From an uncultured Draconibacterium sp. (lineage in GTDB: Bacteria > Bacteroidota > Bacteroidia > Bacteroidales > Prolixibacteraceae): a stretch of DNA of 64,000 bases. Both the position numbers and the translations under genes were made by a program. The DNA is taken from the NCBI RefSeq assembly GCF_913060805.1, contig NZ_CAJXTC010000001.1:186001-250000 (forward strand). Reading direction: 5' to 3'. The notes under the pieces were generated by a model. It saw only the letters and a list, made by a program, of their open reading frames with translations. It searched no databases and had not been told where the DNA came from. Below are positions 1 through 64,000 of this stretch, piece by piece (positions within the stretch are counted from its first letter, which is position 1; every line of letters starts with the position of its first letter).

Positions 1-31
1 TTGTTGAAATAGGTATGCAATTATAGTGAAT

Positions 32-78
32 ATTGCGGGAAAAGCAAACTGACAAAAGTCAGTCGCTCAACCCGCAAT
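32..78 (-). terminator. Nested inverted repeat after susD
   Basis: ATTGCGGG (32-39) pairs with CCCGCAAT (71-78) and encloses ACTGAC (48-53) with GTCAGT (58-63). The structure lies just past the susD stop codon on the minus strand and probably ends or stabilises the susCD transcript. There is no long T-run, so simple intrinsic termination is uncertain. Confidence 0.5.
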
Positions 79-106
79 TTTAATCAAACTAGACTATGCG
101 AAAGAT

Positions 107-1678
107 CTAGAAATTTGAACTACCTGTATCCCACCATAGGCGGGTGCTTATTAAGTCATCTCCTTTCATTGTTGCTACAGCGTTGGCAACAGCTTCACTG
201 TTTCCTTTGCGTTCAGCATCAACAAATGGCATACGTTTAATCCACTCGTCAGTTGGAATTACACCCCAGTCAGAGCTACTGCTGTTTTGGTAAACCAATG
301 GAAGTTTTGGATATCCTGTTCTGCGGAAATCAGCCCAAGGCTCGTTAGGATTTGTAAATCCAGCGATCCATTTTTGAGTGATGATTTTCTCCAGTTTTTC
401 CTCGTTAGTAGCCGCTTCGTCCCATGCAACAGTAACTGTTGAGCGCGAAACAAAGTCGTTAACATCGCCTGCATAAGCAGCGTCGTTGTAATCGATAGGA
501 GTGCTTGTTGCATCGGCTAAGTAAGCGTCAACACCACCGGTACCCCATTCTGCGAATGATGCGCGAATACCTGCTTCGTAGTTTGCAGCGGCATCGCCGG
601 CACCTTCCCAGCCACGTAATGCAGCTTCTGCAAGGTCGAAGTTAACTTCGGCTGCAGTAAGGTAGCTTCTTTCGGTAATCGAACGGAAGCTTTCGTTGAT
701 CATTGAACAACCCGTGTGGTCGTCTTTTGCGACTAATGATGCACCGTTACGAATACCTTTGTAAGGAACTTCAGGGTGATCAACCACCAATGAAGCATCG
801 GTTGCAGGTTGGAAATAGGTTTCGATACGTGGATCGTTTAAACCTACAAGGAAAGATTCCATTCCGGCCGACATACGTGTATCGCCCCATTCGAAACAAA
901 TTATCGCTAAGTACAATTTACTGCCGTATAACGAAATATTTAAGTTGTCGCCGTTTTCAACGATCAAACCTGCAGGATCAGCAATTGCTTTTTCACCTTC
1001 GGTTTTTGCTAAAGCAGGAGCCACTTTCGAAATACGAATAGCCAAACGTAAACGCATTGAGTTTACCAATTTCATCCACTGGCTAACATCGCCGCCATAG
1101 CTGGCATCGAAACTTTGCATTCCTGTATAATCAGTATTTGCCGCAAATGTTGCCTGAATTTCGTCCAGTTTTGCAAACCACTCACTGTACAATGCTTCTT
1201 CGCTATCGTAGTTGATAGTTGATTCAGTTGAACCGTACTCCGAATAAATAAGCGGACCGTGGTAAGTTGTCAGGCGCGACAATCCTAAAATCTGGATCAA
1301 CTCAGCCCATCGTACAAACACATCATAACCGCCATCTTCGGCAATTTGGATAACCTGACGCGAAGGAGCCATAATGCTACCGTAAATACGGTCCCAGTAG
1401 GTGTTCCAACGAATGTAGTAAGTTGTGTTGTTTACACCTCCAACAAAAGGAGTTGGAGTTGCCATATAGTCGCAGAACGATTCTGCTACCAGGTTTTCTT
1501 CGATCTGGTGACCGAAAATATTGCTCAACATTGAAGGGAAATAAGCTCCAACGTGGTTAAAGTTCTGTTCCAACGACGAATCAGTAATTTGATAAGGATT
1601 CGTGTTTGCCTCTTCAAATTCATCGGTACATGCACCGGCCAAGAGGGCTACTATAAATAAGAATAATATTTTTTTCAT
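107..1678 (-). CDS. SusD/RagB-family outer-membrane glycan-binding lipoprotein
   Basis: This is the surface-exposed lid partner of the SusC-type transporter encoded just upstream. It binds a glycan (or another large nutrient) and hands it to the TonB-dependent channel. The 523-residue protein starts with a lipoprotein signal peptide with lipobox LAGAC, so Cys17 is the likely lipidation site, followed by acidic residues typical of surface export in Bacteroidota. The mature part is of the alpha-helical SusD type and looks closest to the SusD-like_2 subgroup (early TNPY segment, late region with WADFRRTGYP). It follows susC by 16 nt on the same strand, so the two are almost certainly co-transcribed. 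The ligand cannot be read from the sequence. Start: ATG at 1678 with the full signal peptide. Confidence 0.92.
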   Translation of the reverse strand: MKKILFLFIVALLAGACTDEFEEANTNPYQITDSSLEQNFNHVGAYFPSMLSNIFGHQIEENLVAESFCDYMATPTPFVGGVNNTTYYIRWNTYWDRIYGSIMAPSRQVIQIAEDGGYDVFVRWAELIQILGLSRLTTYHGPLIYSEYGSTESTINYDSEEALYSEWFAKLDEIQATFAANTDYTGMQSFDASYGGDVSQWMKLVNSMRLRLAIRISKVAPALAKTEGEKAIADPAGLIVENGDNLNISLYGSKLYLAIICFEWGDTRMSAGMESFLVGLNDPRIETYFQPATDASLVVDHPEVPYKGIRNGASLVAKDDHTGCSMINESFRSITERSYLTAAEVNFDLAEAALRGWEGAGDAAANYEAGIRASFAEWGTGGVDAYLADATSTPIDYNDAAYAGDVNDFVSRSTVTVAWDEAATNEEKLEKIITQKWIAGFTNPNEPWADFRRTGYPKLPLVYQNSSSSDWGVIPTDEWIKRMPFVDAERKGNSEAVANAVATMKGDDLISTRLWWDTGSSNF

Positions 1679-1694
1679 GATTCTACTTTTTTAC

Positions 1695-4600
1695 TTAGAA
1701 TGTAACTTTTAAGTTGAAACCATAGGTTCTTGTAGCCGGTACATTGAAGTTGTCAAGCGACTGTGAGTTCATGTCTGTACTCATTGTCAATTCCGGATCG
1801 AAAGGAGCCTTTTTGTAGAAGAAGAACAAGTTTTGTCCTACTACCGAGAAAGATGCTGCCTGCAATGGAAGACCCAATTTGCGAACATCTAAATCGTATG
1901 AAAGTGCAAGCTGGCTCAAACGGATGTTTGTACGATCGTAAACGTAAGCTTCTGCAATACCGTTACGGTCACCAACTGTAGTGTAGTATGTTTTCGGATC
2001 AACCGATGTAACTGCTGTTGTTCCCTGAATTCCGTCGATAGCAACACCACCTGCATCGCGTGCATCGGCACTGCGCTGGCTAACTCCGTATCCGTCTAAC
2101 ATTGCTTCTGTTTGGCTGAAAGCTTTTCCGCCAATTTTAGCGTTTACCAAGAAACTCAATGAGAATTGTTTGTAATCGAAATTGTTGTTCCAACCCATGC
2201 TGAATTTTGGTTCAAGATTGCCAAGGTATTCTCTGTCGGCAGTTCTTAGTGGAGCGCCTGTTGTTTCGTCCAACATAATCTGACCTGCGTCGTTTCTTCT
2301 GAATTTGTATCCGTAAAGATCACCGAATGAACCACCGGCAACAATGTAAGTTGTATAACCTTCTGAGCTACCGTAAGAAATTTGTTTTCCTTCAAACTCA
2401 GGAACCAGTTCTACAATCTCGTTTTTGTTACGCGAGAAGTTGATGTTGGTATTCCATCCAAAATCACCTTTATCGATGATGTTACCGGTTAAAGTAATCT
2501 CAATACCTTTGTTTACCACCTCTCCGGCGTTAATGTAGTAGTAAGTATAACCCGAACCAGATGGAGCATCAAGTGTGATGAATTGATCCTGGCTGTTGAT
2601 GTTGTAGTAAGTGAAATCAAGTCCTGCGCGGCCGTCGAACAAACGAAGGTCGGTACCAACTTCAAAACTTCTGATCATTTCAGGTTTCAGATTTCTGAAT
2701 GGCTGCTGAGTGTTACGGTCAACACCGCCACCAGAGTTGATAGTATGCATTGGATTTACCACGTTAAATGGCACTTCGTTAGCAACAGTACTGTATGATG
2801 TTCTCAGTTTCCAGAAACTTAGGAAATCAGGTGCATCGATCATTTCAGTTACAATACCCGACAAACCAACTGATGGGTAGAAATACGATTCGTTACCTGT
2901 TCCGGCCAAAGTTGATGACCAGTCGTTACGACCTGCAATATCAAGGAAAAGCATGTCTTTGTAACCTAACTGAATGTTACCGAAAACACCTTCTTTAATG
3001 ATTTCGCCGGCATAAATCGAGTGTACCTGAACATTGGTTGGCAGGTTGTCGAAATAAAATTCGTTGGCATACAACAGGTTGTTTGTTCCGTTGTCAACTT
3101 GTACTCCATCACCGTAAATACCGTGTTGGTAACTGGCACCTAAAACACCACTTACGCTAAAGTCACCGAAATTGTTTTGGTAAGTAAAAATACCATCGGT
3201 GTAAAGCATTTTATCTTCGAATTTTTTGTAGTTCCAACGACCGGTTGCCGAAATGTTGGTGCTGTTACCACCTGCGTAGAATTTCTGCTCGAACGATTTG
3301 CTTGAGTAGTCGTAGCTACCACGAGCCTGAAATTTAAGGTGTTCTGTAATATCGTAGTCAAGTGTTAAACTTGCAATAACACGTTTTGTAAGGTCTTCTT
3401 TTGGTTGATTGTTGATGAGCCAGTATGGGTTAGACTGGTGGTGGTCAGAAATAAACCAGTTTTGAGTATTCATGTTGCTTGCTTCGTCAAAAACCTGGTA
3501 GTTTTCTTTGTAATCAGCAAAATTTCTGTCGCGAGGGAAGAAATATAAACCGGTTAGCGGATTCAGGTAATAACCTGCAGTGTAACGGTTTTTCGATTTT
3601 TCAGAAACCAACATTACGTTTGAGCTTACTTTCAGTTTGTCTTCCAGTAATTTAGTCGACTGCTGGAAAGTAACGTTGTTTTTCTGGTACTCGTTATTTG
3701 GAATAACACCTTGTGCAGTTGTGTTTCCGTATGAGAAGTAAGCAGTTGTTTTGTCGTTTCCTCCACTAATCGACATTGAGTTTACCAGGTTGTAACCTGT
3801 TTGGAAGAAATCGTCAACATAATCACTTTCATAATTTCCTTTTGTGTACGACCAGCTCTCTTTAGCACCACCTTCGCTGCCATAAGTAAATTGCAGGTCA
3901 GGAGTTTCAGTAATCGTTTCGAAAGTTGTGCTTGAGTTGAAGCTAACAGATGTTTTACCTTCTTTACCTTTTTTGGTATTGATAATAACAACACCGTTTG
4001 CACCCTGGCTACCGTATAAAATAGCGGCGTTGGCACCTTTCAAAATGCTGATGCTTTCAATGTCGTCAGGGTTGATCTGCGAAAGACCGTCACCTTCGTC
4101 GGTTCCTCCCCACATACCTGACTGGTCACCTTTGCGGTTTACCATCGGCACACCATCGATTACGTACAATGGGTCGCTCGACTGGCTTAACGAGTGGTTA
4201 CCTCTTAAAACGGTTTTAGTAGAACCACCTGCTCCTGAAACACTTTTCTTGATTTCAAGACCTGCAGTTTTTCCACTCAAACTGTTCATGAAGTTCATGT
4301 CGCGGGCTTTCATCATTTCTTCGCCCGAAACTTGTTGAGATGAGTAAGTCAGCGTTTTCTTGTCGCGCTGAATACCCAGAGCCGTTACCACAACCTCGTC
4401 GAGGTTTTGAGTGTCGGTCTCCATGTTTACATTCTGTGTTGCCTGACCGGTGTACGCAATTTCCTGCGTTAACATACCGATAAAGCTGAATACCACTACG
4501 TCACCTTCTTTTACATCTTTTAGTGTGTATTCTCCATCGAAATTAGTAATGGTACCATTCGAAGTACCTTTTACCATAACAGTCACACCCGGAAGTGGTG

Positions 4601-4748
4601 CATCAGTTCCCTCCGTTACTTTTCCTTTTAATTCTCCCTGCTGTGCCATTGCTGCAAAGCCCGAGAAAATGAAAATTAAAGCAACAGCAAATTTTGAGAT
4701 CGATAGCCTTTTGGTTAGCTGGCTAATCGCTGAAAAACAATTTTCCAT
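1695..4748 (-). CDS. SusC/RagA-family TonB-dependent outer-membrane transporter
   Basis: Outer-membrane 22-strand barrel importer powered by TonB-ExbBD, partner of the SusD-like lipoprotein that follows. Domain order: signal peptide (ending near FAAMAQ), CarboxypepD_reg-like domain (GELKGKVTEG... to about residue 115), TonB box region (DEVVVTALGIQR), plug domain with the SusC signature (DPLYVIDGVPM), then the barrel, ending in an aromatic residue (NLKVTF). Roughly 1,017 residues, normal for the family. I place the start at ATG 4748, which gives a clean signal peptide; the reading frame extends 13 codons further to a TTG at 4787, which is less likely. Transcribed divergently from the sensor-regulator at 5130, which suggests local control by it. 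Substrate unknown. Confidence 0.95.
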   Translation of the reverse strand: MENCFSAISQLTKRLSISKFAVALIFIFSGFAAMAQQGELKGKVTEGTDAPLPGVTVMVKGTSNGTITNFDGEYTLKDVKEGDVVVFSFIGMLTQEIAYTGQATQNVNMETDTQNLDEVVVTALGIQRDKKTLTYSSQQVSGEEMMKARDMNFMNSLSGKTAGLEIKKSVSGAGGSTKTVLRGNHSLSQSSDPLYVIDGVPMVNRKGDQSGMWGGTDEGDGLSQINPDDIESISILKGANAAILYGSQGANGVVIINTKKGKEGKTSVSFNSSTTFETITETPDLQFTYGSEGGAKESWSYTKGNYESDYVDDFFQTGYNLVNSMSISGGNDKTTAYFSYGNTTAQGVIPNNEYQKNNVTFQQSTKLLEDKLKVSSNVMLVSEKSKNRYTAGYYLNPLTGLYFFPRDRNFADYKENYQVFDEASNMNTQNWFISDHHQSNPYWLINNQPKEDLTKRVIASLTLDYDITEHLKFQARGSYDYSSKSFEQKFYAGGNSTNISATGRWNYKKFEDKMLYTDGIFTYQNNFGDFSVSGVLGASYQHGIYGDGVQVDNGTNNLLYANEFYFDNLPTNVQVHSIYAGEIIKEGVFGNIQLGYKDMLFLDIAGRNDWSSTLAGTGNESYFYPSVGLSGIVTEMIDAPDFLSFWKLRTSYSTVANEVPFNVVNPMHTINSGGGVDRNTQQPFRNLKPEMIRSFEVGTDLRLFDGRAGLDFTYYNINSQDQFITLDAPSGSGYTYYYINAGEVVNKGIEITLTGNIIDKGDFGWNTNINFSRNKNEIVELVPEFEGKQISYGSSEGYTTYIVAGGSFGDLYGYKFRRNDAGQIMLDETTGAPLRTADREYLGNLEPKFSMGWNNNFDYKQFSLSFLVNAKIGGKAFSQTEAMLDGYGVSQRSADARDAGGVAIDGIQGTTAVTSVDPKTYYTTVGDRNGIAEAYVYDRTNIRLSQLALSYDLDVRKLGLPLQAASFSVVGQNLFFFYKKAPFDPELTMSTDMNSQSLDNFNVPATRTYGFNLKVTF

Positions 4749-5129
4749 AAAATTTGTGTTAAGTTTAAATTTCAAATTTTTTAACAATTTTAAGTGGAGG
4801 TGATTTATTTGTGATTAACTGAGGATTAATGCGGACAGAATTGTTGTTAATGCCGATTAATATTGGATTAATACTTTCGTAAACGGCAGATTGTTAGTGG
4901 TGTGTGGGGTGTCTGAATATTTTATGAAAAAATAGTTTTCAGTTAACATTAATTTGCAAAACAAGCTGTTCGGAAGCTATTTGTTTAAAAAAATGGCCAA
5001 AGCGAGGTGAAGAGAAAAAGATATTAATGTGTCGGAATAACAAATTGTTACTTTTATTGGTTGTAGTTTGTGTGGAAAGATGTGTTAAAAGCGCGAATAT
5101 TATACTTTTGTTTCTCTATTAGCTAACTA
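4749..5129. promoter_or_regulatory. susC / sensor-regulator divergent control region with GATTAAY repeats
   Basis: This 381-bp divergent intergenic region holds four copies of the heptamer GATTAA(C/T) in the same orientation, at 4813-4819, 4824-4830, 4855-4861 and 4866-4872. Each pair is separated by 4 bp, so starts are 11, 31 and 11 bp apart, close to whole helical turns. A partial copy TGTTAAT sits at 4845-4851. Heptamer direct repeats at 11-bp pitch are the known operator layout of SARP regulators, and the adjacent divergent gene encodes a SARP-like protein. A TACTTTCG element (4872-4879, plus strand) abuts the last repeat. No convincing -7 element for susC was found. Confidence 0.55.
5103..5110 (+). 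promoter_or_regulatory. -7 promoter element for the sensor-regulator gene
   Basis: TACTTTTG matches the Bacteroidota -7 consensus TAnnTTTG exactly. It lies 20 bp before the start codon at 5130, which implies a very short leader of about 10-15 nt. A weak TGTG at 5081-5084 could serve as the -33 element with an 18-bp spacer. Confidence 0.55.
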
Positions 5130-7667
5130 ATGATGCGGGGGATATTTCTTATTTCTTTTTTTGTTCTATTGTTGGTATTCAAAAGCAATGCCGACGAGCA
5201 CCGTGGTGTCTTCTTTAAATCAAAAGAAGTATCGCTCGAGAACCGCACCGGAATTGATCTCACCGAAGATGGTGCCATTAGTTATCAGAACAGTTTTTCC
5301 ATTGAATTCGATATTTTGTTTCGCGACCTCGACGAACGTTACGGTTACGTGTTACAATTAAAAGAAACGCACGACGGGCACCAGTTCGATCTGATTTATA
5401 ATATCGACGGACGTTTCCCTGATCTTTTTGTTGTACTCGATAAAAAAGAAACCAATTTGCAAATGGCATTAAGCCGCGAGCAAATTGAGCTGGTAAACCG
5501 TTGGCACAAGTTTCGCCTGGCAGTTGACGCAGTTTCGGGCGAAGTGACGATGACTTTTGACGGAAAAACCGTAAGTGATAAAATTGAATTACCCGCTTCG
5601 TCTGAACTCGAATGGACTTTCGGAATTGTAGATCGTTATGGTTTCGAAATTGATGAAGTGCCGCCAATGTCGGTGCGTAACATCCGGTTTTCGGAACAGA
5701 ATAACCTGAAATACTTTTGGCCGCTTGATTATACAACGGGCACTACCGTAAAAGATTCGGTGGATGGGAAAGTGGCTGAGATTATCAATCCGGCGTGGGT
5801 GATTGAACAGCACCAAACCTGGAAACAGGTGCGCTCGTTCGAGTTCTCGGAGTTGCCACAAATTGCTTTTAATAAAAACTCAGAAGCATTTTATTTTGTC
5901 GAGCGTAAACAGGGAATTACAAAATTCAGCCTCAACGAAAGGAAAGTTAGTACCATTAAATACCGATCGGGAAATCCGTTTTACGAAGATGCCCAGCAGG
6001 TTTTCTTTGATAAAAACAATCGCTTACGAACCTATTCACGATACAAGAATTTAGTCCCGGCTTTTAATGAAGCCAGCCGAACCTGGGACAACCGATATGA
6101 CACGCTTGCATATTTACCTAAATACTGGCACCATAACAGTCTGCTAAATCCGGTTGATGGCAGTTATACAGCAATTGCCGGTTATGGTTTTTTTACCTAT
6201 TTCAATACTTTCCGAAAACTGGACGAACGCACAAAAACATGGGAAGAGTTGAAGATGAAAGGTGAGCTGTTTGAGCCACGTTACCTGGCATCGCTGGGGA
6301 AAAGCCAAAACGACAGTATTTATTATCTTTTTGGAGGTTTGGGTAACGAAACCGGAAAACAAATTTTGGGCAAGGAGTTTTATTACGATCTGTACAAGAT
6401 CGATTTTAGAACAGATACAATCTCGAAAGTATGGGAAGTTGAAGAGATTGATGACGAAAGTTATACGCCGGTTAATTCGATGATTATTAATGAGCAGGAG
6501 AACTGTTTTTACACCCTCTGTTTTTCGCACAGTAATAACGAAACGGCTTTGCAACTGTTAAAAGCCGATTTGAGTAATCCGGAGTATAAATTTATAGGCA
6601 GCAAAATTCCTTACACCTTTTACGATATTACCTCTTTTGCCGATTTGTACAACTGGCAAACGCACAACAAGATACTGGCGCTTACCATGCACGAAGCTGC
6701 CGATGGAAAATATAAGGTAAATATTTACTCGTTAAATTATCCGCCATCGGAAAGTGAATTGGCTCCGGCTGGTGACCAAATAGCCGGGAAGTTCCCGGTA
6801 GCTTATTTGTTTTTTGGTGCATTGGCGTTGTTATTAGTTGGTGCGGTTTTGATAATCATTCGCAAAACGAAAAAAACCAAAACGGAATCGCAAAAGCCGA
6901 CATTGAATTTGTTGATTGATGAGCCGGATTCCAGCGACGAAACTTCGCGTGGACGAATCCTTACCTTTGGTGGATTTCAGGTGTTCGACAGAAACGGGAA
7001 AGATATTACTTACCGTTTTTCGCCAACAGTAAAAGAACTGTTTCTGCTTATTTTTCTGAATACTGTTGATGGAAATACAGGAATTTCTTCTAAAAAAATA
7101 CAGGAATTTTTGTGGCCGGATAAATCAGAACACAATGCCAAAAATAACCGCGGGGTAAACATTAAAAAGCTGCGGTCGATATTGGAAGACGTGGGCGATA
7201 TCACAATCACTTTTGACGGCAACTACTGGCGGATGTCGCACTGCGAGGATGTTTTTTGCGATTTTGAATACATAAAAGAGTACAACAAAAAAGGCTTTGA
7301 TATTTCTCGAATCAAGGAATTCAATAAGGTGATGAGTATTCTGAGTCGTGGTAATTTTTTGGTTAACACAGAAACCGAGTGGCTCGACAGGTGGAAAGAC
7401 GATATTTCAGGGCGAATAGTAAACCGCCTTGAAGAAGTTTGTGAACTGCTGAATATTCGGGAAAATGAAAAGGAGCTGCTCGAAATTACCGATGTGTTGT
7501 TCACTTTCGACCAAATGAACGAAACCGCGCTGGAGTTAAAATGTAATATCCTTTATTCGCAGGGTAAACACAGTCTGGCCCTCGAAATCTACAACCACTA
7601 TATTAAACTGTACCAAAAATTGTATAATGAAGATTTCGGCCGCTCGTTTAAGGAATTGGTGAGTTGA
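5130..7667 (+). CDS. Membrane-anchored sensor with cytoplasmic SARP-like winged-helix regulator
   Basis: Predicted one-component transmembrane transcription factor. In order: signal peptide/N-terminal membrane segment (1-21), a LamG/concanavalin-like beta-sandwich (about 22-200), a Kelch-like or other beta-propeller region (about 230-540), one transmembrane helix (about 557-577, GALALLLVGAVLIIIR) followed by a basic stop-transfer stretch, then a cytoplasmic winged helix (about 606-705, containing TFGGFQVF, VKELFLLIFLN, KKIQEFLWPD, GVNIKKLRSIL, DGNYWRM). The C-terminal 140 residues are helical and resemble the BTAD/TPR part of SARP regulators. Adjacent ATGs at 5130 and 5133 are equivalent. It is divergent from susCD, with heptamer repeats between them, so it probably senses a periplasmic glycan and controls that locus. 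That role is inference; the architecture is visible. It is neither a hybrid two-component system nor an anti-sigma factor. Confidence 0.8.
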   Translation: MMRGIFLISFFVLLLVFKSNADEHRGVFFKSKEVSLENRTGIDLTEDGAISYQNSFSIEFDILFRDLDERYGYVLQLKETHDGHQFDLIYNIDGRFPDLFVVLDKKETNLQMALSREQIELVNRWHKFRLAVDAVSGEVTMTFDGKTVSDKIELPASSELEWTFGIVDRYGFEIDEVPPMSVRNIRFSEQNNLKYFWPLDYTTGTTVKDSVDGKVAEIINPAWVIEQHQTWKQVRSFEFSELPQIAFNKNSEAFYFVERKQGITKFSLNERKVSTIKYRSGNPFYEDAQQVFFDKNNRLRTYSRYKNLVPAFNEASRTWDNRYDTLAYLPKYWHHNSLLNPVDGSYTAIAGYGFFTYFNTFRKLDERTKTWEELKMKGELFEPRYLASLGKSQNDSIYYLFGGLGNETGKQILGKEFYYDLYKIDFRTDTISKVWEVEEIDDESYTPVNSMIINEQENCFYTLCFSHSNNETALQLLKADLSNPEYKFIGSKIPYTFYDITSFADLYNWQTHNKILALTMHEAADGKYKVNIYSLNYPPSESELAPAGDQIAGKFPVAYLFFGALALLLVGAVLIIIRKTKKTKTESQKPTLNLLIDEPDSSDETSRGRILTFGGFQVFDRNGKDITYRFSPTVKELFLLIFLNTVDGNTGISSKKIQEFLWPDKSEHNAKNNRGVNIKKLRSILEDVGDITITFDGNYWRMSHCEDVFCDFEYIKEYNKKGFDISRIKEFNKVMSILSRGNFLVNTETEWLDRWKDDISGRIVNRLEEVCELLNIRENEKELLEITDVLFTFDQMNETALELKCNILYSQGKHSLALEIYNHYIKLYQKLYNEDFGRSFKELVS

Positions 7668-7689
7668 TAAAATATATCTTTTTATGCTT

Positions 7690-7737
7690 TACCCCTCACT
7701 CTGTCGAGAGCTCCCCTTGAAAGGGGAGCAAGTTCTA
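7690..7737 (-). repeat. REP-like palindromic repeat, family 1 copy (minus orientation)
   Basis: Hairpin GCTCCCCTT-GA-AAGGGGAGC (7710-7729) next to CTCTGTCGA and an ACCCCTC end. Reverse-complemented, it matches the copies at 7777 and 23314: GC-rich palindrome, then TGTC...GACA, then a GGGGT-like tail. Forms an inverted pair with the copy at 7777. Confidence 0.65.
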
Positions 7738-7776
7738 ATATGTTTTCGCAACATTTTGTCTCAAGCTATTCAATGA

Positions 7777-7821
7777 AGTTGTTTTCCCTTTAGAAGGGAA
7801 AATGTCGACAGACAAAAGGGT
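7777..7821 (+). repeat. REP-like palindromic repeat, family 1 copy (plus orientation)
   Basis: Hairpin TTTTCCCTT-TAG-AAGGGAAAA (7782-7802) followed directly by TGTC-GACA-GACA (7803-7814) and AAAAGGGTA. The order of parts is the same as at 23314. Together with the inverted copy at 7690 it fills the gap between the convergent regulator and E1 genes and may also act as a bidirectional transcript end. Confidence 0.65.
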
Positions 7822-7869
7822 AGAGAAAATAACATTTGAATAACTACCAGAGCGTAGAGTATTGAAAAC

Positions 7870-10281
7870 CTATAACTCCGGAAACCGATCCGGTTCCACC
7901 TCACGCATCATTTCATAAACATTTTTGAAAAGCAATTCCACGTTTGGTTTCGAGAAATATTCGCCGTCGATACCATAAGCAGGGCGGTGTTCCTGTGCCG
8001 AAAGTGTTCGCGGAGCTGTATCCAAATAATCAAATGCTTTTTGTTCTTCAATTACTTTTTGCATCATATAAGCAGTTCCTCCACCGGGCACATCTTCGTC
8101 CATAAAAATTACTTTCCCCGTTTTTTTGATGGATTCCAGAATGATGTGGTTAACATCAAAAGGCATTAATGTCTGCACATCGATCACTTCTATTGAAATT
8201 CCTTTAAAGTCCTGCAACAGTTTTGCGGCTTTCACAGCATGATGCACGTTCCATGCATAAGTAACAACGGTTACGTCCGTTCCTTCCTGCATAATTTCCG
8301 GTACGCCAAGCGCTACTTTGTATTCGCCATGATTGGTCGGTAGTTTTTCCTTAACGTTATAACCTTTTAGCGGTTCAATAACCAGTGCCGGATCGTTACC
8401 TTCCAGCAAAGTATTGTAAAAACCTGCTGCCTGAGTCAGGTTACGCGGTACACAGAGGTACATGCCGCGCATCGATCCCAGAAGCATTTGCATAGGTGAA
8501 CCGGCGTGCCAGATTCCCTGCAACTGATGGCCACGCGTGCGTACAATCAGCGGTGCAGCCTGACGTCCTTTGGTGCGGTATTGCAGTGTTGCCAAATCGT
8601 CGCTTAATTGCGACTGTGCATAAATCAGGTAATCGAGGTATTGAATTTCGGCAATTGGGCGGAAACCACGCATCGCCAGGCCAATTCCCTGACCGATGAT
8701 CGTTGCCTCACGGATACCGGCATCGTCAACACGTACTTTGCCGTATTTCTCCTGCATCCCTTTCATTCCCTGGTTTACATCGCCCAATTTTCCGGTGTCT
8801 TCTCCAAAAGTTACCAGGTTGGGGTATTTGCTAAACAGGGCATCAAAGTTTTTATTTACGACCACCGATCCGTTTACGTCGGCAGCGTTCTCATCATATT
8901 CTACTGCAACTGCTTTTACATTCAGTGCAGCATCAGGTCCGGTGCGGTATAATTCTCCGTTGTAAAAACCGGCCGTGCGTTCTTCAAAACGACTGATCCA
9001 GTCTTTTAAAATATCGCGTTCATCTTCCAACTCCGGCATGGTATGAAGCTCAAGTTTCAGCCTTTTTGCAAAACTAAGATGCGACCTGCGGGTTGGGAAA
9101 ATTTTATCGGTTACCTTCTCAAAACGTCGTAAACTTTGCAATTCACTGCGTTTATCAATTCTTTTCAGAATTTTGATCAACTCATTACGCTCATTAAGGT
9201 AGCCTTCGGTATAATTATTCCAGGCGCTTTTTCTGGCTTCTTTTGCTCGTTTTTGTGCCGATTTTTCAATCTCAACCAACATCTCTTCGTCGGCAATTCC
9301 TGCTTCGAGCATCCAATTGCGCATTTGGTTAATGCCGTCGTATTCTTTTTCCCACTCCAGGCGTTCTTTTGTTTTGTAACGCTCGTGCGAGCCCGAAGTA
9401 GAGTGTCCCTGTGGCTGTGTAACTTCGTTGATGTGGAAAACCACCGGCGACTGATTTTTTCGGCAATTGTCAATTCCTTCTTTGAATGTTTTTACCAAAT
9501 CAGGATAGCTCCAGCCTTTGCATTTATAAATGTCGACACCGTTGCTGCCTTTTTCTTTGGCAAAACCTTTCAGTGCCTCCGAAATGCTCGATTTTGTAGT
9601 TTGCAGTTCAATTGGTACGCTAATTCCAAAACCATCATCGTAAACGGCAATGGCAAGCGGAACCTGCAGAACTCCGGCTGCGTTTATCGTTTCAAAGAAA
9701 ATACCTTCACTCGTGCTGGCATCGCCAATACTGCCAAATGCTACTTCGTTTCCGGTAACATTGTTATTCAGTTGCTTTTTTAATTCCGGCTGTTCACGAA
9801 CCATTTTACTGGCTTGTGCCAGCCCCAGCAAACGTGGCATTTGTCCTGCAGTTGATGAAATGTCGGAAGCAGAATTGTACTGATCGGCCAAATCTTTGAT
9901 TTCTCCCGAATCAGTAATATTACGGGTGCTAAAATGATTATTGAAATTTCGTCCTCCGGTAGATGGATTAATTTCGTCGTCGGTATCCCCATAAATCATG
10001 GCAAAGAATTCTTCCGGCTCCAGCAACCCCAGCGCCAGCATAAACGTCTGATCGCGGTAATAACCCGAGCGCCAGTCGCCTTTTTTGAAATTCTTGGCGT
10101 AAGCAATCTGGGCAATTTCTTTTCCGTCGCCAAAAATACCAAAGTGCGCACGTCCGTTATGCACCTCGCGGCGTCCCATTACACTTAACTCGCGACTTAA
10201 TCGCGCAATGTAGTAATCCTGAAGTGCTTCTTTTGCAGATATCTGGTTCTTTGTTGCCGGTTTTTCCTTTTCTAAATACAT
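7870..10281 (-). CDS. Fused alpha-beta E1 component of a 2-oxoacid dehydrogenase complex
   Basis: Thiamine-diphosphate-dependent decarboxylase component of a 2-oxoacid dehydrogenase complex (branched-chain 2-oxoacid or pyruvate type); with E2 and E3 it makes acyl-CoA and NADH in the cytoplasm. The 803 residues contain both E1 halves in one chain. The alpha half (about 1-400) carries the ThDP/Mg motif starting GDAST... and ending near the DDGFGIS segment. The beta half (about 470-803) carries the GEDTGKLGDVNQG and RTRGHQLQGIW segments and the transketolase C-terminal domain. Fused E1 chains of about this length are common in Bacteroidota, where they are often mis-annotated. Substrate preference cannot be fixed from sequence alone; branched-chain is my first guess. 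E2/E3 are not in the window. It stands alone and faces the regulator gene. Confidence 0.88.
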   Translation of the reverse strand: MYLEKEKPATKNQISAKEALQDYYIARLSRELSVMGRREVHNGRAHFGIFGDGKEIAQIAYAKNFKKGDWRSGYYRDQTFMLALGLLEPEEFFAMIYGDTDDEINPSTGGRNFNNHFSTRNITDSGEIKDLADQYNSASDISSTAGQMPRLLGLAQASKMVREQPELKKQLNNNVTGNEVAFGSIGDASTSEGIFFETINAAGVLQVPLAIAVYDDGFGISVPIELQTTKSSISEALKGFAKEKGSNGVDIYKCKGWSYPDLVKTFKEGIDNCRKNQSPVVFHINEVTQPQGHSTSGSHERYKTKERLEWEKEYDGINQMRNWMLEAGIADEEMLVEIEKSAQKRAKEARKSAWNNYTEGYLNERNELIKILKRIDKRSELQSLRRFEKVTDKIFPTRRSHLSFAKRLKLELHTMPELEDERDILKDWISRFEERTAGFYNGELYRTGPDAALNVKAVAVEYDENAADVNGSVVVNKNFDALFSKYPNLVTFGEDTGKLGDVNQGMKGMQEKYGKVRVDDAGIREATIIGQGIGLAMRGFRPIAEIQYLDYLIYAQSQLSDDLATLQYRTKGRQAAPLIVRTRGHQLQGIWHAGSPMQMLLGSMRGMYLCVPRNLTQAAGFYNTLLEGNDPALVIEPLKGYNVKEKLPTNHGEYKVALGVPEIMQEGTDVTVVTYAWNVHHAVKAAKLLQDFKGISIEVIDVQTLMPFDVNHIILESIKKTGKVIFMDEDVPGGGTAYMMQKVIEEQKAFDYLDTAPRTLSAQEHRPAYGIDGEYFSKPNVELLFKNVYEMMREVEPDRFPEL

Positions 10282-14550
<4,269 letters not shown>

Positions 14551-14597
14551 TTCAAATATACGATAAAAGAGGGTAGTGGTCTATCCGGAAAATAGTT

Positions 14598-14622
14598 AAA
14601 GCCTGGTTCAACGCCGGGCTTT
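14598..14622 (+). terminator. Terminator after the GH2 gene
   Basis: Stem AAAGCCTGG (14598-14606) with CCGGGCTTT (14614-14622), one G-T wobble, followed by TAATTATTTTT. It lies 48 bp after the GH2 stop codon and before the RNase H start. Confidence 0.7.
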
Positions 14623-14646
14623 AATTATTTTTAGTAGTATTGAAAA

Positions 14647-15129
14647 ATGGGAAAGCTGTATTTATTTACCGATGGAAGTGTGCATGTGCAATCAAAAATT
14701 GGTTTTGGTGCCTGCCTTGTTCTCGATGAGAACGAAATGGATGCCGAAAATTTAAAGCAGCGTGTTCAAACGAAACGTTTTGAGAATACCTCATCTACCC
14801 GGCTCGAACTGCAAACTCTGCTTTGGGCTTTAGCTGAATTGCAACCGGGTGGTCAACAAGTAATTATTTATACCGATTCGCAGAATATTATGCAGCTTGT
14901 GGAGCGACGCCACCGATTGGAGGATAAAAATTTTTGTTCAAAAAGCGGGAACCCGCTGAAAAATACCGACTTGTATAAACAGTTTTACAAAGTGTTTGAT
15001 TCTTTAAACTGCGAGATTGTTAAAGTTCAGGGACACCGGCCAGTGCGTTTAAAAAATGAAATTGAGCGCATCTTTACAGTTGTCGACAAGGCTTCCAGAA
15101 AAGCGTTGCGAAATGATATAAGCTGCTAA
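14647..15129 (+). CDS. Ribonuclease H-type nuclease
   Basis: Cleaves the RNA strand of RNA-DNA hybrids in the cytoplasm, removing R-loops and primers. The 160-residue protein has the RNase H fold, with the expected acidic residues in order: Asp in LFTDGSV (about residue 9), Glu in TRLELQT (about 53), Asp in IYTDSQN (about 77) and Asp in VVDKASR (about 142). It belongs to the shorter, diverged RNase HI-like group rather than the E. coli RnhA type, so another nuclease role is possible. It starts 25 bp after the GH2 terminator and appears to be transcribed separately. Confidence 0.8.
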   Translation: MGKLYLFTDGSVHVQSKIGFGACLVLDENEMDAENLKQRVQTKRFENTSSTRLELQTLLWALAELQPGGQQVIIYTDSQNIMQLVERRHRLEDKNFCSKSGNPLKNTDLYKQFYKVFDSLNCEIVKVQGHRPVRLKNEIERIFTVVDKASRKALRNDISC

Positions 15130-15166
15130 ATTTTAAGAATCTGCACTTAGTTTGAAATTAGTTTTT

Positions 15167-15174
15167 TAACTTTG
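15167..15174 (+). promoter_or_regulatory. -7 promoter element of the methyltransferase leader
   Basis: TAACTTTG is an exact TAnnTTTG match, 129 bp before the methyltransferase start. A TTTG at 15151-15154 is too close (12 bp) to be a normal -33 element. The predicted transcript begins near 15180. Confidence 0.5.
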
Positions 15175-15179
15175 CATCA

Positions 15180-15270
15180 CTTCATTTATTGAGATTACAT
15201 ATCGAAAGCGCTCCGTTCGGAGCTAATTAGTGCACAGGCAAAACTTCTGCTTGTGGCATTTTTTATTATT
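15180..15270 (+). ncRNA. Candidate structured leader or small RNA before the methyltransferase
   Basis: After the promoter come two hairpins. The first is GCTCC-GTTC-GGAGC (15210-15223). The second is CACAGGCA (15233-15240) paired with TGCTTGTG (15248-15255), followed by GGCATTTTTT, which looks like an intrinsic terminator. The methyltransferase start codon is 39 bp further on. This could be an attenuator/riboswitch or a free RNA of about 85 nt. I do not recognise a known riboswitch consensus in it. Confidence 0.4.
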
Positions 15271-15302
15271 AAAATCATTCAATCATTTTAAATTGTAAGA
15301 AA

Positions 15303-16148
15303 ATGAAACTCAATAAATTATTAGCGAACATCCAAAAACCCAATTTATACGAACCCGGAACTGCAGTAATGTGGACCGATGAACACATCTCGAAACAACT
15401 ATTACAAGTACATCTGAACGAAAATGTGGACCTGGCAAGTCGCAAACCGGAAACCATAAAAAATACGGTGGACTGGATTTTAGAAAATTCAGGTGGCGAA
15501 AAACTGAATATCCTTGATTTGGGCTGCGGCCCCGGTTTATATTCAACAATGCTGGCCGAAAAAGGCCATAATGTAACCGGAGTTGATTTCTCAAAAAATT
15601 CTATCGAATTCGCAAAAAAGAAGGCAAAAGAAGATGGACATGAAATAAATTACCTACAAGCAAATTACCTGGAACTGGAATTGCCGGAACAAAGTTTTGA
15701 TCTGGTTTTGTTGATTTATACTGATCTTGGAGTTTTACTACCCGAAGACAGAATAAGGTTACTTCGTTTTATTCATAACGTTCTAAAACATGGAGGTACT
15801 TTTATTTTCGATGTGTTAAACGACAAGCAACTGCCTAAAAAAGTGGCTCCCAAAAACTGGGAAGTTGCTGAATCTGGTTTCTGGAAACAGGAGCCTTATC
15901 TTGCGCTTTCGCAGTCGTTTTTATATGAAAAGGAAAAGGTAATTCTATATCAGCATCAGATCGTGGATGAAAATAAAAGTGTTGATCTCTATCGTTTCTG
16001 GACTCACTTTTTTGCACATTCAGGCTTGAAAAAGCTGTTGGCTGAAAACGAATGGGAAAACGTTGATTTTTACAAAGATGTTTTACCGGGGGGAGACCTG
16101 TTTAGCGGAGAGCATGTAACGTTTACAGTTGCCCGTAAAAAGAAATAG
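15303..16148 (+). CDS. Class I SAM-dependent methyltransferase
   Basis: Cytosolic methyltransferase of unknown substrate, 281 residues. The SAM-binding motif I is clear: ILDLGCGPGLYS (about 75-86), followed by the acidic end of beta-2 in VTGVDFS and motif II-like FDLVLLIYTDLGVL. The C-terminal 120 residues form a beta-rich cap (FIFDVLND... and YRFWTHFF) as in small-molecule methyltransferases of the Methyltransf_25 type. It is a single gene, faces the GH20 gene, and shares with it a bidirectional terminator. The region before it contains a possible structured leader. Nothing in the context fixes its substrate. Confidence 0.8.
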   Translation: MKLNKLLANIQKPNLYEPGTAVMWTDEHISKQLLQVHLNENVDLASRKPETIKNTVDWILENSGGEKLNILDLGCGPGLYSTMLAEKGHNVTGVDFSKNSIEFAKKKAKEDGHEINYLQANYLELELPEQSFDLVLLIYTDLGVLLPEDRIRLLRFIHNVLKHGGTFIFDVLNDKQLPKKVAPKNWEVAESGFWKQEPYLALSQSFLYEKEKVILYQHQIVDENKSVDLYRFWTHFFAHSGLKKLLAENEWENVDFYKDVLPGGDLFSGEHVTFTVARKKK

Positions 16149-16152
16149 AAAG

Positions 16153-16181
16153 AAAGGGCACGATCTGAAATCGTGCCCTTT
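16153..16181. terminator. Bidirectional terminator between methyltransferase and GH20 genes
   Basis: Perfect 12-bp stem AAAGGGCACGAT (16153-16164) with ATCGTGCCCTTT (16170-16181) and loop CTGAA, located 5 bp after one stop codon and 8 bp from the other, between convergent genes. Confidence 0.85.
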
Positions 16182-16188
16182 GAATATT

Positions 16189-18495
16189 TTACTCTACAAT
16201 AATTTCATCAACAAATAACCACCCGGGTTGGCCTTCGCCGGCATGTCCTTTCGGACAGCTAGTTAAATGCGCTGCGGTAACACGGATATAACGCCCCGTG
16301 CCTTTTTTATTTAGCACCAGGTCTTGTATTTGGCGTTCTCCGTCTCTTGCACTTACTTTATTTTTTACCGTCCCTAGTTTATTAAAGTTCTGCCCATCTT
16401 CCGAAACTTCCACCGTAACATGTGTCGGGTAAAAAATCCATGCTCCGTTATCCTGAAGTACACCGGTGCTCACTTTTGAGAAGGTTTGCGACTGGCCTAA
16501 ATCTATTGTTGCAACCAGGTCTTTGGCATTAAATCCTTTCCAGTTGCCGTCGTGGTGGTCTTTAGAACCTTTGATTCCATCAACCAGCGCATATTCTCCG
16601 GTCGATTCATAGCTTTTGCTGTTTGGATACTTTTGATCCACTTTACAAGCAATGGCTTTATGAATAGTAAAATCAGTGGCCAGTGGCTGCGATTTCTGTT
16701 TCCCATCCTGAATAACTACAGCTTTTACTGTTCCCGATTTACTGATGGTAAACGGTTGTGTGTATTTATTTGATTGTACGGTTGGCTCCGATCCGTCGGT
16801 GGTGTAATAAATATCCGGATCCCAGGCATCGGTGTTCAATGAAACTTTTATAGCCTTGTTTGCAGGATCCAATTCCGGTCTAGCTGAAACCTGAAACGCA
16901 CTTGTTGCATAGTTGATTCCCAGTTTATCGAAACGTTTGTACTGGCTTTCCATTCTTTTCGAGAAATCTCCCCAGTCTTTCGAATCTTTTGGCGACCATA
17001 ACACTTCCGAAAGCGCGCTCATTCGAGGCATGATCATGTATTCCACATGGCGTCCGTTGGGCATATATTCTGTCCAGATATTGGCTTGTGCACCAATAAT
17101 ATGTTTAGCTTCTTCAACGCTCAACTCTGCAGGAACAGGTTCGAAGTTGTATACTTTTTTCAGAGTGATATTACCACCAAAAGCTTTTGGCTCCAGTGAA
17201 GGATCGCCCTGGTAATAATCGAAGTAACAGTGCGAGGTTGGCGACATAACCACATCATGACCGGCTTTTGCAGCCCGGATTCCGGGATCGGAACCACGCC
17301 ACGACATAATTGTTGCTGTTGGATCAAGACCGCCTTCAAGAATTTCGTCCCAACCAATCAACTGACGGCCGTTTTTATTCAGAAATTTCTCGATTCGTTT
17401 AATAAAATAGGCTTGCAATTCATGTTCATCTTTTAAACCTTCGTCGGTCATCCGTTTCTGGCAGAGCTCACATTTTTCCCATTCTGTTTTTGTGGCTTCG
17501 TCGCCTCCAATATGAATGTAGGTTGACGGGAAAAGTCCCATAACTTCTGTCAGTACATCTTCCAAAAAGTTAAACGTTTCTTCTTTGCCGGCACAGAAAA
17601 TATGTGTGATTGGCCAAACTCCGCCCGGAGGAACCGGTTTGTATTCTCCGGTACACGAATACTCAGGATAGGCAGCAAGCGCCGACATCACGTGAGCCGG
17701 CATTTCAATTTCCGGAATTACCGTTACATGTTTTTTATGGGCGTATTCAACAATGGCTTTCACGTCTTCCTGCGAATAAAAACCGCCATATTTTGGTTCG
17801 TTTTCTTTAACCGGTTCTTTTCTTGAGTTCCAGTCCAAATCCTCACGGTCGGCGCGGAAGGCGCCAACTTCAGTGAGTTTTGGGTATTTTTTTATTTCAA
17901 TTCGCCAACCCTGATCATCCACCAAATGCCAGTGGAACACATTCATTTTGTGCAGCGCGATGTAGTCGATGTATTTGTAAATAAACTCAACTGGCATAAA
18001 GTGCCGCGACACATCAAGATGCAAACCGCGCCAGCCAAAACGAGGATAATCGGTAATATCCATGCAGGGCAGGGTAGTGCCATCGGTTGACGTTAATAAT
18101 TGCCAAATGCTTTGCATACCATAAAATAAACCGGCAGTCGTGTTCGCATTCAAAAATACACGGTCCTTTTGAATGGAAAGCGTGTAACCTTCGTTGCCGA
18201 TTTTGGTATCGAGTGGATTGTTAAGCTGGATAAGAATATTGTCTTCTTTTTGTGCTGTTGGCGCAACAAAGTCAGGAGTGGTGCCTGTTGCACTTTTTAA
18301 CAGCTCTTTTGCCAGATCGGCAAAATCTTCTTCAATTTCGTTCGAGGCCTCAAAAAGAACTTTGGTGTTGTTGGTAATTCTAAACACACCGTCTTTTTTT
18401 ACCACCGAAACCGGCTTTGGAACGATGTCGGCAGCCTGGGCAAAAATTCCCAAACTGATGGTCATCGTTACGAGTAAAATAGTTAGTCGCTTCAT
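16189..18495 (-). CDS. Secreted GH20 beta-N-acetylhexosaminidase
   Basis: Exo-acting hexosaminidase that removes terminal GlcNAc/GalNAc by substrate-assisted catalysis in the periplasm or at the surface. 768 residues: signal peptide (ends near GIFAQA), GH20b alpha/beta domain (about 22-140), TIM barrel with DVSRHFM, HWHLVDDQGW and the catalytic Asp-Glu pair in HIGGDEATK (about 330), a CHB_HEX_C-like segment (about 545-605) and a C-terminal discoidin/F5/8 domain (about 635-768). Lies 28 bp downstream of the second GH2 gene on the same strand, so the two form an operon suited to trimming galactose and HexNAc residues from glycoconjugates or host/algal glycans. Confidence 0.93.
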   Translation of the reverse strand: MKRLTILLVTMTISLGIFAQAADIVPKPVSVVKKDGVFRITNNTKVLFEASNEIEEDFADLAKELLKSATGTTPDFVAPTAQKEDNILIQLNNPLDTKIGNEGYTLSIQKDRVFLNANTTAGLFYGMQSIWQLLTSTDGTTLPCMDITDYPRFGWRGLHLDVSRHFMPVEFIYKYIDYIALHKMNVFHWHLVDDQGWRIEIKKYPKLTEVGAFRADREDLDWNSRKEPVKENEPKYGGFYSQEDVKAIVEYAHKKHVTVIPEIEMPAHVMSALAAYPEYSCTGEYKPVPPGGVWPITHIFCAGKEETFNFLEDVLTEVMGLFPSTYIHIGGDEATKTEWEKCELCQKRMTDEGLKDEHELQAYFIKRIEKFLNKNGRQLIGWDEILEGGLDPTATIMSWRGSDPGIRAAKAGHDVVMSPTSHCYFDYYQGDPSLEPKAFGGNITLKKVYNFEPVPAELSVEEAKHIIGAQANIWTEYMPNGRHVEYMIMPRMSALSEVLWSPKDSKDWGDFSKRMESQYKRFDKLGINYATSAFQVSARPELDPANKAIKVSLNTDAWDPDIYYTTDGSEPTVQSNKYTQPFTISKSGTVKAVVIQDGKQKSQPLATDFTIHKAIACKVDQKYPNSKSYESTGEYALVDGIKGSKDHHDGNWKGFNAKDLVATIDLGQSQTFSKVSTGVLQDNGAWIFYPTHVTVEVSEDGQNFNKLGTVKNKVSARDGERQIQDLVLNKKGTGRYIRVTAAHLTSCPKGHAGEGQPGWLFVDEIIVE

Positions 18496-18523
18496 TATTA
18501 TATCTTTTTTTGATTTCTATGAA

Positions 18524-21838
<3,315 letters not shown>

Positions 21839-21933
21839 TCATTAATTCGTTGTAGAGTATTTTAAGGTGTTGAAAAACAGTATTGTAAAAGGTGTTTTTG
21901 TTAGCGTGGAATGATTTTAAAAAACATTAAATA

Positions 21934-21965
21934 TTTGTGAGATTTAAAATATAATTCTACTTTCG
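21934..21965 (+). promoter_or_regulatory. Promoter of uxaE (-33 and -7 elements)
   Basis: TTTG (21934-21937), 20-bp spacer, then TACTTTCG (21958-21965), one base off TAnnTTTG. This matches the Bacteroidota promoter layout. The predicted transcript starts near 21972, inside the palindrome listed next. Confidence 0.6.
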
Positions 21966-21977
21966 TGCACGTACACG
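21964..21977. promoter_or_regulatory. LacI-type operator candidate at the uxaE promoter
   Basis: CGTGCACGTACACG is a 14-bp inverted repeat with a single mismatched pair and a central CG, as in LacI-family operators. It begins 6 bp after the start of the -7 element, the same offset as the perfect palindrome at the kdgK promoter, so a repressor here would cover the transcription start. Confidence 0.5.
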
Positions 21978-22016
21978 GAAACCAATTTTCGAAAAATTAA
22001 TAACTAGACTTGTATC

Positions 22017-23264
22017 ATGGAATTTGGAAAATATAGTTTTGGGGTGGGCGACCGCTTCAACCACGAAGGAGAGGCACAGCTCCGTGCCTTGATTAAAGCG
22101 AATGATAATGGAATTGCAGTAACGCCGGTTTGGAATAAATCAAATCGCGAACACGATATTGTGCATTCCGAGCCAACGGGCACACGAATTGAAGCCGATG
22201 CTGCAGTGAAAGCACTGGCCTGGGAAAATCCCTATTTTGTTGATGCCGATCACATCAATCTCGGAAACGTAGACCGTTTTATCGAGCCGAGTAACTTTTT
22301 TACGCTCGACGTGGCCATGTATATCGGTAACGAGGCGTCGGTTGAAGATGTGGCAGCTTTTAAAGAAACCTGCAAGTTGCTTGGAGACGAGGTAACTATT
22401 CCGGGTATTGAGGAATCAATTCAAATTACCAAAGAATTACTGGAAGAGGTAGCATCAAAATACCTGGCTGCAGTTAAAGAAGCCGGTAAAATATATCGTC
22501 ATATTGAAGCAGTAAAAGGAAAAGGCAACTTTGTTACCGAAGTTTCGATGGACGAAGTTGAGACTCCGCAAACTCCCGTGGATATGTTTTTCATCTTAAA
22601 AATGATTGCCAACGAAAATATTCCGGCACAAACAATTGCACCGAAATTTACCGGACGTTTTAATAAAGGTGTTGATTATGTGGGCGATGTGGAACAGTTT
22701 GCAAAAGAATTTGAGCAGGATGTGTTGGTAATTGATTATGCCGTTAAAGAATTTGGATTACCGGCAGATCTGAAGCTCAGCGTTCATTCCGGTTCGGATA
22801 AATTTACGATCTACCCGATAATGGCCGATATCATTAAAAAATACGATAAAGGAATTCACGTAAAAACTGCAGGAACAACCTGGTTGGAAGAAGTGATTGG
22901 ATTGGCCATCTCTGGCGACGAAGGTTTGTCTGCAGCCAAAGAAATTTATACAAAAGCGCTGAGCAGAAAAGATGAACTCTGTGCTCCGTATGCTGATGTA
23001 ATTGATATCGACGATTCAAAACTTCCATCGGCGGAGGAGGTTAAAAGTTGGTCGGGTGAAAAATTCGGAAACACTTTGCGTCATATTCCTGGCCATCCCG
23101 ATTATAATCCAAACTTCCGTCAGTTAATTCATGTCGGTTACAAAGTTGCTGCCGAAATGGGAGAACGCTACACCGGATTGCTGGAAAAATATGCTGATGT
23201 GGTTGGCGCCTGCGTTGAAGAAAATATCTACGACCGACATTTAAAAAGATTATTCGACTTATAA
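22017..23264 (+). CDS. uxaE: Tagaturonate epimerase
   Basis: Interconverts D-tagaturonate and D-fructuronate, letting galacturonate join the glucuronate branch without the classical tagaturonate reductase and altronate dehydratase. The 415-residue protein begins with the characteristic FGVGDRFNHEGEAQL segment and carries conserved polar stretches VDADHINLGNVDRF and LSVHSGSDKFTIYP, which I associate with the UxaE family. No signal peptide, so cytosolic. It is the first gene of the hexuronate block and is followed by uxaC after 116 bp that include a REP-like repeat. The absence of uxaA/uxaB in the block fits the epimerase route. Family assignment is from recall of conserved segments, not a search. 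Confidence 0.8.
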   Translation: MEFGKYSFGVGDRFNHEGEAQLRALIKANDNGIAVTPVWNKSNREHDIVHSEPTGTRIEADAAVKALAWENPYFVDADHINLGNVDRFIEPSNFFTLDVAMYIGNEASVEDVAAFKETCKLLGDEVTIPGIEESIQITKELLEEVASKYLAAVKEAGKIYRHIEAVKGKGNFVTEVSMDEVETPQTPVDMFFILKMIANENIPAQTIAPKFTGRFNKGVDYVGDVEQFAKEFEQDVLVIDYAVKEFGLPADLKLSVHSGSDKFTIYPIMADIIKKYDKGIHVKTAGTTWLEEVIGLAISGDEGLSAAKEIYTKALSRKDELCAPYADVIDIDDSKLPSAEEVKSWSGEKFGNTLRHIPGHPDYNPNFRQLIHVGYKVAAEMGERYTGLLEKYADVVGACVEENIYDRHLKRLFDL

Positions 23265-23313
23265 AAAATAGAATTTTACCCTTTCGGTCGTAGCGAAAAT
23301 ACGCTGATTAGAA

Positions 23314-23359
23314 AGTTCTCCCCTCATGAGGGGAGATGTCGGAAGACAGAGGGGTGAAG
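23314..23359 (+). repeat. REP-like palindromic repeat, family 1 copy
   Basis: Perfect 20-bp palindrome (23317-23336; half TCTCCCCTCA) followed by TGTC-GGAA-GACA (23337-23348) and GAGGGGTGAAG. Same order of parts as the two copies at 7.7-7.8 kb. It sits inside the uxaE-uxaC gap and could reduce or stabilise the operon mRNA there. Confidence 0.65.
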
Positions 23360-23380
23360 AAAGAATTAAAACACAATTAG

Positions 23381-24781
23381 ATGAAAGCTTTCATGGACAA
23401 AGATTTCCTTCTGCAAACCGATGTTGCAAAGGAATTATATCACAATCATGCGGCTAAAATGCCGATTTTTGATTACCACTGTCATATCAATCCGCAGGAA
23501 ATCGCTGAGGACAAAGAATATGAGAACATCACGCAGCTTTGGTTGTATGGCGACCATTACAAATGGCGCGGAATGCGAACCAACGGTGTCGACGAAAAAT
23601 ACTGCACCGGAAATGCCAGCGATTGGGAGAAGTTTGAAAAGTGGGCCGAAACGGTGCCACACACTTTGCGAAATCCGCTGTTTCACTGGACACACCTGGA
23701 ATTGAAGAAATTCTTTGGAATCGATAAAGTTTTGAGTCCGGCCACGGCAAGAGAGATTTGGGAAGAATGTAACGCCAAATTGCAAACACCTGAATATTCA
23801 TGCCGAGGAATCATTCAGATGGCCAATGTGCATACCATTTGTACTACTGATGATCCGGTTGATTCGCTGGAATATCATCGTGCCATAAAAGCCGATGATT
23901 TTGAAACAAATGTACTTCCGGCGTGGCGGCCTGATAAAGCGATGGCTGTGGAGAATGCGACAACCTATAATGCTTATTTGGGTGAGTTGGAAGAAGCTGC
24001 AAACATTAACATTAACAGCTTTAGCGGTTTAATGGACGCGCTGGACGATCGTCATGAGTTTTTCCACCTGAATGGTTGTCGTTTAAGTGATCACGGTGTT
24101 GAAACAGTTTTGGCAGAAGATTACACCGAAGCTGAAATTGAAAAGATTTTCATTAAAGTTCGTAAAGGCGGCACACTTACTAAAGAAGAAGTGGTTAAGT
24201 TTCAGTCGTGCATGTTGTACGAATTTGGAATTATGGATCACTCGCGTGGATGGACGCAACAATTTCATATTGGCGCTTTACGAAACAACAATACACGTTT
24301 ATTCAAGAAACTTGGTCCGGATACCGGTTTTGATTCGATCGGCGATTTTGATATTGCACGACCACTTTCAAGATTGTTGGATCGTTTGGATATGGAAAAT
24401 AAATTGTCGAAAACGATTTTATACAACCTGAATCCACGAGATAACGAGTTGATGGCAACTATGATCGGCAACTTCCAGGATGGTTCTGTTCCCGGAAAAA
24501 TGCAGTATGGTTCAGGCTGGTGGTTCCTTGATCAGAAAGATGGTATGGAAAAACAAATGCAGGGTTTGTCGAATCTTGGTTTGTTGAGTCGATTTGTAGG
24601 AATGTTGACAGATTCACGTAGTTACCTATCGTATACACGTCACGAATATTTCCGTCGTACCTTGTGCAATTTGCTGGGTAACGATGTTGAAAATGGCGAG
24701 ATTCCATACGATATGGAGCTGTTGGGAAGCATGGTTGAAAATATTAGTTTCAATAACGCAAAAGCTTATTTTAATTTTTAG
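23381..24781 (+). CDS. uxaC: Uronate isomerase
   Basis: Isomerises D-glucuronate to D-fructuronate and D-galacturonate to D-tagaturonate, the entry step of hexuronate breakdown in the cytosol. 466 residues, the normal UxaC length. Amidohydrolase-superfamily features are visible: DYHCHINPQEIAED near residue 30 (metal-binding HxH), the TTDDP segment (about 152), and the late GSGWWFLDQKDGM segment with the DSRSYLSYTRHEYFRR C-terminal signature. ATG at 23381 is used; a second in-frame ATG four codons on (FMDKDF) is equally plausible. It is placed between uxaE and kdgK, so one transcript could supply isomerase, epimerase and kinase. Confidence 0.95.
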   Translation: MKAFMDKDFLLQTDVAKELYHNHAAKMPIFDYHCHINPQEIAEDKEYENITQLWLYGDHYKWRGMRTNGVDEKYCTGNASDWEKFEKWAETVPHTLRNPLFHWTHLELKKFFGIDKVLSPATAREIWEECNAKLQTPEYSCRGIIQMANVHTICTTDDPVDSLEYHRAIKADDFETNVLPAWRPDKAMAVENATTYNAYLGELEEAANININSFSGLMDALDDRHEFFHLNGCRLSDHGVETVLAEDYTEAEIEKIFIKVRKGGTLTKEEVVKFQSCMLYEFGIMDHSRGWTQQFHIGALRNNNTRLFKKLGPDTGFDSIGDFDIARPLSRLLDRLDMENKLSKTILYNLNPRDNELMATMIGNFQDGSVPGKMQYGSGWWFLDQKDGMEKQMQGLSNLGLLSRFVGMLTDSRSYLSYTRHEYFRRTLCNLLGNDVENGEIPYDMELLGSMVENISFNNAKAYFNF

Positions 24782-24832
24782 TAAAAACACGTTGATATTT
24801 AGGCGATCATGCAATTTTATTTTGAGGAATAT

Positions 24833-24840
24833 TATCTTTG
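24833..24840 (+). promoter_or_regulatory. -7 promoter element before kdgK
   Basis: TATCTTTG, an exact TAnnTTTG match, 32 bp before the kdgK start. No clear -33 TTTG at the expected distance. It indicates an internal promoter in the hexuronate block. Confidence 0.5.
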
Positions 24841-24852
24841 CAATCGATTGCA
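24839..24852. promoter_or_regulatory. Perfect LacI-type palindrome at the kdgK promoter
   Basis: TGCAATCGATTGCA is a perfect 14-bp palindrome centred on CG. It overlaps the last two bases of the -7 element and the expected transcription start. The layout fits repression by a LacI-family uronate regulator (KdgR/UxuR-like), whose gene is not in the window. Confidence 0.65.
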
Positions 24853-24871
24853 TAAAAGAATAAACTAAATC

Positions 24872-25972
24872 ATGGCAAAATTGAATATCAAATCAAAATC
24901 CGAATGTACATACGACTGTATTTCTCTTGGTGAAGTAATGTTAAGACTGGATCCGGGAGAAGGCAGAATAAGAACCACACGTCAGTTTCGCGCCTGGGAA
25001 GGCGGTGGCGAATACAACGTTTCACGCGGCCTGAGAAGATGTTTCGGAAAGAAGACAGCAATTATAACTGCATTGGCCGACAATGAAGTTGGTGCACTGA
25101 TTGAAGACTTTATGCTTCAGGGCGGTTTGGATACGCAATTCGTGAAATGGGTAGATTACGATGGGTGTGGACGTACAGTTCGTAACGGATTGAATTTTAC
25201 CGAGAGAGGATTTGGAATTCGTGGTGCAAAAGGTGTTTCCGACCGTGGAAATACAGCAGCGTCGCAATTAAAACCAGGCGATATTGATTGGGAATATATC
25301 TTTGGAACATTGGGTGTTCGTTGGATGCACACCGGTGGTATTTTTGCAGCACTTTCTGAAACGGCAGCAGAAACGGTTATCGAAGCAGTGAAAATTGCCA
25401 AGAAATATGGTACCATTGTTTCATACGATTTGAATTATCGTCCATCGCTTTGGAAAGCCATTGGAGGAGAAGCAAAAGCGCAGGAAGTAAACCGTGAGAT
25501 TGCGAAATATGTGGACGTAATGATCGGAAACGAAGAAGATTTTACAGCTTGTTTAGGTTTGGAAATTGAAGGTAACGACGAGAATCTTAAAGAGTTAGAT
25601 CTGACAGGTTATAAAAACATGATAAAATCTGCCGTAACCGAATTCCCGAATTTTAAGGTGATTGCCACAACATTACGTACCGTAAAAACGGCAACCGTAA
25701 ATTCATGGGGAGCAATTTGTTATGCAGATGGTGTAATTCATGAAGCGCAGCACCGCGAAGATCTTGAAATTATGGATCGTGTTGGTGGAGGCGATAGTTT
25801 TGCGTCAGGTTTAATTTATGGTTTCCTTGAGTTTAACGACGGTGCAAAAGCTGTTGAATACGGAGCAGCACACGGTGCACTGGCAATGACCACTCCGGGC
25901 GACACAACCATGGCAACTTTATCAGAAGTAGAAAAAATAATCGGCGGCGGAAGCGCGCGTGTTGACCGATAA
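24872..25972 (+). CDS. kdgK: 2-keto-3-deoxygluconate kinase (PfkB family)
   Basis: Phosphorylates 2-keto-3-deoxy-D-gluconate to KDPG with ATP. The 366-residue PfkB-family protein carries an early glycine-rich substrate segment (WEGGGEYNVSRGLRR, about 45-59) and the C-terminal PfkB signature with the catalytic Asp in GGGDSFASG (about residue 310). The call of KDG kinase rather than another sugar kinase rests on its place between uxaC and a KDPG aldolase. It has its own promoter with a palindromic operator. A 412-bp repeat-filled gap follows before kdgA. Confidence 0.88.
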   Translation: MAKLNIKSKSECTYDCISLGEVMLRLDPGEGRIRTTRQFRAWEGGGEYNVSRGLRRCFGKKTAIITALADNEVGALIEDFMLQGGLDTQFVKWVDYDGCGRTVRNGLNFTERGFGIRGAKGVSDRGNTAASQLKPGDIDWEYIFGTLGVRWMHTGGIFAALSETAAETVIEAVKIAKKYGTIVSYDLNYRPSLWKAIGGEAKAQEVNREIAKYVDVMIGNEEDFTACLGLEIEGNDENLKELDLTGYKNMIKSAVTEFPNFKVIATTLRTVKTATVNSWGAICYADGVIHEAQHREDLEIMDRVGGGDSFASGLIYGFLEFNDGAKAVEYGAAHGALAMTTPGDTTMATLSEVEKIIGGGSARVDR

Positions 25973-26384
25973 AAAAGGCAAAAGGTAAAAGGACAAAGGC
26001 AAAAGTAGAATTCGGGTGGAGTTCAATATAAATAATCCCGTGCTTTAGCTCGGGGGAAGAGAATAAAAGGAAAAACGGCGCTTTTGAAAACGTTCAGTAA
26101 TCCCGTAGGGATGAGATTTTGGTAGCCCCGTCCTTTAGGGCGGGGAACAAAAAGGAGTTTGCGGAAGACGGCGCATCCAAAAAAGCAGTTTGAAAATGAA
26201 ACATTGCATGCGCCGTAATAAAAGGAAGTTGATTAAAGCGCCGTTCCAAAAATATTTTGAGGTAAAAGATATTTACCGCCTGATTTTTCAATAAATTGAA
26301 AAATCTTGTCCCCCTTTTTGGGGGGACAAACGTTACCTGGTAACGAAGTGGTTGAATTGAAAGAAATAATGAATCAAGAATAAG
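25973..26384. repeat. Cluster of inverted repeats between kdgK and kdgA
   Basis: A non-coding stretch packed with palindromes. In order: purine-rich AAAGGN repeats (25975-26010); CCCG...CGGG (26037-26055); ATCCC-GT-AGGGAT-like (26100-26112); CCCCG...CGGGG (26126-26145); two nested arms, AACGGCGCTTT (26074-26084) with AAAGCGCCGTT (26235-26245) enclosing ACGGCGCAT (26168-26176) with ATGCGCCGT (26208-26216); GGTAAA...TTTACC (26261-26277); TTTTTCAAT-AA-ATTGAAAAA (26284-26303); TTGTCCCCC...GGGGGACAA (26306-26329); CGTTACC-T-GGTAACG (26330-26344). No gene is convincing here. It looks like stacked copies of short mobile repeats. Confidence 0.7.
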
Positions 26385-27056
26385 ATGGCAAGATTTTCAA
26401 GAATAGAAGTAGCATTAAAAATGAAAGAAACCGGAATGGTGCCGGTGTTCTATCATCAGGATGTTGAAGTTTGCAAAGCAGTGGTAAAAGCCTGTTACGA
26501 TGGTGGTGTGCGTTTGTTCGAATTCACCAATCGTGGCGATTTTGCGATTGATGTATTTGCAGAACTGAATAAATGGACAATAAAAGAGTGTCCCGAAATG
26601 ATTATGGGAGTTGGCTCAATCGTTGATGAGGCAACAGCTGCCATGTATATTGCTATGGGAACCAATTTTGTAGTTGCACCGTTAATCGACGAGGCTACTG
26701 CAAAAGTTTGCAACAAACGCAAAATTGCCTGGAGCCCGGGGTGCGGTTCAGTAACCGAAATTGGCCGCGCACACGAACTGGGTGCCGAGGTGGTTAAAAT
26801 CTTCCCTGGTTCGCAAGTGGGTGGACCAAGCTTTGTTAAAGCCGTAAAAGGGCCGATGCCTTATGCCAGCATAATGCCAACCGGTGGCGTTTCTCCGGAT
26901 GAAGCCAACCTGAAACAATGGTTTGATGCCGGTGTAACTTGTGTGGGAATGGGATCACAGTTGTTCCCGAAAGAAGTTTTGGCCGAAAAAAATTATGCAT
27001 ATATTACCGAAAAATGTGCCGGGGCATTGAAAATTATCAGTGATCTGACAACATAA
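26385..27056 (+). CDS. kdgA: KDPG/KHG aldolase
   Basis: Splits 2-keto-3-deoxy-6-phosphogluconate into pyruvate and glyceraldehyde-3-phosphate, the last step of the hexuronate route. 223 residues, class I aldolase fold. Visible features: FEFTNRGDFAIDVF (about 45-58), MGVGSIVDEATAAMYI (about 73-88), AWSPGCGSVTE (about 115-125), the Schiff-base lysine in EVVKIFPG (about residue 138) and the phosphate-binding MPTGGVSPDEANLKQW (about 164-179). The TEIGRAHELGA segment and length match family norms. It is followed by the TRAP transporter genes with a 42-bp gap, so it is likely co-transcribed with them. Confidence 0.92.
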   Translation: MARFSRIEVALKMKETGMVPVFYHQDVEVCKAVVKACYDGGVRLFEFTNRGDFAIDVFAELNKWTIKECPEMIMGVGSIVDEATAAMYIAMGTNFVVAPLIDEATAKVCNKRKIAWSPGCGSVTEIGRAHELGAEVVKIFPGSQVGGPSFVKAVKGPMPYASIMPTGGVSPDEANLKQWFDAGVTCVGMGSQLFPKEVLAEKNYAYITEKCAGALKIISDLTT

Positions 27057-27098
27057 AAAGCCACACGAAATGGCGAAACACTAAATCAATTTTATCTA

Positions 27099-28082
27099 AT
27101 GAGAACTAAAATTTTTAAAGCTTTTTCTTTGGTTTTTGTGGTGATATTTCTTCTGGGATGCACCGAAACCAAACAACATAAAGTCTTAAAACTGGCTCAC
27201 GGTCTCGACCCGACTCACCCGGTACACAAGGGAATGGAGTTTATGGCCGAACGTTTGGCTGAAAAATCAGGCGGAAAACTGACTATCGATATTTATCCAA
27301 GCGGACAGTTGGGCTCTGAGCAGCAATGTGTTGAGTTGTTGCAGATCGGAAGTTTGGCAATTACCAAAGTTTCTGCTGCGGTAATGGAAAGTTTTACACC
27401 AAAATTCAAAGCCTTGGGTCTGCCTTATGTTTTTCGCTCGAAAGAACATTCATTTAAAGTTTTTGATGGGGAAATAGGCAAAGAATTGTTGCTGGGAACT
27501 GAAGAGTACTGGATTCGTGGATTGTGTTTTTACGATGCCGGTTTCCGTAGTTTTTACACGATTGACAAGCCCATAAATACTCCTGATGATTTAAAAGGTT
27601 TAAAAATCAGGGTGATGAAAAGTCAGAGTGCCATGGAAATGGTGCGTGCTTTAGGCGGTTCGCCAACGCCAATTTCATGGGGCGAATTGTACACAGCATT
27701 ACAAAGTGGAGTAGTGGATGGCGCCGAAAACAACGAGCCCAGTTTATATACTTCGCACCATTACGAGGTTTGTAAACAGTACTCATTAGATGAACATACC
27801 TGCGTGCCCGATGTGCTGATCATCAGTACAAAAGTGTGGAACAGTTTAACCGAGCAGGAACAAAAATGGTTGCAGGAAGCTGCCGACGAATCGGTTCCTG
27901 TGGAACGGAAATACTGGGCTGAATCGGTAGAAGAATCGTTGCGAATTGTTCAGGAGAATGGTGTTAAAATCAATTATCCCGACAAAGAACTGTTTGCAAA
28001 AAAAGTTGCCCCGTTATTGGATAAGTACAGACAAGACGAAGTTTTGGGCGATATTCTGCGCCGCATCGAAGCCGTTAAATAG
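27099..28082 (+). CDS. TRAP transporter solute-binding protein (DctP family), lipoprotein
   Basis: Extracytoplasmic solute receptor for a tripartite ATP-independent periplasmic transporter; delivers the substrate to the DctQM membrane complex. 327 residues with a lipoprotein signal peptide and lipobox LLGC (Cys21), so it is tethered rather than freely periplasmic. DctP features: LAHGLDPTHPVHKGMEFMAE, YPSGQLGSEQQCVELLQ and the conserved carboxylate-binding arginine in LKGLKIRVMKS (about residue 168). Context (uxaE, uxaC, kdgK, kdgA) makes galacturonate/glucuronate the likely ligand. The first gene of a dctP-dctQ-dctM run with gaps of 20 and 0 bp. Confidence 0.92.
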   Translation: MRTKIFKAFSLVFVVIFLLGCTETKQHKVLKLAHGLDPTHPVHKGMEFMAERLAEKSGGKLTIDIYPSGQLGSEQQCVELLQIGSLAITKVSAAVMESFTPKFKALGLPYVFRSKEHSFKVFDGEIGKELLLGTEEYWIRGLCFYDAGFRSFYTIDKPINTPDDLKGLKIRVMKSQSAMEMVRALGGSPTPISWGELYTALQSGVVDGAENNEPSLYTSHHYEVCKQYSLDEHTCVPDVLIISTKVWNSLTEQEQKWLQEAADESVPVERKYWAESVEESLRIVQENGVKINYPDKELFAKKVAPLLDKYRQDEVLGDILRRIEAVK

Positions 28083-28102
28083 AAACCGATAAGAATAAGA
28101 TT

Positions 28103-28573
28103 ATGACTATCAGAGAAAAAATAGATAAAGTAATCGAGATCATATTGGTTTCGATTATGAGTATATTGGTACTCGATGTGCTGTGGCAGGTTTTCAGCCG
28201 TTATGTTTTGTCTGCACCAAGTTCGTTTACCGACGAGCTGGCCGGATTCCTTCTAATTTGGGTAGGTATGTTGGGCGCTGCTTATGTGGCCGGAAAAAAC
28301 GAACACCTCGCCATCGACCTGATGTTGCAAAAAATGCAAGGTGCCAAAAAACGTCGTCTGCAGATTATTATTAATTCGCTGGTTGGCTTGTTTGCCTTAT
28401 TCGTTATGGTATTTGGTGGCTCGTGGCTGGTTTATACACGTTTTTACCTTCAGGTAAAATCTGCTGCACTGGCTTTACCGTTGGGTTATGTCTACCTCAT
28501 TGTCCCCCTTAGCGGATTGCTGATTATTTATTATGCTATTGATAATTCACTGAACCAAAATATTGAAGAGTAA
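28103..28573 (+). CDS. TRAP transporter small membrane subunit (DctQ family)
   Basis: Small integral membrane subunit that joins the large DctM channel in a TRAP transporter. 156 residues with four predicted transmembrane helices (about 12-30, 45-65, 90-112, 125-146) and the family segment SFTDELAGFLLIWVGMLGAA, whose acidic/aromatic pattern is typical of DctQ. Its stop codon overlaps the dctM start region by one base (TAATG), so translation is coupled. Expected to carry hexuronates using a sodium gradient; the coupling ion is inferred from the family. Confidence 0.92.
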   Translation: MTIREKIDKVIEIILVSIMSILVLDVLWQVFSRYVLSAPSSFTDELAGFLLIWVGMLGAAYVAGKNEHLAIDLMLQKMQGAKKRRLQIIINSLVGLFALFVMVFGGSWLVYTRFYLQVKSAALALPLGYVYLIVPLSGLLIIYYAIDNSLNQNIEE

Positions 28574-30036
28574 TGGAATTTTTAGGAGTAATTGTACTTG
28601 TAGTAAGCTTTATAATTTTACTTGTAATCGGAGTTCCCATTGCTATCAGTATCGGAATTTCAGGGATTTTAACCATGCTGGTAACCATTATGCCACTGCC
28701 TGCAGCAACAACGTTTGCGCAGCGAATGGCAACGGGACTGGATAGTTTTGCACTGCTGGCGATACCGTTTTTTATACTGGCGGGGAATATAATGAACAAG
28801 GGCGGGATAGCCATCCGGCTCATTAATTTTGCACGCGTTTTGGTTGGTCGCTGGCCTGCCGGACTGGCGTTTGTGAATGTTTTTGCGAATATGCTTTTTG
28901 GTGCTATTTCCGGTTCTGCTGCTGCGTCGGCTTCGGCAATCGGTAGTATTATGATGCCCGAGATGAACAAAGAAGGCTACGACAAAAACTTTAGTGCTGC
29001 GGTGAATATCACGTCGGCAACAACGGGTTTGTCTATTCCGCCAAGTAATATCCTCATTGTATATTCGCTGGCCAGTGGTGGTGTTTCCATTACGGCGCTT
29101 TTCCTTGCCGGCTATGCACCTGGTATTTTAACCGGTTTGGCGATTATGGCCGTGGCAATGGGAATGTTTTCGTACAAACATTTTGGATTTAAAGGAATGG
29201 TGCGCAACCTGGGTAAATTCTTTGCAGTAATTGCATCGTTGGCTTTGGTAGTTGTTGGGTTAATTAAAGTAAACAGTGCGTTTTCGGCAGGAGTTGCTAC
29301 TGCTATTTATGGCGGGATCGGTGCTTTGTTTTTGGGCGGAATTGGCTATTACGGAAGCAAGCATAAAAAAGGAGCGTTAAATGCGTTAAAAACATTCTGG
29401 CGCGCTTTCCCGAGTTTGATGATGCTGGTGATCGTTATAGGTGGTATTGTGGCCGGTTTCTTTACTGCAACCGAAGCTTCGGCAGTGGCTGTTTTATACG
29501 CACTGGTACTGGCATTTATTTACCGCGAATTGAGTTGGAAAGACCTTCCTGCCGTAATTCTACATTCAGTAAAAACAACGGCATTTGTATTATTACTTGT
29601 AGCAACCTGTATCGGTTTGTCGTGGATTATGGCTTATGAAAATATTCCGCAAAACGTAAGTGAAGCTTTGCTGGCACTGAGCGATAACAAATTTGTCATT
29701 CTGTTGATCATCAATATGATTCTGCTTTTTGTGGGCGTGTTTATGGACATGACTCCGGCAGTTTTGATCTTTACACCTATATTCTTGCCCATCGTTACCA
29801 ATTTGGGATTGGAACCGGTTCACTTCGGAATTATCATGGTACTGAACCTGAGTGTTGGTTTGGGAACGCCTCCGGTTGGATCGCTGTTATTTATTGGGTG
29901 TAGCGTAAGTCAGGTAAAAATTGAAACGGTGATAAAACCACTTATACCGATGTTTATAGCAATGATCGTTTGTTTGTTGCTGGTAACTTACATTCCTGAA
30001 ATCTCGATGTGGCTGCCTCAAAGCCTGGGATTTTAA
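28573..30036 (+). CDS. TRAP transporter large membrane subunit (DctM family)
   Basis: Channel-forming large subunit of the TRAP transporter, 487 residues, highly hydrophobic. DctM hallmarks: GVPIAISIGISGIL at the N-terminus, FILAGNIMNKGGIA (about 72-85), FGAISGSAAASASAIG (about 112-127), SIPPSNILIVYS (about 153), GFFTATEASAVAVLYAL (about 295-311) and MTPAVLIFTPIFLPI near the C-terminus. It is longer than the usual 425-435 residues. The excess lies in a central segment (about 195-265) that adds one or two hydrophobic helices around SLALVVVGLIKV and YGGIGALFLGGIGYYG. Last gene of the hexuronate block, followed by an AT-rich hairpin. Confidence 0.93.
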   Translation: MEFLGVIVLVVSFIILLVIGVPIAISIGISGILTMLVTIMPLPAATTFAQRMATGLDSFALLAIPFFILAGNIMNKGGIAIRLINFARVLVGRWPAGLAFVNVFANMLFGAISGSAAASASAIGSIMMPEMNKEGYDKNFSAAVNITSATTGLSIPPSNILIVYSLASGGVSITALFLAGYAPGILTGLAIMAVAMGMFSYKHFGFKGMVRNLGKFFAVIASLALVVVGLIKVNSAFSAGVATAIYGGIGALFLGGIGYYGSKHKKGALNALKTFWRAFPSLMMLVIVIGGIVAGFFTATEASAVAVLYALVLAFIYRELSWKDLPAVILHSVKTTAFVLLLVATCIGLSWIMAYENIPQNVSEALLALSDNKFVILLIINMILLFVGVFMDMTPAVLIFTPIFLPIVTNLGLEPVHFGIIMVLNLSVGLGTPPVGSLLFIGCSVSQVKIETVIKPLIPMFIAMIVCLLLVTYIPEISMWLPQSLGF

Positions 30037-30045
30037 CGACTTAAA

Positions 30046-30091
30046 ATTTGTGTTTTATATTGGCTTCAAGGAGTTGATATAAAACACAAAT
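30046..30091 (+). terminator. Hairpin after dctM
   Basis: Perfect 15-bp arms ATTTGTGTTTTATAT (30046-30060) and ATATAAAACACAAAT (30077-30091) around a 16-nt loop. It lies 10 bp after the dctM stop. AT-rich with no T-run on the plus strand, so it may protect the 3' end rather than terminate by itself. Confidence 0.55.
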
Positions 30092-30105
30092 CTCCATACT
30101 TTCTC

Positions 30106-30113
30106 TATTTTCG
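30106..30113 (+). promoter_or_regulatory. -7-like element directly before the HAD phosphatase
   Basis: TATTTTCG, one base from TAnnTTTG, ends 5 bp before the ATG at 30119. If used, the transcript would begin at or next to the start codon (a leaderless mRNA). Confidence 0.4.
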
Positions 30114-30118
30114 CCTCC

Positions 30119-30577
30119 ATGAAGTTATTCGTTTTTGATTTGGATTTTACCCTTTGGGATGCCGGTGGAACCTGGTGCGATGCTACAAATCCGCCGTATT
30201 ACTGGAGCGACGGGGCCTTGCTTGATCAATCAAACAGTGAAATGGAACTGTATCCTGATGTGATTCCGGTGTTAGAGGAGTTAAAAAGGAACAACCGCAA
30301 AATTGCTGCCGCTTCACGGACTTTCGAGCCGAGCTGGGCTCAAGATCTGCTTCACTTGTTTGATATCGACAAGTATTTCGACTTGAAAGAAATATACCCA
30401 AGCAGTAAGATTCAGCATTTCGCAAAAATCAAAAAGCATTTTGGAATTGATTATTCCGACATGGTCTTCTTCGATGATGAACACCGTAATATTCACGAAG
30501 TTGGAAAACTGGGTGTAGAAGCGGTTTTTGTAGATGAAGGACTACGAAAAGAGCAGGTTTTTCGGTATTTGAAATAA
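30119..30577 (+). CDS. HAD-superfamily phosphatase, MDP-1-like
   Basis: Small cytosolic Mg-dependent phosphatase of the HAD superfamily, 152 residues with no large cap domain. Motif I is at the very N-terminus, VFDLDFTLWD (Asp7 nucleophile, Asp9 acid/base); motif II Ser/Thr is in AAASRTFEP (about residue 64-66); the motif III lysine is in SSKIQHF; motif IV acidic pair in MVFFDDEHRN (about 117-126). This resembles magnesium-dependent phosphatase-1, a protein-tyrosine or sugar/fructosamine phosphatase. The start is fixed because motif I begins at residue 5. It stands alone after the TRAP genes, with a possibly leaderless transcript. Confidence 0.85.
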   Translation: MKLFVFDLDFTLWDAGGTWCDATNPPYYWSDGALLDQSNSEMELYPDVIPVLEELKRNNRKIAAASRTFEPSWAQDLLHLFDIDKYFDLKEIYPSSKIQHFAKIKKHFGIDYSDMVFFDDEHRNIHEVGKLGVEAVFVDEGLRKEQVFRYLK

Positions 30578-30685
30578 GCGGGTCAGGAATCGCATCGACG
30601 AGCATCAGGATTTTAAACCGTTAAATATCAGTTTATTCTTGTGCCATTTCAGCAAAAAATATTATGCCGGTTGATCAGCAGCAGG

Positions 30686-30693
30686 TATATTTG
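30686..30693 (+). promoter_or_regulatory. -7 promoter element of small RNA unit 1
   Basis: TATATTTG, exact TAnnTTTG match. TTATG at 30662-30666 lies 19 bp upstream and may be a weak -33 element. No reading frame of note follows before the terminator at 30763. Confidence 0.55.
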
Positions 30694-30697
30694 CACT

Positions 30698-30790
30698 ATA
30701 CAAACCCAGTAGTTAGTTTAGTTAGAGGTTATAGAAACCCGTTATATTGTGATAAAATAAATATCCCGGATTGGACGCCCGGGATTTTTT
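30698..30790 (+). ncRNA. Candidate small RNA unit 1 of a tandem pair
   Basis: Predicted transcript of about 90 nt between an exact -7 element and a strong intrinsic terminator: stem ATCCCGG (30763-30769), loop ATTGGACGC, CCGGGAT (30779-30785), then TTTTT. The 5' end carries ATACAAACCC (30698-30707) followed by a TAG/GAGG-containing stretch. Both ends match the unit at 30993, while the middle has diverged. No start codon with a sensible frame. I do not recognise a described RNA family. Confidence 0.6.
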
Positions 30791-30980
30791 ATGCCCGATG
30801 ATCAAAACCAGATGGTTATCACACTTGCAAAAGATCTAAAAAATGCCATTGGAAATTGTCGCTCAAGTTAATCACTCCATTTATTAAGAACTTATACGTC
30901 AGCATTTCGGCAGTCTTATTTTCAGCATTTTGGCCATTTGATTTCAGAATCCCCAATGGTGTATATTGTTAAAGCATAAT
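30791..30980. other. Spacer between the two small RNA units
   Basis: About 190 bp without a credible reading frame. A stretch with TATTTTCAG and GCCATTTGATTTCAG (around 30920-30950) loosely resembles the segment TATTCTTGTGCCATTTCAG before unit 1, as expected if the whole unit including upstream DNA was duplicated. Nothing else recognised. Confidence 0.35.
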
Positions 30981-30988
30981 TACTTTTG
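30981..30988 (+). promoter_or_regulatory. -7 promoter element of small RNA unit 2
   Basis: TACTTTTG, exact TAnnTTTG match, at the same distance from the ATACAAACCC 5' motif as in unit 1 (to within one base). No good -33 element seen. Confidence 0.55.
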
Positions 30989-30992
30989 TATT

Positions 30993-31096
30993 ATACAAAC
31001 CCCGCTAGAAATAGAGGAGGAGAATTATTAAAATTCATTTAGTTGTTAAAAAGACTGGATTGAAAAATCCCGGAGTGGACGCCGGGATTTTTTTTG
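30993..31096 (+). ncRNA. Candidate small RNA unit 2 of a tandem pair
   Basis: Predicted transcript of about 100 nt. It starts with ATACAAACCCC (30994-31004), continues through TAGAGGAGGAG (31013-31023, complementary to the 16S anti-Shine-Dalgarno core), and ends in stem AATCCCGG (31066-31073), loop AGTGGACG, CCGGGATT (31082-31089) and eight T. Shared 5' and 3' ends with unit 1 show common descent. There is no start codon suitably placed after the purine-rich box, so a peptide leader is unlikely. Confidence 0.6.
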
Positions 31097-31120
31097 TTTA
31101 GGTGACTAAATTCTGTAAAA

Positions 31121-31150
31121 AAAGAGTGCTCACGGACGCGAGCACTCTTT
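31121..31150. terminator. Bidirectional terminator after the M14 operon
   Basis: Perfect 11-bp stem AAAGAGTGCTC (31121-31131) and GAGCACTCTTT (31140-31150), with A/T runs on both sides. It ends the minus-strand M14 transcript and would stop read-through from the small RNA units. On the plus strand its loop is ACGGACGC, sharing GGACGC with the loop regions of the two small RNA terminators. Confidence 0.8.
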
Positions 31151-31174
31151 TTATTTATCGTTAAATCTCTTATT

Positions 31175-32896
31175 TTACAAAGTTACCGAAGTACTTGTAA
31201 CACCTGCTTTTTGAGAGATGTATTCCAATTTAACTTCTCCTTTGCCTTGAACAATAAATTCATATTCTGCCGAACTGTGTCCCGGAATGGCAAAGAACTG
31301 AACCTCAGGTTTATGTTCTTTATAACTTACCTGATCGAGACGGTAATCGTTAATTTTTCCGCCGGCAATTACTTTGGCCCCCGAAACTTTCAGGTGGTCG
31401 ATGGCATATAGTTTATCTTTCACCGCCTGGGCAGTCATGGTCGACAAACCATTTTTGTTTTTTAAGCGAACCCGAATTCGTTTCAGGTTATTATCCAATT
31501 CTTTTACTTCAAAAACATCCATTTCAACCTTTGGTGTTTCATTAGCAGCCAGCAATACAACTGAGGCATTGCGGTGCACCAAATCGGGCAACATAAATGG
31601 ATGTGGTAAACGAGAGCTCATTTTCACCCAGCCACCAATTTCAATTTCGCCATAAACCGGGTGATTATATGGATGCCATTCTTTGTATAATTCGCCCTGC
31701 ACCACATTGTCGTTAAACTTCAGCTGTTCACGATTTCGCTCGGTGCGATCGGTGCTTGTTGCCGGTTTGTCGCTTTTTTCTTTGTAAGTCTCCTGCTCAT
31801 CGCGCATGAAAAGCTCGCCAACAAAGGTGTATGATCCGTGCACAAAGAACATTTGCCCGTCGGAGTCACCAAAAGTTGGGTAAAGTTCAACCGAGGTCAT
31901 ATAAACATATCCGGGAGTTATTTTAATGGCTTCTTTGCCGATTACATCGTAAGCAGCAATATCTGATGCCGGAAGTACAGTTGTGTTGTCGGCAGGAACA
32001 CGCAACCACATACCGCCCGAGTTGTGAAATGAAAAGTTTACGATGATATTCGGATGTTTAGCCGCAAACTCATCAACAGCTTTGATACCGACGCCCGAAA
32101 ACGGAAAGTTTCCGGCTCCCTGCTGCACGTACTGAGGCTGCCAGTGGTAACCCCAGTTACGGTTCGGATCAAGATATCCTTCAGCATCTTCGTTAAATCT
32201 GCCATCGCCATCGTTATCAATTCCTTCGGAACCTAAAATGGTGTATTCTCCTTTTTCTCCGGGTTTTACACGAACCATAATGCGCGGATCTTCCGGATCG
32301 GGTTTATAATTTCCGTTCGGATCTTTTATGCGCATCTGGCAAATGCTGCCGTCGCCATCCAGATCATCCGGTGCATCTTCATCAAATAAACCGTCGCCAT
32401 CGTCATCCTTCGGAATACGAATGCTTCGGCTTGAACTTGGTGTGTGCGCATCCTTAAAAAAGTGGTTTCGACCATCGACATTCACTACAGGAATAATGTA
32501 ATGCACATTGCTGTCGACCGCTTTTGTTACCTTTTCGTTTTTGCCATATTTTGTAAGCAGCATATTGGCATAATACAGGCACACTTCGCCGGCCTGAATT
32601 TCGTTTCCATGAATGTTTCCGTCAACCCAAACTCCCGGTTTATCGTGTTCGGCACCGGTTTTTTCGTTGTTAATGGTAAGTGCATAGATCTTTAATCCTT
32701 CTTCACTTTCTCCAACCGATTCCAGTTTCGTCAGCTCGGGGTAGGCCGCATGAAGTACTTCCAGCGCTTTTACCACATCATCGTAATCGTAATAGCGGTC
32801 GAAACGAAGCGGTACTTCAATCTTTGGTTCGTCGGCGGCAAATACCGTAACAGCCAACGAGAATATTGCTAATAATGAAAATATCTTGCGTATCAT
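31175..32896 (-). CDS. Secreted M14-family zinc carboxypeptidase
   Basis: Predicted zinc metallocarboxypeptidase acting outside the cytoplasm (signal peptide ends near VFAAD). 573 residues. Zinc ligands are visible as His96 and Glu99 in DGNIHGNEIQAGE and His291 in VNFSFHNSGG; Glu361 in FVGELFMRDE is the likely catalytic glutamate. The N-terminal peptidase fold is interrupted (about 163-240) by two acidic loops, DDDGDGLFDEDAPDDLDGDG and IDNDGDGRFNED, that resemble EF-hand/thrombospondin-3 calcium sites. A beta-rich domain follows (about 440-573). It is second in a two-gene operon, 2 bp after its catalytically dead relative. Substrate unknown. Confidence 0.88.
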   Translation of the reverse strand: MIRKIFSLLAIFSLAVTVFAADEPKIEVPLRFDRYYDYDDVVKALEVLHAAYPELTKLESVGESEEGLKIYALTINNEKTGAEHDKPGVWVDGNIHGNEIQAGEVCLYYANMLLTKYGKNEKVTKAVDSNVHYIIPVVNVDGRNHFFKDAHTPSSSRSIRIPKDDDGDGLFDEDAPDDLDGDGSICQMRIKDPNGNYKPDPEDPRIMVRVKPGEKGEYTILGSEGIDNDGDGRFNEDAEGYLDPNRNWGYHWQPQYVQQGAGNFPFSGVGIKAVDEFAAKHPNIIVNFSFHNSGGMWLRVPADNTTVLPASDIAAYDVIGKEAIKITPGYVYMTSVELYPTFGDSDGQMFFVHGSYTFVGELFMRDEQETYKEKSDKPATSTDRTERNREQLKFNDNVVQGELYKEWHPYNHPVYGEIEIGGWVKMSSRLPHPFMLPDLVHRNASVVLLAANETPKVEMDVFEVKELDNNLKRIRVRLKNKNGLSTMTAQAVKDKLYAIDHLKVSGAKVIAGGKINDYRLDQVSYKEHKPEVQFFAIPGHSSAEYEFIVQGKGEVKLEYISQKAGVTSTSVTL

Positions 32897-32898
32897 GA

Positions 32899-34749
32899 TT
32901 AACCTCCAATTTTAATTTGTTCAACTACATCGGTAAAAACTGTCGATTCAATTCCGGCAGTAATACTTTTGTTTTTGCTTGCTTTTAACAGCCAGGTGTA
33001 CTTTTTTACCTGGTTGGCACCAATCGCTCCAACGGGTGTGCGCGGTTTTCCTTCCAGTAATTCCATATCGCCATCGAGCGTAAGAATTACCGGAGCCGGC
33101 TGACCATTGCGTTGTCCCATCGAAATCGGGTAGGGAAGTGCGCCGTTGTTGGCCACAAACAATTCCAGTTTGTAAATACCGCCACCCATATCAGTAACTT
33201 CTTTGTCGGCAATTGCAAACTCCGGAAGTTCCTCTGACAGATGAAGTAACCAGGGCAATTGGGTTGCCAATAATGAATCAATTTTCTCTGCTTTTGGCGT
33301 TGTTTCCAGGTACGGTGCATAACCCCCAACTTCTACTTCATCAAAATCGGGATGATTAACTTTTGTCCACGCCACAAATCCTGCACCGTCTAATTCTGCA
33401 TCAGAATAAGCCAGCAGCGCTTTATCTTTTTCGCTCAGTTCATCTTTTTTCTCCGACTTTTCTTCTTTCTTTTTCTTGTCATCCGAGGCCTCTTTGTCGT
33501 CCTCTTTTTTCGCTTCTTCTTTTACTTTCGGAACCGAGAATAGTTGCATACTAAACGATGGTACACCGAGATGATAATAGGCCCACAATTCAAACGAACC
33601 ATCTTTTGCCGGAGTTGGATCGAGCGTTTCGGTACTGAAATTTTTTGCTTTCAGGTATTTCTTATAATCCTCGGCATATTTTTTATAGAAAACAAGGTCG
33701 TCTTCCAAAGGATTAGTGGCCGGACCAAGGCTCAGGTAACTGGCCACCAGCGACGCGGTAACATCGGTGCCGGGAGAAACGACCGTTTTAAACAATTCGA
33801 TTGCTTCATCCATGGTGTAGGTTTTGCTGGCATCGGCATTAAGCATGCTGGCATAACGGCGCGGAATTTTTATTTGCTTGAGGTTGGCATCGCCTTTGCG
33901 GCCACCTTTTGGCGGAACAAGGCAGAAGTTCGATGTGCCCAATGTGTACACCATCGAAATCTCAGGACGATCATAAATAAAACGCATAATTCCATACACT
34001 TCAGGCGTTTGTCCAGCAAATAAACCGGCTTCTTTATTTTCGTAGGGGAAAAGGTGCGGGAAGGCAATTCCCACGTTAATTCCACCAATACCGTCTTCGT
34101 TGAATTTTCCGTCTTTGTCGTTGTCAATTCCTTCAGTCATCACCTTGTATTCGCCACGTTCGCCTTCTTTTTTATCGGCTTTTTTCATCAGCCGCGCGTC
34201 TTTCTCCGAAACGATATAATTCCCTTCAATGCTTTTAATTCGCATCTGGGTGATCAGGCCGTCGCCGTTCAAATCGTCCGGACCATCTTCGTCGGTGGCT
34301 TCGTCGCCATCGTTGTTTATTTTGAAAAGGTTGGTGGCCACTCCGGTTTTCAACGACGAAAAATATACGGCAGCTGCATCAGGATTGGGCTGCGGCATGA
34401 TGTACCATTTTACATCCTCGGTGTAAGCCGTTGAATCGAGCAGCAGTTTCGCCAGGTACAACGCACCTTCCGATGCCAGTGGCACATTTCCTTCGAAATT
34501 GGCACCTACAAAAATTGCCGGAACATCGCTGAGGTTAGCGCCAATTTCCAATACGGTTATTGGTTCGCCACCAGGACTTTCGGCAATGGTGTGCAGTTTT
34601 GCATTCCCCGAAGAAAATTCTTTTAACAGTTGCTGAATCTCCCGGTTGGTGTGGTATTTCCCAAACTCGGTGTCAGACTGCGCTTTTAGGCCGGAACTCA
34701 TAAAAATAAGCATCCCGGAAAAGCACAAATAAAGTAGTTTTTTCACCAT
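32899..34749 (-). CDS. M14-like protein lacking zinc-binding and catalytic residues
   Basis: 616-residue secreted paralogue of the next gene (signal peptide ends near SGLKAQ). The folds align through the zinc region, but the residues do not: VGANFEGNVPLASE replaces the HxxE motif (His to Glu86, Glu to Val89), VYTLGTSN replaces the second zinc His, and SFSMQLFS puts Gln in place of the catalytic Glu. The acidic calcium-like loops are kept (DGDEATDEDGPDDLNGDG and IDNDKDGKFNEDG). An added highly charged linker rich in Lys/Glu/Asp lies at about 405-440. I read it as a pseudoenzyme, perhaps a binding or regulatory partner of the active peptidase 2 bp downstream. It is not a broken gene: the frame is intact and long. 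Confidence 0.82.
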   Translation of the reverse strand: MVKKLLYLCFSGMLIFMSSGLKAQSDTEFGKYHTNREIQQLLKEFSSGNAKLHTIAESPGGEPITVLEIGANLSDVPAIFVGANFEGNVPLASEGALYLAKLLLDSTAYTEDVKWYIMPQPNPDAAAVYFSSLKTGVATNLFKINNDGDEATDEDGPDDLNGDGLITQMRIKSIEGNYIVSEKDARLMKKADKKEGERGEYKVMTEGIDNDKDGKFNEDGIGGINVGIAFPHLFPYENKEAGLFAGQTPEVYGIMRFIYDRPEISMVYTLGTSNFCLVPPKGGRKGDANLKQIKIPRRYASMLNADASKTYTMDEAIELFKTVVSPGTDVTASLVASYLSLGPATNPLEDDLVFYKKYAEDYKKYLKAKNFSTETLDPTPAKDGSFELWAYYHLGVPSFSMQLFSVPKVKEEAKKEDDKEASDDKKKKEEKSEKKDELSEKDKALLAYSDAELDGAGFVAWTKVNHPDFDEVEVGGYAPYLETTPKAEKIDSLLATQLPWLLHLSEELPEFAIADKEVTDMGGGIYKLELFVANNGALPYPISMGQRNGQPAPVILTLDGDMELLEGKPRTPVGAIGANQVKKYTWLLKASKNKSITAGIESTVFTDVVEQIKIGG

Positions 34750-35048
34750 AATAAATGTGTTTTTCTTTTAATGTATTATGCAGTTAAAATTCTAGTTTGT
34801 CCAACGACGGTTGTTTTGCAGATTATTAGAAATCTGTTCTGGTATTTTGCTGAAAATTACACTTTTTTATTAAAAAAGAATTGTTTCGGCGACAAAATAT
34901 GGATTTACATTTTGTTTAAAAGACAAATGTCAGGAATTAGTGGTCGGTCGATTCGCGCAAAAAACAGAAAATCTGTTCATCCCGGTATTGTTATTCCTGT
35001 TTAATAAACATAACTTTACAGGATTACTAAACCAATAAATCGAATAAA
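34750..35048. promoter_or_regulatory. Divergent promoter region between the M14 operon and GH78 gene
   Basis: 299 bp. It holds an imperfect inverted repeat ACATTTTGT (34908-34916) with ACAAATGT (34923-34930). TAACTTTA, a near match to TAnnTTTG, lies about 35 bp before the GH78 start, flanked by CCTGT...ACAGG. Candidate operators only; no regulator gene adjoins. Confidence 0.35.
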
Positions 35049-37775
35049 ATGAAGCAGTCAGTTTCTTTACTCCGATCATTTATTTTTGTGTTCATCTTTT
35101 CAGCGTTTTCAATTACCGTGTTCGCGAAAACCGAAATTACCAACCTGGTTTGCGAGTACCACACAAATCCTGTTGGTATCGATGTGTTGCAACCGCGTTT
35201 AAGCTGGCAACTGGTATCCGATGGGCAGAATGTTACGCAAACGGCCTACGAAATCAGGGTAGCCGAAACAGCAGGAGATTTGTCGAAAAAGGCAAAACAA
35301 ATCTGGAATTCAGGTAAGGTGGAATCCGATCAGTCGGTGAATGTGGTATATGGTGGTCCGCAACCGGAGTCAATGCAACACGTTTACTGGCAGGTGCGCG
35401 TGTGGGATAACTCAGGCAAGGCAAGTTCCTGGAGCGAACCGGCATACTGGGAAATGGGAATTCTGGAGCCGGAGTTGTGGAAAGCTTCGTGGATTACTTT
35501 ACCCAACGAACCGGAATCAGACGACTCGAAACCGGCGCAATATTACCGCAATGAATTTTCCACTTCAAAAAGTATAAAATCGGCACGTGCTTATGTAACG
35601 TCGCACGGGCTTTATCAGCTGTTTTTGAATGGCGATAAAGTGGGCGACCAGTTATTTACTCCGGGCTGGACGAGCTACAATAAACGTCTGCAATACCAGA
35701 CTTACGACGTTACTGACATGTTACAAAAAGAAAATGCTGTTGGAGTTGTTTTGGGCGACGGCTGGTACCGCGGAAATATTGGTTGGGTGAGTGCCAACGG
35801 ATACTACGGAAATGAACTGGCGCTGTTATTCCAGCTAAAAATTGATTATACCGACGGAAGCAGCGAGTGGATCGTTAGTGATAAAAACTGGAAGGTAAAT
35901 AATGGCCCGATCCGCAAATCGGATATTTACAATGGCGAGACTTACGATGCACGAATGGAACTGACCGGTTGGACCAGCACCGGATTTAATGCCGCCGATT
36001 GGAAGAGTGTAGAAGAAGTTGATGCTCCAAAAGATGTGTTAATTGCTCCGCAGGGCGTTCCGGTAAAAGCTGTTGAAGAAATCAAACCGATTGAATTTAT
36101 TACCACGCCAAAAGGCGAAAAGGTTTACGATATGGGCCAGAATATGGTTGGCTGGGTGCGCATTAAAATGAAAGGAAAAGCGGGGCAAAAGGTGCAGCTG
36201 AAATTTGCGGAAGTACTGGATAAAGAAGGCAATTTCTATACCGCCAACTTGCGAGGTGCCGAATGTACCGATACCTATATTTTCGGGAAAGACGGCGAAG
36301 TGGTTTACGAACCAAAATTCACTTTTCACGGATTCCGTTATTTGCAGTTGATTGGTTTCGATGAAATCCCGGCGAAAGAAGATATTACCGGTGTGGTTAT
36401 TTATTCGGATATGGAACCAACAGGTACATTTGCCTGCAACGACGAAATGATCAATCAGCTGCAGCATAATATTCAGTGGGGACAAAAAGGGAACTTTTTG
36501 GATGTACCAACCGATTGTCCGCAACGCGACGAGCGTTTGGGCTGGACGGGCGATGCGCAGGTGTTTAGTATGACTGCTGGATACAATTTTAACGTGGCGC
36601 CTTTCTACACCAAATGGATGAAAGATGTTGCTGCCGATCAGTTGGACAACGGTATTATTCCTCACGTTATTCCTGATGTTTTGAACGGACAAGGTGGTGC
36701 AACAGGCTGGGCCGATGTGGTGGCTGTAATTCCGTGGTCGGTGTATAAAATTTATGGCGATACCCGAATTCTGGAAGAAAGTTACCCGGCCATTACCAAG
36801 TGGGTAGGTTATATGAACGAAAGGGCAGGCGACGATTACCTGTGGACAGGTGATAACCATTACGGCGACTGGCTGGCTTATGCAACAACAAGTTCGGATT
36901 ACCCGGGCGCTACCACCGAAAAAGACCTGCTGGCAACGGCATACTTTTATTACACAACTACGTTAACAGCAAAAATCGCACAGATCATTGGCAAACCGCA
37001 AGATGCTGAGAAGTACAAACAACTGGCAGCGAACATTAAAGAAGCGTTTAACGACGAATTTGTAACGCCTAACGGGCGCCTGGTTTCGCACACACAAACG
37101 GCTTATGTAATTGCTCTAACCTTTGGCATTTTGCCGGATAGTATGATTGACGCGGCGGCCGATTATCTGGCAAAAGACGTGGAGAAATTCAAACACCTGA
37201 CCACCGGCTTCTTGGGAACGCCAATTTTGTGCCCGACACTTTCTGCAATTGTCCGCGACGATTTAGCTTTTATGCTACTGAATCGCAAAGAATACCCGTC
37301 ATGGTTGTACCCGGTAACCCAAGGGGCCACAACAATTTGGGAGCGTTGGGACGGACAAAAGCCCGACGGATCGTTCCAGGATGTGGGAATGAACAGCTTT
37401 AACCATTATGCTTACGGCGCGATTGGCGAATGGTTGTACGATCATGTGGCCGGTATAAAAGTGGATGAGAACAATCCTGGCTACAAGAAATTCTTCCTCG
37501 CACCAAATCCGGGCGGAGGTTTAACCAATGTTGATGCAACGTTTAATTCTATCTATGGCCCGATTAAATCAGACTGGAAGATCAGCGACGGACAGATGAC
37601 CTACGAGGTTGAGGTTCCTGCAAACACTTCCGCTGAAGTAATTTTGCCAAAAGCAAAAGTAGCCGAAATAAACATGGACGACAACTTAAAATCAAGCGCC
37701 AAACAAACCGGAGCCGACGTGACTGTTTCAGTAGGCTCGGGAACTTATACCTTTAGTTATCCAATGGCAGAATAG
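35049..37775 (+). CDS. Secreted GH78 alpha-L-rhamnosidase
   Basis: Removes terminal alpha-L-rhamnose from pectin side chains, ulvan-type or plant glycosides. 908 residues with a signal peptide (ends near TVFAK). Layout matches bacterial GH78 enzymes: N-terminal beta-sandwich (CEYHTNPVGIDVLQPRLSW), second beta domain with GLYQLFLNGDKVGDQLFTPGW, a jelly-roll region, the (alpha/alpha)6 barrel with the catalytic-acid region in DCPQRDERLGWTGD (about 495), WERWDG (about 766) and FNHYAYGAIGEWLY, then a C-terminal beta-sandwich. The length is typical. With the uronate route in the same window, it fits degradation of rhamnogalacturonan or uronate-rhamnose polymers. Single gene; no partner rhamnose catabolic genes here. 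Confidence 0.93.
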   Translation: MKQSVSLLRSFIFVFIFSAFSITVFAKTEITNLVCEYHTNPVGIDVLQPRLSWQLVSDGQNVTQTAYEIRVAETAGDLSKKAKQIWNSGKVESDQSVNVVYGGPQPESMQHVYWQVRVWDNSGKASSWSEPAYWEMGILEPELWKASWITLPNEPESDDSKPAQYYRNEFSTSKSIKSARAYVTSHGLYQLFLNGDKVGDQLFTPGWTSYNKRLQYQTYDVTDMLQKENAVGVVLGDGWYRGNIGWVSANGYYGNELALLFQLKIDYTDGSSEWIVSDKNWKVNNGPIRKSDIYNGETYDARMELTGWTSTGFNAADWKSVEEVDAPKDVLIAPQGVPVKAVEEIKPIEFITTPKGEKVYDMGQNMVGWVRIKMKGKAGQKVQLKFAEVLDKEGNFYTANLRGAECTDTYIFGKDGEVVYEPKFTFHGFRYLQLIGFDEIPAKEDITGVVIYSDMEPTGTFACNDEMINQLQHNIQWGQKGNFLDVPTDCPQRDERLGWTGDAQVFSMTAGYNFNVAPFYTKWMKDVAADQLDNGIIPHVIPDVLNGQGGATGWADVVAVIPWSVYKIYGDTRILEESYPAITKWVGYMNERAGDDYLWTGDNHYGDWLAYATTSSDYPGATTEKDLLATAYFYYTTTLTAKIAQIIGKPQDAEKYKQLAANIKEAFNDEFVTPNGRLVSHTQTAYVIALTFGILPDSMIDAAADYLAKDVEKFKHLTTGFLGTPILCPTLSAIVRDDLAFMLLNRKEYPSWLYPVTQGATTIWERWDGQKPDGSFQDVGMNSFNHYAYGAIGEWLYDHVAGIKVDENNPGYKKFFLAPNPGGGLTNVDATFNSIYGPIKSDWKISDGQMTYEVEVPANTSAEVILPKAKVAEINMDDNLKSSAKQTGADVTVSVGSGTYTFSYPMAE

Positions 37776-37791
37776 TCCATCAGCGAATTCG

Positions 37792-37850
37792 AAATTTCTC
37801 CTCCTGTCAGGAGGAGGGGACCGCGTTTACAGCGGTGAGGTGGTAATTTT
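37792..37850 (+). repeat. REP-like palindromic repeat, family 2 copy
   Basis: AAATTTCTCCTCCT hairpin (CTCCTCCT 37798-37805 with AGGAGGAG 37809-37816), then CCGC (37821-37824)...GCGG (37832-37835) and GAGGTGGT. The same parts occur at 54101 (plus) and 53997 (minus). Confidence 0.7.
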
Positions 37851-37857
37851 ATTTTTA

Positions 37858-37983
37858 GCACCGTGGCTTTAGCCCGGTGATCAAAATAGAAACAGATAAA
37901 AAGGCTTTAGCCATTAATCTTACCGATTAAACGCTAAAGCCTTTTATATTATCACAAATATCACCGCCCTGAAGGACGGTGCA
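37858..37983. repeat. 126-bp composite inverted-repeat element, copy 1
   Basis: Starts with GCACCGTGGCTTTAGCCC and ends with CGCCCTGAAGGACGGTGC, which are imperfect inverted copies of each other, each also a small hairpin. The interior carries AAGGCTTTAGC (37901-37911) opposed to GCTAAAGCCTT. A second copy of identical length is at 55435. No coding capacity; likely a non-autonomous mobile repeat. Confidence 0.75.
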
Positions 37984-38023
37984 AAACAGTAATCCTAACG
38001 GACGATGAACGAATACTAAATAA

Positions 38024-38068
38024 AAAGCCCCGTTCCGAATGTATAGAATCAATACGGAACGGGGCTTT
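38024..38068. terminator. Bidirectional terminator between GH78 and aldo/keto reductase genes
   Basis: Perfect 14-bp stem AAAGCCCCGTTCCG (38024-38037) and CGGAACGGGGCTTT (38055-38068), 16 bp from the minus-strand stop codon. Confidence 0.85.
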
Positions 38069-38084
38069 AATTTTCAAGCTCCTC

Positions 38085-39029
38085 TTATTCACCAGCCTGA
38101 TTCAACAAAGCCATATCTTCAGCATCCAAAACCAGTTCGGGTGCTTCGAATAATGTTTTTAGCTGATTTTCGCTGGTGGCACTAACAATAGGAGCTGTTA
38201 CCAACGGTTTTGCCAGCAGCCAAGCCAGTGCTATTGTGGCCGGAACGGTGTTATGTTTTTTTGCAATTTCGTCCAATGCCTTCAATACCGCTTTTCCTTT
38301 GTCGTTAAAATGTTTTTTCACCATACCGCCGCGGGCTGTTTTATCAAAATCGGCTTCGGTTTTATATTTCCCGGTTAAAAAGCCCGATTCCAGTGCCCAG
38401 TAAGGAAAAACACTCCAGTCGTATTTTTCAACCAGTGGCGCCAGTTCTTTTTCAAACTTCTCGCGAATCAACAAATTGTAATGCGGTTGCAAGGCCAGGT
38501 ATTTCGGGAAGTTATTTTCTTCAGCCACTTTCATCGATTCGGCCAGCCGTTCGGGCGAAACATTCGATGCGGCAATGTAACGCACTTTCCCCGACATTAC
38601 GATTTCGTTGTAAGCCGACAGTGTTTCTTCAACCGGTGTTTTTTCGTCATCAAAATGGGTGTAATACAAGTCGATATAATCGGTTTGCAAACGCTGTAAC
38701 GATTCGTCAACCGATTTTAGAATGTGTTTTTTGCTAATATCGAAACCGTGCTCTTTGGTTTCAGAACCCACCTTTGTGGCAATCACCATATTTTCACGAT
38801 TGCCACGTGCTTTCATCCAGTTTCCGATAATGGTTTCCGATTGTCCGCCTTTGCCGTTTACCCACCACGAGTAGGTATCAGCGGTATCGATAAAATTAAA
38901 ACCTCCGGCTACAAATTTGTCCAAAACATCAAACGATTGTTTTTCGTCCAATGTCCATCCAAAAACATTACCACCAAAATTGAATGGGGCTACTTCAAGG
39001 TCTGTGTTCTTAATTGTTACTTTTTTCAT
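38085..39029 (-). CDS. Aldo/keto reductase
   Basis: NADPH-dependent oxidoreductase of the aldo/keto reductase superfamily, cytosolic, 314 residues. The TIM-barrel catalytic tetrad is visible: Asp in FIDTADTYSWW (about 48-52), Tyr in the same stretch, Lys in IATKVGSE (about 83) and His in YYTHFDDEKT (about 121). The C-terminal SATSENQLKTL segment is the usual nucleotide-binding region. It follows the pirin gene by 33 bp on the same strand, suggesting a small redox/stress operon. Closest to the YajO/general-stress AKR type; substrate unknown. Confidence 0.88.
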   Translation of the reverse strand: MKKVTIKNTDLEVAPFNFGGNVFGWTLDEKQSFDVLDKFVAGGFNFIDTADTYSWWVNGKGGQSETIIGNWMKARGNRENMVIATKVGSETKEHGFDISKKHILKSVDESLQRLQTDYIDLYYTHFDDEKTPVEETLSAYNEIVMSGKVRYIAASNVSPERLAESMKVAEENNFPKYLALQPHYNLLIREKFEKELAPLVEKYDWSVFPYWALESGFLTGKYKTEADFDKTARGGMVKKHFNDKGKAVLKALDEIAKKHNTVPATIALAWLLAKPLVTAPIVSATSENQLKTLFEAPELVLDAEDMALLNQAGE

Positions 39030-39062
39030 GTTCGTATGCTTTAATAAATCTGTCGTTTGCTG

Positions 39063-40082
39063 TTATCTTTCTTCTTCAGTTCCGTCGGCATAATGTGCAA
39101 ACCGGCCTTTCGAACGGTCAAAGACCTGTTCTTTCATTGGCCAGGGCCATCCTCCGAATTGTGTTTGTTGATATTCATGAATTGTCTCCCTGATCTCTTG
39201 TTGGGTATTCATTACAAAAGGGCCGTATTGTGCCACCGGTTCCTGAATTGGTTTCCCCTGCAGTAACAGAAAAAATGCATCTTTACCGCCGTTTGTAATG
39301 GTGGTTTGTCCTTTTGTATTTAATGCAATTCTGTTATTCATAGTTATGCTTTGTCCGTCTATCGTTATAGAATCTCCCTTATAAAAATAGAGGTTTCTGT
39401 TCACCTCTTCTGCTGCATCCGGGAGCGTGTATGTTGCTCCGGCTTCCATTTTTATCGTGTAAATGGCCACTTCATTTTGGGGATCGGTAGCCCACGAATT
39501 CGGATTAGGATCAAGAGCTTTTGCTCCATCCAATGTGCCTGCAATAATATTGATTTCCGTTACTTTCCCATTTTCATCTTTTGATTTGATAACCGGAATC
39601 TTTTCTTTCCAAAGCATTTTATAATGCGGTTCAACCAGCTTACTTTTTCGAGGTAGGTTGAGCCAAATTTGAAAAAGTTCCAGCGGATTGTCTTTGTCGG
39701 CATTTAGCAGCGGAAACATTTCTGAATGCTGAACACCTTTTCCGGCTGTTAGCCATTGCGCATCGCCAGCCTTATAACGTCCGGCGCCACCAAAGGAGTC
39801 ACAATGGTCAACTGCTCCTTCCTTAACAACCGTAACGGTTTCGAAACCCCGGTGCGGATGGTAGGGAAAGCCCGGCACCACGCTTCCATGGTACATGTTG
39901 AAGCCGTCTTTACCCGCGAAATCCTGACCAATATTTCTGCCCTTTAACTGATCGGCATCAAGCCCGAGTTTTTCATTTCCTTTGGGGAATTCATCGTGGT
40001 GATAGGCACAAAACAGAAATGGATCCTGTGCTTTCCATGGAGATCCTAATCGTTCAACCTGAAGTATTGAATTGTTATTCAT
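39063..40082 (-). CDS. Pirin-family bicupin protein
   Basis: Bicupin iron protein of the pirin family, cytosolic; some members act as quercetin dioxygenases or redox-sensing cofactors. About 339 residues. Metal-site residues are present in the N-terminal cupin: the two His of FPYHPHRGFETVT and the His/Glu of GVQHSEMF. The C-terminal pirin_C cupin follows (about 215-300, GKPIQEPVAQYGPFVMN). I use ATG 40082 (MNNNSILQVERLG); the frame reaches a TTG at 40112 that adds ten unlikely residues. Upstream lies an unusual interleaved inverted repeat (40154-40230). Forms an operon with the aldo/keto reductase. Confidence 0.9.
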   Translation of the reverse strand: MNNNSILQVERLGSPWKAQDPFLFCAYHHDEFPKGNEKLGLDADQLKGRNIGQDFAGKDGFNMYHGSVVPGFPYHPHRGFETVTVVKEGAVDHCDSFGGAGRYKAGDAQWLTAGKGVQHSEMFPLLNADKDNPLELFQIWLNLPRKSKLVEPHYKMLWKEKIPVIKSKDENGKVTEINIIAGTLDGAKALDPNPNSWATDPQNEVAIYTIKMEAGATYTLPDAAEEVNRNLYFYKGDSITIDGQSITMNNRIALNTKGQTTITNGGKDAFFLLLQGKPIQEPVAQYGPFVMNTQQEIRETIHEYQQTQFGGWPWPMKEQVFDRSKGRFAHYADGTEEER

Positions 40083-40589
40083 AGCTATTATTTTATTGTT
40101 TATGCGAATCAAGGTTTGAAACTATCACAGAGAAACGCTGATTTTCTCCCTTTTTTACCTCAATCCTGAAGAAAGAAAGTGAGAAAATCCTTGATCATCC
40201 TTTAGGAATTGAGGTAAAGTCAAGGATTTTTGTCGATACTCTTGTTCAAACCTTTATTCGCTTTGTTTATTTTAAATTGCAGTAGCCAGTTGTTTTATCC
40301 GGCTCAGTACTTAACACAAAAAGCGGGCGGAAATGTTCGGGATTTTGCTGAAAATATTGGTGTTTTAACACTATTTAAAACTGCAGATAAAAAGGGCGAG
40401 GCTATAATTAAATGTCTATCACTAACATTTGGGAAAGGCCATCTATGAACATACATTGTATCGGCTGCCGTTTCATTGATCACTCTTTTGCCAATCAATC
40501 CATAATTTCATTTCTTAACCCAAGTCAATGAAAAGGAGTGGCGCTACGGATAGTTTTGTTACAAAGAGATATCACTAAAGTTTAATCAC
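40083..40589. other. Divergent intergenic region with interleaved inverted repeats
   Basis: 507 bp between pirin and the MDR gene. Arm A TTTACCTCAATCCT (40154-40167) pairs with A' (40204-40218, one bulged A). Arm B AAAATCCTTGA (40184-40194) lies inside that loop and pairs with B' TCAAGGATTTT (40220-40230), which lies outside. The A-B-A'-B' order allows either a pseudoknot or two mutually exclusive hairpins. The rest (40231-40589) holds no credible gene and no exact -7 element. Confidence 0.5.
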
Positions 40590-41522
40590 ATGAAAGCAAT
40601 TGAGTGTTTAAAGTACGGAAGCTATGAGAACCTGGTTTTAACGGAAGTTGAAAAGCCAACGCCAAAAGAAAATGAAGTGCTGATTAAGATTAAAGCAACT
40701 TCAGTAACTGCCAGCGATGTGCTTATACGAAAACTGAACGAGCCACTTATTCCAAGATTTATCCTGCAACTTATTTTTGGTTTTGGCAGACCCAGAAATC
40801 CGATTTTGGGAATGGTAATGTCGGGTGTTGTTGAAACTAAAGGGAAAAATGTAAGCTCATTTAATGTTGGCGATGAAGTATTTGCGTATGGATCAGTTTC
40901 ACCAACAAAACGTCGTTTTGGTTCTTATGCCGAATATATTTGTCTGCCTGAAGACTGGAATGTTGCGCTTAAACCTTCGAATAGCAGTTTTGAGGAAGCT
41001 GCAGCCATTCCGTATGGCGGTTTACTTGCTTCGCATTTATTGAATAAAACAAGCATAAACAGGGGCGACAAAGTTTTAGTTTATGGAGCGTCGGGAAGTA
41101 TTGGCACCATGGTGATACAATTGGCAAAGCATGCCGGTGCTCATGTCACCGGTGTTTGCAGCAGCCTGAACTTCGAATTAGTTAAATCTTTGGGTTGCGA
41201 TGAGGTGATTGACTACACAGCCGAAAATGCAGTATCGCAACTGGAAACCTACAAATATGTAATCGATGCTGTTGGAAACGGCAAATCCTCAGCATTGAAA
41301 GAGAAAAGTAAAAAAGCACTCACTCCCGGTGGTAAATATATTTCCATCGATCACGGAACTCCTTTAACTCCAAAAGAAGCTTTTATTAATTTGAAAAAAT
41401 TGGCAGAACAAGAGTCGATTAAACCTGTTATTGATAGTGTTTATTCGTTGGAAGAAATGGCCGAAGCACATAAATATGTAGAGAAAGGCCACAAAAGAGG
41501 AAATGTGATAATTACCGTATAG
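40590..41522 (+). CDS. Zinc-free MDR-family NAD(P)-dependent oxidoreductase
   Basis: Medium-chain dehydrogenase/reductase of the quinone-oxidoreductase type, cytosolic, 310 residues. N-terminal GroES-like domain (KAIECLKYGSYENLVLTEVEKP), nucleotide-binding Rossmann domain with VYGASGSIGTMVIQLAKHAGAHV (starting about 147) and C-terminal AHKYVEKGHKRGNVIITV. No catalytic or structural zinc cysteine cluster is seen, which separates it from zinc alcohol dehydrogenases. Followed after 34 bp by a short membrane protein on the same strand. Likely detoxifies reactive enones or quinones; the substrate is not known. Confidence 0.85.
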   Translation: MKAIECLKYGSYENLVLTEVEKPTPKENEVLIKIKATSVTASDVLIRKLNEPLIPRFILQLIFGFGRPRNPILGMVMSGVVETKGKNVSSFNVGDEVFAYGSVSPTKRRFGSYAEYICLPEDWNVALKPSNSSFEEAAAIPYGGLLASHLLNKTSINRGDKVLVYGASGSIGTMVIQLAKHAGAHVTGVCSSLNFELVKSLGCDEVIDYTAENAVSQLETYKYVIDAVGNGKSSALKEKSKKALTPGGKYISIDHGTPLTPKEAFINLKKLAEQESIKPVIDSVYSLEEMAEAHKYVEKGHKRGNVIITV

Positions 41523-41556
41523 AAAGCAGGCTGACTACAGTTATAAATCTGAAAAT

Positions 41557-42015
41557 ATGACTTTATCCGATTATGTACAAAGAAGAAACGGAGTGCCGCT
41601 GGGCGCCGGTGATTCACTCCGGAATATGCTGAGTCGTTCGCTAGGTGCCGGAACGTTTTCGGAATTTTGGCAGTACTGGAATCCCATTTGGGGCTATTAC
41701 CTGGGGATGTATATTTTCAAACCTCTCAAGTCGTTTTTGCCTGCGTCGTTATCGCTGATAATCACTTTTGTTGCATGCGGATTTATTCACGATCTGGCGG
41801 TGATGTTGCTCAAATGGAAATTTAGTCTGCTACTAACGCAATGGTTTCTTTTTATGGGGCTCTGCGTGATTATGGGAGAATATGCAAATATCAACTACTC
41901 AAAATTTCCATGGATCGTGCGGACGGCAATTAACATACTCGTCATTTCAGGCTGTTTTGTCATCGCTAATCAACTAAATAAAGTGGTGTTGACGATTTTC
42001 GTTGTCAGTTCTTAA
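41557..42015 (+). CDS. Short MBOAT-like membrane protein
   Basis: 152-residue membrane protein with about three to four hydrophobic helices. The central segment FWQYWNPIWGYYLGMYIFKPL followed by FVACGFIHDL looks like the C-terminal core of membrane-bound O-acyltransferases, where the His in a hydrophobic helix is catalytic. Full MBOAT proteins have 350-500 residues and 8-12 helices, so this is either a reduced family member or a remnant. The start at ATG 41557 has no upstream continuation in frame that restores more of the family. It lies between an oxidoreductase and a CPBP protease gene. Function uncertain. Confidence 0.55.
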   Translation: MTLSDYVQRRNGVPLGAGDSLRNMLSRSLGAGTFSEFWQYWNPIWGYYLGMYIFKPLKSFLPASLSLIITFVACGFIHDLAVMLLKWKFSLLLTQWFLFMGLCVIMGEYANINYSKFPWIVRTAINILVISGCFVIANQLNKVVLTIFVVSS

Positions 42016-42093
42016 CTTAAGTCAATGGAATTGGAAACCACTATCTTCAACTTTGCTTAAGTAAGCTTTTAAAAAGAAACAGATATTAAAAAC

Positions 42094-42951
42094 ATGATAC
42101 CTGAAAACATATCGGAACGTAAAGAAGCCTGGAAAACAATCGTTATTTTTCTAGCGATTGTTACCGTTTTAAGCTCGCTTTTTCATTATGCAATCGTGAA
42201 TTTGTACCCTTCCAGAATTTATATTGGGGGTTTGATGTGGGTTCCTGCCATAGCCGCAATAATTACCTTGAAACTAAAGAAACGAGCTATTTCATCGCTA
42301 AACTGGAGTTGGGGGAATTGGAAATATATTCGAATATCGTATTTTGTTCCTGCCCTGTATGGAATAATCACTTACCTGCTAATCTGGATTTTTGGATTTG
42401 GGAGTTTAGCAAATGGAGAAGTAATTACAGAATGGGCAAAAGAACTTGGTTTAATGGGAATCGGAACATTAAATCCAACTTCGATAATAATCATAGCGAT
42501 CATTCTATTAGGAACTGTTGAAGTAATTCGATCGGCAGCAACAACATTAGGAGAGGAAATCGGATGGCGGGGCTTTTTCATTTACGAATTACGAAAAGTA
42601 CTTTCTTTTACCGGAGTTTCTGTTTTCAGTGGTGTTGTTTGGGCAACCTGGCACTGGCCGGTAATTGTGTATTATGGCAACAATGTAATTGTGGAAATGG
42701 CTTCATTTTATGTGGTGATTATATCGATGTCGTTTATGATGACCTACTACACTTTTAAATCCAAAAGTTTATGGCCGGCAGTTATTTTTCACGCGGTGAG
42801 CAATGTTTACATTCAAAAAATACTGCCCGAATTAACTATTAAAAACGAAGGAACTGAATACTGGTTGGGCGAAAATGGAATTATGTTTGCCATAGTTACC
42901 TGTGTTTTTGGGATTTACTTTTGGAGAAAAGCAATTAAAGAAAAATTGTAA
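42094..42951 (+). CDS. CPBP-family intramembrane metalloprotease
   Basis: Integral membrane protein of the CAAX-protease/bacteriocin-processing (Abi, Rce1-like) family, 285 residues with about eight transmembrane helices. Family motifs are intact: EEIGWRGFF (about 151-159, motif 1 EExxxR), the His in WATWHWP (about 188) and the His in AVIFHAVSN (about 230). In bacteria such proteins serve in peptide maturation, immunity or unknown proteolysis. It is followed after 51 bp by a secreted beta-lactamase-like protein. No bacteriocin precursor is visible next to it, so its substrate is open. Confidence 0.85.
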   Translation: MIPENISERKEAWKTIVIFLAIVTVLSSLFHYAIVNLYPSRIYIGGLMWVPAIAAIITLKLKKRAISSLNWSWGNWKYIRISYFVPALYGIITYLLIWIFGFGSLANGEVITEWAKELGLMGIGTLNPTSIIIIAIILLGTVEVIRSAATTLGEEIGWRGFFIYELRKVLSFTGVSVFSGVVWATWHWPVIVYYGNNVIVEMASFYVVIISMSFMMTYYTFKSKSLWPAVIFHAVSNVYIQKILPELTIKNEGTEYWLGENGIMFAIVTCVFGIYFWRKAIKEKL

Positions 42952-43002
42952 TTAGATCATTTTGTTAGCATTTATTTGAAAATAACAAGTCTAAATTTTA
43001 CT

Positions 43003-44439
43003 ATGAACAAATTAATTCTTGCAAGTTTAGTCCTTATTCTTTTTGCTTCTTGCAACTCATCTAAAGAACCAGATGATAAAAAAGCTGCACTGGAAAACGG
43101 AATTCGTGAGCAAGTGAAGTTTTTGGGAGAACCGGAAGTTTTCAGCTCCATTTCAAATAGAATGTCAGAGTATAATATTCCGGCACTATCTCTTGCGGTA
43201 ATAAAGCATGGTGAAATTGAATGGGCAGACATTTATCGAAATGCGAATTTCCCCGAAGAGCATCACCTGAACAATTCCAGCATTTTCCAGGCAGCATCAT
43301 TGTCTAAACCAGTGACCTTTCTTGCGGCATTGCGCATGTATTCTGCTGGTAAAATCGACCTGGATAAAAATATACAGGAATACCTGAAGGATTTTGTATT
43401 ACCACAAGGCAAACAAACGGCTGAGAATCCGGTTACGTTCCGCAATATTTTTCCCCATACTTCAGGAATCAGTCCTGGTGGATATGAGGGATACAACAGA
43501 AATCTCCCGATGCCCTCTGATCTGGATATTTTAAGAGGTAGTGAAGGAGTCAATACTCCGGCAATAGAGGTACTTACTCCACCTAAAAAAACACTGGCTT
43601 ATTCCGGTGGTGGCTACACATTAGCCGAACTGGCTCTTCAAGACATATTCAATGATGAGTTCTCGAACATCATGCAAAAATGGATTCTTGAACCTGCCGG
43701 AATGAAACATTCTGAGTTTACACAACCCTTACCCGTCTCGGATTCTGTTCTGGTAGCCAAAGGTTACTCTCAATCAGGAGAGGTGATAGAAGGTGGATGG
43801 AGAAACTATCCGCAGCAAGCTGCCGCGGGACTTTGGAGCAACTCGATTGATTTGGCTAATTTTTTAGTTGAAATTTATAAAGCATATCAAGGCGATAGCT
43901 CGATATTTTCACAGTCTGATATTAAATCGATAATAAGCCAGGAACGAGACGGCAGTGTTTACGGATTCATATTAAACCGTTCCGGTGATGATATTTCAAT
44001 CACTCACTTTGGAGGCAACGCCGGTTACCGTACAGGTATGACAATAAGCCTAACGAGCGGAAATGGGTTAGTATATCTGACCAATTCGGATAATGGCGGG
44101 GCTCTGGGAAACGAATTACTTTTATCAGCCTCACAGGTATATAATTGGCAGCATTTTAAGCAAACAGAAGCTCAACGCAATCATGTTAAATCAGATGTAT
44201 TAAAAGGTTTGTCGGGAAGCTATAAATGGAATAATCAAATAGATTTAACTGTCAGCTATGACGAAAACAAGGATCAAATTTCACTTTTCTTCCCGAATGG
44301 TGATGAGTACAAGTTGGTTCCTATTGTTGGTGAAAATCTTGATTTCATTCACCCAAATACAGGAGTACAAATTTCTTTCACAATGAAGGATAACATACAA
44401 TCATTCACATTATATGGACAAAATGCAATCAAATTATAA
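43003..44439 (+). CDS. Class C beta-lactamase-related serine hydrolase, lipoprotein
   Basis: Lipid-anchored serine hydrolase of the beta-lactamase/DD-peptidase (S12) superfamily, about 478 residues. Lipobox FASC (Cys17) after MNKLILASLVLILFASC. The SxxK motif is SLSK in FQAASLSKPVT (about 103), the YxN-equivalent is YSGGGY (about 203) and the KTG-equivalent is HFGGNAGY (about 338). A small C-terminal beta domain (about 405-478) follows. ATG 43003 starts the signal peptide; the frame also reaches an upstream TTG at 42976. More likely an esterase or D-amino-peptidase than a true antibiotic-hydrolysing enzyme. Probably co-transcribed with the thioredoxin-like gene 9 bp downstream. Confidence 0.88.
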   Translation: MNKLILASLVLILFASCNSSKEPDDKKAALENGIREQVKFLGEPEVFSSISNRMSEYNIPALSLAVIKHGEIEWADIYRNANFPEEHHLNNSSIFQAASLSKPVTFLAALRMYSAGKIDLDKNIQEYLKDFVLPQGKQTAENPVTFRNIFPHTSGISPGGYEGYNRNLPMPSDLDILRGSEGVNTPAIEVLTPPKKTLAYSGGGYTLAELALQDIFNDEFSNIMQKWILEPAGMKHSEFTQPLPVSDSVLVAKGYSQSGEVIEGGWRNYPQQAAAGLWSNSIDLANFLVEIYKAYQGDSSIFSQSDIKSIISQERDGSVYGFILNRSGDDISITHFGGNAGYRTGMTISLTSGNGLVYLTNSDNGGALGNELLLSASQVYNWQHFKQTEAQRNHVKSDVLKGLSGSYKWNNQIDLTVSYDENKDQISLFFPNGDEYKLVPIVGENLDFIHPNTGVQISFTMKDNIQSFTLYGQNAIKL

Positions 44440-44448
44440 ATCAAAACT

Positions 44449-44949
44449 ATGAAGAAAACAGATAATCCAGCAACGAATTTATCGGGCAAGTCTCTCAAGC
44501 TGAAGAAAACGAAGTCTCAATTTTGGCGATGGTTCTGGCTCACTTTCCTTGTGCTTTCTCTTGCTTATGCGTGGTATTCATTTTATGCACCTTCCAACGA
44601 TGTGGTCTGGGCTGATGATATGGTCTCGGCTCGTGAACTTGCCATCGATTCTGATAAAAACATGCTGTTGTTTTTCACAGGGGAGTGGTGCTCGCCGTGC
44701 CGGATTATGAAGCGCGAAATTTTTGCGGATGAGGAAGTGATGAAGGCCATCAATTCGCAGCTTGTACCGGTAATGATTGATGTTGATGATCCCAAATCAA
44801 AAGAGGTTCTGGAGCAGTATAATGTTGGTGGCACGCCAATAACAATTTTTACTGATTCGAAGGGGAAAGTACTTGATTACGCTGTAGGAAAGATCGGGAA
44901 AACGAAATTCCTCGAAATGCTTGAAAAATTGGGTACGAAAGAGAAATAA
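44449..44949 (+). CDS. Membrane-anchored thioredoxin-fold protein
   Basis: 166-residue protein with one N-terminal transmembrane helix (about 27-45, WLTFLVLSLAYAWYSFY) and a periplasmic thioredoxin domain. The redox motif is CSPC in FTGEWCSPCRIMKREIF (about 83), and the cis-proline region is GGTPITIFTD (about 126). This matches the thioredoxin_7/DsbD-gamma-like group, which reduces or transfers disulfides in the periplasm. It sits 9 bp after the beta-lactamase-like gene and 23 bp before a lipoprotein gene, so the three likely form one operon and the Trx domain may keep a partner reduced. Partner unknown. Confidence 0.85.
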   Translation: MKKTDNPATNLSGKSLKLKKTKSQFWRWFWLTFLVLSLAYAWYSFYAPSNDVVWADDMVSARELAIDSDKNMLLFFTGEWCSPCRIMKREIFADEEVMKAINSQLVPVMIDVDDPKSKEVLEQYNVGGTPITIFTDSKGKVLDYAVGKIGKTKFLEMLEKLGTKEK

Positions 44950-44972
44950 TAACATTAAAAATATTTTTTGAT

Positions 44973-45566
44973 ATGAAAATTCAAGTTGTAATATTCTTCG
45001 CACTAATACTTTTAGGTGCTTGTAATAGCCAAACAGAATCAGGTATAACCCAACAACCAACTCTGGCTGATTATCAGATTGGTGAAAAATGGGTCTGGAA
45101 ATATAAAGGCGTAACAACGGAAGGAGAAGTACGCTCGGACGGAGTAGATACCAGAAAAATAGTCAGTGTTGATGGCGTTTTAGGCATGACCATTGGAAAT
45201 GATACTGTCCTCCTTTCCGAAATTGTGAAGCCGGAAGAAAGCGAAACACCTAAATATGCCTGGCCTCTGGAAGTGGGTAAAAAGTGGAAATTTGAAAACA
45301 ACTGGACAAGTGAAGACGGTACAACAGGAAGTCAAAGTCAGGATGCCGAGATTTTATCGTATCAGGAAGAAACGGTAGAAGCAGGTACATTCATGGCCTA
45401 CACGATTAAATACATAGGAAAAATCTCGAATTCGAGAGGTTATAGCGCAGATGAAGAAGAGGTTTGGCTGTATGCCCCGGCATTAAAAACCTTCATTAAA
45501 CTTACTCAGATTCAAGGTGATTTTACCTATGTGGAGGAACTAATCGAATATTCAAAACCTGAATAA
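44973..45566 (+). CDS. Lipoprotein of unknown function
   Basis: 197 residues with lipobox LGAC (Cys17) after a short hydrophobic leader. The mature part is predicted to be all-beta: YQIGEKWVWKYKG, ALPLEVGKKW-like turn (WPLEVGKKWKFENNW) and VEAGTFMAYTIKY. This style recurs in small beta-barrel/lipocalin-like periplasmic lipoproteins of Bacteroidota, but I cannot name a family. Last gene of the plus-strand run, only 21 bp from the end of the convergent Crp/Fnr gene, with no clear hairpin between them. Confidence 0.75.
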   Translation: MKIQVVIFFALILLGACNSQTESGITQQPTLADYQIGEKWVWKYKGVTTEGEVRSDGVDTRKIVSVDGVLGMTIGNDTVLLSEIVKPEESETPKYAWPLEVGKKWKFENNWTSEDGTTGSQSQDAEILSYQEETVEAGTFMAYTIKYIGKISNSRGYSADEEEVWLYAPALKTFIKLTQIQGDFTYVEELIEYSKPE

Positions 45567-45587
45567 AATGCATTTTTCAACTTTATC

Positions 45588-46169
45588 TCAGTTCAATTCA
45601 GAGGCAATACGTTTTCTAATTCGGCTTAAAGATTCCGGCTTAACGCCAATATAACTTGCCAGATGATACTGGGGAATTCGCTGGAACAAATCGGGCCGCG
45701 ATTTCAAAAGTTTCAGGTAGCGTTGCTCAGGCGAATCGGTATAATAGGAAGTCAATGTTTCTTTTTGTTCTGCAAAAGCCGCTTCCATAATGGTTCTGGA
45801 GATCGTTTCAAACCGGGGAAAACGTTCGAACAGTGCCTGACCTTGCTGCTCGTCTCCTTCAACAACCGTAGTATCTTCTACACAAATCCAATTGTGCTTT
45901 GCCGCGTTTTCGGGGGTAAAACTGTTTAACGAAATGGCCCATTGTTCTTCAGTGAAAAAATTGGTCGTTTTCTCTTCACCATCTTTCAGGATGTACTCTC
46001 TTACACAGCCTTCAAGTATAAAATAGGTTTTGTTTGAAAATTGCCCTTCTTTTAACAGGAAATCACCCTTACTGAATTTCCTGGTTTGCATACTTTCAGC
46101 AATGGCGTCGGCCTCTTCTTTTGAAAGTGGTGATATTCTGGAGAAATAATTTACAAATTTGTTTTTCAT
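45588..46169 (-). CDS. Crp/Fnr-family transcriptional regulator
   Basis: Cytosolic one-component regulator, about 193 residues. N-terminal cyclic-nucleotide-binding fold with FLLKEGQFSNKTYFILEGCVREYI (about 36-59) and a C-terminal helix-turn-helix in YHLASYIGVKPESLSRIRKRI (about 168-188). It belongs to the short Bacteroidota group that usually lacks the residues for cAMP binding, so the ligand is unknown. ATG 46169 is used in place of the TTG just before it. A second regulator of the same family lies 3 kb away at 48980. Confidence 0.9.
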   Translation of the reverse strand: MKNKFVNYFSRISPLSKEEADAIAESMQTRKFSKGDFLLKEGQFSNKTYFILEGCVREYILKDGEEKTTNFFTEEQWAISLNSFTPENAAKHNWICVEDTTVVEGDEQQGQALFERFPRFETISRTIMEAAFAEQKETLTSYYTDSPEQRYLKLLKSRPDLFQRIPQYHLASYIGVKPESLSRIRKRIASELN

Positions 46170-46286
46170 CAAACATTCTTTTGGTGGTAATTACAATACA
46201 TTCTAACACCATCCACTGCTTTAAGTTCGTTTTATATAGGATGCCGAAAACGCTTAAACGTAAAAAACATTGGCAGTAGTTTTATT

Positions 46287-47507
46287 TTAAAATGTCTTAT
46301 TAAAATAATAGTCAAGCTTTTTCCCTTCTGAGTCGATTAATTGCATGTAAATCTCATCCTTCAGGTCATATTCCACATAATCGCAAAAATCATTTCCATT
46401 TTCAAAATCAAGGCTATCAATTTTTATCACTTTCATGTTTGGTCTGATTCCACTTTTATAAGCATTTGATTCTTCTATTACAGACTGAACATAAATGCCT
46501 TTGTCGGTGGAGGAACCTAGTCTGAATCCGGCCAGACCAATTCTGGTTGCCTCTTTTTCAGGCTTAGTAAGGTAAAGGTTTTTATTGTTCCAGTCGATTG
46601 TAAGCTGAAATCTTGATAATAATTGATTCCCAACAGAGACAGTTTCTCCTGTTTGAATCAGCACGTTTTTTAGCTCCAGGTTATCTATCCGAACGGAATC
46701 AGAAAAAGTCAACTTCCTTTTTAGCTCAACGCTTTCTCCAATTATTCCACTTTGTTTGATTCCACGTTCTGAAAACTCAGCATCAATAATATTTTTATTG
46801 GTAAATGTTGTAAATATTTCGTTGCTTAAAGCAACAGAGCCATTCGAACCATAATCTACCAATATATTCTTCACCCTGGCCCGACCGAAATTCACGTCAA
46901 TAAAAATATTGTATTGGTGATCTGTGTTAAAAGGGATGACAATACCGTTTTCATTAATTGAACTGAGTAAAGACAAGGTGTTGTTTTCCTGATCAATCAT
47001 CCAGTTACAATGTCTGATGAAGTTGGAACCGATAATCCCGTCAATTTCCAGGCATTTCATTATCGGATTTGCTTCAAAGTCGCCAACAAAAGCAGTTTGA
47101 TTCAGAAACAATACATCGCCAACAAATACAGAATCAACTTGTGCCCAATCAACCTGCTTTTTGTTTTTATCGCTATCAACAATTTTTCCTTTACTGATTA
47201 TTTTGAAATTATTTTCTTCCTGAAGCTCACCGGATATACAGAATGGCGCACCTGTGTCGAATAAAAAACGATATTCTTTCCCATTTAAAGTAACCGGAAG
47301 AATGATAAGCCTTTTTTGAATATCAATATCTACTGTTTCTTTGATTTCATGCTGAGCGACACTCCCATATCGTATTGCTTCCGTCCATTTAACAGAGCAA
47401 GCGGAAAAAAGCAAAATTAAAATTCCTGCCAGAAGTAATGTTAACGATTTGGAGTGGATTCTAATGGTGCAGGATCCGCCGTAATTGCAGCTATTATTTG
47501 TTGGCAT
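46287..47507 (-). CDS. Retropepsin-like aspartyl protease with PDZ domain, lipoprotein
   Basis: Predicted lipid-anchored protease or peptide-binding protein, 406 residues. Lipobox FSAC (about Cys37) after an N-terminal extension that includes MPTNNSCNYGG. Two aspartyl-protease-like lobes: first active-site motif FLFDTGAPFCIS (about 97-108) and a second lobe with LVDYGSNGSVALSN (about 217-230), where the usual DTG is DYG. The C-terminal PDZ domain (about 320-395) contains GIRPNMKVIKIDSLDF. The combination is common in Bacteroidota. Its start overlaps the end of the RDD gene by 14 bp, so the two are coupled. Confidence 0.85.
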   Translation of the reverse strand: MPTNNSCNYGGSCTIRIHSKSLTLLLAGILILLFSACSVKWTEAIRYGSVAQHEIKETVDIDIQKRLIILPVTLNGKEYRFLFDTGAPFCISGELQEENNFKIISKGKIVDSDKNKKQVDWAQVDSVFVGDVLFLNQTAFVGDFEANPIMKCLEIDGIIGSNFIRHCNWMIDQENNTLSLLSSINENGIVIPFNTDHQYNIFIDVNFGRARVKNILVDYGSNGSVALSNEIFTTFTNKNIIDAEFSERGIKQSGIIGESVELKRKLTFSDSVRIDNLELKNVLIQTGETVSVGNQLLSRFQLTIDWNNKNLYLTKPEKEATRIGLAGFRLGSSTDKGIYVQSVIEESNAYKSGIRPNMKVIKIDSLDFENGNDFCDYVEYDLKDEIYMQLIDSEGKKLDYYFNKTF

Positions 47508-47937
47508 TTGTTTTTATTACTAAGGTTTTTGACAGCCTGTCGTGAAGGCCCTTTTTTGAAAACAAATAGTAAAAAATATCTATTGGGATTAATCTTGATA
47601 TTGTCCTTTTAAAGATTGTTGAGAATGTAATCTCATCTCCATCTCTGTGAACAACATTGGTTCGGGTTAAAAATTTTCCTAAGGTTTTCTGAAAATAAAA
47701 TTCCAGTACAGAATAGTAGGCTAAATAGAGGAGTACTCCTAAAGAAATGCTGTATAAATAATTAACCAAATAGGAATTAAATCGGACTAAATAACGATCG
47801 AAAATATAAGCGATCGAGAAGAAAAGAATGATCCAGACAACGGTATCAATAATAAAATTAACCAGTCGAATAACTGAATGCACCGAACTTCCTGCCAAAT
47901 CATTTTGATTCTCTGGTTTATTACTTCGTGTTATCAT
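47494..47937 (-). CDS. RDD-family membrane protein
   Basis: Small integral membrane protein of the RDD family, about 147 residues, with three predicted helices and the eponymous charged residues: RLVNFIIDTVVW (Arg and Asp in helix 1, about 23-34), the conserved segment FQKTLGKFLTRTNVVHRDG (about 83-101), and the late HDRLSKTLVI. Some members take part in Na+/H+ exchange, but most are uncharacterised. ATG 47937 is used; the open frame extends to a TTG at 47970. Upstream gene of a pair with the aspartyl protease. Confidence 0.85.
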   Translation of the reverse strand: MITRSNKPENQNDLAGSSVHSVIRLVNFIIDTVVWIILFFSIAYIFDRYLVRFNSYLVNYLYSISLGVLLYLAYYSVLEFYFQKTLGKFLTRTNVVHRDGDEITFSTIFKRTISRLIPIDIFYYLFSKKGLHDRLSKTLVIKTNANK

Positions 47938-48001
47938 ATTTGTAAGTTCATTGGTATTAAATTTTCCCAATAATTACAACTCTTAATGTGGTAAAGATTG
48001 T

Positions 48002-48904
48002 TTATTCAGCTGGCTTTTCAATATTATAAAAATCAACTAATATCTTCTCAAATACAGCATAATTATGTTTCCACGGAATATGTCCGCTATTCTTAATCGT
48101 CGTGATCGTTGCAGTTGGAAACCTTTTTGGCAGCTCATCTTTACTCTCACCATAAATATCATTATCTCCATAGGTAATTAAAATAGGAAATTGTGGATTA
48201 ATAACTTCATTAAGCGATTTATATTTCCTTATTTCTTTTCGTGTTTTGTTGATTGGTTTGGAATGTATTTTTGTGTAAAACTCATTGTCAAGTTTTAAAT
48301 CACTATAATCTTTGTAATAATTTTCCAGAACTTGTTTAAACACTTTTCCATAAGCTTTGTCGCTTCCCAGCATTCCTAAAAAAGAGTTCCACCCCATATT
48401 TATCCATTCTTTGTTAGATGTCATTTTTCGATTAAAAGACATGACTTCCTTTTCGGTTTTCTTCCAAAGAGTGTTAGTTCCCGAACTCGTGCTGCATAAG
48501 AATAAACTTTTTATTTTTTCAGGCCGTTCAATGGCGTAAATCTGAGCATATAAACCACCCCACGAATGTCCGAAAAGATGGACTTTAGTGATATCATATT
48601 TCTCAAGTATTGCATCGATATCGGAAATATAGTCTTCCATTGTATACGAACAATTTTTACAGTAGGAAGCACCAACGCCCCTCTGTTCAAATGTAATTAC
48701 CCGATATTTTTTTTTAAGAATATCGACAACTTCGAGCATTTCATCTGGTACGCCGGGACCTCCATGAAGTAAGAGCACCGTTTCGGTTTTGTCATCCGAA
48801 TAGACTGTAGTATTTAAATTAGCATCCCCGTTTTTTACCTTCGCTTTCTTTTGTGAGTGTGCAACGGTCGACGTTAATAGAAAAAGTAAAAACATTGCTT
48901 TCAT
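48002..48904 (-). CDS. Secreted alpha/beta hydrolase, proline iminopeptidase-like
   Basis: Serine hydrolase exported through a signal peptide (MKAMFLLFLLTSTVAHSQ), 300 residues. Oxyanion motif LHGGPGVPDEML (about 46-57), nucleophile elbow GHSWGG (Ser about 115), acid in ITYGDNDIYGES (about 248) and catalytic His in SGHIPWKHN (about 276). The HGGPG motif and layout match the proline iminopeptidase/esterase group. The C-terminal cap between the nucleophile and acid is helical. Single gene upstream of the RDD-protease pair on the same strand, 64 bp away. Confidence 0.87.
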   Translation of the reverse strand: MKAMFLLFLLTSTVAHSQKKAKVKNGDANLNTTVYSDDKTETVLLLHGGPGVPDEMLEVVDILKKKYRVITFEQRGVGASYCKNCSYTMEDYISDIDAILEKYDITKVHLFGHSWGGLYAQIYAIERPEKIKSLFLCSTSSGTNTLWKKTEKEVMSFNRKMTSNKEWINMGWNSFLGMLGSDKAYGKVFKQVLENYYKDYSDLKLDNEFYTKIHSKPINKTRKEIRKYKSLNEVINPQFPILITYGDNDIYGESKDELPKRFPTATITTIKNSGHIPWKHNYAVFEKILVDFYNIEKPAE

Positions 48905-48979
48905 AACCTTTTTGTTTCTAATTATAAAGCAAAATTACGGGGTGATTATGTGACTTCCATTAACAATTGATAAAAGAAC

Positions 48980-49555
48980 CTACTCTAACAAATCTTTTCT
49001 TAATCTGCTCAATGATATATTTGTAATCCCTAGATATGAAGCAATATCTGTATGTGGGACTAAATTCTCTAATCCTTTATACTTTTGACGAAACGCAATT
49101 AGTCTTTCTTTTGCAGTAAATGATGCTAATCCTATTTCTTTTTCAACTTTTGATTGTAATTCCTTAAATAAAACAGCATTGCCGAAATTTCTGATTTCTA
49201 AGTTATCAATCATCAACTTTTCAAACGCAACGGCATTTATCGAAGCCACTTCCAATTCTGTTAATGCTTTGAAATAATAACTTGATTTATTATTTGAAAC
49301 TCTTGTTGAATGCGGTGACAGAATTGAATTTTCTACAAAGAATGAAATGGTTATTTCTTCCCCCTCCGGATTTATAAGATAGCTTTTACAAATCCCATTT
49401 AATACAAAATATTCATTGTTATTACGTTTGTTTTTTGAAATAAAGGTTTCTCCTTTTGCATAAGTTTCGAATTCAAGTAATCTTTCAATTTCAAGAAATG
49501 ATTTGTCTGAAATAGGAGAAATCTTATTGATGATATTTTTTACTATGTCGTTCAT
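48980..49555 (-). CDS. Crp/Fnr-family transcriptional regulator
   Basis: Second short Crp/Fnr-type regulator, about 191 residues. N-terminal cyclic-nucleotide-binding fold (YAKGETFISKNKRNNNEYFVLNGICKSYL, about 28-56) and C-terminal helix-turn-helix HTDIASYLGITNISLSRLRKDL (about 168-189). I use ATG 49555 (MNDIVKN); the frame extends to a TTG at 49591. It lies 75 bp upstream of the alpha/beta hydrolase on the same strand and may control it. It is diverged from the regulator at 45588, so a recent duplication is unlikely. Confidence 0.88.
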   Translation of the reverse strand: MNDIVKNIINKISPISDKSFLEIERLLEFETYAKGETFISKNKRNNNEYFVLNGICKSYLINPEGEEITISFFVENSILSPHSTRVSNNKSSYYFKALTELEVASINAVAFEKLMIDNLEIRNFGNAVLFKELQSKVEKEIGLASFTAKERLIAFRQKYKGLENLVPHTDIASYLGITNISLSRLRKDLLE

Positions 49556-49780
49556 TCTTTTAAGCTTGCAGCTAACGTATGTGGAACCCAACTTTTTGTG
49601 TAAATATTCTATTTGGGTGCGTATTCAACGGTTTAAAGTTTTAGCTCAATAAATGTAAACATAATATAGCAAACTCAATAAACGGTGTGGCACAAATAAT
49701 TAACATTGGTTGTTGCTACATCAATTAATTGCCAAGAATGATGCATTTTGGTAGCGATTTTCAGGCTAAATACGTATTAA

Positions 49781-49811
49781 TTTGGTGGTTGGGAATATTT
49801 GAGTAGCTTTG
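49781..49811 (+). promoter_or_regulatory. Full Bacteroidota-type promoter with no gene directly downstream
   Basis: TTTG (49781-49784), 19-bp spacer, TAGCTTTG (49804-49811): the best complete -33/-7 match seen in the window. The nearest start codon on this strand is more than 500 bp downstream, so it may drive an unannotated RNA or a very long leader. Confidence 0.6.
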
Positions 49812-50080
49812 CATCGCTGATTTTTATTCAGCAGTTCACAGTTTAGTAAAATATTCTGCCACTAAAAAAGGCACAACAGTATCCGTTCCAGGTTTAATTG
49901 TTCACAATAATTTTCTGAAGACGTTTCAATTTTACTTATTTCTCTGAAATTGAAATTATAGAAATTAATTAGTTGAATTATTAAAAAATTATCACACTTA
50001 CCATCACCCGTTTCCCTTTATTACAAAGCATTAAAGCAGGTTAACAAATTATACAGCATAAAAAACAATTGTCGTAAGTA

Positions 50081-50088
50081 TAACTTTG
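50081..50088 (+). promoter_or_regulatory. -7 promoter element of the cold-shock helicase
   Basis: TAACTTTG, exact TAnnTTTG match, 237 bp before the helicase ATG. No clear -33 element at the usual distance. Confidence 0.5.
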
Positions 50089-50094
50089 GCAATA

Positions 50095-50324
50095 TGTTGA
50101 ATCTCCGGCCTTTATATATTCTTAAAAGTTTATTGGGCCACAATGTTTCAGAAAACACCTTATTGACAGTACAATGTGCGGAAATTAAAACACCGCAGCC
50201 ATTGTTTAAGCCGGGCAGCACCAACTGCTAGGGCGTTAATACTTCCTTCCGAAGCATATTCCAAAAATAATAATGAATACAAAAACGATTGTCCGGATAG
50301 GCCGGATAATAAATTAAAGAATAC
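50095..50324 (+). promoter_or_regulatory. Predicted 230-nt structured leader of the helicase mRNA
   Basis: The stretch between the -7 element and the ATG has GC-rich parts such as GGGCCACAATGT, GCGG...CCGC around 50175-50200 and GCCGGGCAGC that can pair locally. Long leaders are a known mark of cold-shock genes (cspA type), where they act as temperature-sensitive RNA switches. A role here is inference. Confidence 0.4.
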
Positions 50325-51488
50325 ATGAATAATAACAGATATAAAAACATTAGCAGAAATCGCGCTCCACGAAAGAAAGCCGTTTCTACTATAAACCCAA
50401 ATTTACTGGTAAAACAGGCTGTAAGCGTTGAAACGGTTCCTTTTGTAGCCGAACAAAGCTTTAGCGAAATGCCGCTTAGCGACAGTTTAAAAAACAATAT
50501 CCGCCAGAAGGGCTACACGGATCCAACCGAGATACAACAAAAATCGATAAACGACTTGCTTGCGGGCCGTAACATGATTGGCATTGCAGCTACCGGAACG
50601 GGTAAAACCGGCGCTTTTTTAATTCCGGTAATCGAAAAAATGCTGGCCGACAGCACTACCACGTGTTTAGTGGTTGTACCAACCCGCGAACTTGCCCAGC
50701 AGGTTGAAGATGAATTTAAATCGTTAACCAGGGGCCACAAACTGTTTTCGGCCTGCTTTATTGGCGGAACCAGTGTTAACACCGACATGGGCAAAGCACG
50801 GAGAAAACAAAACCTGATTGTAGGTACTCCGGGACGCTTAAACGATTTAACATCGAGAGGGACATTACGCCTGGGGAACACCCCGATATTGGTGCTCGAC
50901 GAATTCGACCGCATGCTTGATATGGGCTTCATTAACGACATTAAGAAGATTATTGCACTGATGAAAAACCGTAAGCAGACGATGTTATTTTCTGCAACCT
51001 ACGAAAAAGCACAGCAAAATCTGATTAAGCAATTCGTTCAAAACCCGGTACGGATAAACATAAGCAGTTTAAATAATGCCGCCGATACGGTTGAGCAGGA
51101 TATTATCAGGATTGGAGCAAAGGAGAATAAATTCCAGGTGCTTCATAATTTATTAAGCGGCGAAGGTTTTGAAAAGGTAATTCTATTTGCCGAAACAAAA
51201 CGGAATGTCGACAAAATAAGTCAGCAGCTCCGCAAAGTGGGCATCAATTCGGATGTAATACACGGAAATAAATCACAGAACTACCGCACAAAAGCTATAC
51301 GCATGTTTAAAACGGGTAAAACGCGGGTTTTAGTAGCTACCGATGTGGCAGCCCGTGGTATTGATGTGGATGGCGTGACCCATGTTATCAACTATCAACT
51401 TCCGCAAACAATGGATAGTTACATCCACCGCATAGGAAGAACCGGCCGCGCCGGAAAAAAAGGAATGGCTTATACGTTCGTTAATTAA
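50325..51488 (+). CDS. DEAD-box-family ATP-dependent RNA helicase with a DEFD motif II
   Basis: RNA helicase that unwinds structured RNA, probably during cold growth, since a cspA-type gene follows 48 bp downstream. 387 residues. Q-motif region (YTDPTEIQQKSI), motif I AATGTGKTGAF, Ia PTRELA, Ib TPGRLND, motif II DEFD in LVLDEFDRMLDMGF, motif III SAT, motif V ATDVAARGIDVDGV, motif VI HRIGRTGRAG. Motif II has Phe where the family has Ala. The protein ends within 10 residues of motif VI, so it has no basic C-terminal tail. A basic N-terminal extension of about 60 residues (RYKNISRNRAPRKKAV) is present. RhlE-like. Confidence 0.92.
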   Translation: MNNNRYKNISRNRAPRKKAVSTINPNLLVKQAVSVETVPFVAEQSFSEMPLSDSLKNNIRQKGYTDPTEIQQKSINDLLAGRNMIGIAATGTGKTGAFLIPVIEKMLADSTTTCLVVVPTRELAQQVEDEFKSLTRGHKLFSACFIGGTSVNTDMGKARRKQNLIVGTPGRLNDLTSRGTLRLGNTPILVLDEFDRMLDMGFINDIKKIIALMKNRKQTMLFSATYEKAQQNLIKQFVQNPVRINISSLNNAADTVEQDIIRIGAKENKFQVLHNLLSGEGFEKVILFAETKRNVDKISQQLRKVGINSDVIHGNKSQNYRTKAIRMFKTGKTRVLVATDVAARGIDVDGVTHVINYQLPQTMDSYIHRIGRTGRAGKKGMAYTFVN

Positions 51489-51536
51489 TTAGCGAACAAG
51501 CACATATATATTAATACAATTTTTAAGATTACGATT

Positions 51537-51728
51537 ATGATTGAAGGAACAGTAAAGTTTTTTAACAACGACAAAGGTTATGGTTTTATCACAGCAAACG
51601 AAACAGGTGAAGATATTTTTGTTCACCACACTGGTTTGATTGATGAAATTACCGAAAATGACAAGGTAAAGTATAACAAAGAAATGGGCAAAAAAGGCGA
51701 GAATGCCGTGAATGTTGAGCTTGTTTAA
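51537..51728 (+). CDS. Cold-shock domain protein (CspA family)
   Basis: 63-residue single cold-shock domain that binds single-stranded RNA/DNA as an RNA chaperone. RNP1 KGYGFIT and RNP2 DIFVHH are intact, and the start MIEGTVKFFNNDKGYGF is canonical for the family. It follows the helicase after 48 bp on the same strand and ends at a clear terminator, giving a two-gene cold-shock unit: chaperone plus helicase. Confidence 0.95.
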   Translation: MIEGTVKFFNNDKGYGFITANETGEDIFVHHTGLIDEITENDKVKYNKEMGKKGENAVNVELV

Positions 51729-51750
51729 TAGTAAAACACTATACGAATTA

Positions 51751-51781
51751 AAAGGATTTTGGCTTTGCCGGAATCCTTTTT
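51751..51781 (+). terminator. Terminator after the cold-shock gene
   Basis: AAAGGATT...AATCCTTT stem with inner GGC/GCC pairing (51751-51779), followed by a run of T to 51784. Strong intrinsic terminator. Confidence 0.85.
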
Positions 51782-51961
51782 TTGTGCTTAAAAAGTACGC
51801 TCTATTGCCGTCTGTAATCTTCTGAAATTTGACTTCCGGTGTTTTAAATGATCTGCATTTTTCATAACTTATGAAAGAATTGATACTGCAGAGTATTAGC
51901 CGTCAGCAATATAAGTGGTGCGAGTTGAACATAGCAGTATATATTACAATTAACCAATAAT

Positions 51962-51967
51962 AAGGAG
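51962..51967 (+). promoter_or_regulatory. Strong Shine-Dalgarno site of the NTF2-fold lipoprotein
   Basis: AAGGAG sits 7 nt before ATG 51975. This is a textbook Shine-Dalgarno spacing and stands out because most other genes in the window start without one, as usual for Bacteroidota. Confidence 0.6.
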
Positions 51968-51974
51968 ATCAAAC

Positions 51975-53015
51975 ATGAAAAAGTCTATTCAACTATTGAC
52001 GATGCTCGTTGGCATCATCGCAATTCTAATTCCCCAGGCGTGTTCAGATGTAGATACAAACGAAGGTTCACTCGAGCAGGAACGACTGGAGATAGGGCGG
52101 GCTTTGCTCGAAATGTCGGCAGATGATGTAGCCGAATTAATTCCGTACTACACAGATGATGTAGAGTACCATGATCCGATTGTAGACATTAATGGAATAC
52201 AGGATATGACTGCATTCCTGAATCAGCTTATTATCGGTGCGTCTCCAAATCTCGTTACAATTGTAGAGGACGAAACCCTCATGGATGATATTTATTCCGC
52301 AACCTGGACTATGTCTGGAGATTTCAATGGTGTTCCTTATCAGGCAAAAGGTATTTCTATCTTTAAGTTTATGTCGAATTCGTCGCAGGTTTATTATCAA
52401 CGAGATTATTATACCGAGGGCGATATTATGACGACTATTCCTGGTCTGGATGAGGCGATCGTAGGATTCAGAACGTACTATCGGTGTGCTGTTGATCCAA
52501 CTTTCGTGTGCCCGCTACCACCACCTGAACCTGTAAGTATGGCAAAAAGCCAAATGAGTTCGCAGGAGCTAAGCGATGATCAACTTGTTGTGGGACGTCA
52601 ATTGGTAGAAATTAATGCTGAAAACTGGATGAGTGTGCTTCCTTACCTGGAGAGTAACTACGAGTATCACGATCCTATAGTCGATATTTATGGGCCCGAT
52701 ACCATGGCCGTGTTCCTTGGGCGATTGTTTGCCGGATCGTCAGACTTATATACTGTGTTTGAGGAGGAAACCATTGCCGACGATATTTATATGGCAACCT
52801 GGACCATGTCGGGTGAATTTAACGGAGCAGCTTTTAGTGCTCCGGGTATGTCAATTGTAAAGTTTGTTGAGGGAACAACACAAACTTATTACTCCCGCGA
52901 TTACTACACCGAGGGCGATGTTATGTTGGGCGTTCCCGGACTTGACGAGGCTGTAATCGGTTTTCGCGAGTATTATCGTAGTGTGGTAGATCCCAATTAC
53001 GTTAGTCCGCAGTAA
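51975..53015 (+). CDS. Lipoprotein with two tandem SnoaL/NTF2-like domains
   Basis: 346 residues with a signal peptide and lipobox-like PQAC (about Cys23). The mature protein is an internal duplication: repeat 1 (about 33-175) and repeat 2 (about 197-346) share YHDPIVDI, DDIY.ATWTMSG.FNG, YY.RDYYTEGD and PGLDEA..GFR.YYR. Each repeat has the look of a SnoaL-like (NTF2-fold) domain, which forms a cone-shaped pocket; in enzymes of this fold the Asp/His pair is catalytic. No known function. A linker rich in proline (PLPPPEP) joins the halves. It has a strong Shine-Dalgarno site, unusual here. It stands alone, convergent with the PIG-L gene, separated by only 15 bp. Confidence 0.8.
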   Translation: MKKSIQLLTMLVGIIAILIPQACSDVDTNEGSLEQERLEIGRALLEMSADDVAELIPYYTDDVEYHDPIVDINGIQDMTAFLNQLIIGASPNLVTIVEDETLMDDIYSATWTMSGDFNGVPYQAKGISIFKFMSNSSQVYYQRDYYTEGDIMTTIPGLDEAIVGFRTYYRCAVDPTFVCPLPPPEPVSMAKSQMSSQELSDDQLVVGRQLVEINAENWMSVLPYLESNYEYHDPIVDIYGPDTMAVFLGRLFAGSSDLYTVFEEETIADDIYMATWTMSGEFNGAAFSAPGMSIVKFVEGTTQTYYSRDYYTEGDVMLGVPGLDEAVIGFREYYRSVVDPNYVSPQ

Positions 53016-53030
53016 AGGAACATTTAACTA

Positions 53031-53903
53031 TTATTTTCCCAACATCGGAAATAGTTTTCGTATCTCTTCATCAGAAGGATGACGGCCAAATTCGCAGATT
53101 TCGAAGGCTTCAACTGCTGTTGCTTTTTCAGCGGTTTCGGCGTTGTACCATTTTGCCAGCGATTTGCGCATGGCAGGAGAGGGAGCATTTAAACGCATTT
53201 TCCCCAGCCACTCCAGTCGGTCTTGTTCGTTCTTGGGAACGTCTTCCAGCTGTCCGTTTAGCCAGGGCAACCACTCAAAGAACTGCGATTCGTGGGCAGC
53301 CATACCATACACTTTTTTGTCGTATACGGCTGAAATATCAACAGCGATATCGGGTTGAAAAGGATTCGGTTTCTGGAAATTGTCGTGCGAATACAAAAAT
53401 ACCGGGTTCACTTTCAGTGCCGGAACATCGGGAGCCACATTCGGCACGGTTACCAGGAAAGCAGCATCTTGGACAGCAATGGCAGTATTCCTGTGGTCGG
53501 GGTGGTAATCATACGGACGGTGCGTTATTACCACATCGGCATTCCAGTTTCGGATGATACGGATGATATCGTGACGCAATTTAAGTGTTGGCATTAACTC
53601 TGCGTCGTGATTATCTAAAACTTTATAGGTTACGCCGATCCGTTTACCGGCTTCCTGAGCTTCGTTAATCCGTATTTTGGCCAGTGCACCGCCACCCTTG
53701 TTAAAATGTCCGCCATCGCCATTGGTCAGCGATACAAACAATACATTGTGACCCATTTGCGCAAACTGATAAGCGGTGCCACCAACATCCACATCAGCAT
53801 CATCGGGGTGGGCGCCAATTACAACAACATTAATTTTTGAATTCTGTGCGTGTGTGCTAAAAGCCAAAAAGCAGCTTAGAATAAAGATAAATGTGATTTT
53901 CAT
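53031..53903 (-). CDS. Secreted PIG-L/LmbE-family deacetylase
   Basis: Zinc-dependent N-acetyl hydrolase of the GlcNAc-PI de-N-acetylase/LmbE family, exported (signal peptide to about FSTHAQ), 290 residues. The zinc motif GAHPDDADVDVGGTA (about 32-46) and the second zinc ligand region THRPYDYHPDHRNTA (about 128-142) are intact. It probably deacetylates an amino sugar or glycoconjugate in the periplasm, which fits the window's GH20 and GH2 enzymes. The C-terminal 100 residues (WLPWLNGQLEDVPKNEQDRLEWLGK) form a helical extension seen in secreted members. Single gene. Confidence 0.9.
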   Translation of the reverse strand: MKITFIFILSCFLAFSTHAQNSKINVVVIGAHPDDADVDVGGTAYQFAQMGHNVLFVSLTNGDGGHFNKGGGALAKIRINEAQEAGKRIGVTYKVLDNHDAELMPTLKLRHDIIRIIRNWNADVVITHRPYDYHPDHRNTAIAVQDAAFLVTVPNVAPDVPALKVNPVFLYSHDNFQKPNPFQPDIAVDISAVYDKKVYGMAAHESQFFEWLPWLNGQLEDVPKNEQDRLEWLGKMRLNAPSPAMRKSLAKWYNAETAEKATAVEAFEICEFGRHPSDEEIRKLFPMLGK

Positions 53904-53996
53904 AATTAGGTAGTTTAGTTCTGTTTAGGTTTCTAAGTTATGTTTTTTTTGGGTAATCTGATGTTAATGCAGCGCTTGATTTTTTGAGGATGATTA

Positions 53997-54051
53997 AAAC
54001 CACCTCCCATCCCGGTTAATCGGGATGTACTCCTCCTTTGAGGAGGAGAAA
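53997..54051 (-). repeat. REP-like palindromic repeat, family 2 copy (minus orientation)
   Basis: Reads ACCACCTC, then ATCCCGGTTAATCGGGAT (second stem), then CTCCTCCTTTGAGGAGGAG (first stem) and AAAT. This is the reverse-complement order of the copies at 37792 and 54101. Confidence 0.7.
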
Positions 54052-54100
54052 TAATCGTATTCCAATTCATTTTTGGCATAAAGAATATATTCTCAATCCT

Positions 54101-54178
54101 AAATTTCTCCCCCTGACAGGAGAGCCTGTCCCGACTCTTCGTCGGGAAGGGGACCGCGTTTACAGCGGTGAGGTGGTG
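54101..54178 (+). repeat. REP-like palindromic repeat, family 2 copy (plus orientation, with insertion)
   Basis: AAATTTCTCCCCCTGACAGG, then an extra hairpin TCCCGAC...GTCGGGA not found in the 37792 copy, then GGGGACCGCG...CAGCGGTGAGGTGGT, which is identical to the 37792 copy over that stretch. Opposed to the copy at 53997, forming an inverted pair. Confidence 0.7.
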
Positions 54179-54257
54179 AACGGATTTAACAAAACCGAAC
54201 AACAATGAATTTAACAAAATCTGATATCTTTGAGATTAAAACCATTTTAAACCAACT

Positions 54258-55394
54258 ATGCAACGAAGAAATTTTATAAAAACTACCGGGCTGGTAACTG
54301 CCGGAGTGAGTGTGGCGGGGACTTTGTCTGCTTCCGGTTCGCAAGTTACAAATGCCTTACCACATTGGCGTGGATTTAACCTGCTTGATTATTTTTCTCC
54401 TGTAAAAGGAAGCAATTCAAACGGCTCAACCGAAGAGGATTTTAAATGGATGGCCGACTGGGGATTTAATTTTGTGCGATTTCCGATGGCATATCCGCGT
54501 TATATCAAATATGATACTTCGAAAAGTATTACGCCCGATGATGTTTTGAATTTTGATGAGCGTGAAGTGGACAGCATTCAGCAAGTGGTTGATTTGGCCA
54601 ATAAACACGGATTGCATGTAAGTCTGAACCTGCATCGTGCACCGGGATTTTGTGTGAATGCCGGTTTTAACGAGCCTTACAACCTGTGGCAAGACAATGA
54701 GGCACAAGAAGCTTTTTATGCGCATTGGGGAATGTGGGCAAAACGATTTGCTTCGTATTCCAACAAGCAGATCAGTTTCGACTTGGTGAACGAACCTTGC
54801 ACCCGCGAAGATATGAACGACCAGTTTTCGCAGCGCGGGCCAATTCCTGGTGCCTTGTATCGTAAAGTGGCAAAAACAGCGTTTGAAACCATCCGTGAAT
54901 ATAATCCAAATCATTTGGTGGTAGCCGACGGAAATAATGTGGGGGCTGATGTTATCCCAGAGATTTTTGATTTGGAAATCGGTCAGAGTTGCCGGGGCTA
55001 TTACCCGCATTATGTGTCGCATTACCGTGCTCCGTGGGTGTGGGAAAACCCGGATGATGCACCAATGCCAAGCTGGCCTGGTGAAAGTGACGGGCAGACC
55101 TTTAATCGCGAAACCATAGAAGAGTTTTACAAACCGTGGATCGATGCCGTGAAAAACGGGGTAGGCGTACATTGTGGCGAATGCGGCTGTTGGCGCGAAA
55201 CACCACATGATGTTTTTCTGAGTTGGTTCGGGGATGTGCTTAGCGTGTTGGCTGAAAACAAAATAGGTTTTGCCTTATGGAATTTCAGAGGCGATTTTGG
55301 TTTGCTCGATTCCGGACGAAAAGACATTGAATACGAAGACTGGCACGGCCATAAGCTAGACCGGAAGTTGCTGGAGTTGTTGCAGAAGTATTAA
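54258..55394 (+). CDS. Secreted GH5-family glycoside hydrolase
   Basis: Family 5 retaining beta-glycosidase (cellulase/mannanase-type TIM barrel), 378 residues. The N-terminus MQRRNFIKTTGLVTAGVSVAG is a Tat-type twin-arginine signal. Barrel motifs: GFNFVRFPMAYPRY (about 68-81), HVSLNLHRAPGF (about 118-129), acid/base Glu in FDLVNEPCTRED (about 180) and nucleophile Glu in VGVHCGECGCWRE (about 304). Compact with no carbohydrate-binding module. The subfamily and substrate cannot be read with confidence. Single gene followed by repeats and a terminator. Confidence 0.9.
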   Translation: MQRRNFIKTTGLVTAGVSVAGTLSASGSQVTNALPHWRGFNLLDYFSPVKGSNSNGSTEEDFKWMADWGFNFVRFPMAYPRYIKYDTSKSITPDDVLNFDEREVDSIQQVVDLANKHGLHVSLNLHRAPGFCVNAGFNEPYNLWQDNEAQEAFYAHWGMWAKRFASYSNKQISFDLVNEPCTREDMNDQFSQRGPIPGALYRKVAKTAFETIREYNPNHLVVADGNNVGADVIPEIFDLEIGQSCRGYYPHYVSHYRAPWVWENPDDAPMPSWPGESDGQTFNRETIEEFYKPWIDAVKNGVGVHCGECGCWRETPHDVFLSWFGDVLSVLAENKIGFALWNFRGDFGLLDSGRKDIEYEDWHGHKLDRKLLELLQKY

Positions 55395-55434
55395 AGAGAA
55401 GCTCTGGTTGTTGGTTGCCAGCTTTGCTTTTTTT

Positions 55435-55560
55435 GCACCGTGGCTTTAGCCCGGTGAGCGTAATGTGAATATACTAAAAGGCTTCAGCCATTAATTTTAT
55501 CGGTTAAATGCTAAAGCCTTTTATATTATCTCTGAAATCACCGCCCTGAAGGACGGTGCA
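55435..55560. repeat. 126-bp composite inverted-repeat element, copy 2
   Basis: Same length and part order as the copy at 37858: GCACCGTGGCTTTAGCCC start, inner AAGGCTTCAGCCATTAAT and GCTAAAGCCTTTTATATTAT, end CGCCCTGAAGGACGGTGC. Both copies sit just after a glycosidase gene and just before a GCCCCGTT-type terminator. Confidence 0.75.
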
Positions 55561-55578
55561 AAACCAGTTTCAAAATAA

Positions 55579-55620
55579 AAGCCCCGTTTTGTATAAAAAA
55601 ACAGATACAAAACGGGGCTT
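55579..55620. terminator. Bidirectional terminator between GH5 and unknown gene
   Basis: Perfect 16-bp stem AAGCCCCGTTTTGTAT (55579-55594) and ATACAAAACGGGGCTT (55605-55620), between convergent genes. Confidence 0.85.
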
Positions 55621-55657
55621 AATTTCAGTCTTCAATCTCCTGGCGTCGTCCTGAAAC

Positions 55658-56410
55658 CTAGTTCTTTGAATAACTCAAATCCCGTAAATACCAGGAATCA
55701 TAACTTTTTACTGTTCTTAGGACTTTAACAAAGTCTTTATTCAGGTCCTCAAAGAACTTCTCGTATTTTTTCGAAAATTCATTGTCGTATTCCAGGTATT
55801 CTAACTGGTTTTTCCCATATGACCAACCGATATAAACAGGTCCGTTATAGCCCAGATCTCCTGAAGCAACCCGCCACATATCATTATGTCCTTCTGATTT
55901 CATGTAATCGACAGCTTTTTTCATTATTTGTCTAAATTCCTGTTGTTTCCCCGGAATTACATAAAATTCCTGGAATCCCATGTAGTTTACACTGTCCATG
56001 GGGATGCGGTTAACTTCCGGAATGATACTTAATTCAGCATATTCGGTAATGGTTTTCGAATAATTCGATTTCATGGTTTTTACCCATTTTTCTGTTTTTT
56101 CTTTACCAAACTTTTCCATAATCTTATCCCATCCTTTCTCCAGGTCATCAATGTCAGCCAGAGAATTGATCGGATGCCAATACTGGTACTTAAAATCGCC
56201 GGTTGTCCAGGCATAAAATTCGTATTTATAATTTTCGTCTTTGCACAACTGGGCCAGTTCTTTACTGTATTCCCAGTACTCGTTTATATGCTCGGGATGC
56301 ACTTCTTCTTCCCAGCAATACCAAAGTTGTTTACTATTTTCCTGTGCCTGTGTGGTGTGGATGGTACAAACCAAAAGGATTACGATCAATCCTAAGCCAA
56401 TTCTTTTCAT
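55658..56410 (-). CDS. Secreted protein of unknown function, possible tandem dimeric alpha/beta barrel
   Basis: 250 residues with a signal peptide (ends near HTTQAQ). No family is recognised with confidence. Two halves show a similar pattern: LWYCWEEEVHPEHINEYWEY...KYEFYAWTTGDFKY (about 29-75) and YMGFQEFYVIPGKQQEFRQI...MWRVASGDLGYNGPVY (about 144-195), each a beta-strand, a helix after H/G-rich turn, then beta-strands rich in Trp/Tyr. This resembles NIPSNAP/EthD-like ferredoxin folds arranged in tandem. Rich in Trp and Tyr, which may point to ligand binding. Single gene. Confidence 0.7.
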   Translation of the reverse strand: MKRIGLGLIVILLVCTIHTTQAQENSKQLWYCWEEEVHPEHINEYWEYSKELAQLCKDENYKYEFYAWTTGDFKYQYWHPINSLADIDDLEKGWDKIMEKFGKEKTEKWVKTMKSNYSKTITEYAELSIIPEVNRIPMDSVNYMGFQEFYVIPGKQQEFRQIMKKAVDYMKSEGHNDMWRVASGDLGYNGPVYIGWSYGKNQLEYLEYDNEFSKKYEKFFEDLNKDFVKVLRTVKSYDSWYLRDLSYSKN

Positions 56411-56507
56411 CTTGTTTATTTTTAGTTACTTAAGTAAGTTAGGGCAAATCAACAAGAAAACAAAATAAAAATACAAATTGGTGTTTTATTTATGAGCAGA
56501 ATAAAAA

Positions 56508-56551
56508 AAGACTCGTTCTGTAATTCTTGAATTCATACAGAACGAGTCTTT
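56508..56551. terminator. Terminator after ettA
   Basis: Perfect 16-bp stem AAAGACTCGTTCTGTA (56508-56523) and TACAGAACGAGTCTTT (56536-56551). On the minus strand it is followed by a T-run (56503-56509), so it ends the ettA transcript. Confidence 0.8.
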
Positions 56552-56573
56552 ACTTCGGACTCCCGACTTCGGT

Positions 56574-56647
56574 TCCCGACGCGTTGGTCGGGACTAGTGA
56601 TACTTCGCATTTTCGTTTCGCTAAGCTCACAAAAATGTAGAATCACT
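56574..56647. repeat. Short inverted repeats downstream of ettA
   Basis: TCCCGAC...GTCGGGA (56574-56593), then AGTGAT (56596-56601) opposed to ATCACT (56642-56647), enclosing CATTTT...AAAATG. Possibly another short repeat element. The TCCCGAC hairpin resembles the insertion inside the 54101 repeat. Confidence 0.45.
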
Positions 56648-56654
56648 GAGCTTC

Positions 56655-58340
56655 CTATGCCATCAGCTTTTTATATTTAAAACGTTTTGGTGTTTCGTTG
56701 CCCATACGTTTTTTACGGTTTTCTTCGTATTCAGAGAATGAACCTTCGAAGAAATGTACATGACCGTCGCCTTCAAATGCCAGAATATGCGTGGCAATGC
56801 GGTCGAGGAACCAGCGGTCGTGCGAAATTACAACAGCACATCCGGCAAAGTTATCCAGACCTTCTTCCAGTGCACGCAGTGTATTTACGTCTATATCGTT
56901 GGTAGGCTCATCGAGCAGCAACAAGTTACCTTCCGATTTTAATGCCAGCGCCAGGTGAAGTCGGTTGCGTTCTCCACCCGAGAGTACGCCACATTTCTTT
57001 TCCTGATCGGCTCCGTTAAAATTAAAACGGCCAACATAAGCGCGGGCATTGGCTTGTTTGTTGCCCAGCATAATGGTTTCTGTTCCACCCGAAATAACTT
57101 CGTAAACTGTTTTCTCCGGATTAATGGCTTCATGGGTTTGGTCCACATAACTCACTTTTACCGTGTCGCCAATGTCGATGCTTCCGGTGTCGGCTTCCAG
57201 CTGTTTCATGATCAGTTTAAACAGCGTGGTTTTTCCTGCACCGTTTGGTCCGATTACGCCAATAATTCCGGCCGGTGGAAGTTTAAAGCTCAGGTCTTCG
57301 AATAAAAGTTTTTCTCCAAAACCTTTTTTCACACCTTCCATTTCAACCACTTTGTCGCCAAGTCGCGGACCGTTCGGAATAAAGATCTCCAGTTTTTCCT
57401 CTTTCTGTCTGGCGTCTTCATTCAGCATTTTATCGTAAGCACTCAAACGAGCCTTGCTTTTTGCATGACGCGCTTTCGGTGCCATACGCACCCATTCCAG
57501 CTCGCGTTCGAGTGTCTTTTTGCGTTTCTGGCTGCCTTTTTCTTCCTGCTCCAAACGTTTCGATTTTTGCTCCAGCCACGAGGTGTAGTTTCCTTTCCAT
57601 GGAATTCCCTGTCCACGGTCGAGTTCCAGAATCCAACCGGCAACATTGTCCAGGAAATAACGGTCGTGCGTGATGCAGATAACCGTTCCTTTATATTGAT
57701 CGAGGTGCGCTTCCAGCCACAAAATACTTTCGGCATCCAAGTGGTTGGTAGGCTCATCGAGCAACAGTACATCGGGTTCCTGCAATAACAAACGACACAG
57801 AGCAACACGACGGCGCTCACCACCCGAAAGTTCGCTAATGGGCTGATCGTTTGGCGGACATTGTAGGGCGTCCATTGCACGCTCGAGTTTGCTATCGAGG
57901 TTCCAGGCATCCAGTGCATCCATTTTTTCCTGCAATTCGGCTTGTTCCTTCATCAACTCGTCCATCTTATCCGGATTTTCATAAACCTCAGGTAATCCGA
58001 ATTCCTGGTTGATTTCTTCGTAGCGATTCAGCACGTCAACGGTTTCCTGCGTACCTTCTTTTACCACGTCGATAACGGTTTTGCTCTCGTCAAGTTGTGG
58101 CTCCTGATCAAGCAAACCTACCGAATAACCGGGTGCAAAAACCAGTTCGCCATTGTAGGCTTCGTCCTGGCCGGCAATAATTTTAAGCAGGGTAGATTTT
58201 CCCGATCCGTTTAAACCGATGATACCGATTTTGGCTCCGAGGAAAAACGAAAGCGAAATGTCTTTGATTACTGTTTTGTTGGGTGGGTAGGTTTTACTCA
58301 CCTTATACATCGAAAAAATTATTTTCTTGTCGTCGCTCAT
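56655..58340 (-). CDS. ettA: Energy-dependent translational throttle protein EttA (ABC-F)
   Basis: Ribosome-associated ABC-F ATPase that gates the first elongation steps according to energy charge; cytosolic, no membrane domain. 561 residues, the usual EttA length. Two ABC cassettes: Walker A GLNGSGKST (about 43) and GPNGAGKTT (about 360); signature LSGGERRRVAL (about 167) and LSGGERNRLHL (about 452); Walker B LLLDEPTNHLD and LLLDEPTNDID. Between them is the P-site tRNA-interaction linker with the helical KSKRLEQEEKGSQKRKKTLERELEW arm. The N-terminal FSMYKVSKTYPPNKTVIKDISL matches EttA rather than Uup. Own promoter and terminator, so a single-gene unit. Confidence 0.95.
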   Translation of the reverse strand: MSDDKKIIFSMYKVSKTYPPNKTVIKDISLSFFLGAKIGIIGLNGSGKSTLLKIIAGQDEAYNGELVFAPGYSVGLLDQEPQLDESKTVIDVVKEGTQETVDVLNRYEEINQEFGLPEVYENPDKMDELMKEQAELQEKMDALDAWNLDSKLERAMDALQCPPNDQPISELSGGERRRVALCRLLLQEPDVLLLDEPTNHLDAESILWLEAHLDQYKGTVICITHDRYFLDNVAGWILELDRGQGIPWKGNYTSWLEQKSKRLEQEEKGSQKRKKTLERELEWVRMAPKARHAKSKARLSAYDKMLNEDARQKEEKLEIFIPNGPRLGDKVVEMEGVKKGFGEKLLFEDLSFKLPPAGIIGVIGPNGAGKTTLFKLIMKQLEADTGSIDIGDTVKVSYVDQTHEAINPEKTVYEVISGGTETIMLGNKQANARAYVGRFNFNGADQEKKCGVLSGGERNRLHLALALKSEGNLLLLDEPTNDIDVNTLRALEEGLDNFAGCAVVISHDRWFLDRIATHILAFEGDGHVHFFEGSFSEYEENRKKRMGNETPKRFKYKKLMA

Positions 58341-58362
58341 TTTGTTTGTTTTTGTTCTGCTG

Positions 58363-58370
58363 CAAAAGTA
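58363..58370 (-). promoter_or_regulatory. -7 promoter element of ettA
   Basis: Reads TACTTTTG on the minus strand, an exact TAnnTTTG match, 22 bp before the ettA ATG. It gives a short leader of about 15 nt. Confidence 0.6.
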
Positions 58371-58517
58371 AGAAAATGCGCAGAGATCATAAGCCGGAGT
58401 TTTACTTAAAAGGACTACTTCTTACCTAAATGGCGAATTTTATCCAACCCGTACCGGGTTGTACATTTATATCAATCTAATTACTAACTAAAATCAAATC
58501 CGCACCGGATTTTTTGA

Positions 58518-59033
58518 CTACATCGGGATGCCCTGTGTTGCAGCTCCAAATCCTGAGAATACGCCGAATAAAACGATGCCAATGATCATAATCGGGTAAA
58601 GACACAAAAAGACGATCATGATAATGCCAAAGGTTTTGTAATGGGCACGCAGGTTATTGAAGGCATTGGACAACTGATCTTGTTTTTTTAGTGCCACGGC
58701 TTGTTTAATACTGCTGGAAAAACGGTATAAATAGAAAACCGGCAAGAAGTAAACTCCTGCAATGATGATGTAAATAAGCCCAAATAAAGCCATTGAAAAA
58801 GGGAATACATTTGTTTGATTGGGAATAAACGCTGTAACAATACTCATTGTAATTCCTGCTAAAACCATAAATCCTGTTCCAATAAAACCTAGGATGGACA
58901 AAAACTGGCTCCATCTTCCGGCGCTGTGCAGGTTTTGGTTTATTTCTTCTGTAAGTTCCAGTGTTTCCGATTTAACTTGCGGTTGGTCCTCTGTAGGAAG
59001 TGTTTCTTCGTTAATGGTATTTTCTGTATCCAT
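58518..59033 (-). CDS. DUF5362-like membrane protein
   Basis: 171 residues with an acidic cytosolic N-terminus (about 1-30, rich in Glu/Thr) and four predicted helices (about 46-68, 80-103, 137-165 region as two). The middle segment YLYRFSSSIKQAVALKKQDQLSNAFNNLRAHYKTFGI links helices with a polar stretch. This pattern matches the DUF5362 family of small Bacteroidota membrane proteins with unknown function. It lies between ettA and a TolB-like gene on the same strand but with gaps of over 100 bp, so it is probably transcribed alone. Confidence 0.75.
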   Translation of the reverse strand: MDTENTINEETLPTEDQPQVKSETLELTEEINQNLHSAGRWSQFLSILGFIGTGFMVLAGITMSIVTAFIPNQTNVFPFSMALFGLIYIIIAGVYFLPVFYLYRFSSSIKQAVALKKQDQLSNAFNNLRAHYKTFGIIMIVFLCLYPIMIIGIVLFGVFSGFGAATQGIPM

Positions 59034-59156
59034 TTTTTATTGTTTGGTAATTTTGATTGTCGTTAAAAATTTGAAATAAGCTTCACCCGGCTGTCGCCAT
59101 CAGGCAAAGCTTAAGTTGAAGTGGGGCTGAAAACTATTCATGTTTTGGTGTGTACG

Positions 59157-60086
59157 TTATTTTAGGTACTCGTAGGTAACAAAAGCAAAACGTCTGCCAT
59201 CGGGCGACCACGAAGGTACGTTAATAGTTCCCTGTCCGCCGGTAAACGAGCACAATGTTTTTATCGATCCGTCGGCAAGGTTCATCAAACGCAACGAAAC
59301 GTCTTTCATCCCCGGGTGTCCACTTCCCTGGTCTTCGTGATAACTGATGTATACAAAACTTCTTCCATCGGGAGACGGGTGTGCAAACCAGTTGGAGTAT
59401 GCATCGTTAGTCAATTGTTTTTTGTTCGAACCGTCAACATCCATTTGCCAGATGTCCATTTTACCTGAGGCCATCGAGTTGTAATAAATGGTTTTGCCGT
59501 CGGGTGAATAATCAGGACCATCATCGAGACCTTCCTCAGTAGTTAAGCGGGTTTCTTCGCCGCCGTCAACCGAAATCGTGTACACGTCGTATTCGCCATC
59601 GCGTTCGGCACAATAAGCCAGTCGTTTGCCATCGGGCGACCAGCCGTGCCAGTACGACGGTGTATTCGGTGTAACGGCTTTCGGTGTTCCGCCTTCAATT
59701 GGCACCACATAGATTCGTGAGCCTCCGTAGTAAGCTGCTCCTTCGGGTGCTCCCGATTGATCGAAATGACTAATGGCCAAATATTTTCCGTCGAAAGAAA
59801 TGCCGTGGTCGTTGTTGCAGCGATCGGCAAAATCAGTATTTATCAGTGTTTTGCTATTCGTTTTCAAGTCAACTTTATACAATTTACCCTCCTGATTGAT
59901 CACCAGGAAATTTCCGTCGCGGCTCCAGTTTGGCGCTTCAAAATGCGCTTCTTCGCTGCGAACTATTTCGCGTTTATCGGTTTCAGTATTGTAGATTTCG
60001 AGTGTTGATCGCACATTTTCCAGTTGTTGCGCAAAAGTGATAAAAGGGAATACAAGTAAGGCAATTAAATAAAGTTTTTTGTTCAT
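59157..60086 (-). CDS. Secreted TolB-like beta-propeller (PD40 repeat) protein
   Basis: 309 residues with a signal peptide (ends near ITFAQ). Made of repeated WD40-like PD40 units: [62 protein letters not shown] and [15 protein letters not shown], spaced by 40-50 residues, giving a six-bladed propeller. No catalytic domain is attached, so it is a binding or scaffolding protein rather than a peptidase, although it resembles the propeller part of DPP-IV-type enzymes. The partner is unknown. A weak -7-like TACCTTTA (minus strand, 60110-60117) lies 24 bp upstream. Confidence 0.85.
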
Positions 60087-60183
60087 CGCAGATTCTTTTA
60101 GTTGGTTGCTAAAGGTAATAAAATCATCTAATTTTTTATGTTATACTTATTACTGCTATCAGCTAAGAATAATTTTTATAATA

Positions 60184-60340
60184 GAGATTCTATCGCTTCA
60201 TTCAATTACGCTCAGAATGACAGGAAATAAGGGGGATGAAGTTGGAGGAGGAGATATTTTGGCGGTTCTGCCGCCAAAATATCTCCTCCTCCAACAGACC
60301 TTCCATAAGCCATGTCATTCCGAGCATAACGAGGAATCTC
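60184..60340. mobile_element. 157-bp MITE-like element with a perfect 25-bp hairpin
   Basis: Centre: arms 60241-60265 (begins GTTGGAGGAGGAG) and 60271-60295, perfectly complementary over 25 bp around loop TTCTG. Ends: GAGATTC...GAATGACAG (60184-60223) and ATGTCATTCCGAGCATAACG...GAATCTC (60312-60340), which are imperfect inverted copies of the widespread TGTCATTC-CGAGC-type repeat. No coding capacity. It lies between the TolB-like and photolyase genes. Confidence 0.75.
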
Positions 60341-60385
60341 TTTCTACTCTCAGTTCACTTTATTAAAGAGAACGCAGTTTTTTAT

Positions 60386-61672
60386 TTATTCAGCAATCCC
60401 TTTTTTGTAGGTTTCCAGTGCCCGGTTGCGGGCTATTTTATGGTCGACCATCGGAGCGGGGTAGGATAACTCCTGCAATTCGGGCACCCATTTTTTGATG
60501 TAACGCATTTCTTTATCGAACTTTTTTATCTGCTCCGTTGGATTGAAAACACGGAAGTAAGGTGCCGCATCGCAACCTGTTCCTGCTGCCCATTGCCAGT
60601 TGCCATTGTTTGATGAAAGCTCAAAATCGAGTAGCTTTTTGGCAAAATAGGCTTCACCCCAACGCCAGTCGACAAGCAGGTGTTTACACAAAAAGCTGGC
60701 AGTAATCATCCGCACACGGTTGTGCATGTAGCCGGTTTTATTCAGCTCGCGCATTCCCGCATCAACAATCGGGTAACCGGTTTCTCCCTTGCACCAGCGC
60801 TCAAATTCTTTTTCGTTGTTGCGCCACTGTATGCCGTTGTATTTGGCTCTGAAATTCTCGTTTACCACACGTGGAAAATGGAAAAGTATCTGCATAAAAA
60901 ACTCGCGCCAAACCAGTTCACTCAGAAAATCGGGCGATTGTTGATAAACCTGTAGCACAATTTGCCGGATGCTTACCGTTCCAAAACGCAGGTGAACACT
61001 TAAATAGCTGGTTCCTTGAATTGCCGGGAAGTTGCGCGTTTCACTGTAATTTGGTACTACCGATAAATCATAGTCTTCAACAGCAATTGATGATTTTTGA
61101 AAACCTATTTCTTCCAATGTCGGTAGCGATGAATCAATGGCAGCAAAACCATCCGTTTTTAGTTTCTCTTCCACTTTTATTTGTTGCGGATCAAAATGTT
61201 CGAGCCACTTATTTTTGAAAGGTGTAAAAACCGTGTAAGGCGTTCCGTCACCTTTTAATACTTCGTGAGGCTCGAAAATTACCTGGTCTTTGTGCGAGAA
61301 TGCTGAAATGTTGTTTTTCAGCAGAAGTTGCTTTACCTGAACATCGCGCTCGGTGGCATAAGGCTCGTAATCGCGGTTAAAATGTACTTCGCCAATTTCT
61401 AAATCGCTAATCAGTTCTTGCCAGATTTTTAATGGCTCGCCGGTTTTAACCAGCAGCCCCGAATTCATTTTACGCAGTTCTTCATCCAGTTTAGTAAGTT
61501 GCTGATGAATAAAAGTTACGCGGGCGTCGTCTTTATCCAGTTCATCCAGAATATTAGTGTCGAATATAAAAAGCACCGCCGTTTTGTTATCACTTCTCAG
61601 TGCCTGTTGCAGTGCCGTATTATCTGTAAGTCGTAAATCGCGTCGTAACCAAACGATGTTAATCATATTCAT
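60386..61672 (-). CDS. phr: Deoxyribodipyrimidine photolyase / cryptochrome family
   Basis: Light-driven repair of cyclobutane pyrimidine dimers (FAD-dependent), cytosolic, about 428 residues. N-terminal photolyase domain INIVWLRRDLRLTDN (start), helical FAD-binding domain with FLSELVWREFFMQILFHFP (about 265-283), WCKGETGYPIVDAGMRELNKTGYMHNRVRMI (about 305-335) and DWRWGEAYFAKKLLDFELSSNNGNWQWAAGTG (about 345-377). The ELSSNNGNWQWAAGTGCDA region is typical of class I photolyases. I use ATG 61672 (MNMINIVW); the frame begins at ATG 61702, 7 bp inside the preceding gene, so coupling is possible either way. Paired with the SDR/DUF2867 gene. Confidence 0.92.
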   Translation of the reverse strand: MNMINIVWLRRDLRLTDNTALQQALRSDNKTAVLFIFDTNILDELDKDDARVTFIHQQLTKLDEELRKMNSGLLVKTGEPLKIWQELISDLEIGEVHFNRDYEPYATERDVQVKQLLLKNNISAFSHKDQVIFEPHEVLKGDGTPYTVFTPFKNKWLEHFDPQQIKVEEKLKTDGFAAIDSSLPTLEEIGFQKSSIAVEDYDLSVVPNYSETRNFPAIQGTSYLSVHLRFGTVSIRQIVLQVYQQSPDFLSELVWREFFMQILFHFPRVVNENFRAKYNGIQWRNNEKEFERWCKGETGYPIVDAGMRELNKTGYMHNRVRMITASFLCKHLLVDWRWGEAYFAKKLLDFELSSNNGNWQWAAGTGCDAAPYFRVFNPTEQIKKFDKEMRYIKKWVPELQELSYPAPMVDHKIARNRALETYKKGIAE

Positions 61673-61695
61673 TTTCTTTCTACAAATGTAAGTTT

Positions 61696-63114
61696 TCAGC
61701 ATTTAACAATATTCGAGATCATTCGTTTAAAAACAAATGAACGTAGTGGTTTAAACATATACCAGTAAATCCTTCCCCAAAGTCCTTTTGGCCTGAAAGT
61801 GACGGTTTGAATAAGCTGGTTATTCCGAATTTTGAATTCGAGCCAAACCTCGCCCGGAAGTTTCATTTCGGCATAAAGCAATAAACGACCTTCTTTTTTG
61901 CCGGCGTAAATTACCCGCCAAAAATCAATGGCATCACCTGCGCTTATCGTATCGGTGTGGGTTCGGCCACGGCGAAGTCCAACGCCACCTGCCAGTTTAT
62001 CCATAAATCCTCGAAATTGCCAAAGCCGGTTTCCGTAATACCAACCGTTTTTTCCACCGAGCCGCCATATTTTTTCAATGGCATTCTCCTCCGAAGACGC
62101 TTCCATAATGCGCACATCATTTAAACATCCGTACTTTGGTACATTTATATAATCCGAAAGCTGCCCGTGTAATTGTCCGCTAACAAATGAATCTTTCCAA
62201 CTCGAAATAATTTCATTCTGTTCGATCTTTTCAAAAGCCCGTTGCAGACTTTCTTCGTAGCTCAACAATTGCAGCTTAAAAAGTTGGGTCAGCTCATCGT
62301 TGCGCGCAATTACTTCAACCCGCATGCTGTCGACAAGCGAAGTGGCCAGTTTATACGAGGTGGAGGTAACAAAATACAACCAGTACGACGATAAACGGGG
62401 AGTCATAACGGGCACTGTCAAAATCCAGCGTTTTAAGCCTCTTACCTTAGCAAACCGCAACAGCATTTCTTTGTAAGTAAGAATCTCATTTCCTCCAATA
62501 TCGAAACTCTTGTTGAAAACCGCCGGGTGGTTTATCGACAGTTCCAGAAAACGAATAACATCGGAAATAGCAATGGGCTGGCAACGTGTTTTCAGCCATT
62601 TTGGTGCTACCATTACAGGCAGTTTTTCAACCAAGTCGCGAATAATTTCAAATGAGGCACTTCCTGATCCGATAATAATTCCTGCCCGTAATGTAGTTAG
62701 TGCATAATCGCCTTTCGCCAGTTCCTGTTCAACTTTTAATCGCGATTTAAGGTGTTTGGAAAGGGACTGGTCGTTAACAATTCCACTTAAATAAATAACC
62801 TGTTTCGCTGTGGTTTTATTTATTCGCTCTCTGAAGTTTATGGCCGATAATTTTTCCTGTTCTGCGTATTGGCGCGAGTCGGACATGCTATGCACCAAAT
62901 AATAGGCAATGTCTATGTCTTCAGGTATTTTATGCAGGCTTTCTTTATTCAGCAAGTCGGCCTCAATAATGTCAATCGATTTTTCAATGGTATCGCCAAA
63001 TACTGCACGTTGTTTGTCGCGCACAACACAAGTTACATGGTGCCCTTTGTGTAACAAAACAGGCAACAATCTTTTTCCTATGTAGCCGGTAGCCCCGGTT
63101 AAAAGAATTCGCAT
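61696..63114 (-). CDS. NAD(P)-binding SDR protein with C-terminal DUF2867 domain
   Basis: 472 residues. N-terminal atypical SDR/NmrA-like Rossmann fold: RILLTGATGYIGKRLLPVLLHKGHHV (from residue 2, GxxGxxG) and the YYLVHSM segment near 72-78. The C-terminal half (about 310-472) matches the DUF2867/polyketide-cyclase-like part: YYGNRLWQFRGFMDKLAGGVGLRRGR, DAIDFWRVIYAGKKEGRLLLYAEMKLPGEVWLEFKI. Proteins of this two-domain type often sit next to photolyase genes, as here, with a 7-bp overlap if the longer photolyase start is used. A role with light/oxidative damage is context inference; substrate unknown. Confidence 0.85.
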   Translation of the reverse strand: MRILLTGATGYIGKRLLPVLLHKGHHVTCVVRDKQRAVFGDTIEKSIDIIEADLLNKESLHKIPEDIDIAYYLVHSMSDSRQYAEQEKLSAINFRERINKTTAKQVIYLSGIVNDQSLSKHLKSRLKVEQELAKGDYALTTLRAGIIIGSGSASFEIIRDLVEKLPVMVAPKWLKTRCQPIAISDVIRFLELSINHPAVFNKSFDIGGNEILTYKEMLLRFAKVRGLKRWILTVPVMTPRLSSYWLYFVTSTSYKLATSLVDSMRVEVIARNDELTQLFKLQLLSYEESLQRAFEKIEQNEIISSWKDSFVSGQLHGQLSDYINVPKYGCLNDVRIMEASSEENAIEKIWRLGGKNGWYYGNRLWQFRGFMDKLAGGVGLRRGRTHTDTISAGDAIDFWRVIYAGKKEGRLLLYAEMKLPGEVWLEFKIRNNQLIQTVTFRPKGLWGRIYWYMFKPLRSFVFKRMISNIVKC

Positions 63115-63219
63115 GGCGTAAATGATCTAAACAATACCGTTTATAAACCTTAACACAGTAACGTATTATCGTTTAGGATGTTCGAGAGAGTGTTTTCGGA
63201 ATGAATAATGATTGCAGAT

Positions 63220-63690
63220 TTAGAGGGCTTCCAGTTCTTCGCGGTAATCGTATTGCAAATCTTCGTGAAGCATGGAAATTACTTTTTGTATACGTTTTAC
63301 CTGGTTCAAGTACATGTTAAACACAACCCGGCTGCGTTTATAATTAAGGCGCGAGTCTTTTAGTTTTTTGCAGAAATACATCAGCAATTCAATTTCCGTT
63401 TCTTTTTTACCCGAAAAACGAATATGTTTTTTGGTGGTTTTTAAAACTTTCCGAATTGTTTTTTTGGCCAGGTAAAAGCTGCTTCGGTTCAGGCTCATAA
63501 ATTCCAGGTCGATCTCTTCCTTTACCTGCCTGATGTATTCATCTTCGTTATACGCCTCAAACAACAGATAACTCAGCAGTTCTTTATTGTCTTTTTTATA
63601 CTTGGCCAGCCGTGTTATTACATCTTGCAAAACCTCGGGCGGCAGGTTCTTCAGTTCCTTTTTTATGTTGCTCAGCGAAGCAATTTCCAT
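63220..63690 (-). CDS. Small cytosolic helical protein, DUF6155-like
   Basis: About 156 residues, no signal peptide, predicted almost fully alpha-helical and strongly charged (Lys/Glu/Arg-rich). The start EIASLSNIKKELKNLPPEVLQDVITRLAKYKKDNKELLSYLLFEAYNE resembles the DUF6155 family of Bacteroidota. ATG 63690 is chosen over an upstream TTG at 63699. No catalytic motif. It lies about 105 bp before the SDR gene on the same strand and could be in the same operon. Function unknown. Confidence 0.7.
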   Translation of the reverse strand: MEIASLSNIKKELKNLPPEVLQDVITRLAKYKKDNKELLSYLLFEAYNEDEYIRQVKEEIDLEFMSLNRSSFYLAKKTIRKVLKTTKKHIRFSGKKETEIELLMYFCKKLKDSRLNYKRSRVVFNMYLNQVKRIQKVISMLHEDLQYDYREELEAL

Positions 63691-63920
63691 AGCCTGCAAA
63701 TTAAAATAAAACTTTCTGTTTCAGCGAAACACAAGCTAAAACTTTTATTAAAGATTGGTATTTGGCGATTTGGTAGAACAGCCAACTGCACAAATTTAGG
63801 GGTAACTGTAAAAGAATGCAGGTGAATAACAGTTAACGAATTTTGCAGAATAAAACCTGACGTTGGTTGGCGGTTATTTACTGAATGCTGAATTAAAAAG
63901 CATTGCATCAAGTAGTTACA

Positions 63921-63928
63921 TAAATTTG
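63921..63928 (+). promoter_or_regulatory. -7 promoter element of the gene running off the window
   Basis: TAAATTTG, exact TAnnTTTG match, 31 bp before ATG 63959. Confidence 0.5.
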
Positions 63929-63958
63929 AAGTGTAAAAACAATTAAAACAGTACAACG

Positions 63959-64000
63959 ATGAAAACAAAACTAGTTCTATTAAGCATTTGCATTGCAATT
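63959..64000 (+). CDS. N-terminal fragment of a secreted protein (cut by window end)
   Basis: Opens with MKTKLVLLSICIAI, a typical signal peptide or lipoprotein leader. Only 14 codons are inside the window. The promoter element 31 bp upstream supports a real gene. Product unknown. Confidence 0.55.
   Translation, partial: MKTKLVLLSICIAI

Follow-up and report, generated by a model that had tools for sequence, protein, structure and literature searches.

Tandem small RNA genes of a genus-restricted, multicopy family in Draconibacterium, and a noncoding leader that carries the same 5' tag

Two adjacent intergenic units in an uncultured Draconibacterium (positions 30686-31096 of the window, the 64,000-nucleotide stretch that was analysed) are best read as stand-alone small RNAs with an OmrA/OmrB-like layout. 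Each unit is made of a TAnnTTTG -7 box, the motif ATACAAACCC at its 5' end, a middle part that differs between the two, and a near-identical terminator. They belong to a multicopy small RNA family that is unlisted and absent from Rfam 15, and that is restricted to the genus Draconibacterium/Maribellus as far as sequence searches reach. The 8-mer ACAAACCC from their 5' end recurs in the noncoding leader of a gene elsewhere in the genome. The explanation that we tentatively put first is that the units are adjacent genes of a family whose ACAAACCC tag would be read by a trans-acting factor, with the small RNAs competing against the leader. The parts of the two units and the flanking genes are as follows.

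30119-30577, same strand as the units: acid-phosphatase/HAD gene, upstream of the units
30686-30693, plus strand: -7 element of unit 1, TATATTTG, from sequence
30698-30790, plus strand: small RNA unit 1 (subtype A), with a probable start at about 30698-30700 and a probable end within the T-run
30698-30707, plus strand: shared 5' motif ATACAAACCC in unit 1, from sequence; ACAAACCC predicted unpaired (0.85)
30763-30790, plus strand: terminator of unit 1, CCCGGATTGGACGCCCGGG plus T-run, folding as ATCCCGG-(loop ATTGGACGC)-CCGGGAT, from sequence, fold prediction and conservation
30981-30988, plus strand: -7 element of unit 2, TACTTTTG, from sequence and conservation
30993-31095, plus strand: small RNA unit 2 (subtype B), from its predicted stable fold (z -4.19 over 30993-31099) and conservation
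30993-31002, plus strand: shared 5' motif ATACAAACCC in unit 2; CCC predicted partly paired with GGAGG, and ACAAACCC predicted unpaired at 0.63
31014-31022, plus strand: GAGGAGGAG of unit 2; the fold prediction pairs it with the CCCC of the same unit, enclosing a CUA-GAAA-UAG hairpin
31063-31095, plus strand: terminator of unit 2, AAAAATCCCGG-(AGTGGACG)-CCGGGATTTTT plus T-run, from sequence, fold prediction and conservation
31175-32896, minus strand: M14 peptidase gene, downstream of the units and convergent

TAnnTTTG is the consensus of the -7 element. The sequence-only reading of this DNA had described two homologous units about 300 bp apart with a -7 element, the same 5' motif, a near-identical terminator and a diverged middle, and all of this is present as described, with 295 bp between the two 5' motifs. 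Its term "pair" is apt for tandem neighbours and too narrow for the genome, which has at least four members of the family. When both strands of the 64-kb window were searched, TACAAACCC was found only at units 1 and 2. The two units are not chance: among 2000 dinucleotide shuffles of the intergenic stretch, a promoter followed by ACAAACCC appeared in one, the terminator core in none, and promoter, ACAAACCC and terminator core together in none; the actual sequence contains each of them twice.

The source genome's two further members, at C23 and C43, represent subtypes C and D, with unit 1 as subtype A and unit 2 as subtype B; further forms exist, and on reading the family's loci we find one plan with different middles. 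A generic terminator can be ruled out, since the 22-mer of the unit 2 terminator, allowing up to three mismatches, has three matches in the 5.48-Mb genome and all of them lie in family members (unit 1, with a loop one base longer, is not among the three). A strict pattern in which the tag itself is required gives 43 members, 70-158 nt long. Subtype D genes and the related L045 have a common box, AAAGGTCATTTTGA, ahead of the -7 element (L034, L045, L046, L047, L049, L052, L053), which is possibly a regulator site.

Blast with the whole region found matches in 18 of 41 genomes, all within one genus. In genome contigs, 19 stretches were found, in Draconibacterium and Maribellus records and two MAGs (Bacteroidetes / Bacteroidota bacterium). 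Carriers of the family include Draconibacterium orientale, sediminis, mangrovi and aestuarii, Maribellus luteus, Maribellus sp. and MAGs. Among the genus genomes examined for the pair, a subset of the 37, the tandem arrangement is intact in 10 (G000, G002, G003, G005, G009, G012, G024, G076, G085, G086), and unit 2 alone was seen in G007 and unit 1 alone in G013. A covariance search with a model of the terminator alone (20 of 44 copies, unit 2 included and unit-1-type rows left out) reached 25 of the 37 Draconibacterium/Maribellus genomes at E<=1e-4 and nothing beyond the genus: at that threshold none of 103 other genomes of the taxonomic family matched (best 3.3e-4), nor did any of 394 genomes sampled from the rest of the class (best 3.6e-4), in searches that scored only the best candidates per genome under stricter filters, so that weak members may escape detection. 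Against this model even unit 1 reaches just 40 bits because its loop is one base longer, and type-A copies are therefore under-counted. The weaker matches outside the genus, at about 35-43 bits, resemble ordinary terminators, and no convincing promoter and tag was found at the 33 of these outside-genus loci that were checked, L080 and L089 included; the sole loose match among them (L101, tag part AAAAAATCC) was not counted. One exact pattern run against viral contigs gave no match. Over the window, Rfam 15 at the gathering threshold matched no family, known leader families included, and ARAGORN gave no match; the literature collection searched yielded no paper on the family or the motif, so that the earlier remark that the family was not recognised was a fair one.

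Comparison with nine relatives gives a mean identity of 91% for promoter and tag in both units, 87% and 88% for the middles of units 1 and 2, and 97% and 95% for their terminators; the corresponding values are 72% upstream, 61% in the spacer and 63% in the tail. At the level of sequence comparison, this shows the units to be under selection in the nine relatives. The middles, which keep 87% and 88% identity despite the divergence between paralogues, are constrained within each orthologue group. It had been suggested that such paralogues are redundant or additive regulators, which is possible; since each middle has its own constraint, they are probably not merely redundant. Repeats of the TTAGTTTAG type, at 30708-30730 in the middle of unit 1 and at L007, L009 and L181, expand and contract between species.

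Fold predictions are uneven across the family. Unit 1 has a z of -0.42, far from the value for unit 2, and z falls below -2 in 11 of the 43 members when the terminator is left out. The tag is predicted to be unpaired with a mean probability of 0.81 over the 43 members, versus 0.59 for the middles; AAACYC occurs two or more times in 12 of them, and each small RNA has one or two tags. Covariation in unit 2 is weak: its three two-sided changes come from one sequence apiece, a count reached by 28 of 500 shuffles, and its terminator helix hardly varies. The idea that unit 2 pairs with the 16S anti-Shine-Dalgarno is not supported: GGAGG is absent from unit 1 and found in 9 of the 43 members, and the fold prediction for unit 2 has it paired with the CCCC at the 5' end.

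Recurring matches, when followed, led to a second locus in the source genome (C7:136067-137176; G000, locus L193). Here ACAAACCC occurs seven times, in the same sense as in the small RNAs, within a noncoding leader of about 977 nt (~0.98 kb). The leader is flanked by a divergent GH32 gene and by a gene whose product looks secreted and contains HELVHGLG (HExxH); Pfam gave no match for this product, and to call it a protease would be our own reading. No ATG-started open reading frame above 46 aa was found in the ten leaders measured, and Rfam returned no matches over three loci that hold the leader (L187, L193, L198).

Some match to the leader was found in 26 of the 37 genus genomes, and the copies in the source genome and G005 are 90% identical over 1.1 kb. 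All seven copies of ACAAACCC are kept in each of 12 leaders, one per genome and the source genome included (L195 in G076 was missed by the leader expression and so falls outside this set), and in these 12 the tags are invariant in 56 of 56 columns versus 476 of 921 for the others. Homologues of the leader's gene with 45%, 38% and 63% protein identity (L159, L161 and L201 were compared) have shorter leaders. Longer leaders have more tags: counted from the -7 box, there is one tag in a leader of 38 nt, three in leaders of about 330 and about 430 nt, and seven in the leader of about 977 nt. The loci L169, L180, L164 and L202 are similar to these shorter-leader homologues. In five species, at L173-L177 (G009, G002, G024, G085, G007), a gene has a TTG start, placed by eye and in frame with a later long open reading frame, that comes a few bases after TAnnTTTG...ACAAACCC.

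In the source-genome leader the tags have a predicted probability of 0.79 of being unpaired, versus 0.42 otherwise. Two tag pairs frame stems, with one tag preceding the 5' arm and the other in the loop, ahead of the 3' arm; between modules and between species the stems vary in sequence, and the tags stay constant. Stems of 9-11 bp were found in 21 of 22 distinct twin-tag stretches, the 21 being orthologues of a few modules and not independent cases; of 2000 controls with plainly shuffled arms, 67 reach 8 bp. In three twin-stretch copies the first tag reads GCAAACCC or TCAAACCC. In module 2, two-sided changes occur in three cells, all belonging to a single pair (18 of 500 shuffles score as high), and in module 3 they affect three pairs (4 of 500 shuffles), the latter supplied by the source genome alone and counted over 11 of the 12 leaders, with L197 left out of alignment A7 for a one-base insertion. 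At its 5' end the leader shares ACACAACATCA with subtype D, a weak similarity that 2 of 300 shuffles equal and the best shuffle exceeds. A separate locus in G005 (L203, C1:2708900-2712400, minus strand near 1514) has two copies of ACAAACCC 32 nt apart with no framing stem.

These observations are what the proposed competition for a tag reader would bring together. Each small RNA, of about 70-160 nt, would present a mostly exposed ACAAACCC, as predicted from the folds, followed by a paralogue-specific middle and a family-specific terminator; gene structure and conservation are displayed directly by the loci, and transcription of both the small RNAs and the leader is our inference. In RNA, ACAAACCC would be the feature that a trans-acting factor, most probably an RNA-binding protein, recognises as a tag. 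In the leader of the gene for the secreted-looking HExxH protein this tag occurs in the same sense, one to seven times and partly as twin copies around a stem. The small RNAs would then compete with the leader, and perhaps with other mRNAs, for this factor, and the diverged middles may set the partners, strength or stability of each copy. Since ACAAACCC has one and the same sense in the small RNAs and in the leader, a common reader is possible and mutual pairing through the tag is not. The genome has two RRM_1 proteins, which are candidate tag readers.

A comparison can be drawn with the titrating small RNAs of the CsrB/RsmZ type, which have a short single-stranded motif, GGA, near stems. The likeness is a motif near stems that small RNAs have in common with an mRNA leader, which would point to competition for one protein, and the motif that would be shared with a target of such an RNA was found here in the same sense and predicted single-stranded in a leader that we take to be transcribed. 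The motif itself differs, being ACAAACCC and not GGA, and it comes in one or two copies per small RNA, which is few for a titrating RNA and counts against the proposed competition. In sequence, the link between small RNAs and leader consists of one 8-mer plus the weak ACACAACATCA similarity, and the CCC of the tag is predicted to be partly paired in unit 2. There is no visible sign in the genus of a general 5' tag behind promoters or of a wide regulon: ACAAACCC behind a -7 box has 73 matches, 42 of which are family members on our reading, which leaves 31, below the 54 matches that the control gives.

A substantial, though smaller, likelihood attaches to base-pairing small RNAs of the OmrA/OmrB type, in which the 5' ACAAACCC is a shared seed and the middles provide paralogue-specific targets. 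OmrA and OmrB are described as tandem paralogous small RNAs of 88 and 82 nt in one intergenic region, with near-identical 5' and 3' ends and a diverged middle (PMC12692685, PMC4211561). As far as these accounts describe them, the units are like OmrA/OmrB in their tandem genes, conserved ends, diverged middles and similar length, and the shared layout, together with a 5' end that is predicted to be mostly open, argues for a seed. The differences are that OmrA/OmrB belong to Enterobacterales, a different phylum, and have a different promoter type, that the source genome has at least two more dispersed copies, and that seed targets of the units were not found; the Omr family had no match at the gathering score in the window and did not appear when the threshold was relaxed to E=10 over 30550-31200, which gave 38 matches. 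PrrF1/PrrF2, compared in sequence through Rfam, are likewise tandem siblings, and for these and other siblings read-through of the first can yield a longer third RNA, in the account of PMC4211561.

Closer in taxonomy is FopS (RF04319), a well-studied set of multicopy paralogous small RNAs from Bacteroides with a single-stranded 5' part and a terminator, which, as its description has it, acts through a 5' seed (PMC11697453), a further point in favour of the seed explanation. The family described here resembles FopS in being multicopy, paralogous and from Bacteroidota, and in having the single-stranded 5' part and terminator set out in that description, but the 5' sequence of FopS is different (GTGTTTTTCATGGTATTAG...). 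Membership in FopS is ruled out by the lack of a covariance match above the gathering score: RF04319 had no match in the source genome and matched 1 of 13 genus genomes, below the cut-off, and the only match within 30550-31200, which covers the neighbouring hairpin on the other strand, scored 24.3 bits against a cut-off of 56.

The counts of possible seed targets do not favour pairing. Within 28 nt before an ATG, GGGTTTGT has 472 matches versus 609 for the reversed control (6 genomes), and GGGTTTG between a -7 box and an ATG has 25 versus 51 (8 genomes); both tests cover exact complements, with which imperfect pairing or pairing through the middle remains compatible. Among the matches listed, few of those recurring between genomes were fetched; of these, a GGGTTTGT...TTTAATG candidate was antisense inside a coding gene and was rejected, and another was the reverse strand of the ACAAACCC leader. 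A seed also gives no account of the selection that keeps this 8-mer, with unchanged sense, in an mRNA leader. We lean moderately towards a common trans-acting factor over a plain antisense seed because the tag is invariant and predicted unpaired beside changing stems, as would be expected of an RNA site that is recognised, and has the same sense in both RNAs.

It is very improbable that the terminators alone matter, as bidirectional terminators for convergent genes behind accidental promoters. An A-run and a T-run do flank most stems and the source-genome members point at convergent 3' ends, but the middles are conserved, the M14 peptidase gene has a hairpin of its own at 31118-31154, probably its terminator, and, when the genus loci are reduced to 51 distinct sense terminators, 46 have promoter and tag upstream (with up to one mismatch in the tag). 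This last figure is our reading of the locus list, after removal of 34 other-strand reads of the same palindromes and 4 loci outside the genus; ACAAACCC or ACAAACTC is still present in three of the other five. The hairpin at 31118-31154, GAGTGCTC-ACGGACGC-GAGCACTC with A- and T-runs, has GGACGC in its loop in common with the small RNA terminators.

Lower still is the probability that the units belong to downstream genes, as 5' leaders or attenuators whose terminator is regulated. The order of promoter, short RNA and terminator would suit such a role and the tag does sit in the mRNA of the secreted-looking protein's gene, but unit 1 runs into unit 2, and unit 2 can be no leader because the M14 peptidase gene downstream of it is convergent. 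The C23 and C43 members are intergenic and head for the 3' ends of opposite-strand genes, for a Zn-ribbon protein and murB, so that none of the four source-genome members has a same-strand gene downstream. Among the 42 of the 43 members with a downstream open reading frame it is on the opposite strand in 33 and on the same strand in 9, by a crude call. The four source-genome members thus have their own promoter and terminator, no conserved reading frame and no co-transcribed gene, and beyond the source genome their stand-alone character rests on that crude call. Taken with the conservation, the other members and the lack of an Rfam match, this upholds the initial view of paired homologous small RNA genes. 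Least probable of all are small peptide genes, with which a promoter and a terminator alone, and the one GTG and two TTG triplets of each unit, would be compatible; coding is unlikely because neither unit has an ATG and unit 2 orthologues differ by single-base indels, as do orthologues of the middles, and in 32 of the 43 members no ATG precedes the terminator.

Setting the competition for a tag reader in a wider frame, one could regard ACAAACCC as a genus-specific RNA address, with a dedicated factor that would read the twin stem-loops, as these build up from one tag to seven in the leader, and be titrated by the small RNA family, in a Csr/Rsm-like circuit of Bacteroidota with a new code; we consider this possible, if doubtful. 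To our knowledge, the mode of action of small RNAs in Bacteroides and its relatives is largely open. Bacteroides and its relatives are described as being without the classical small RNA chaperones of Pseudomonadota (PMC11697453). Here a conserved tag marks both an unlisted multicopy family and a second, concrete RNA, which would make the tag reader directly testable, for example in the cultivated Draconibacterium orientale.
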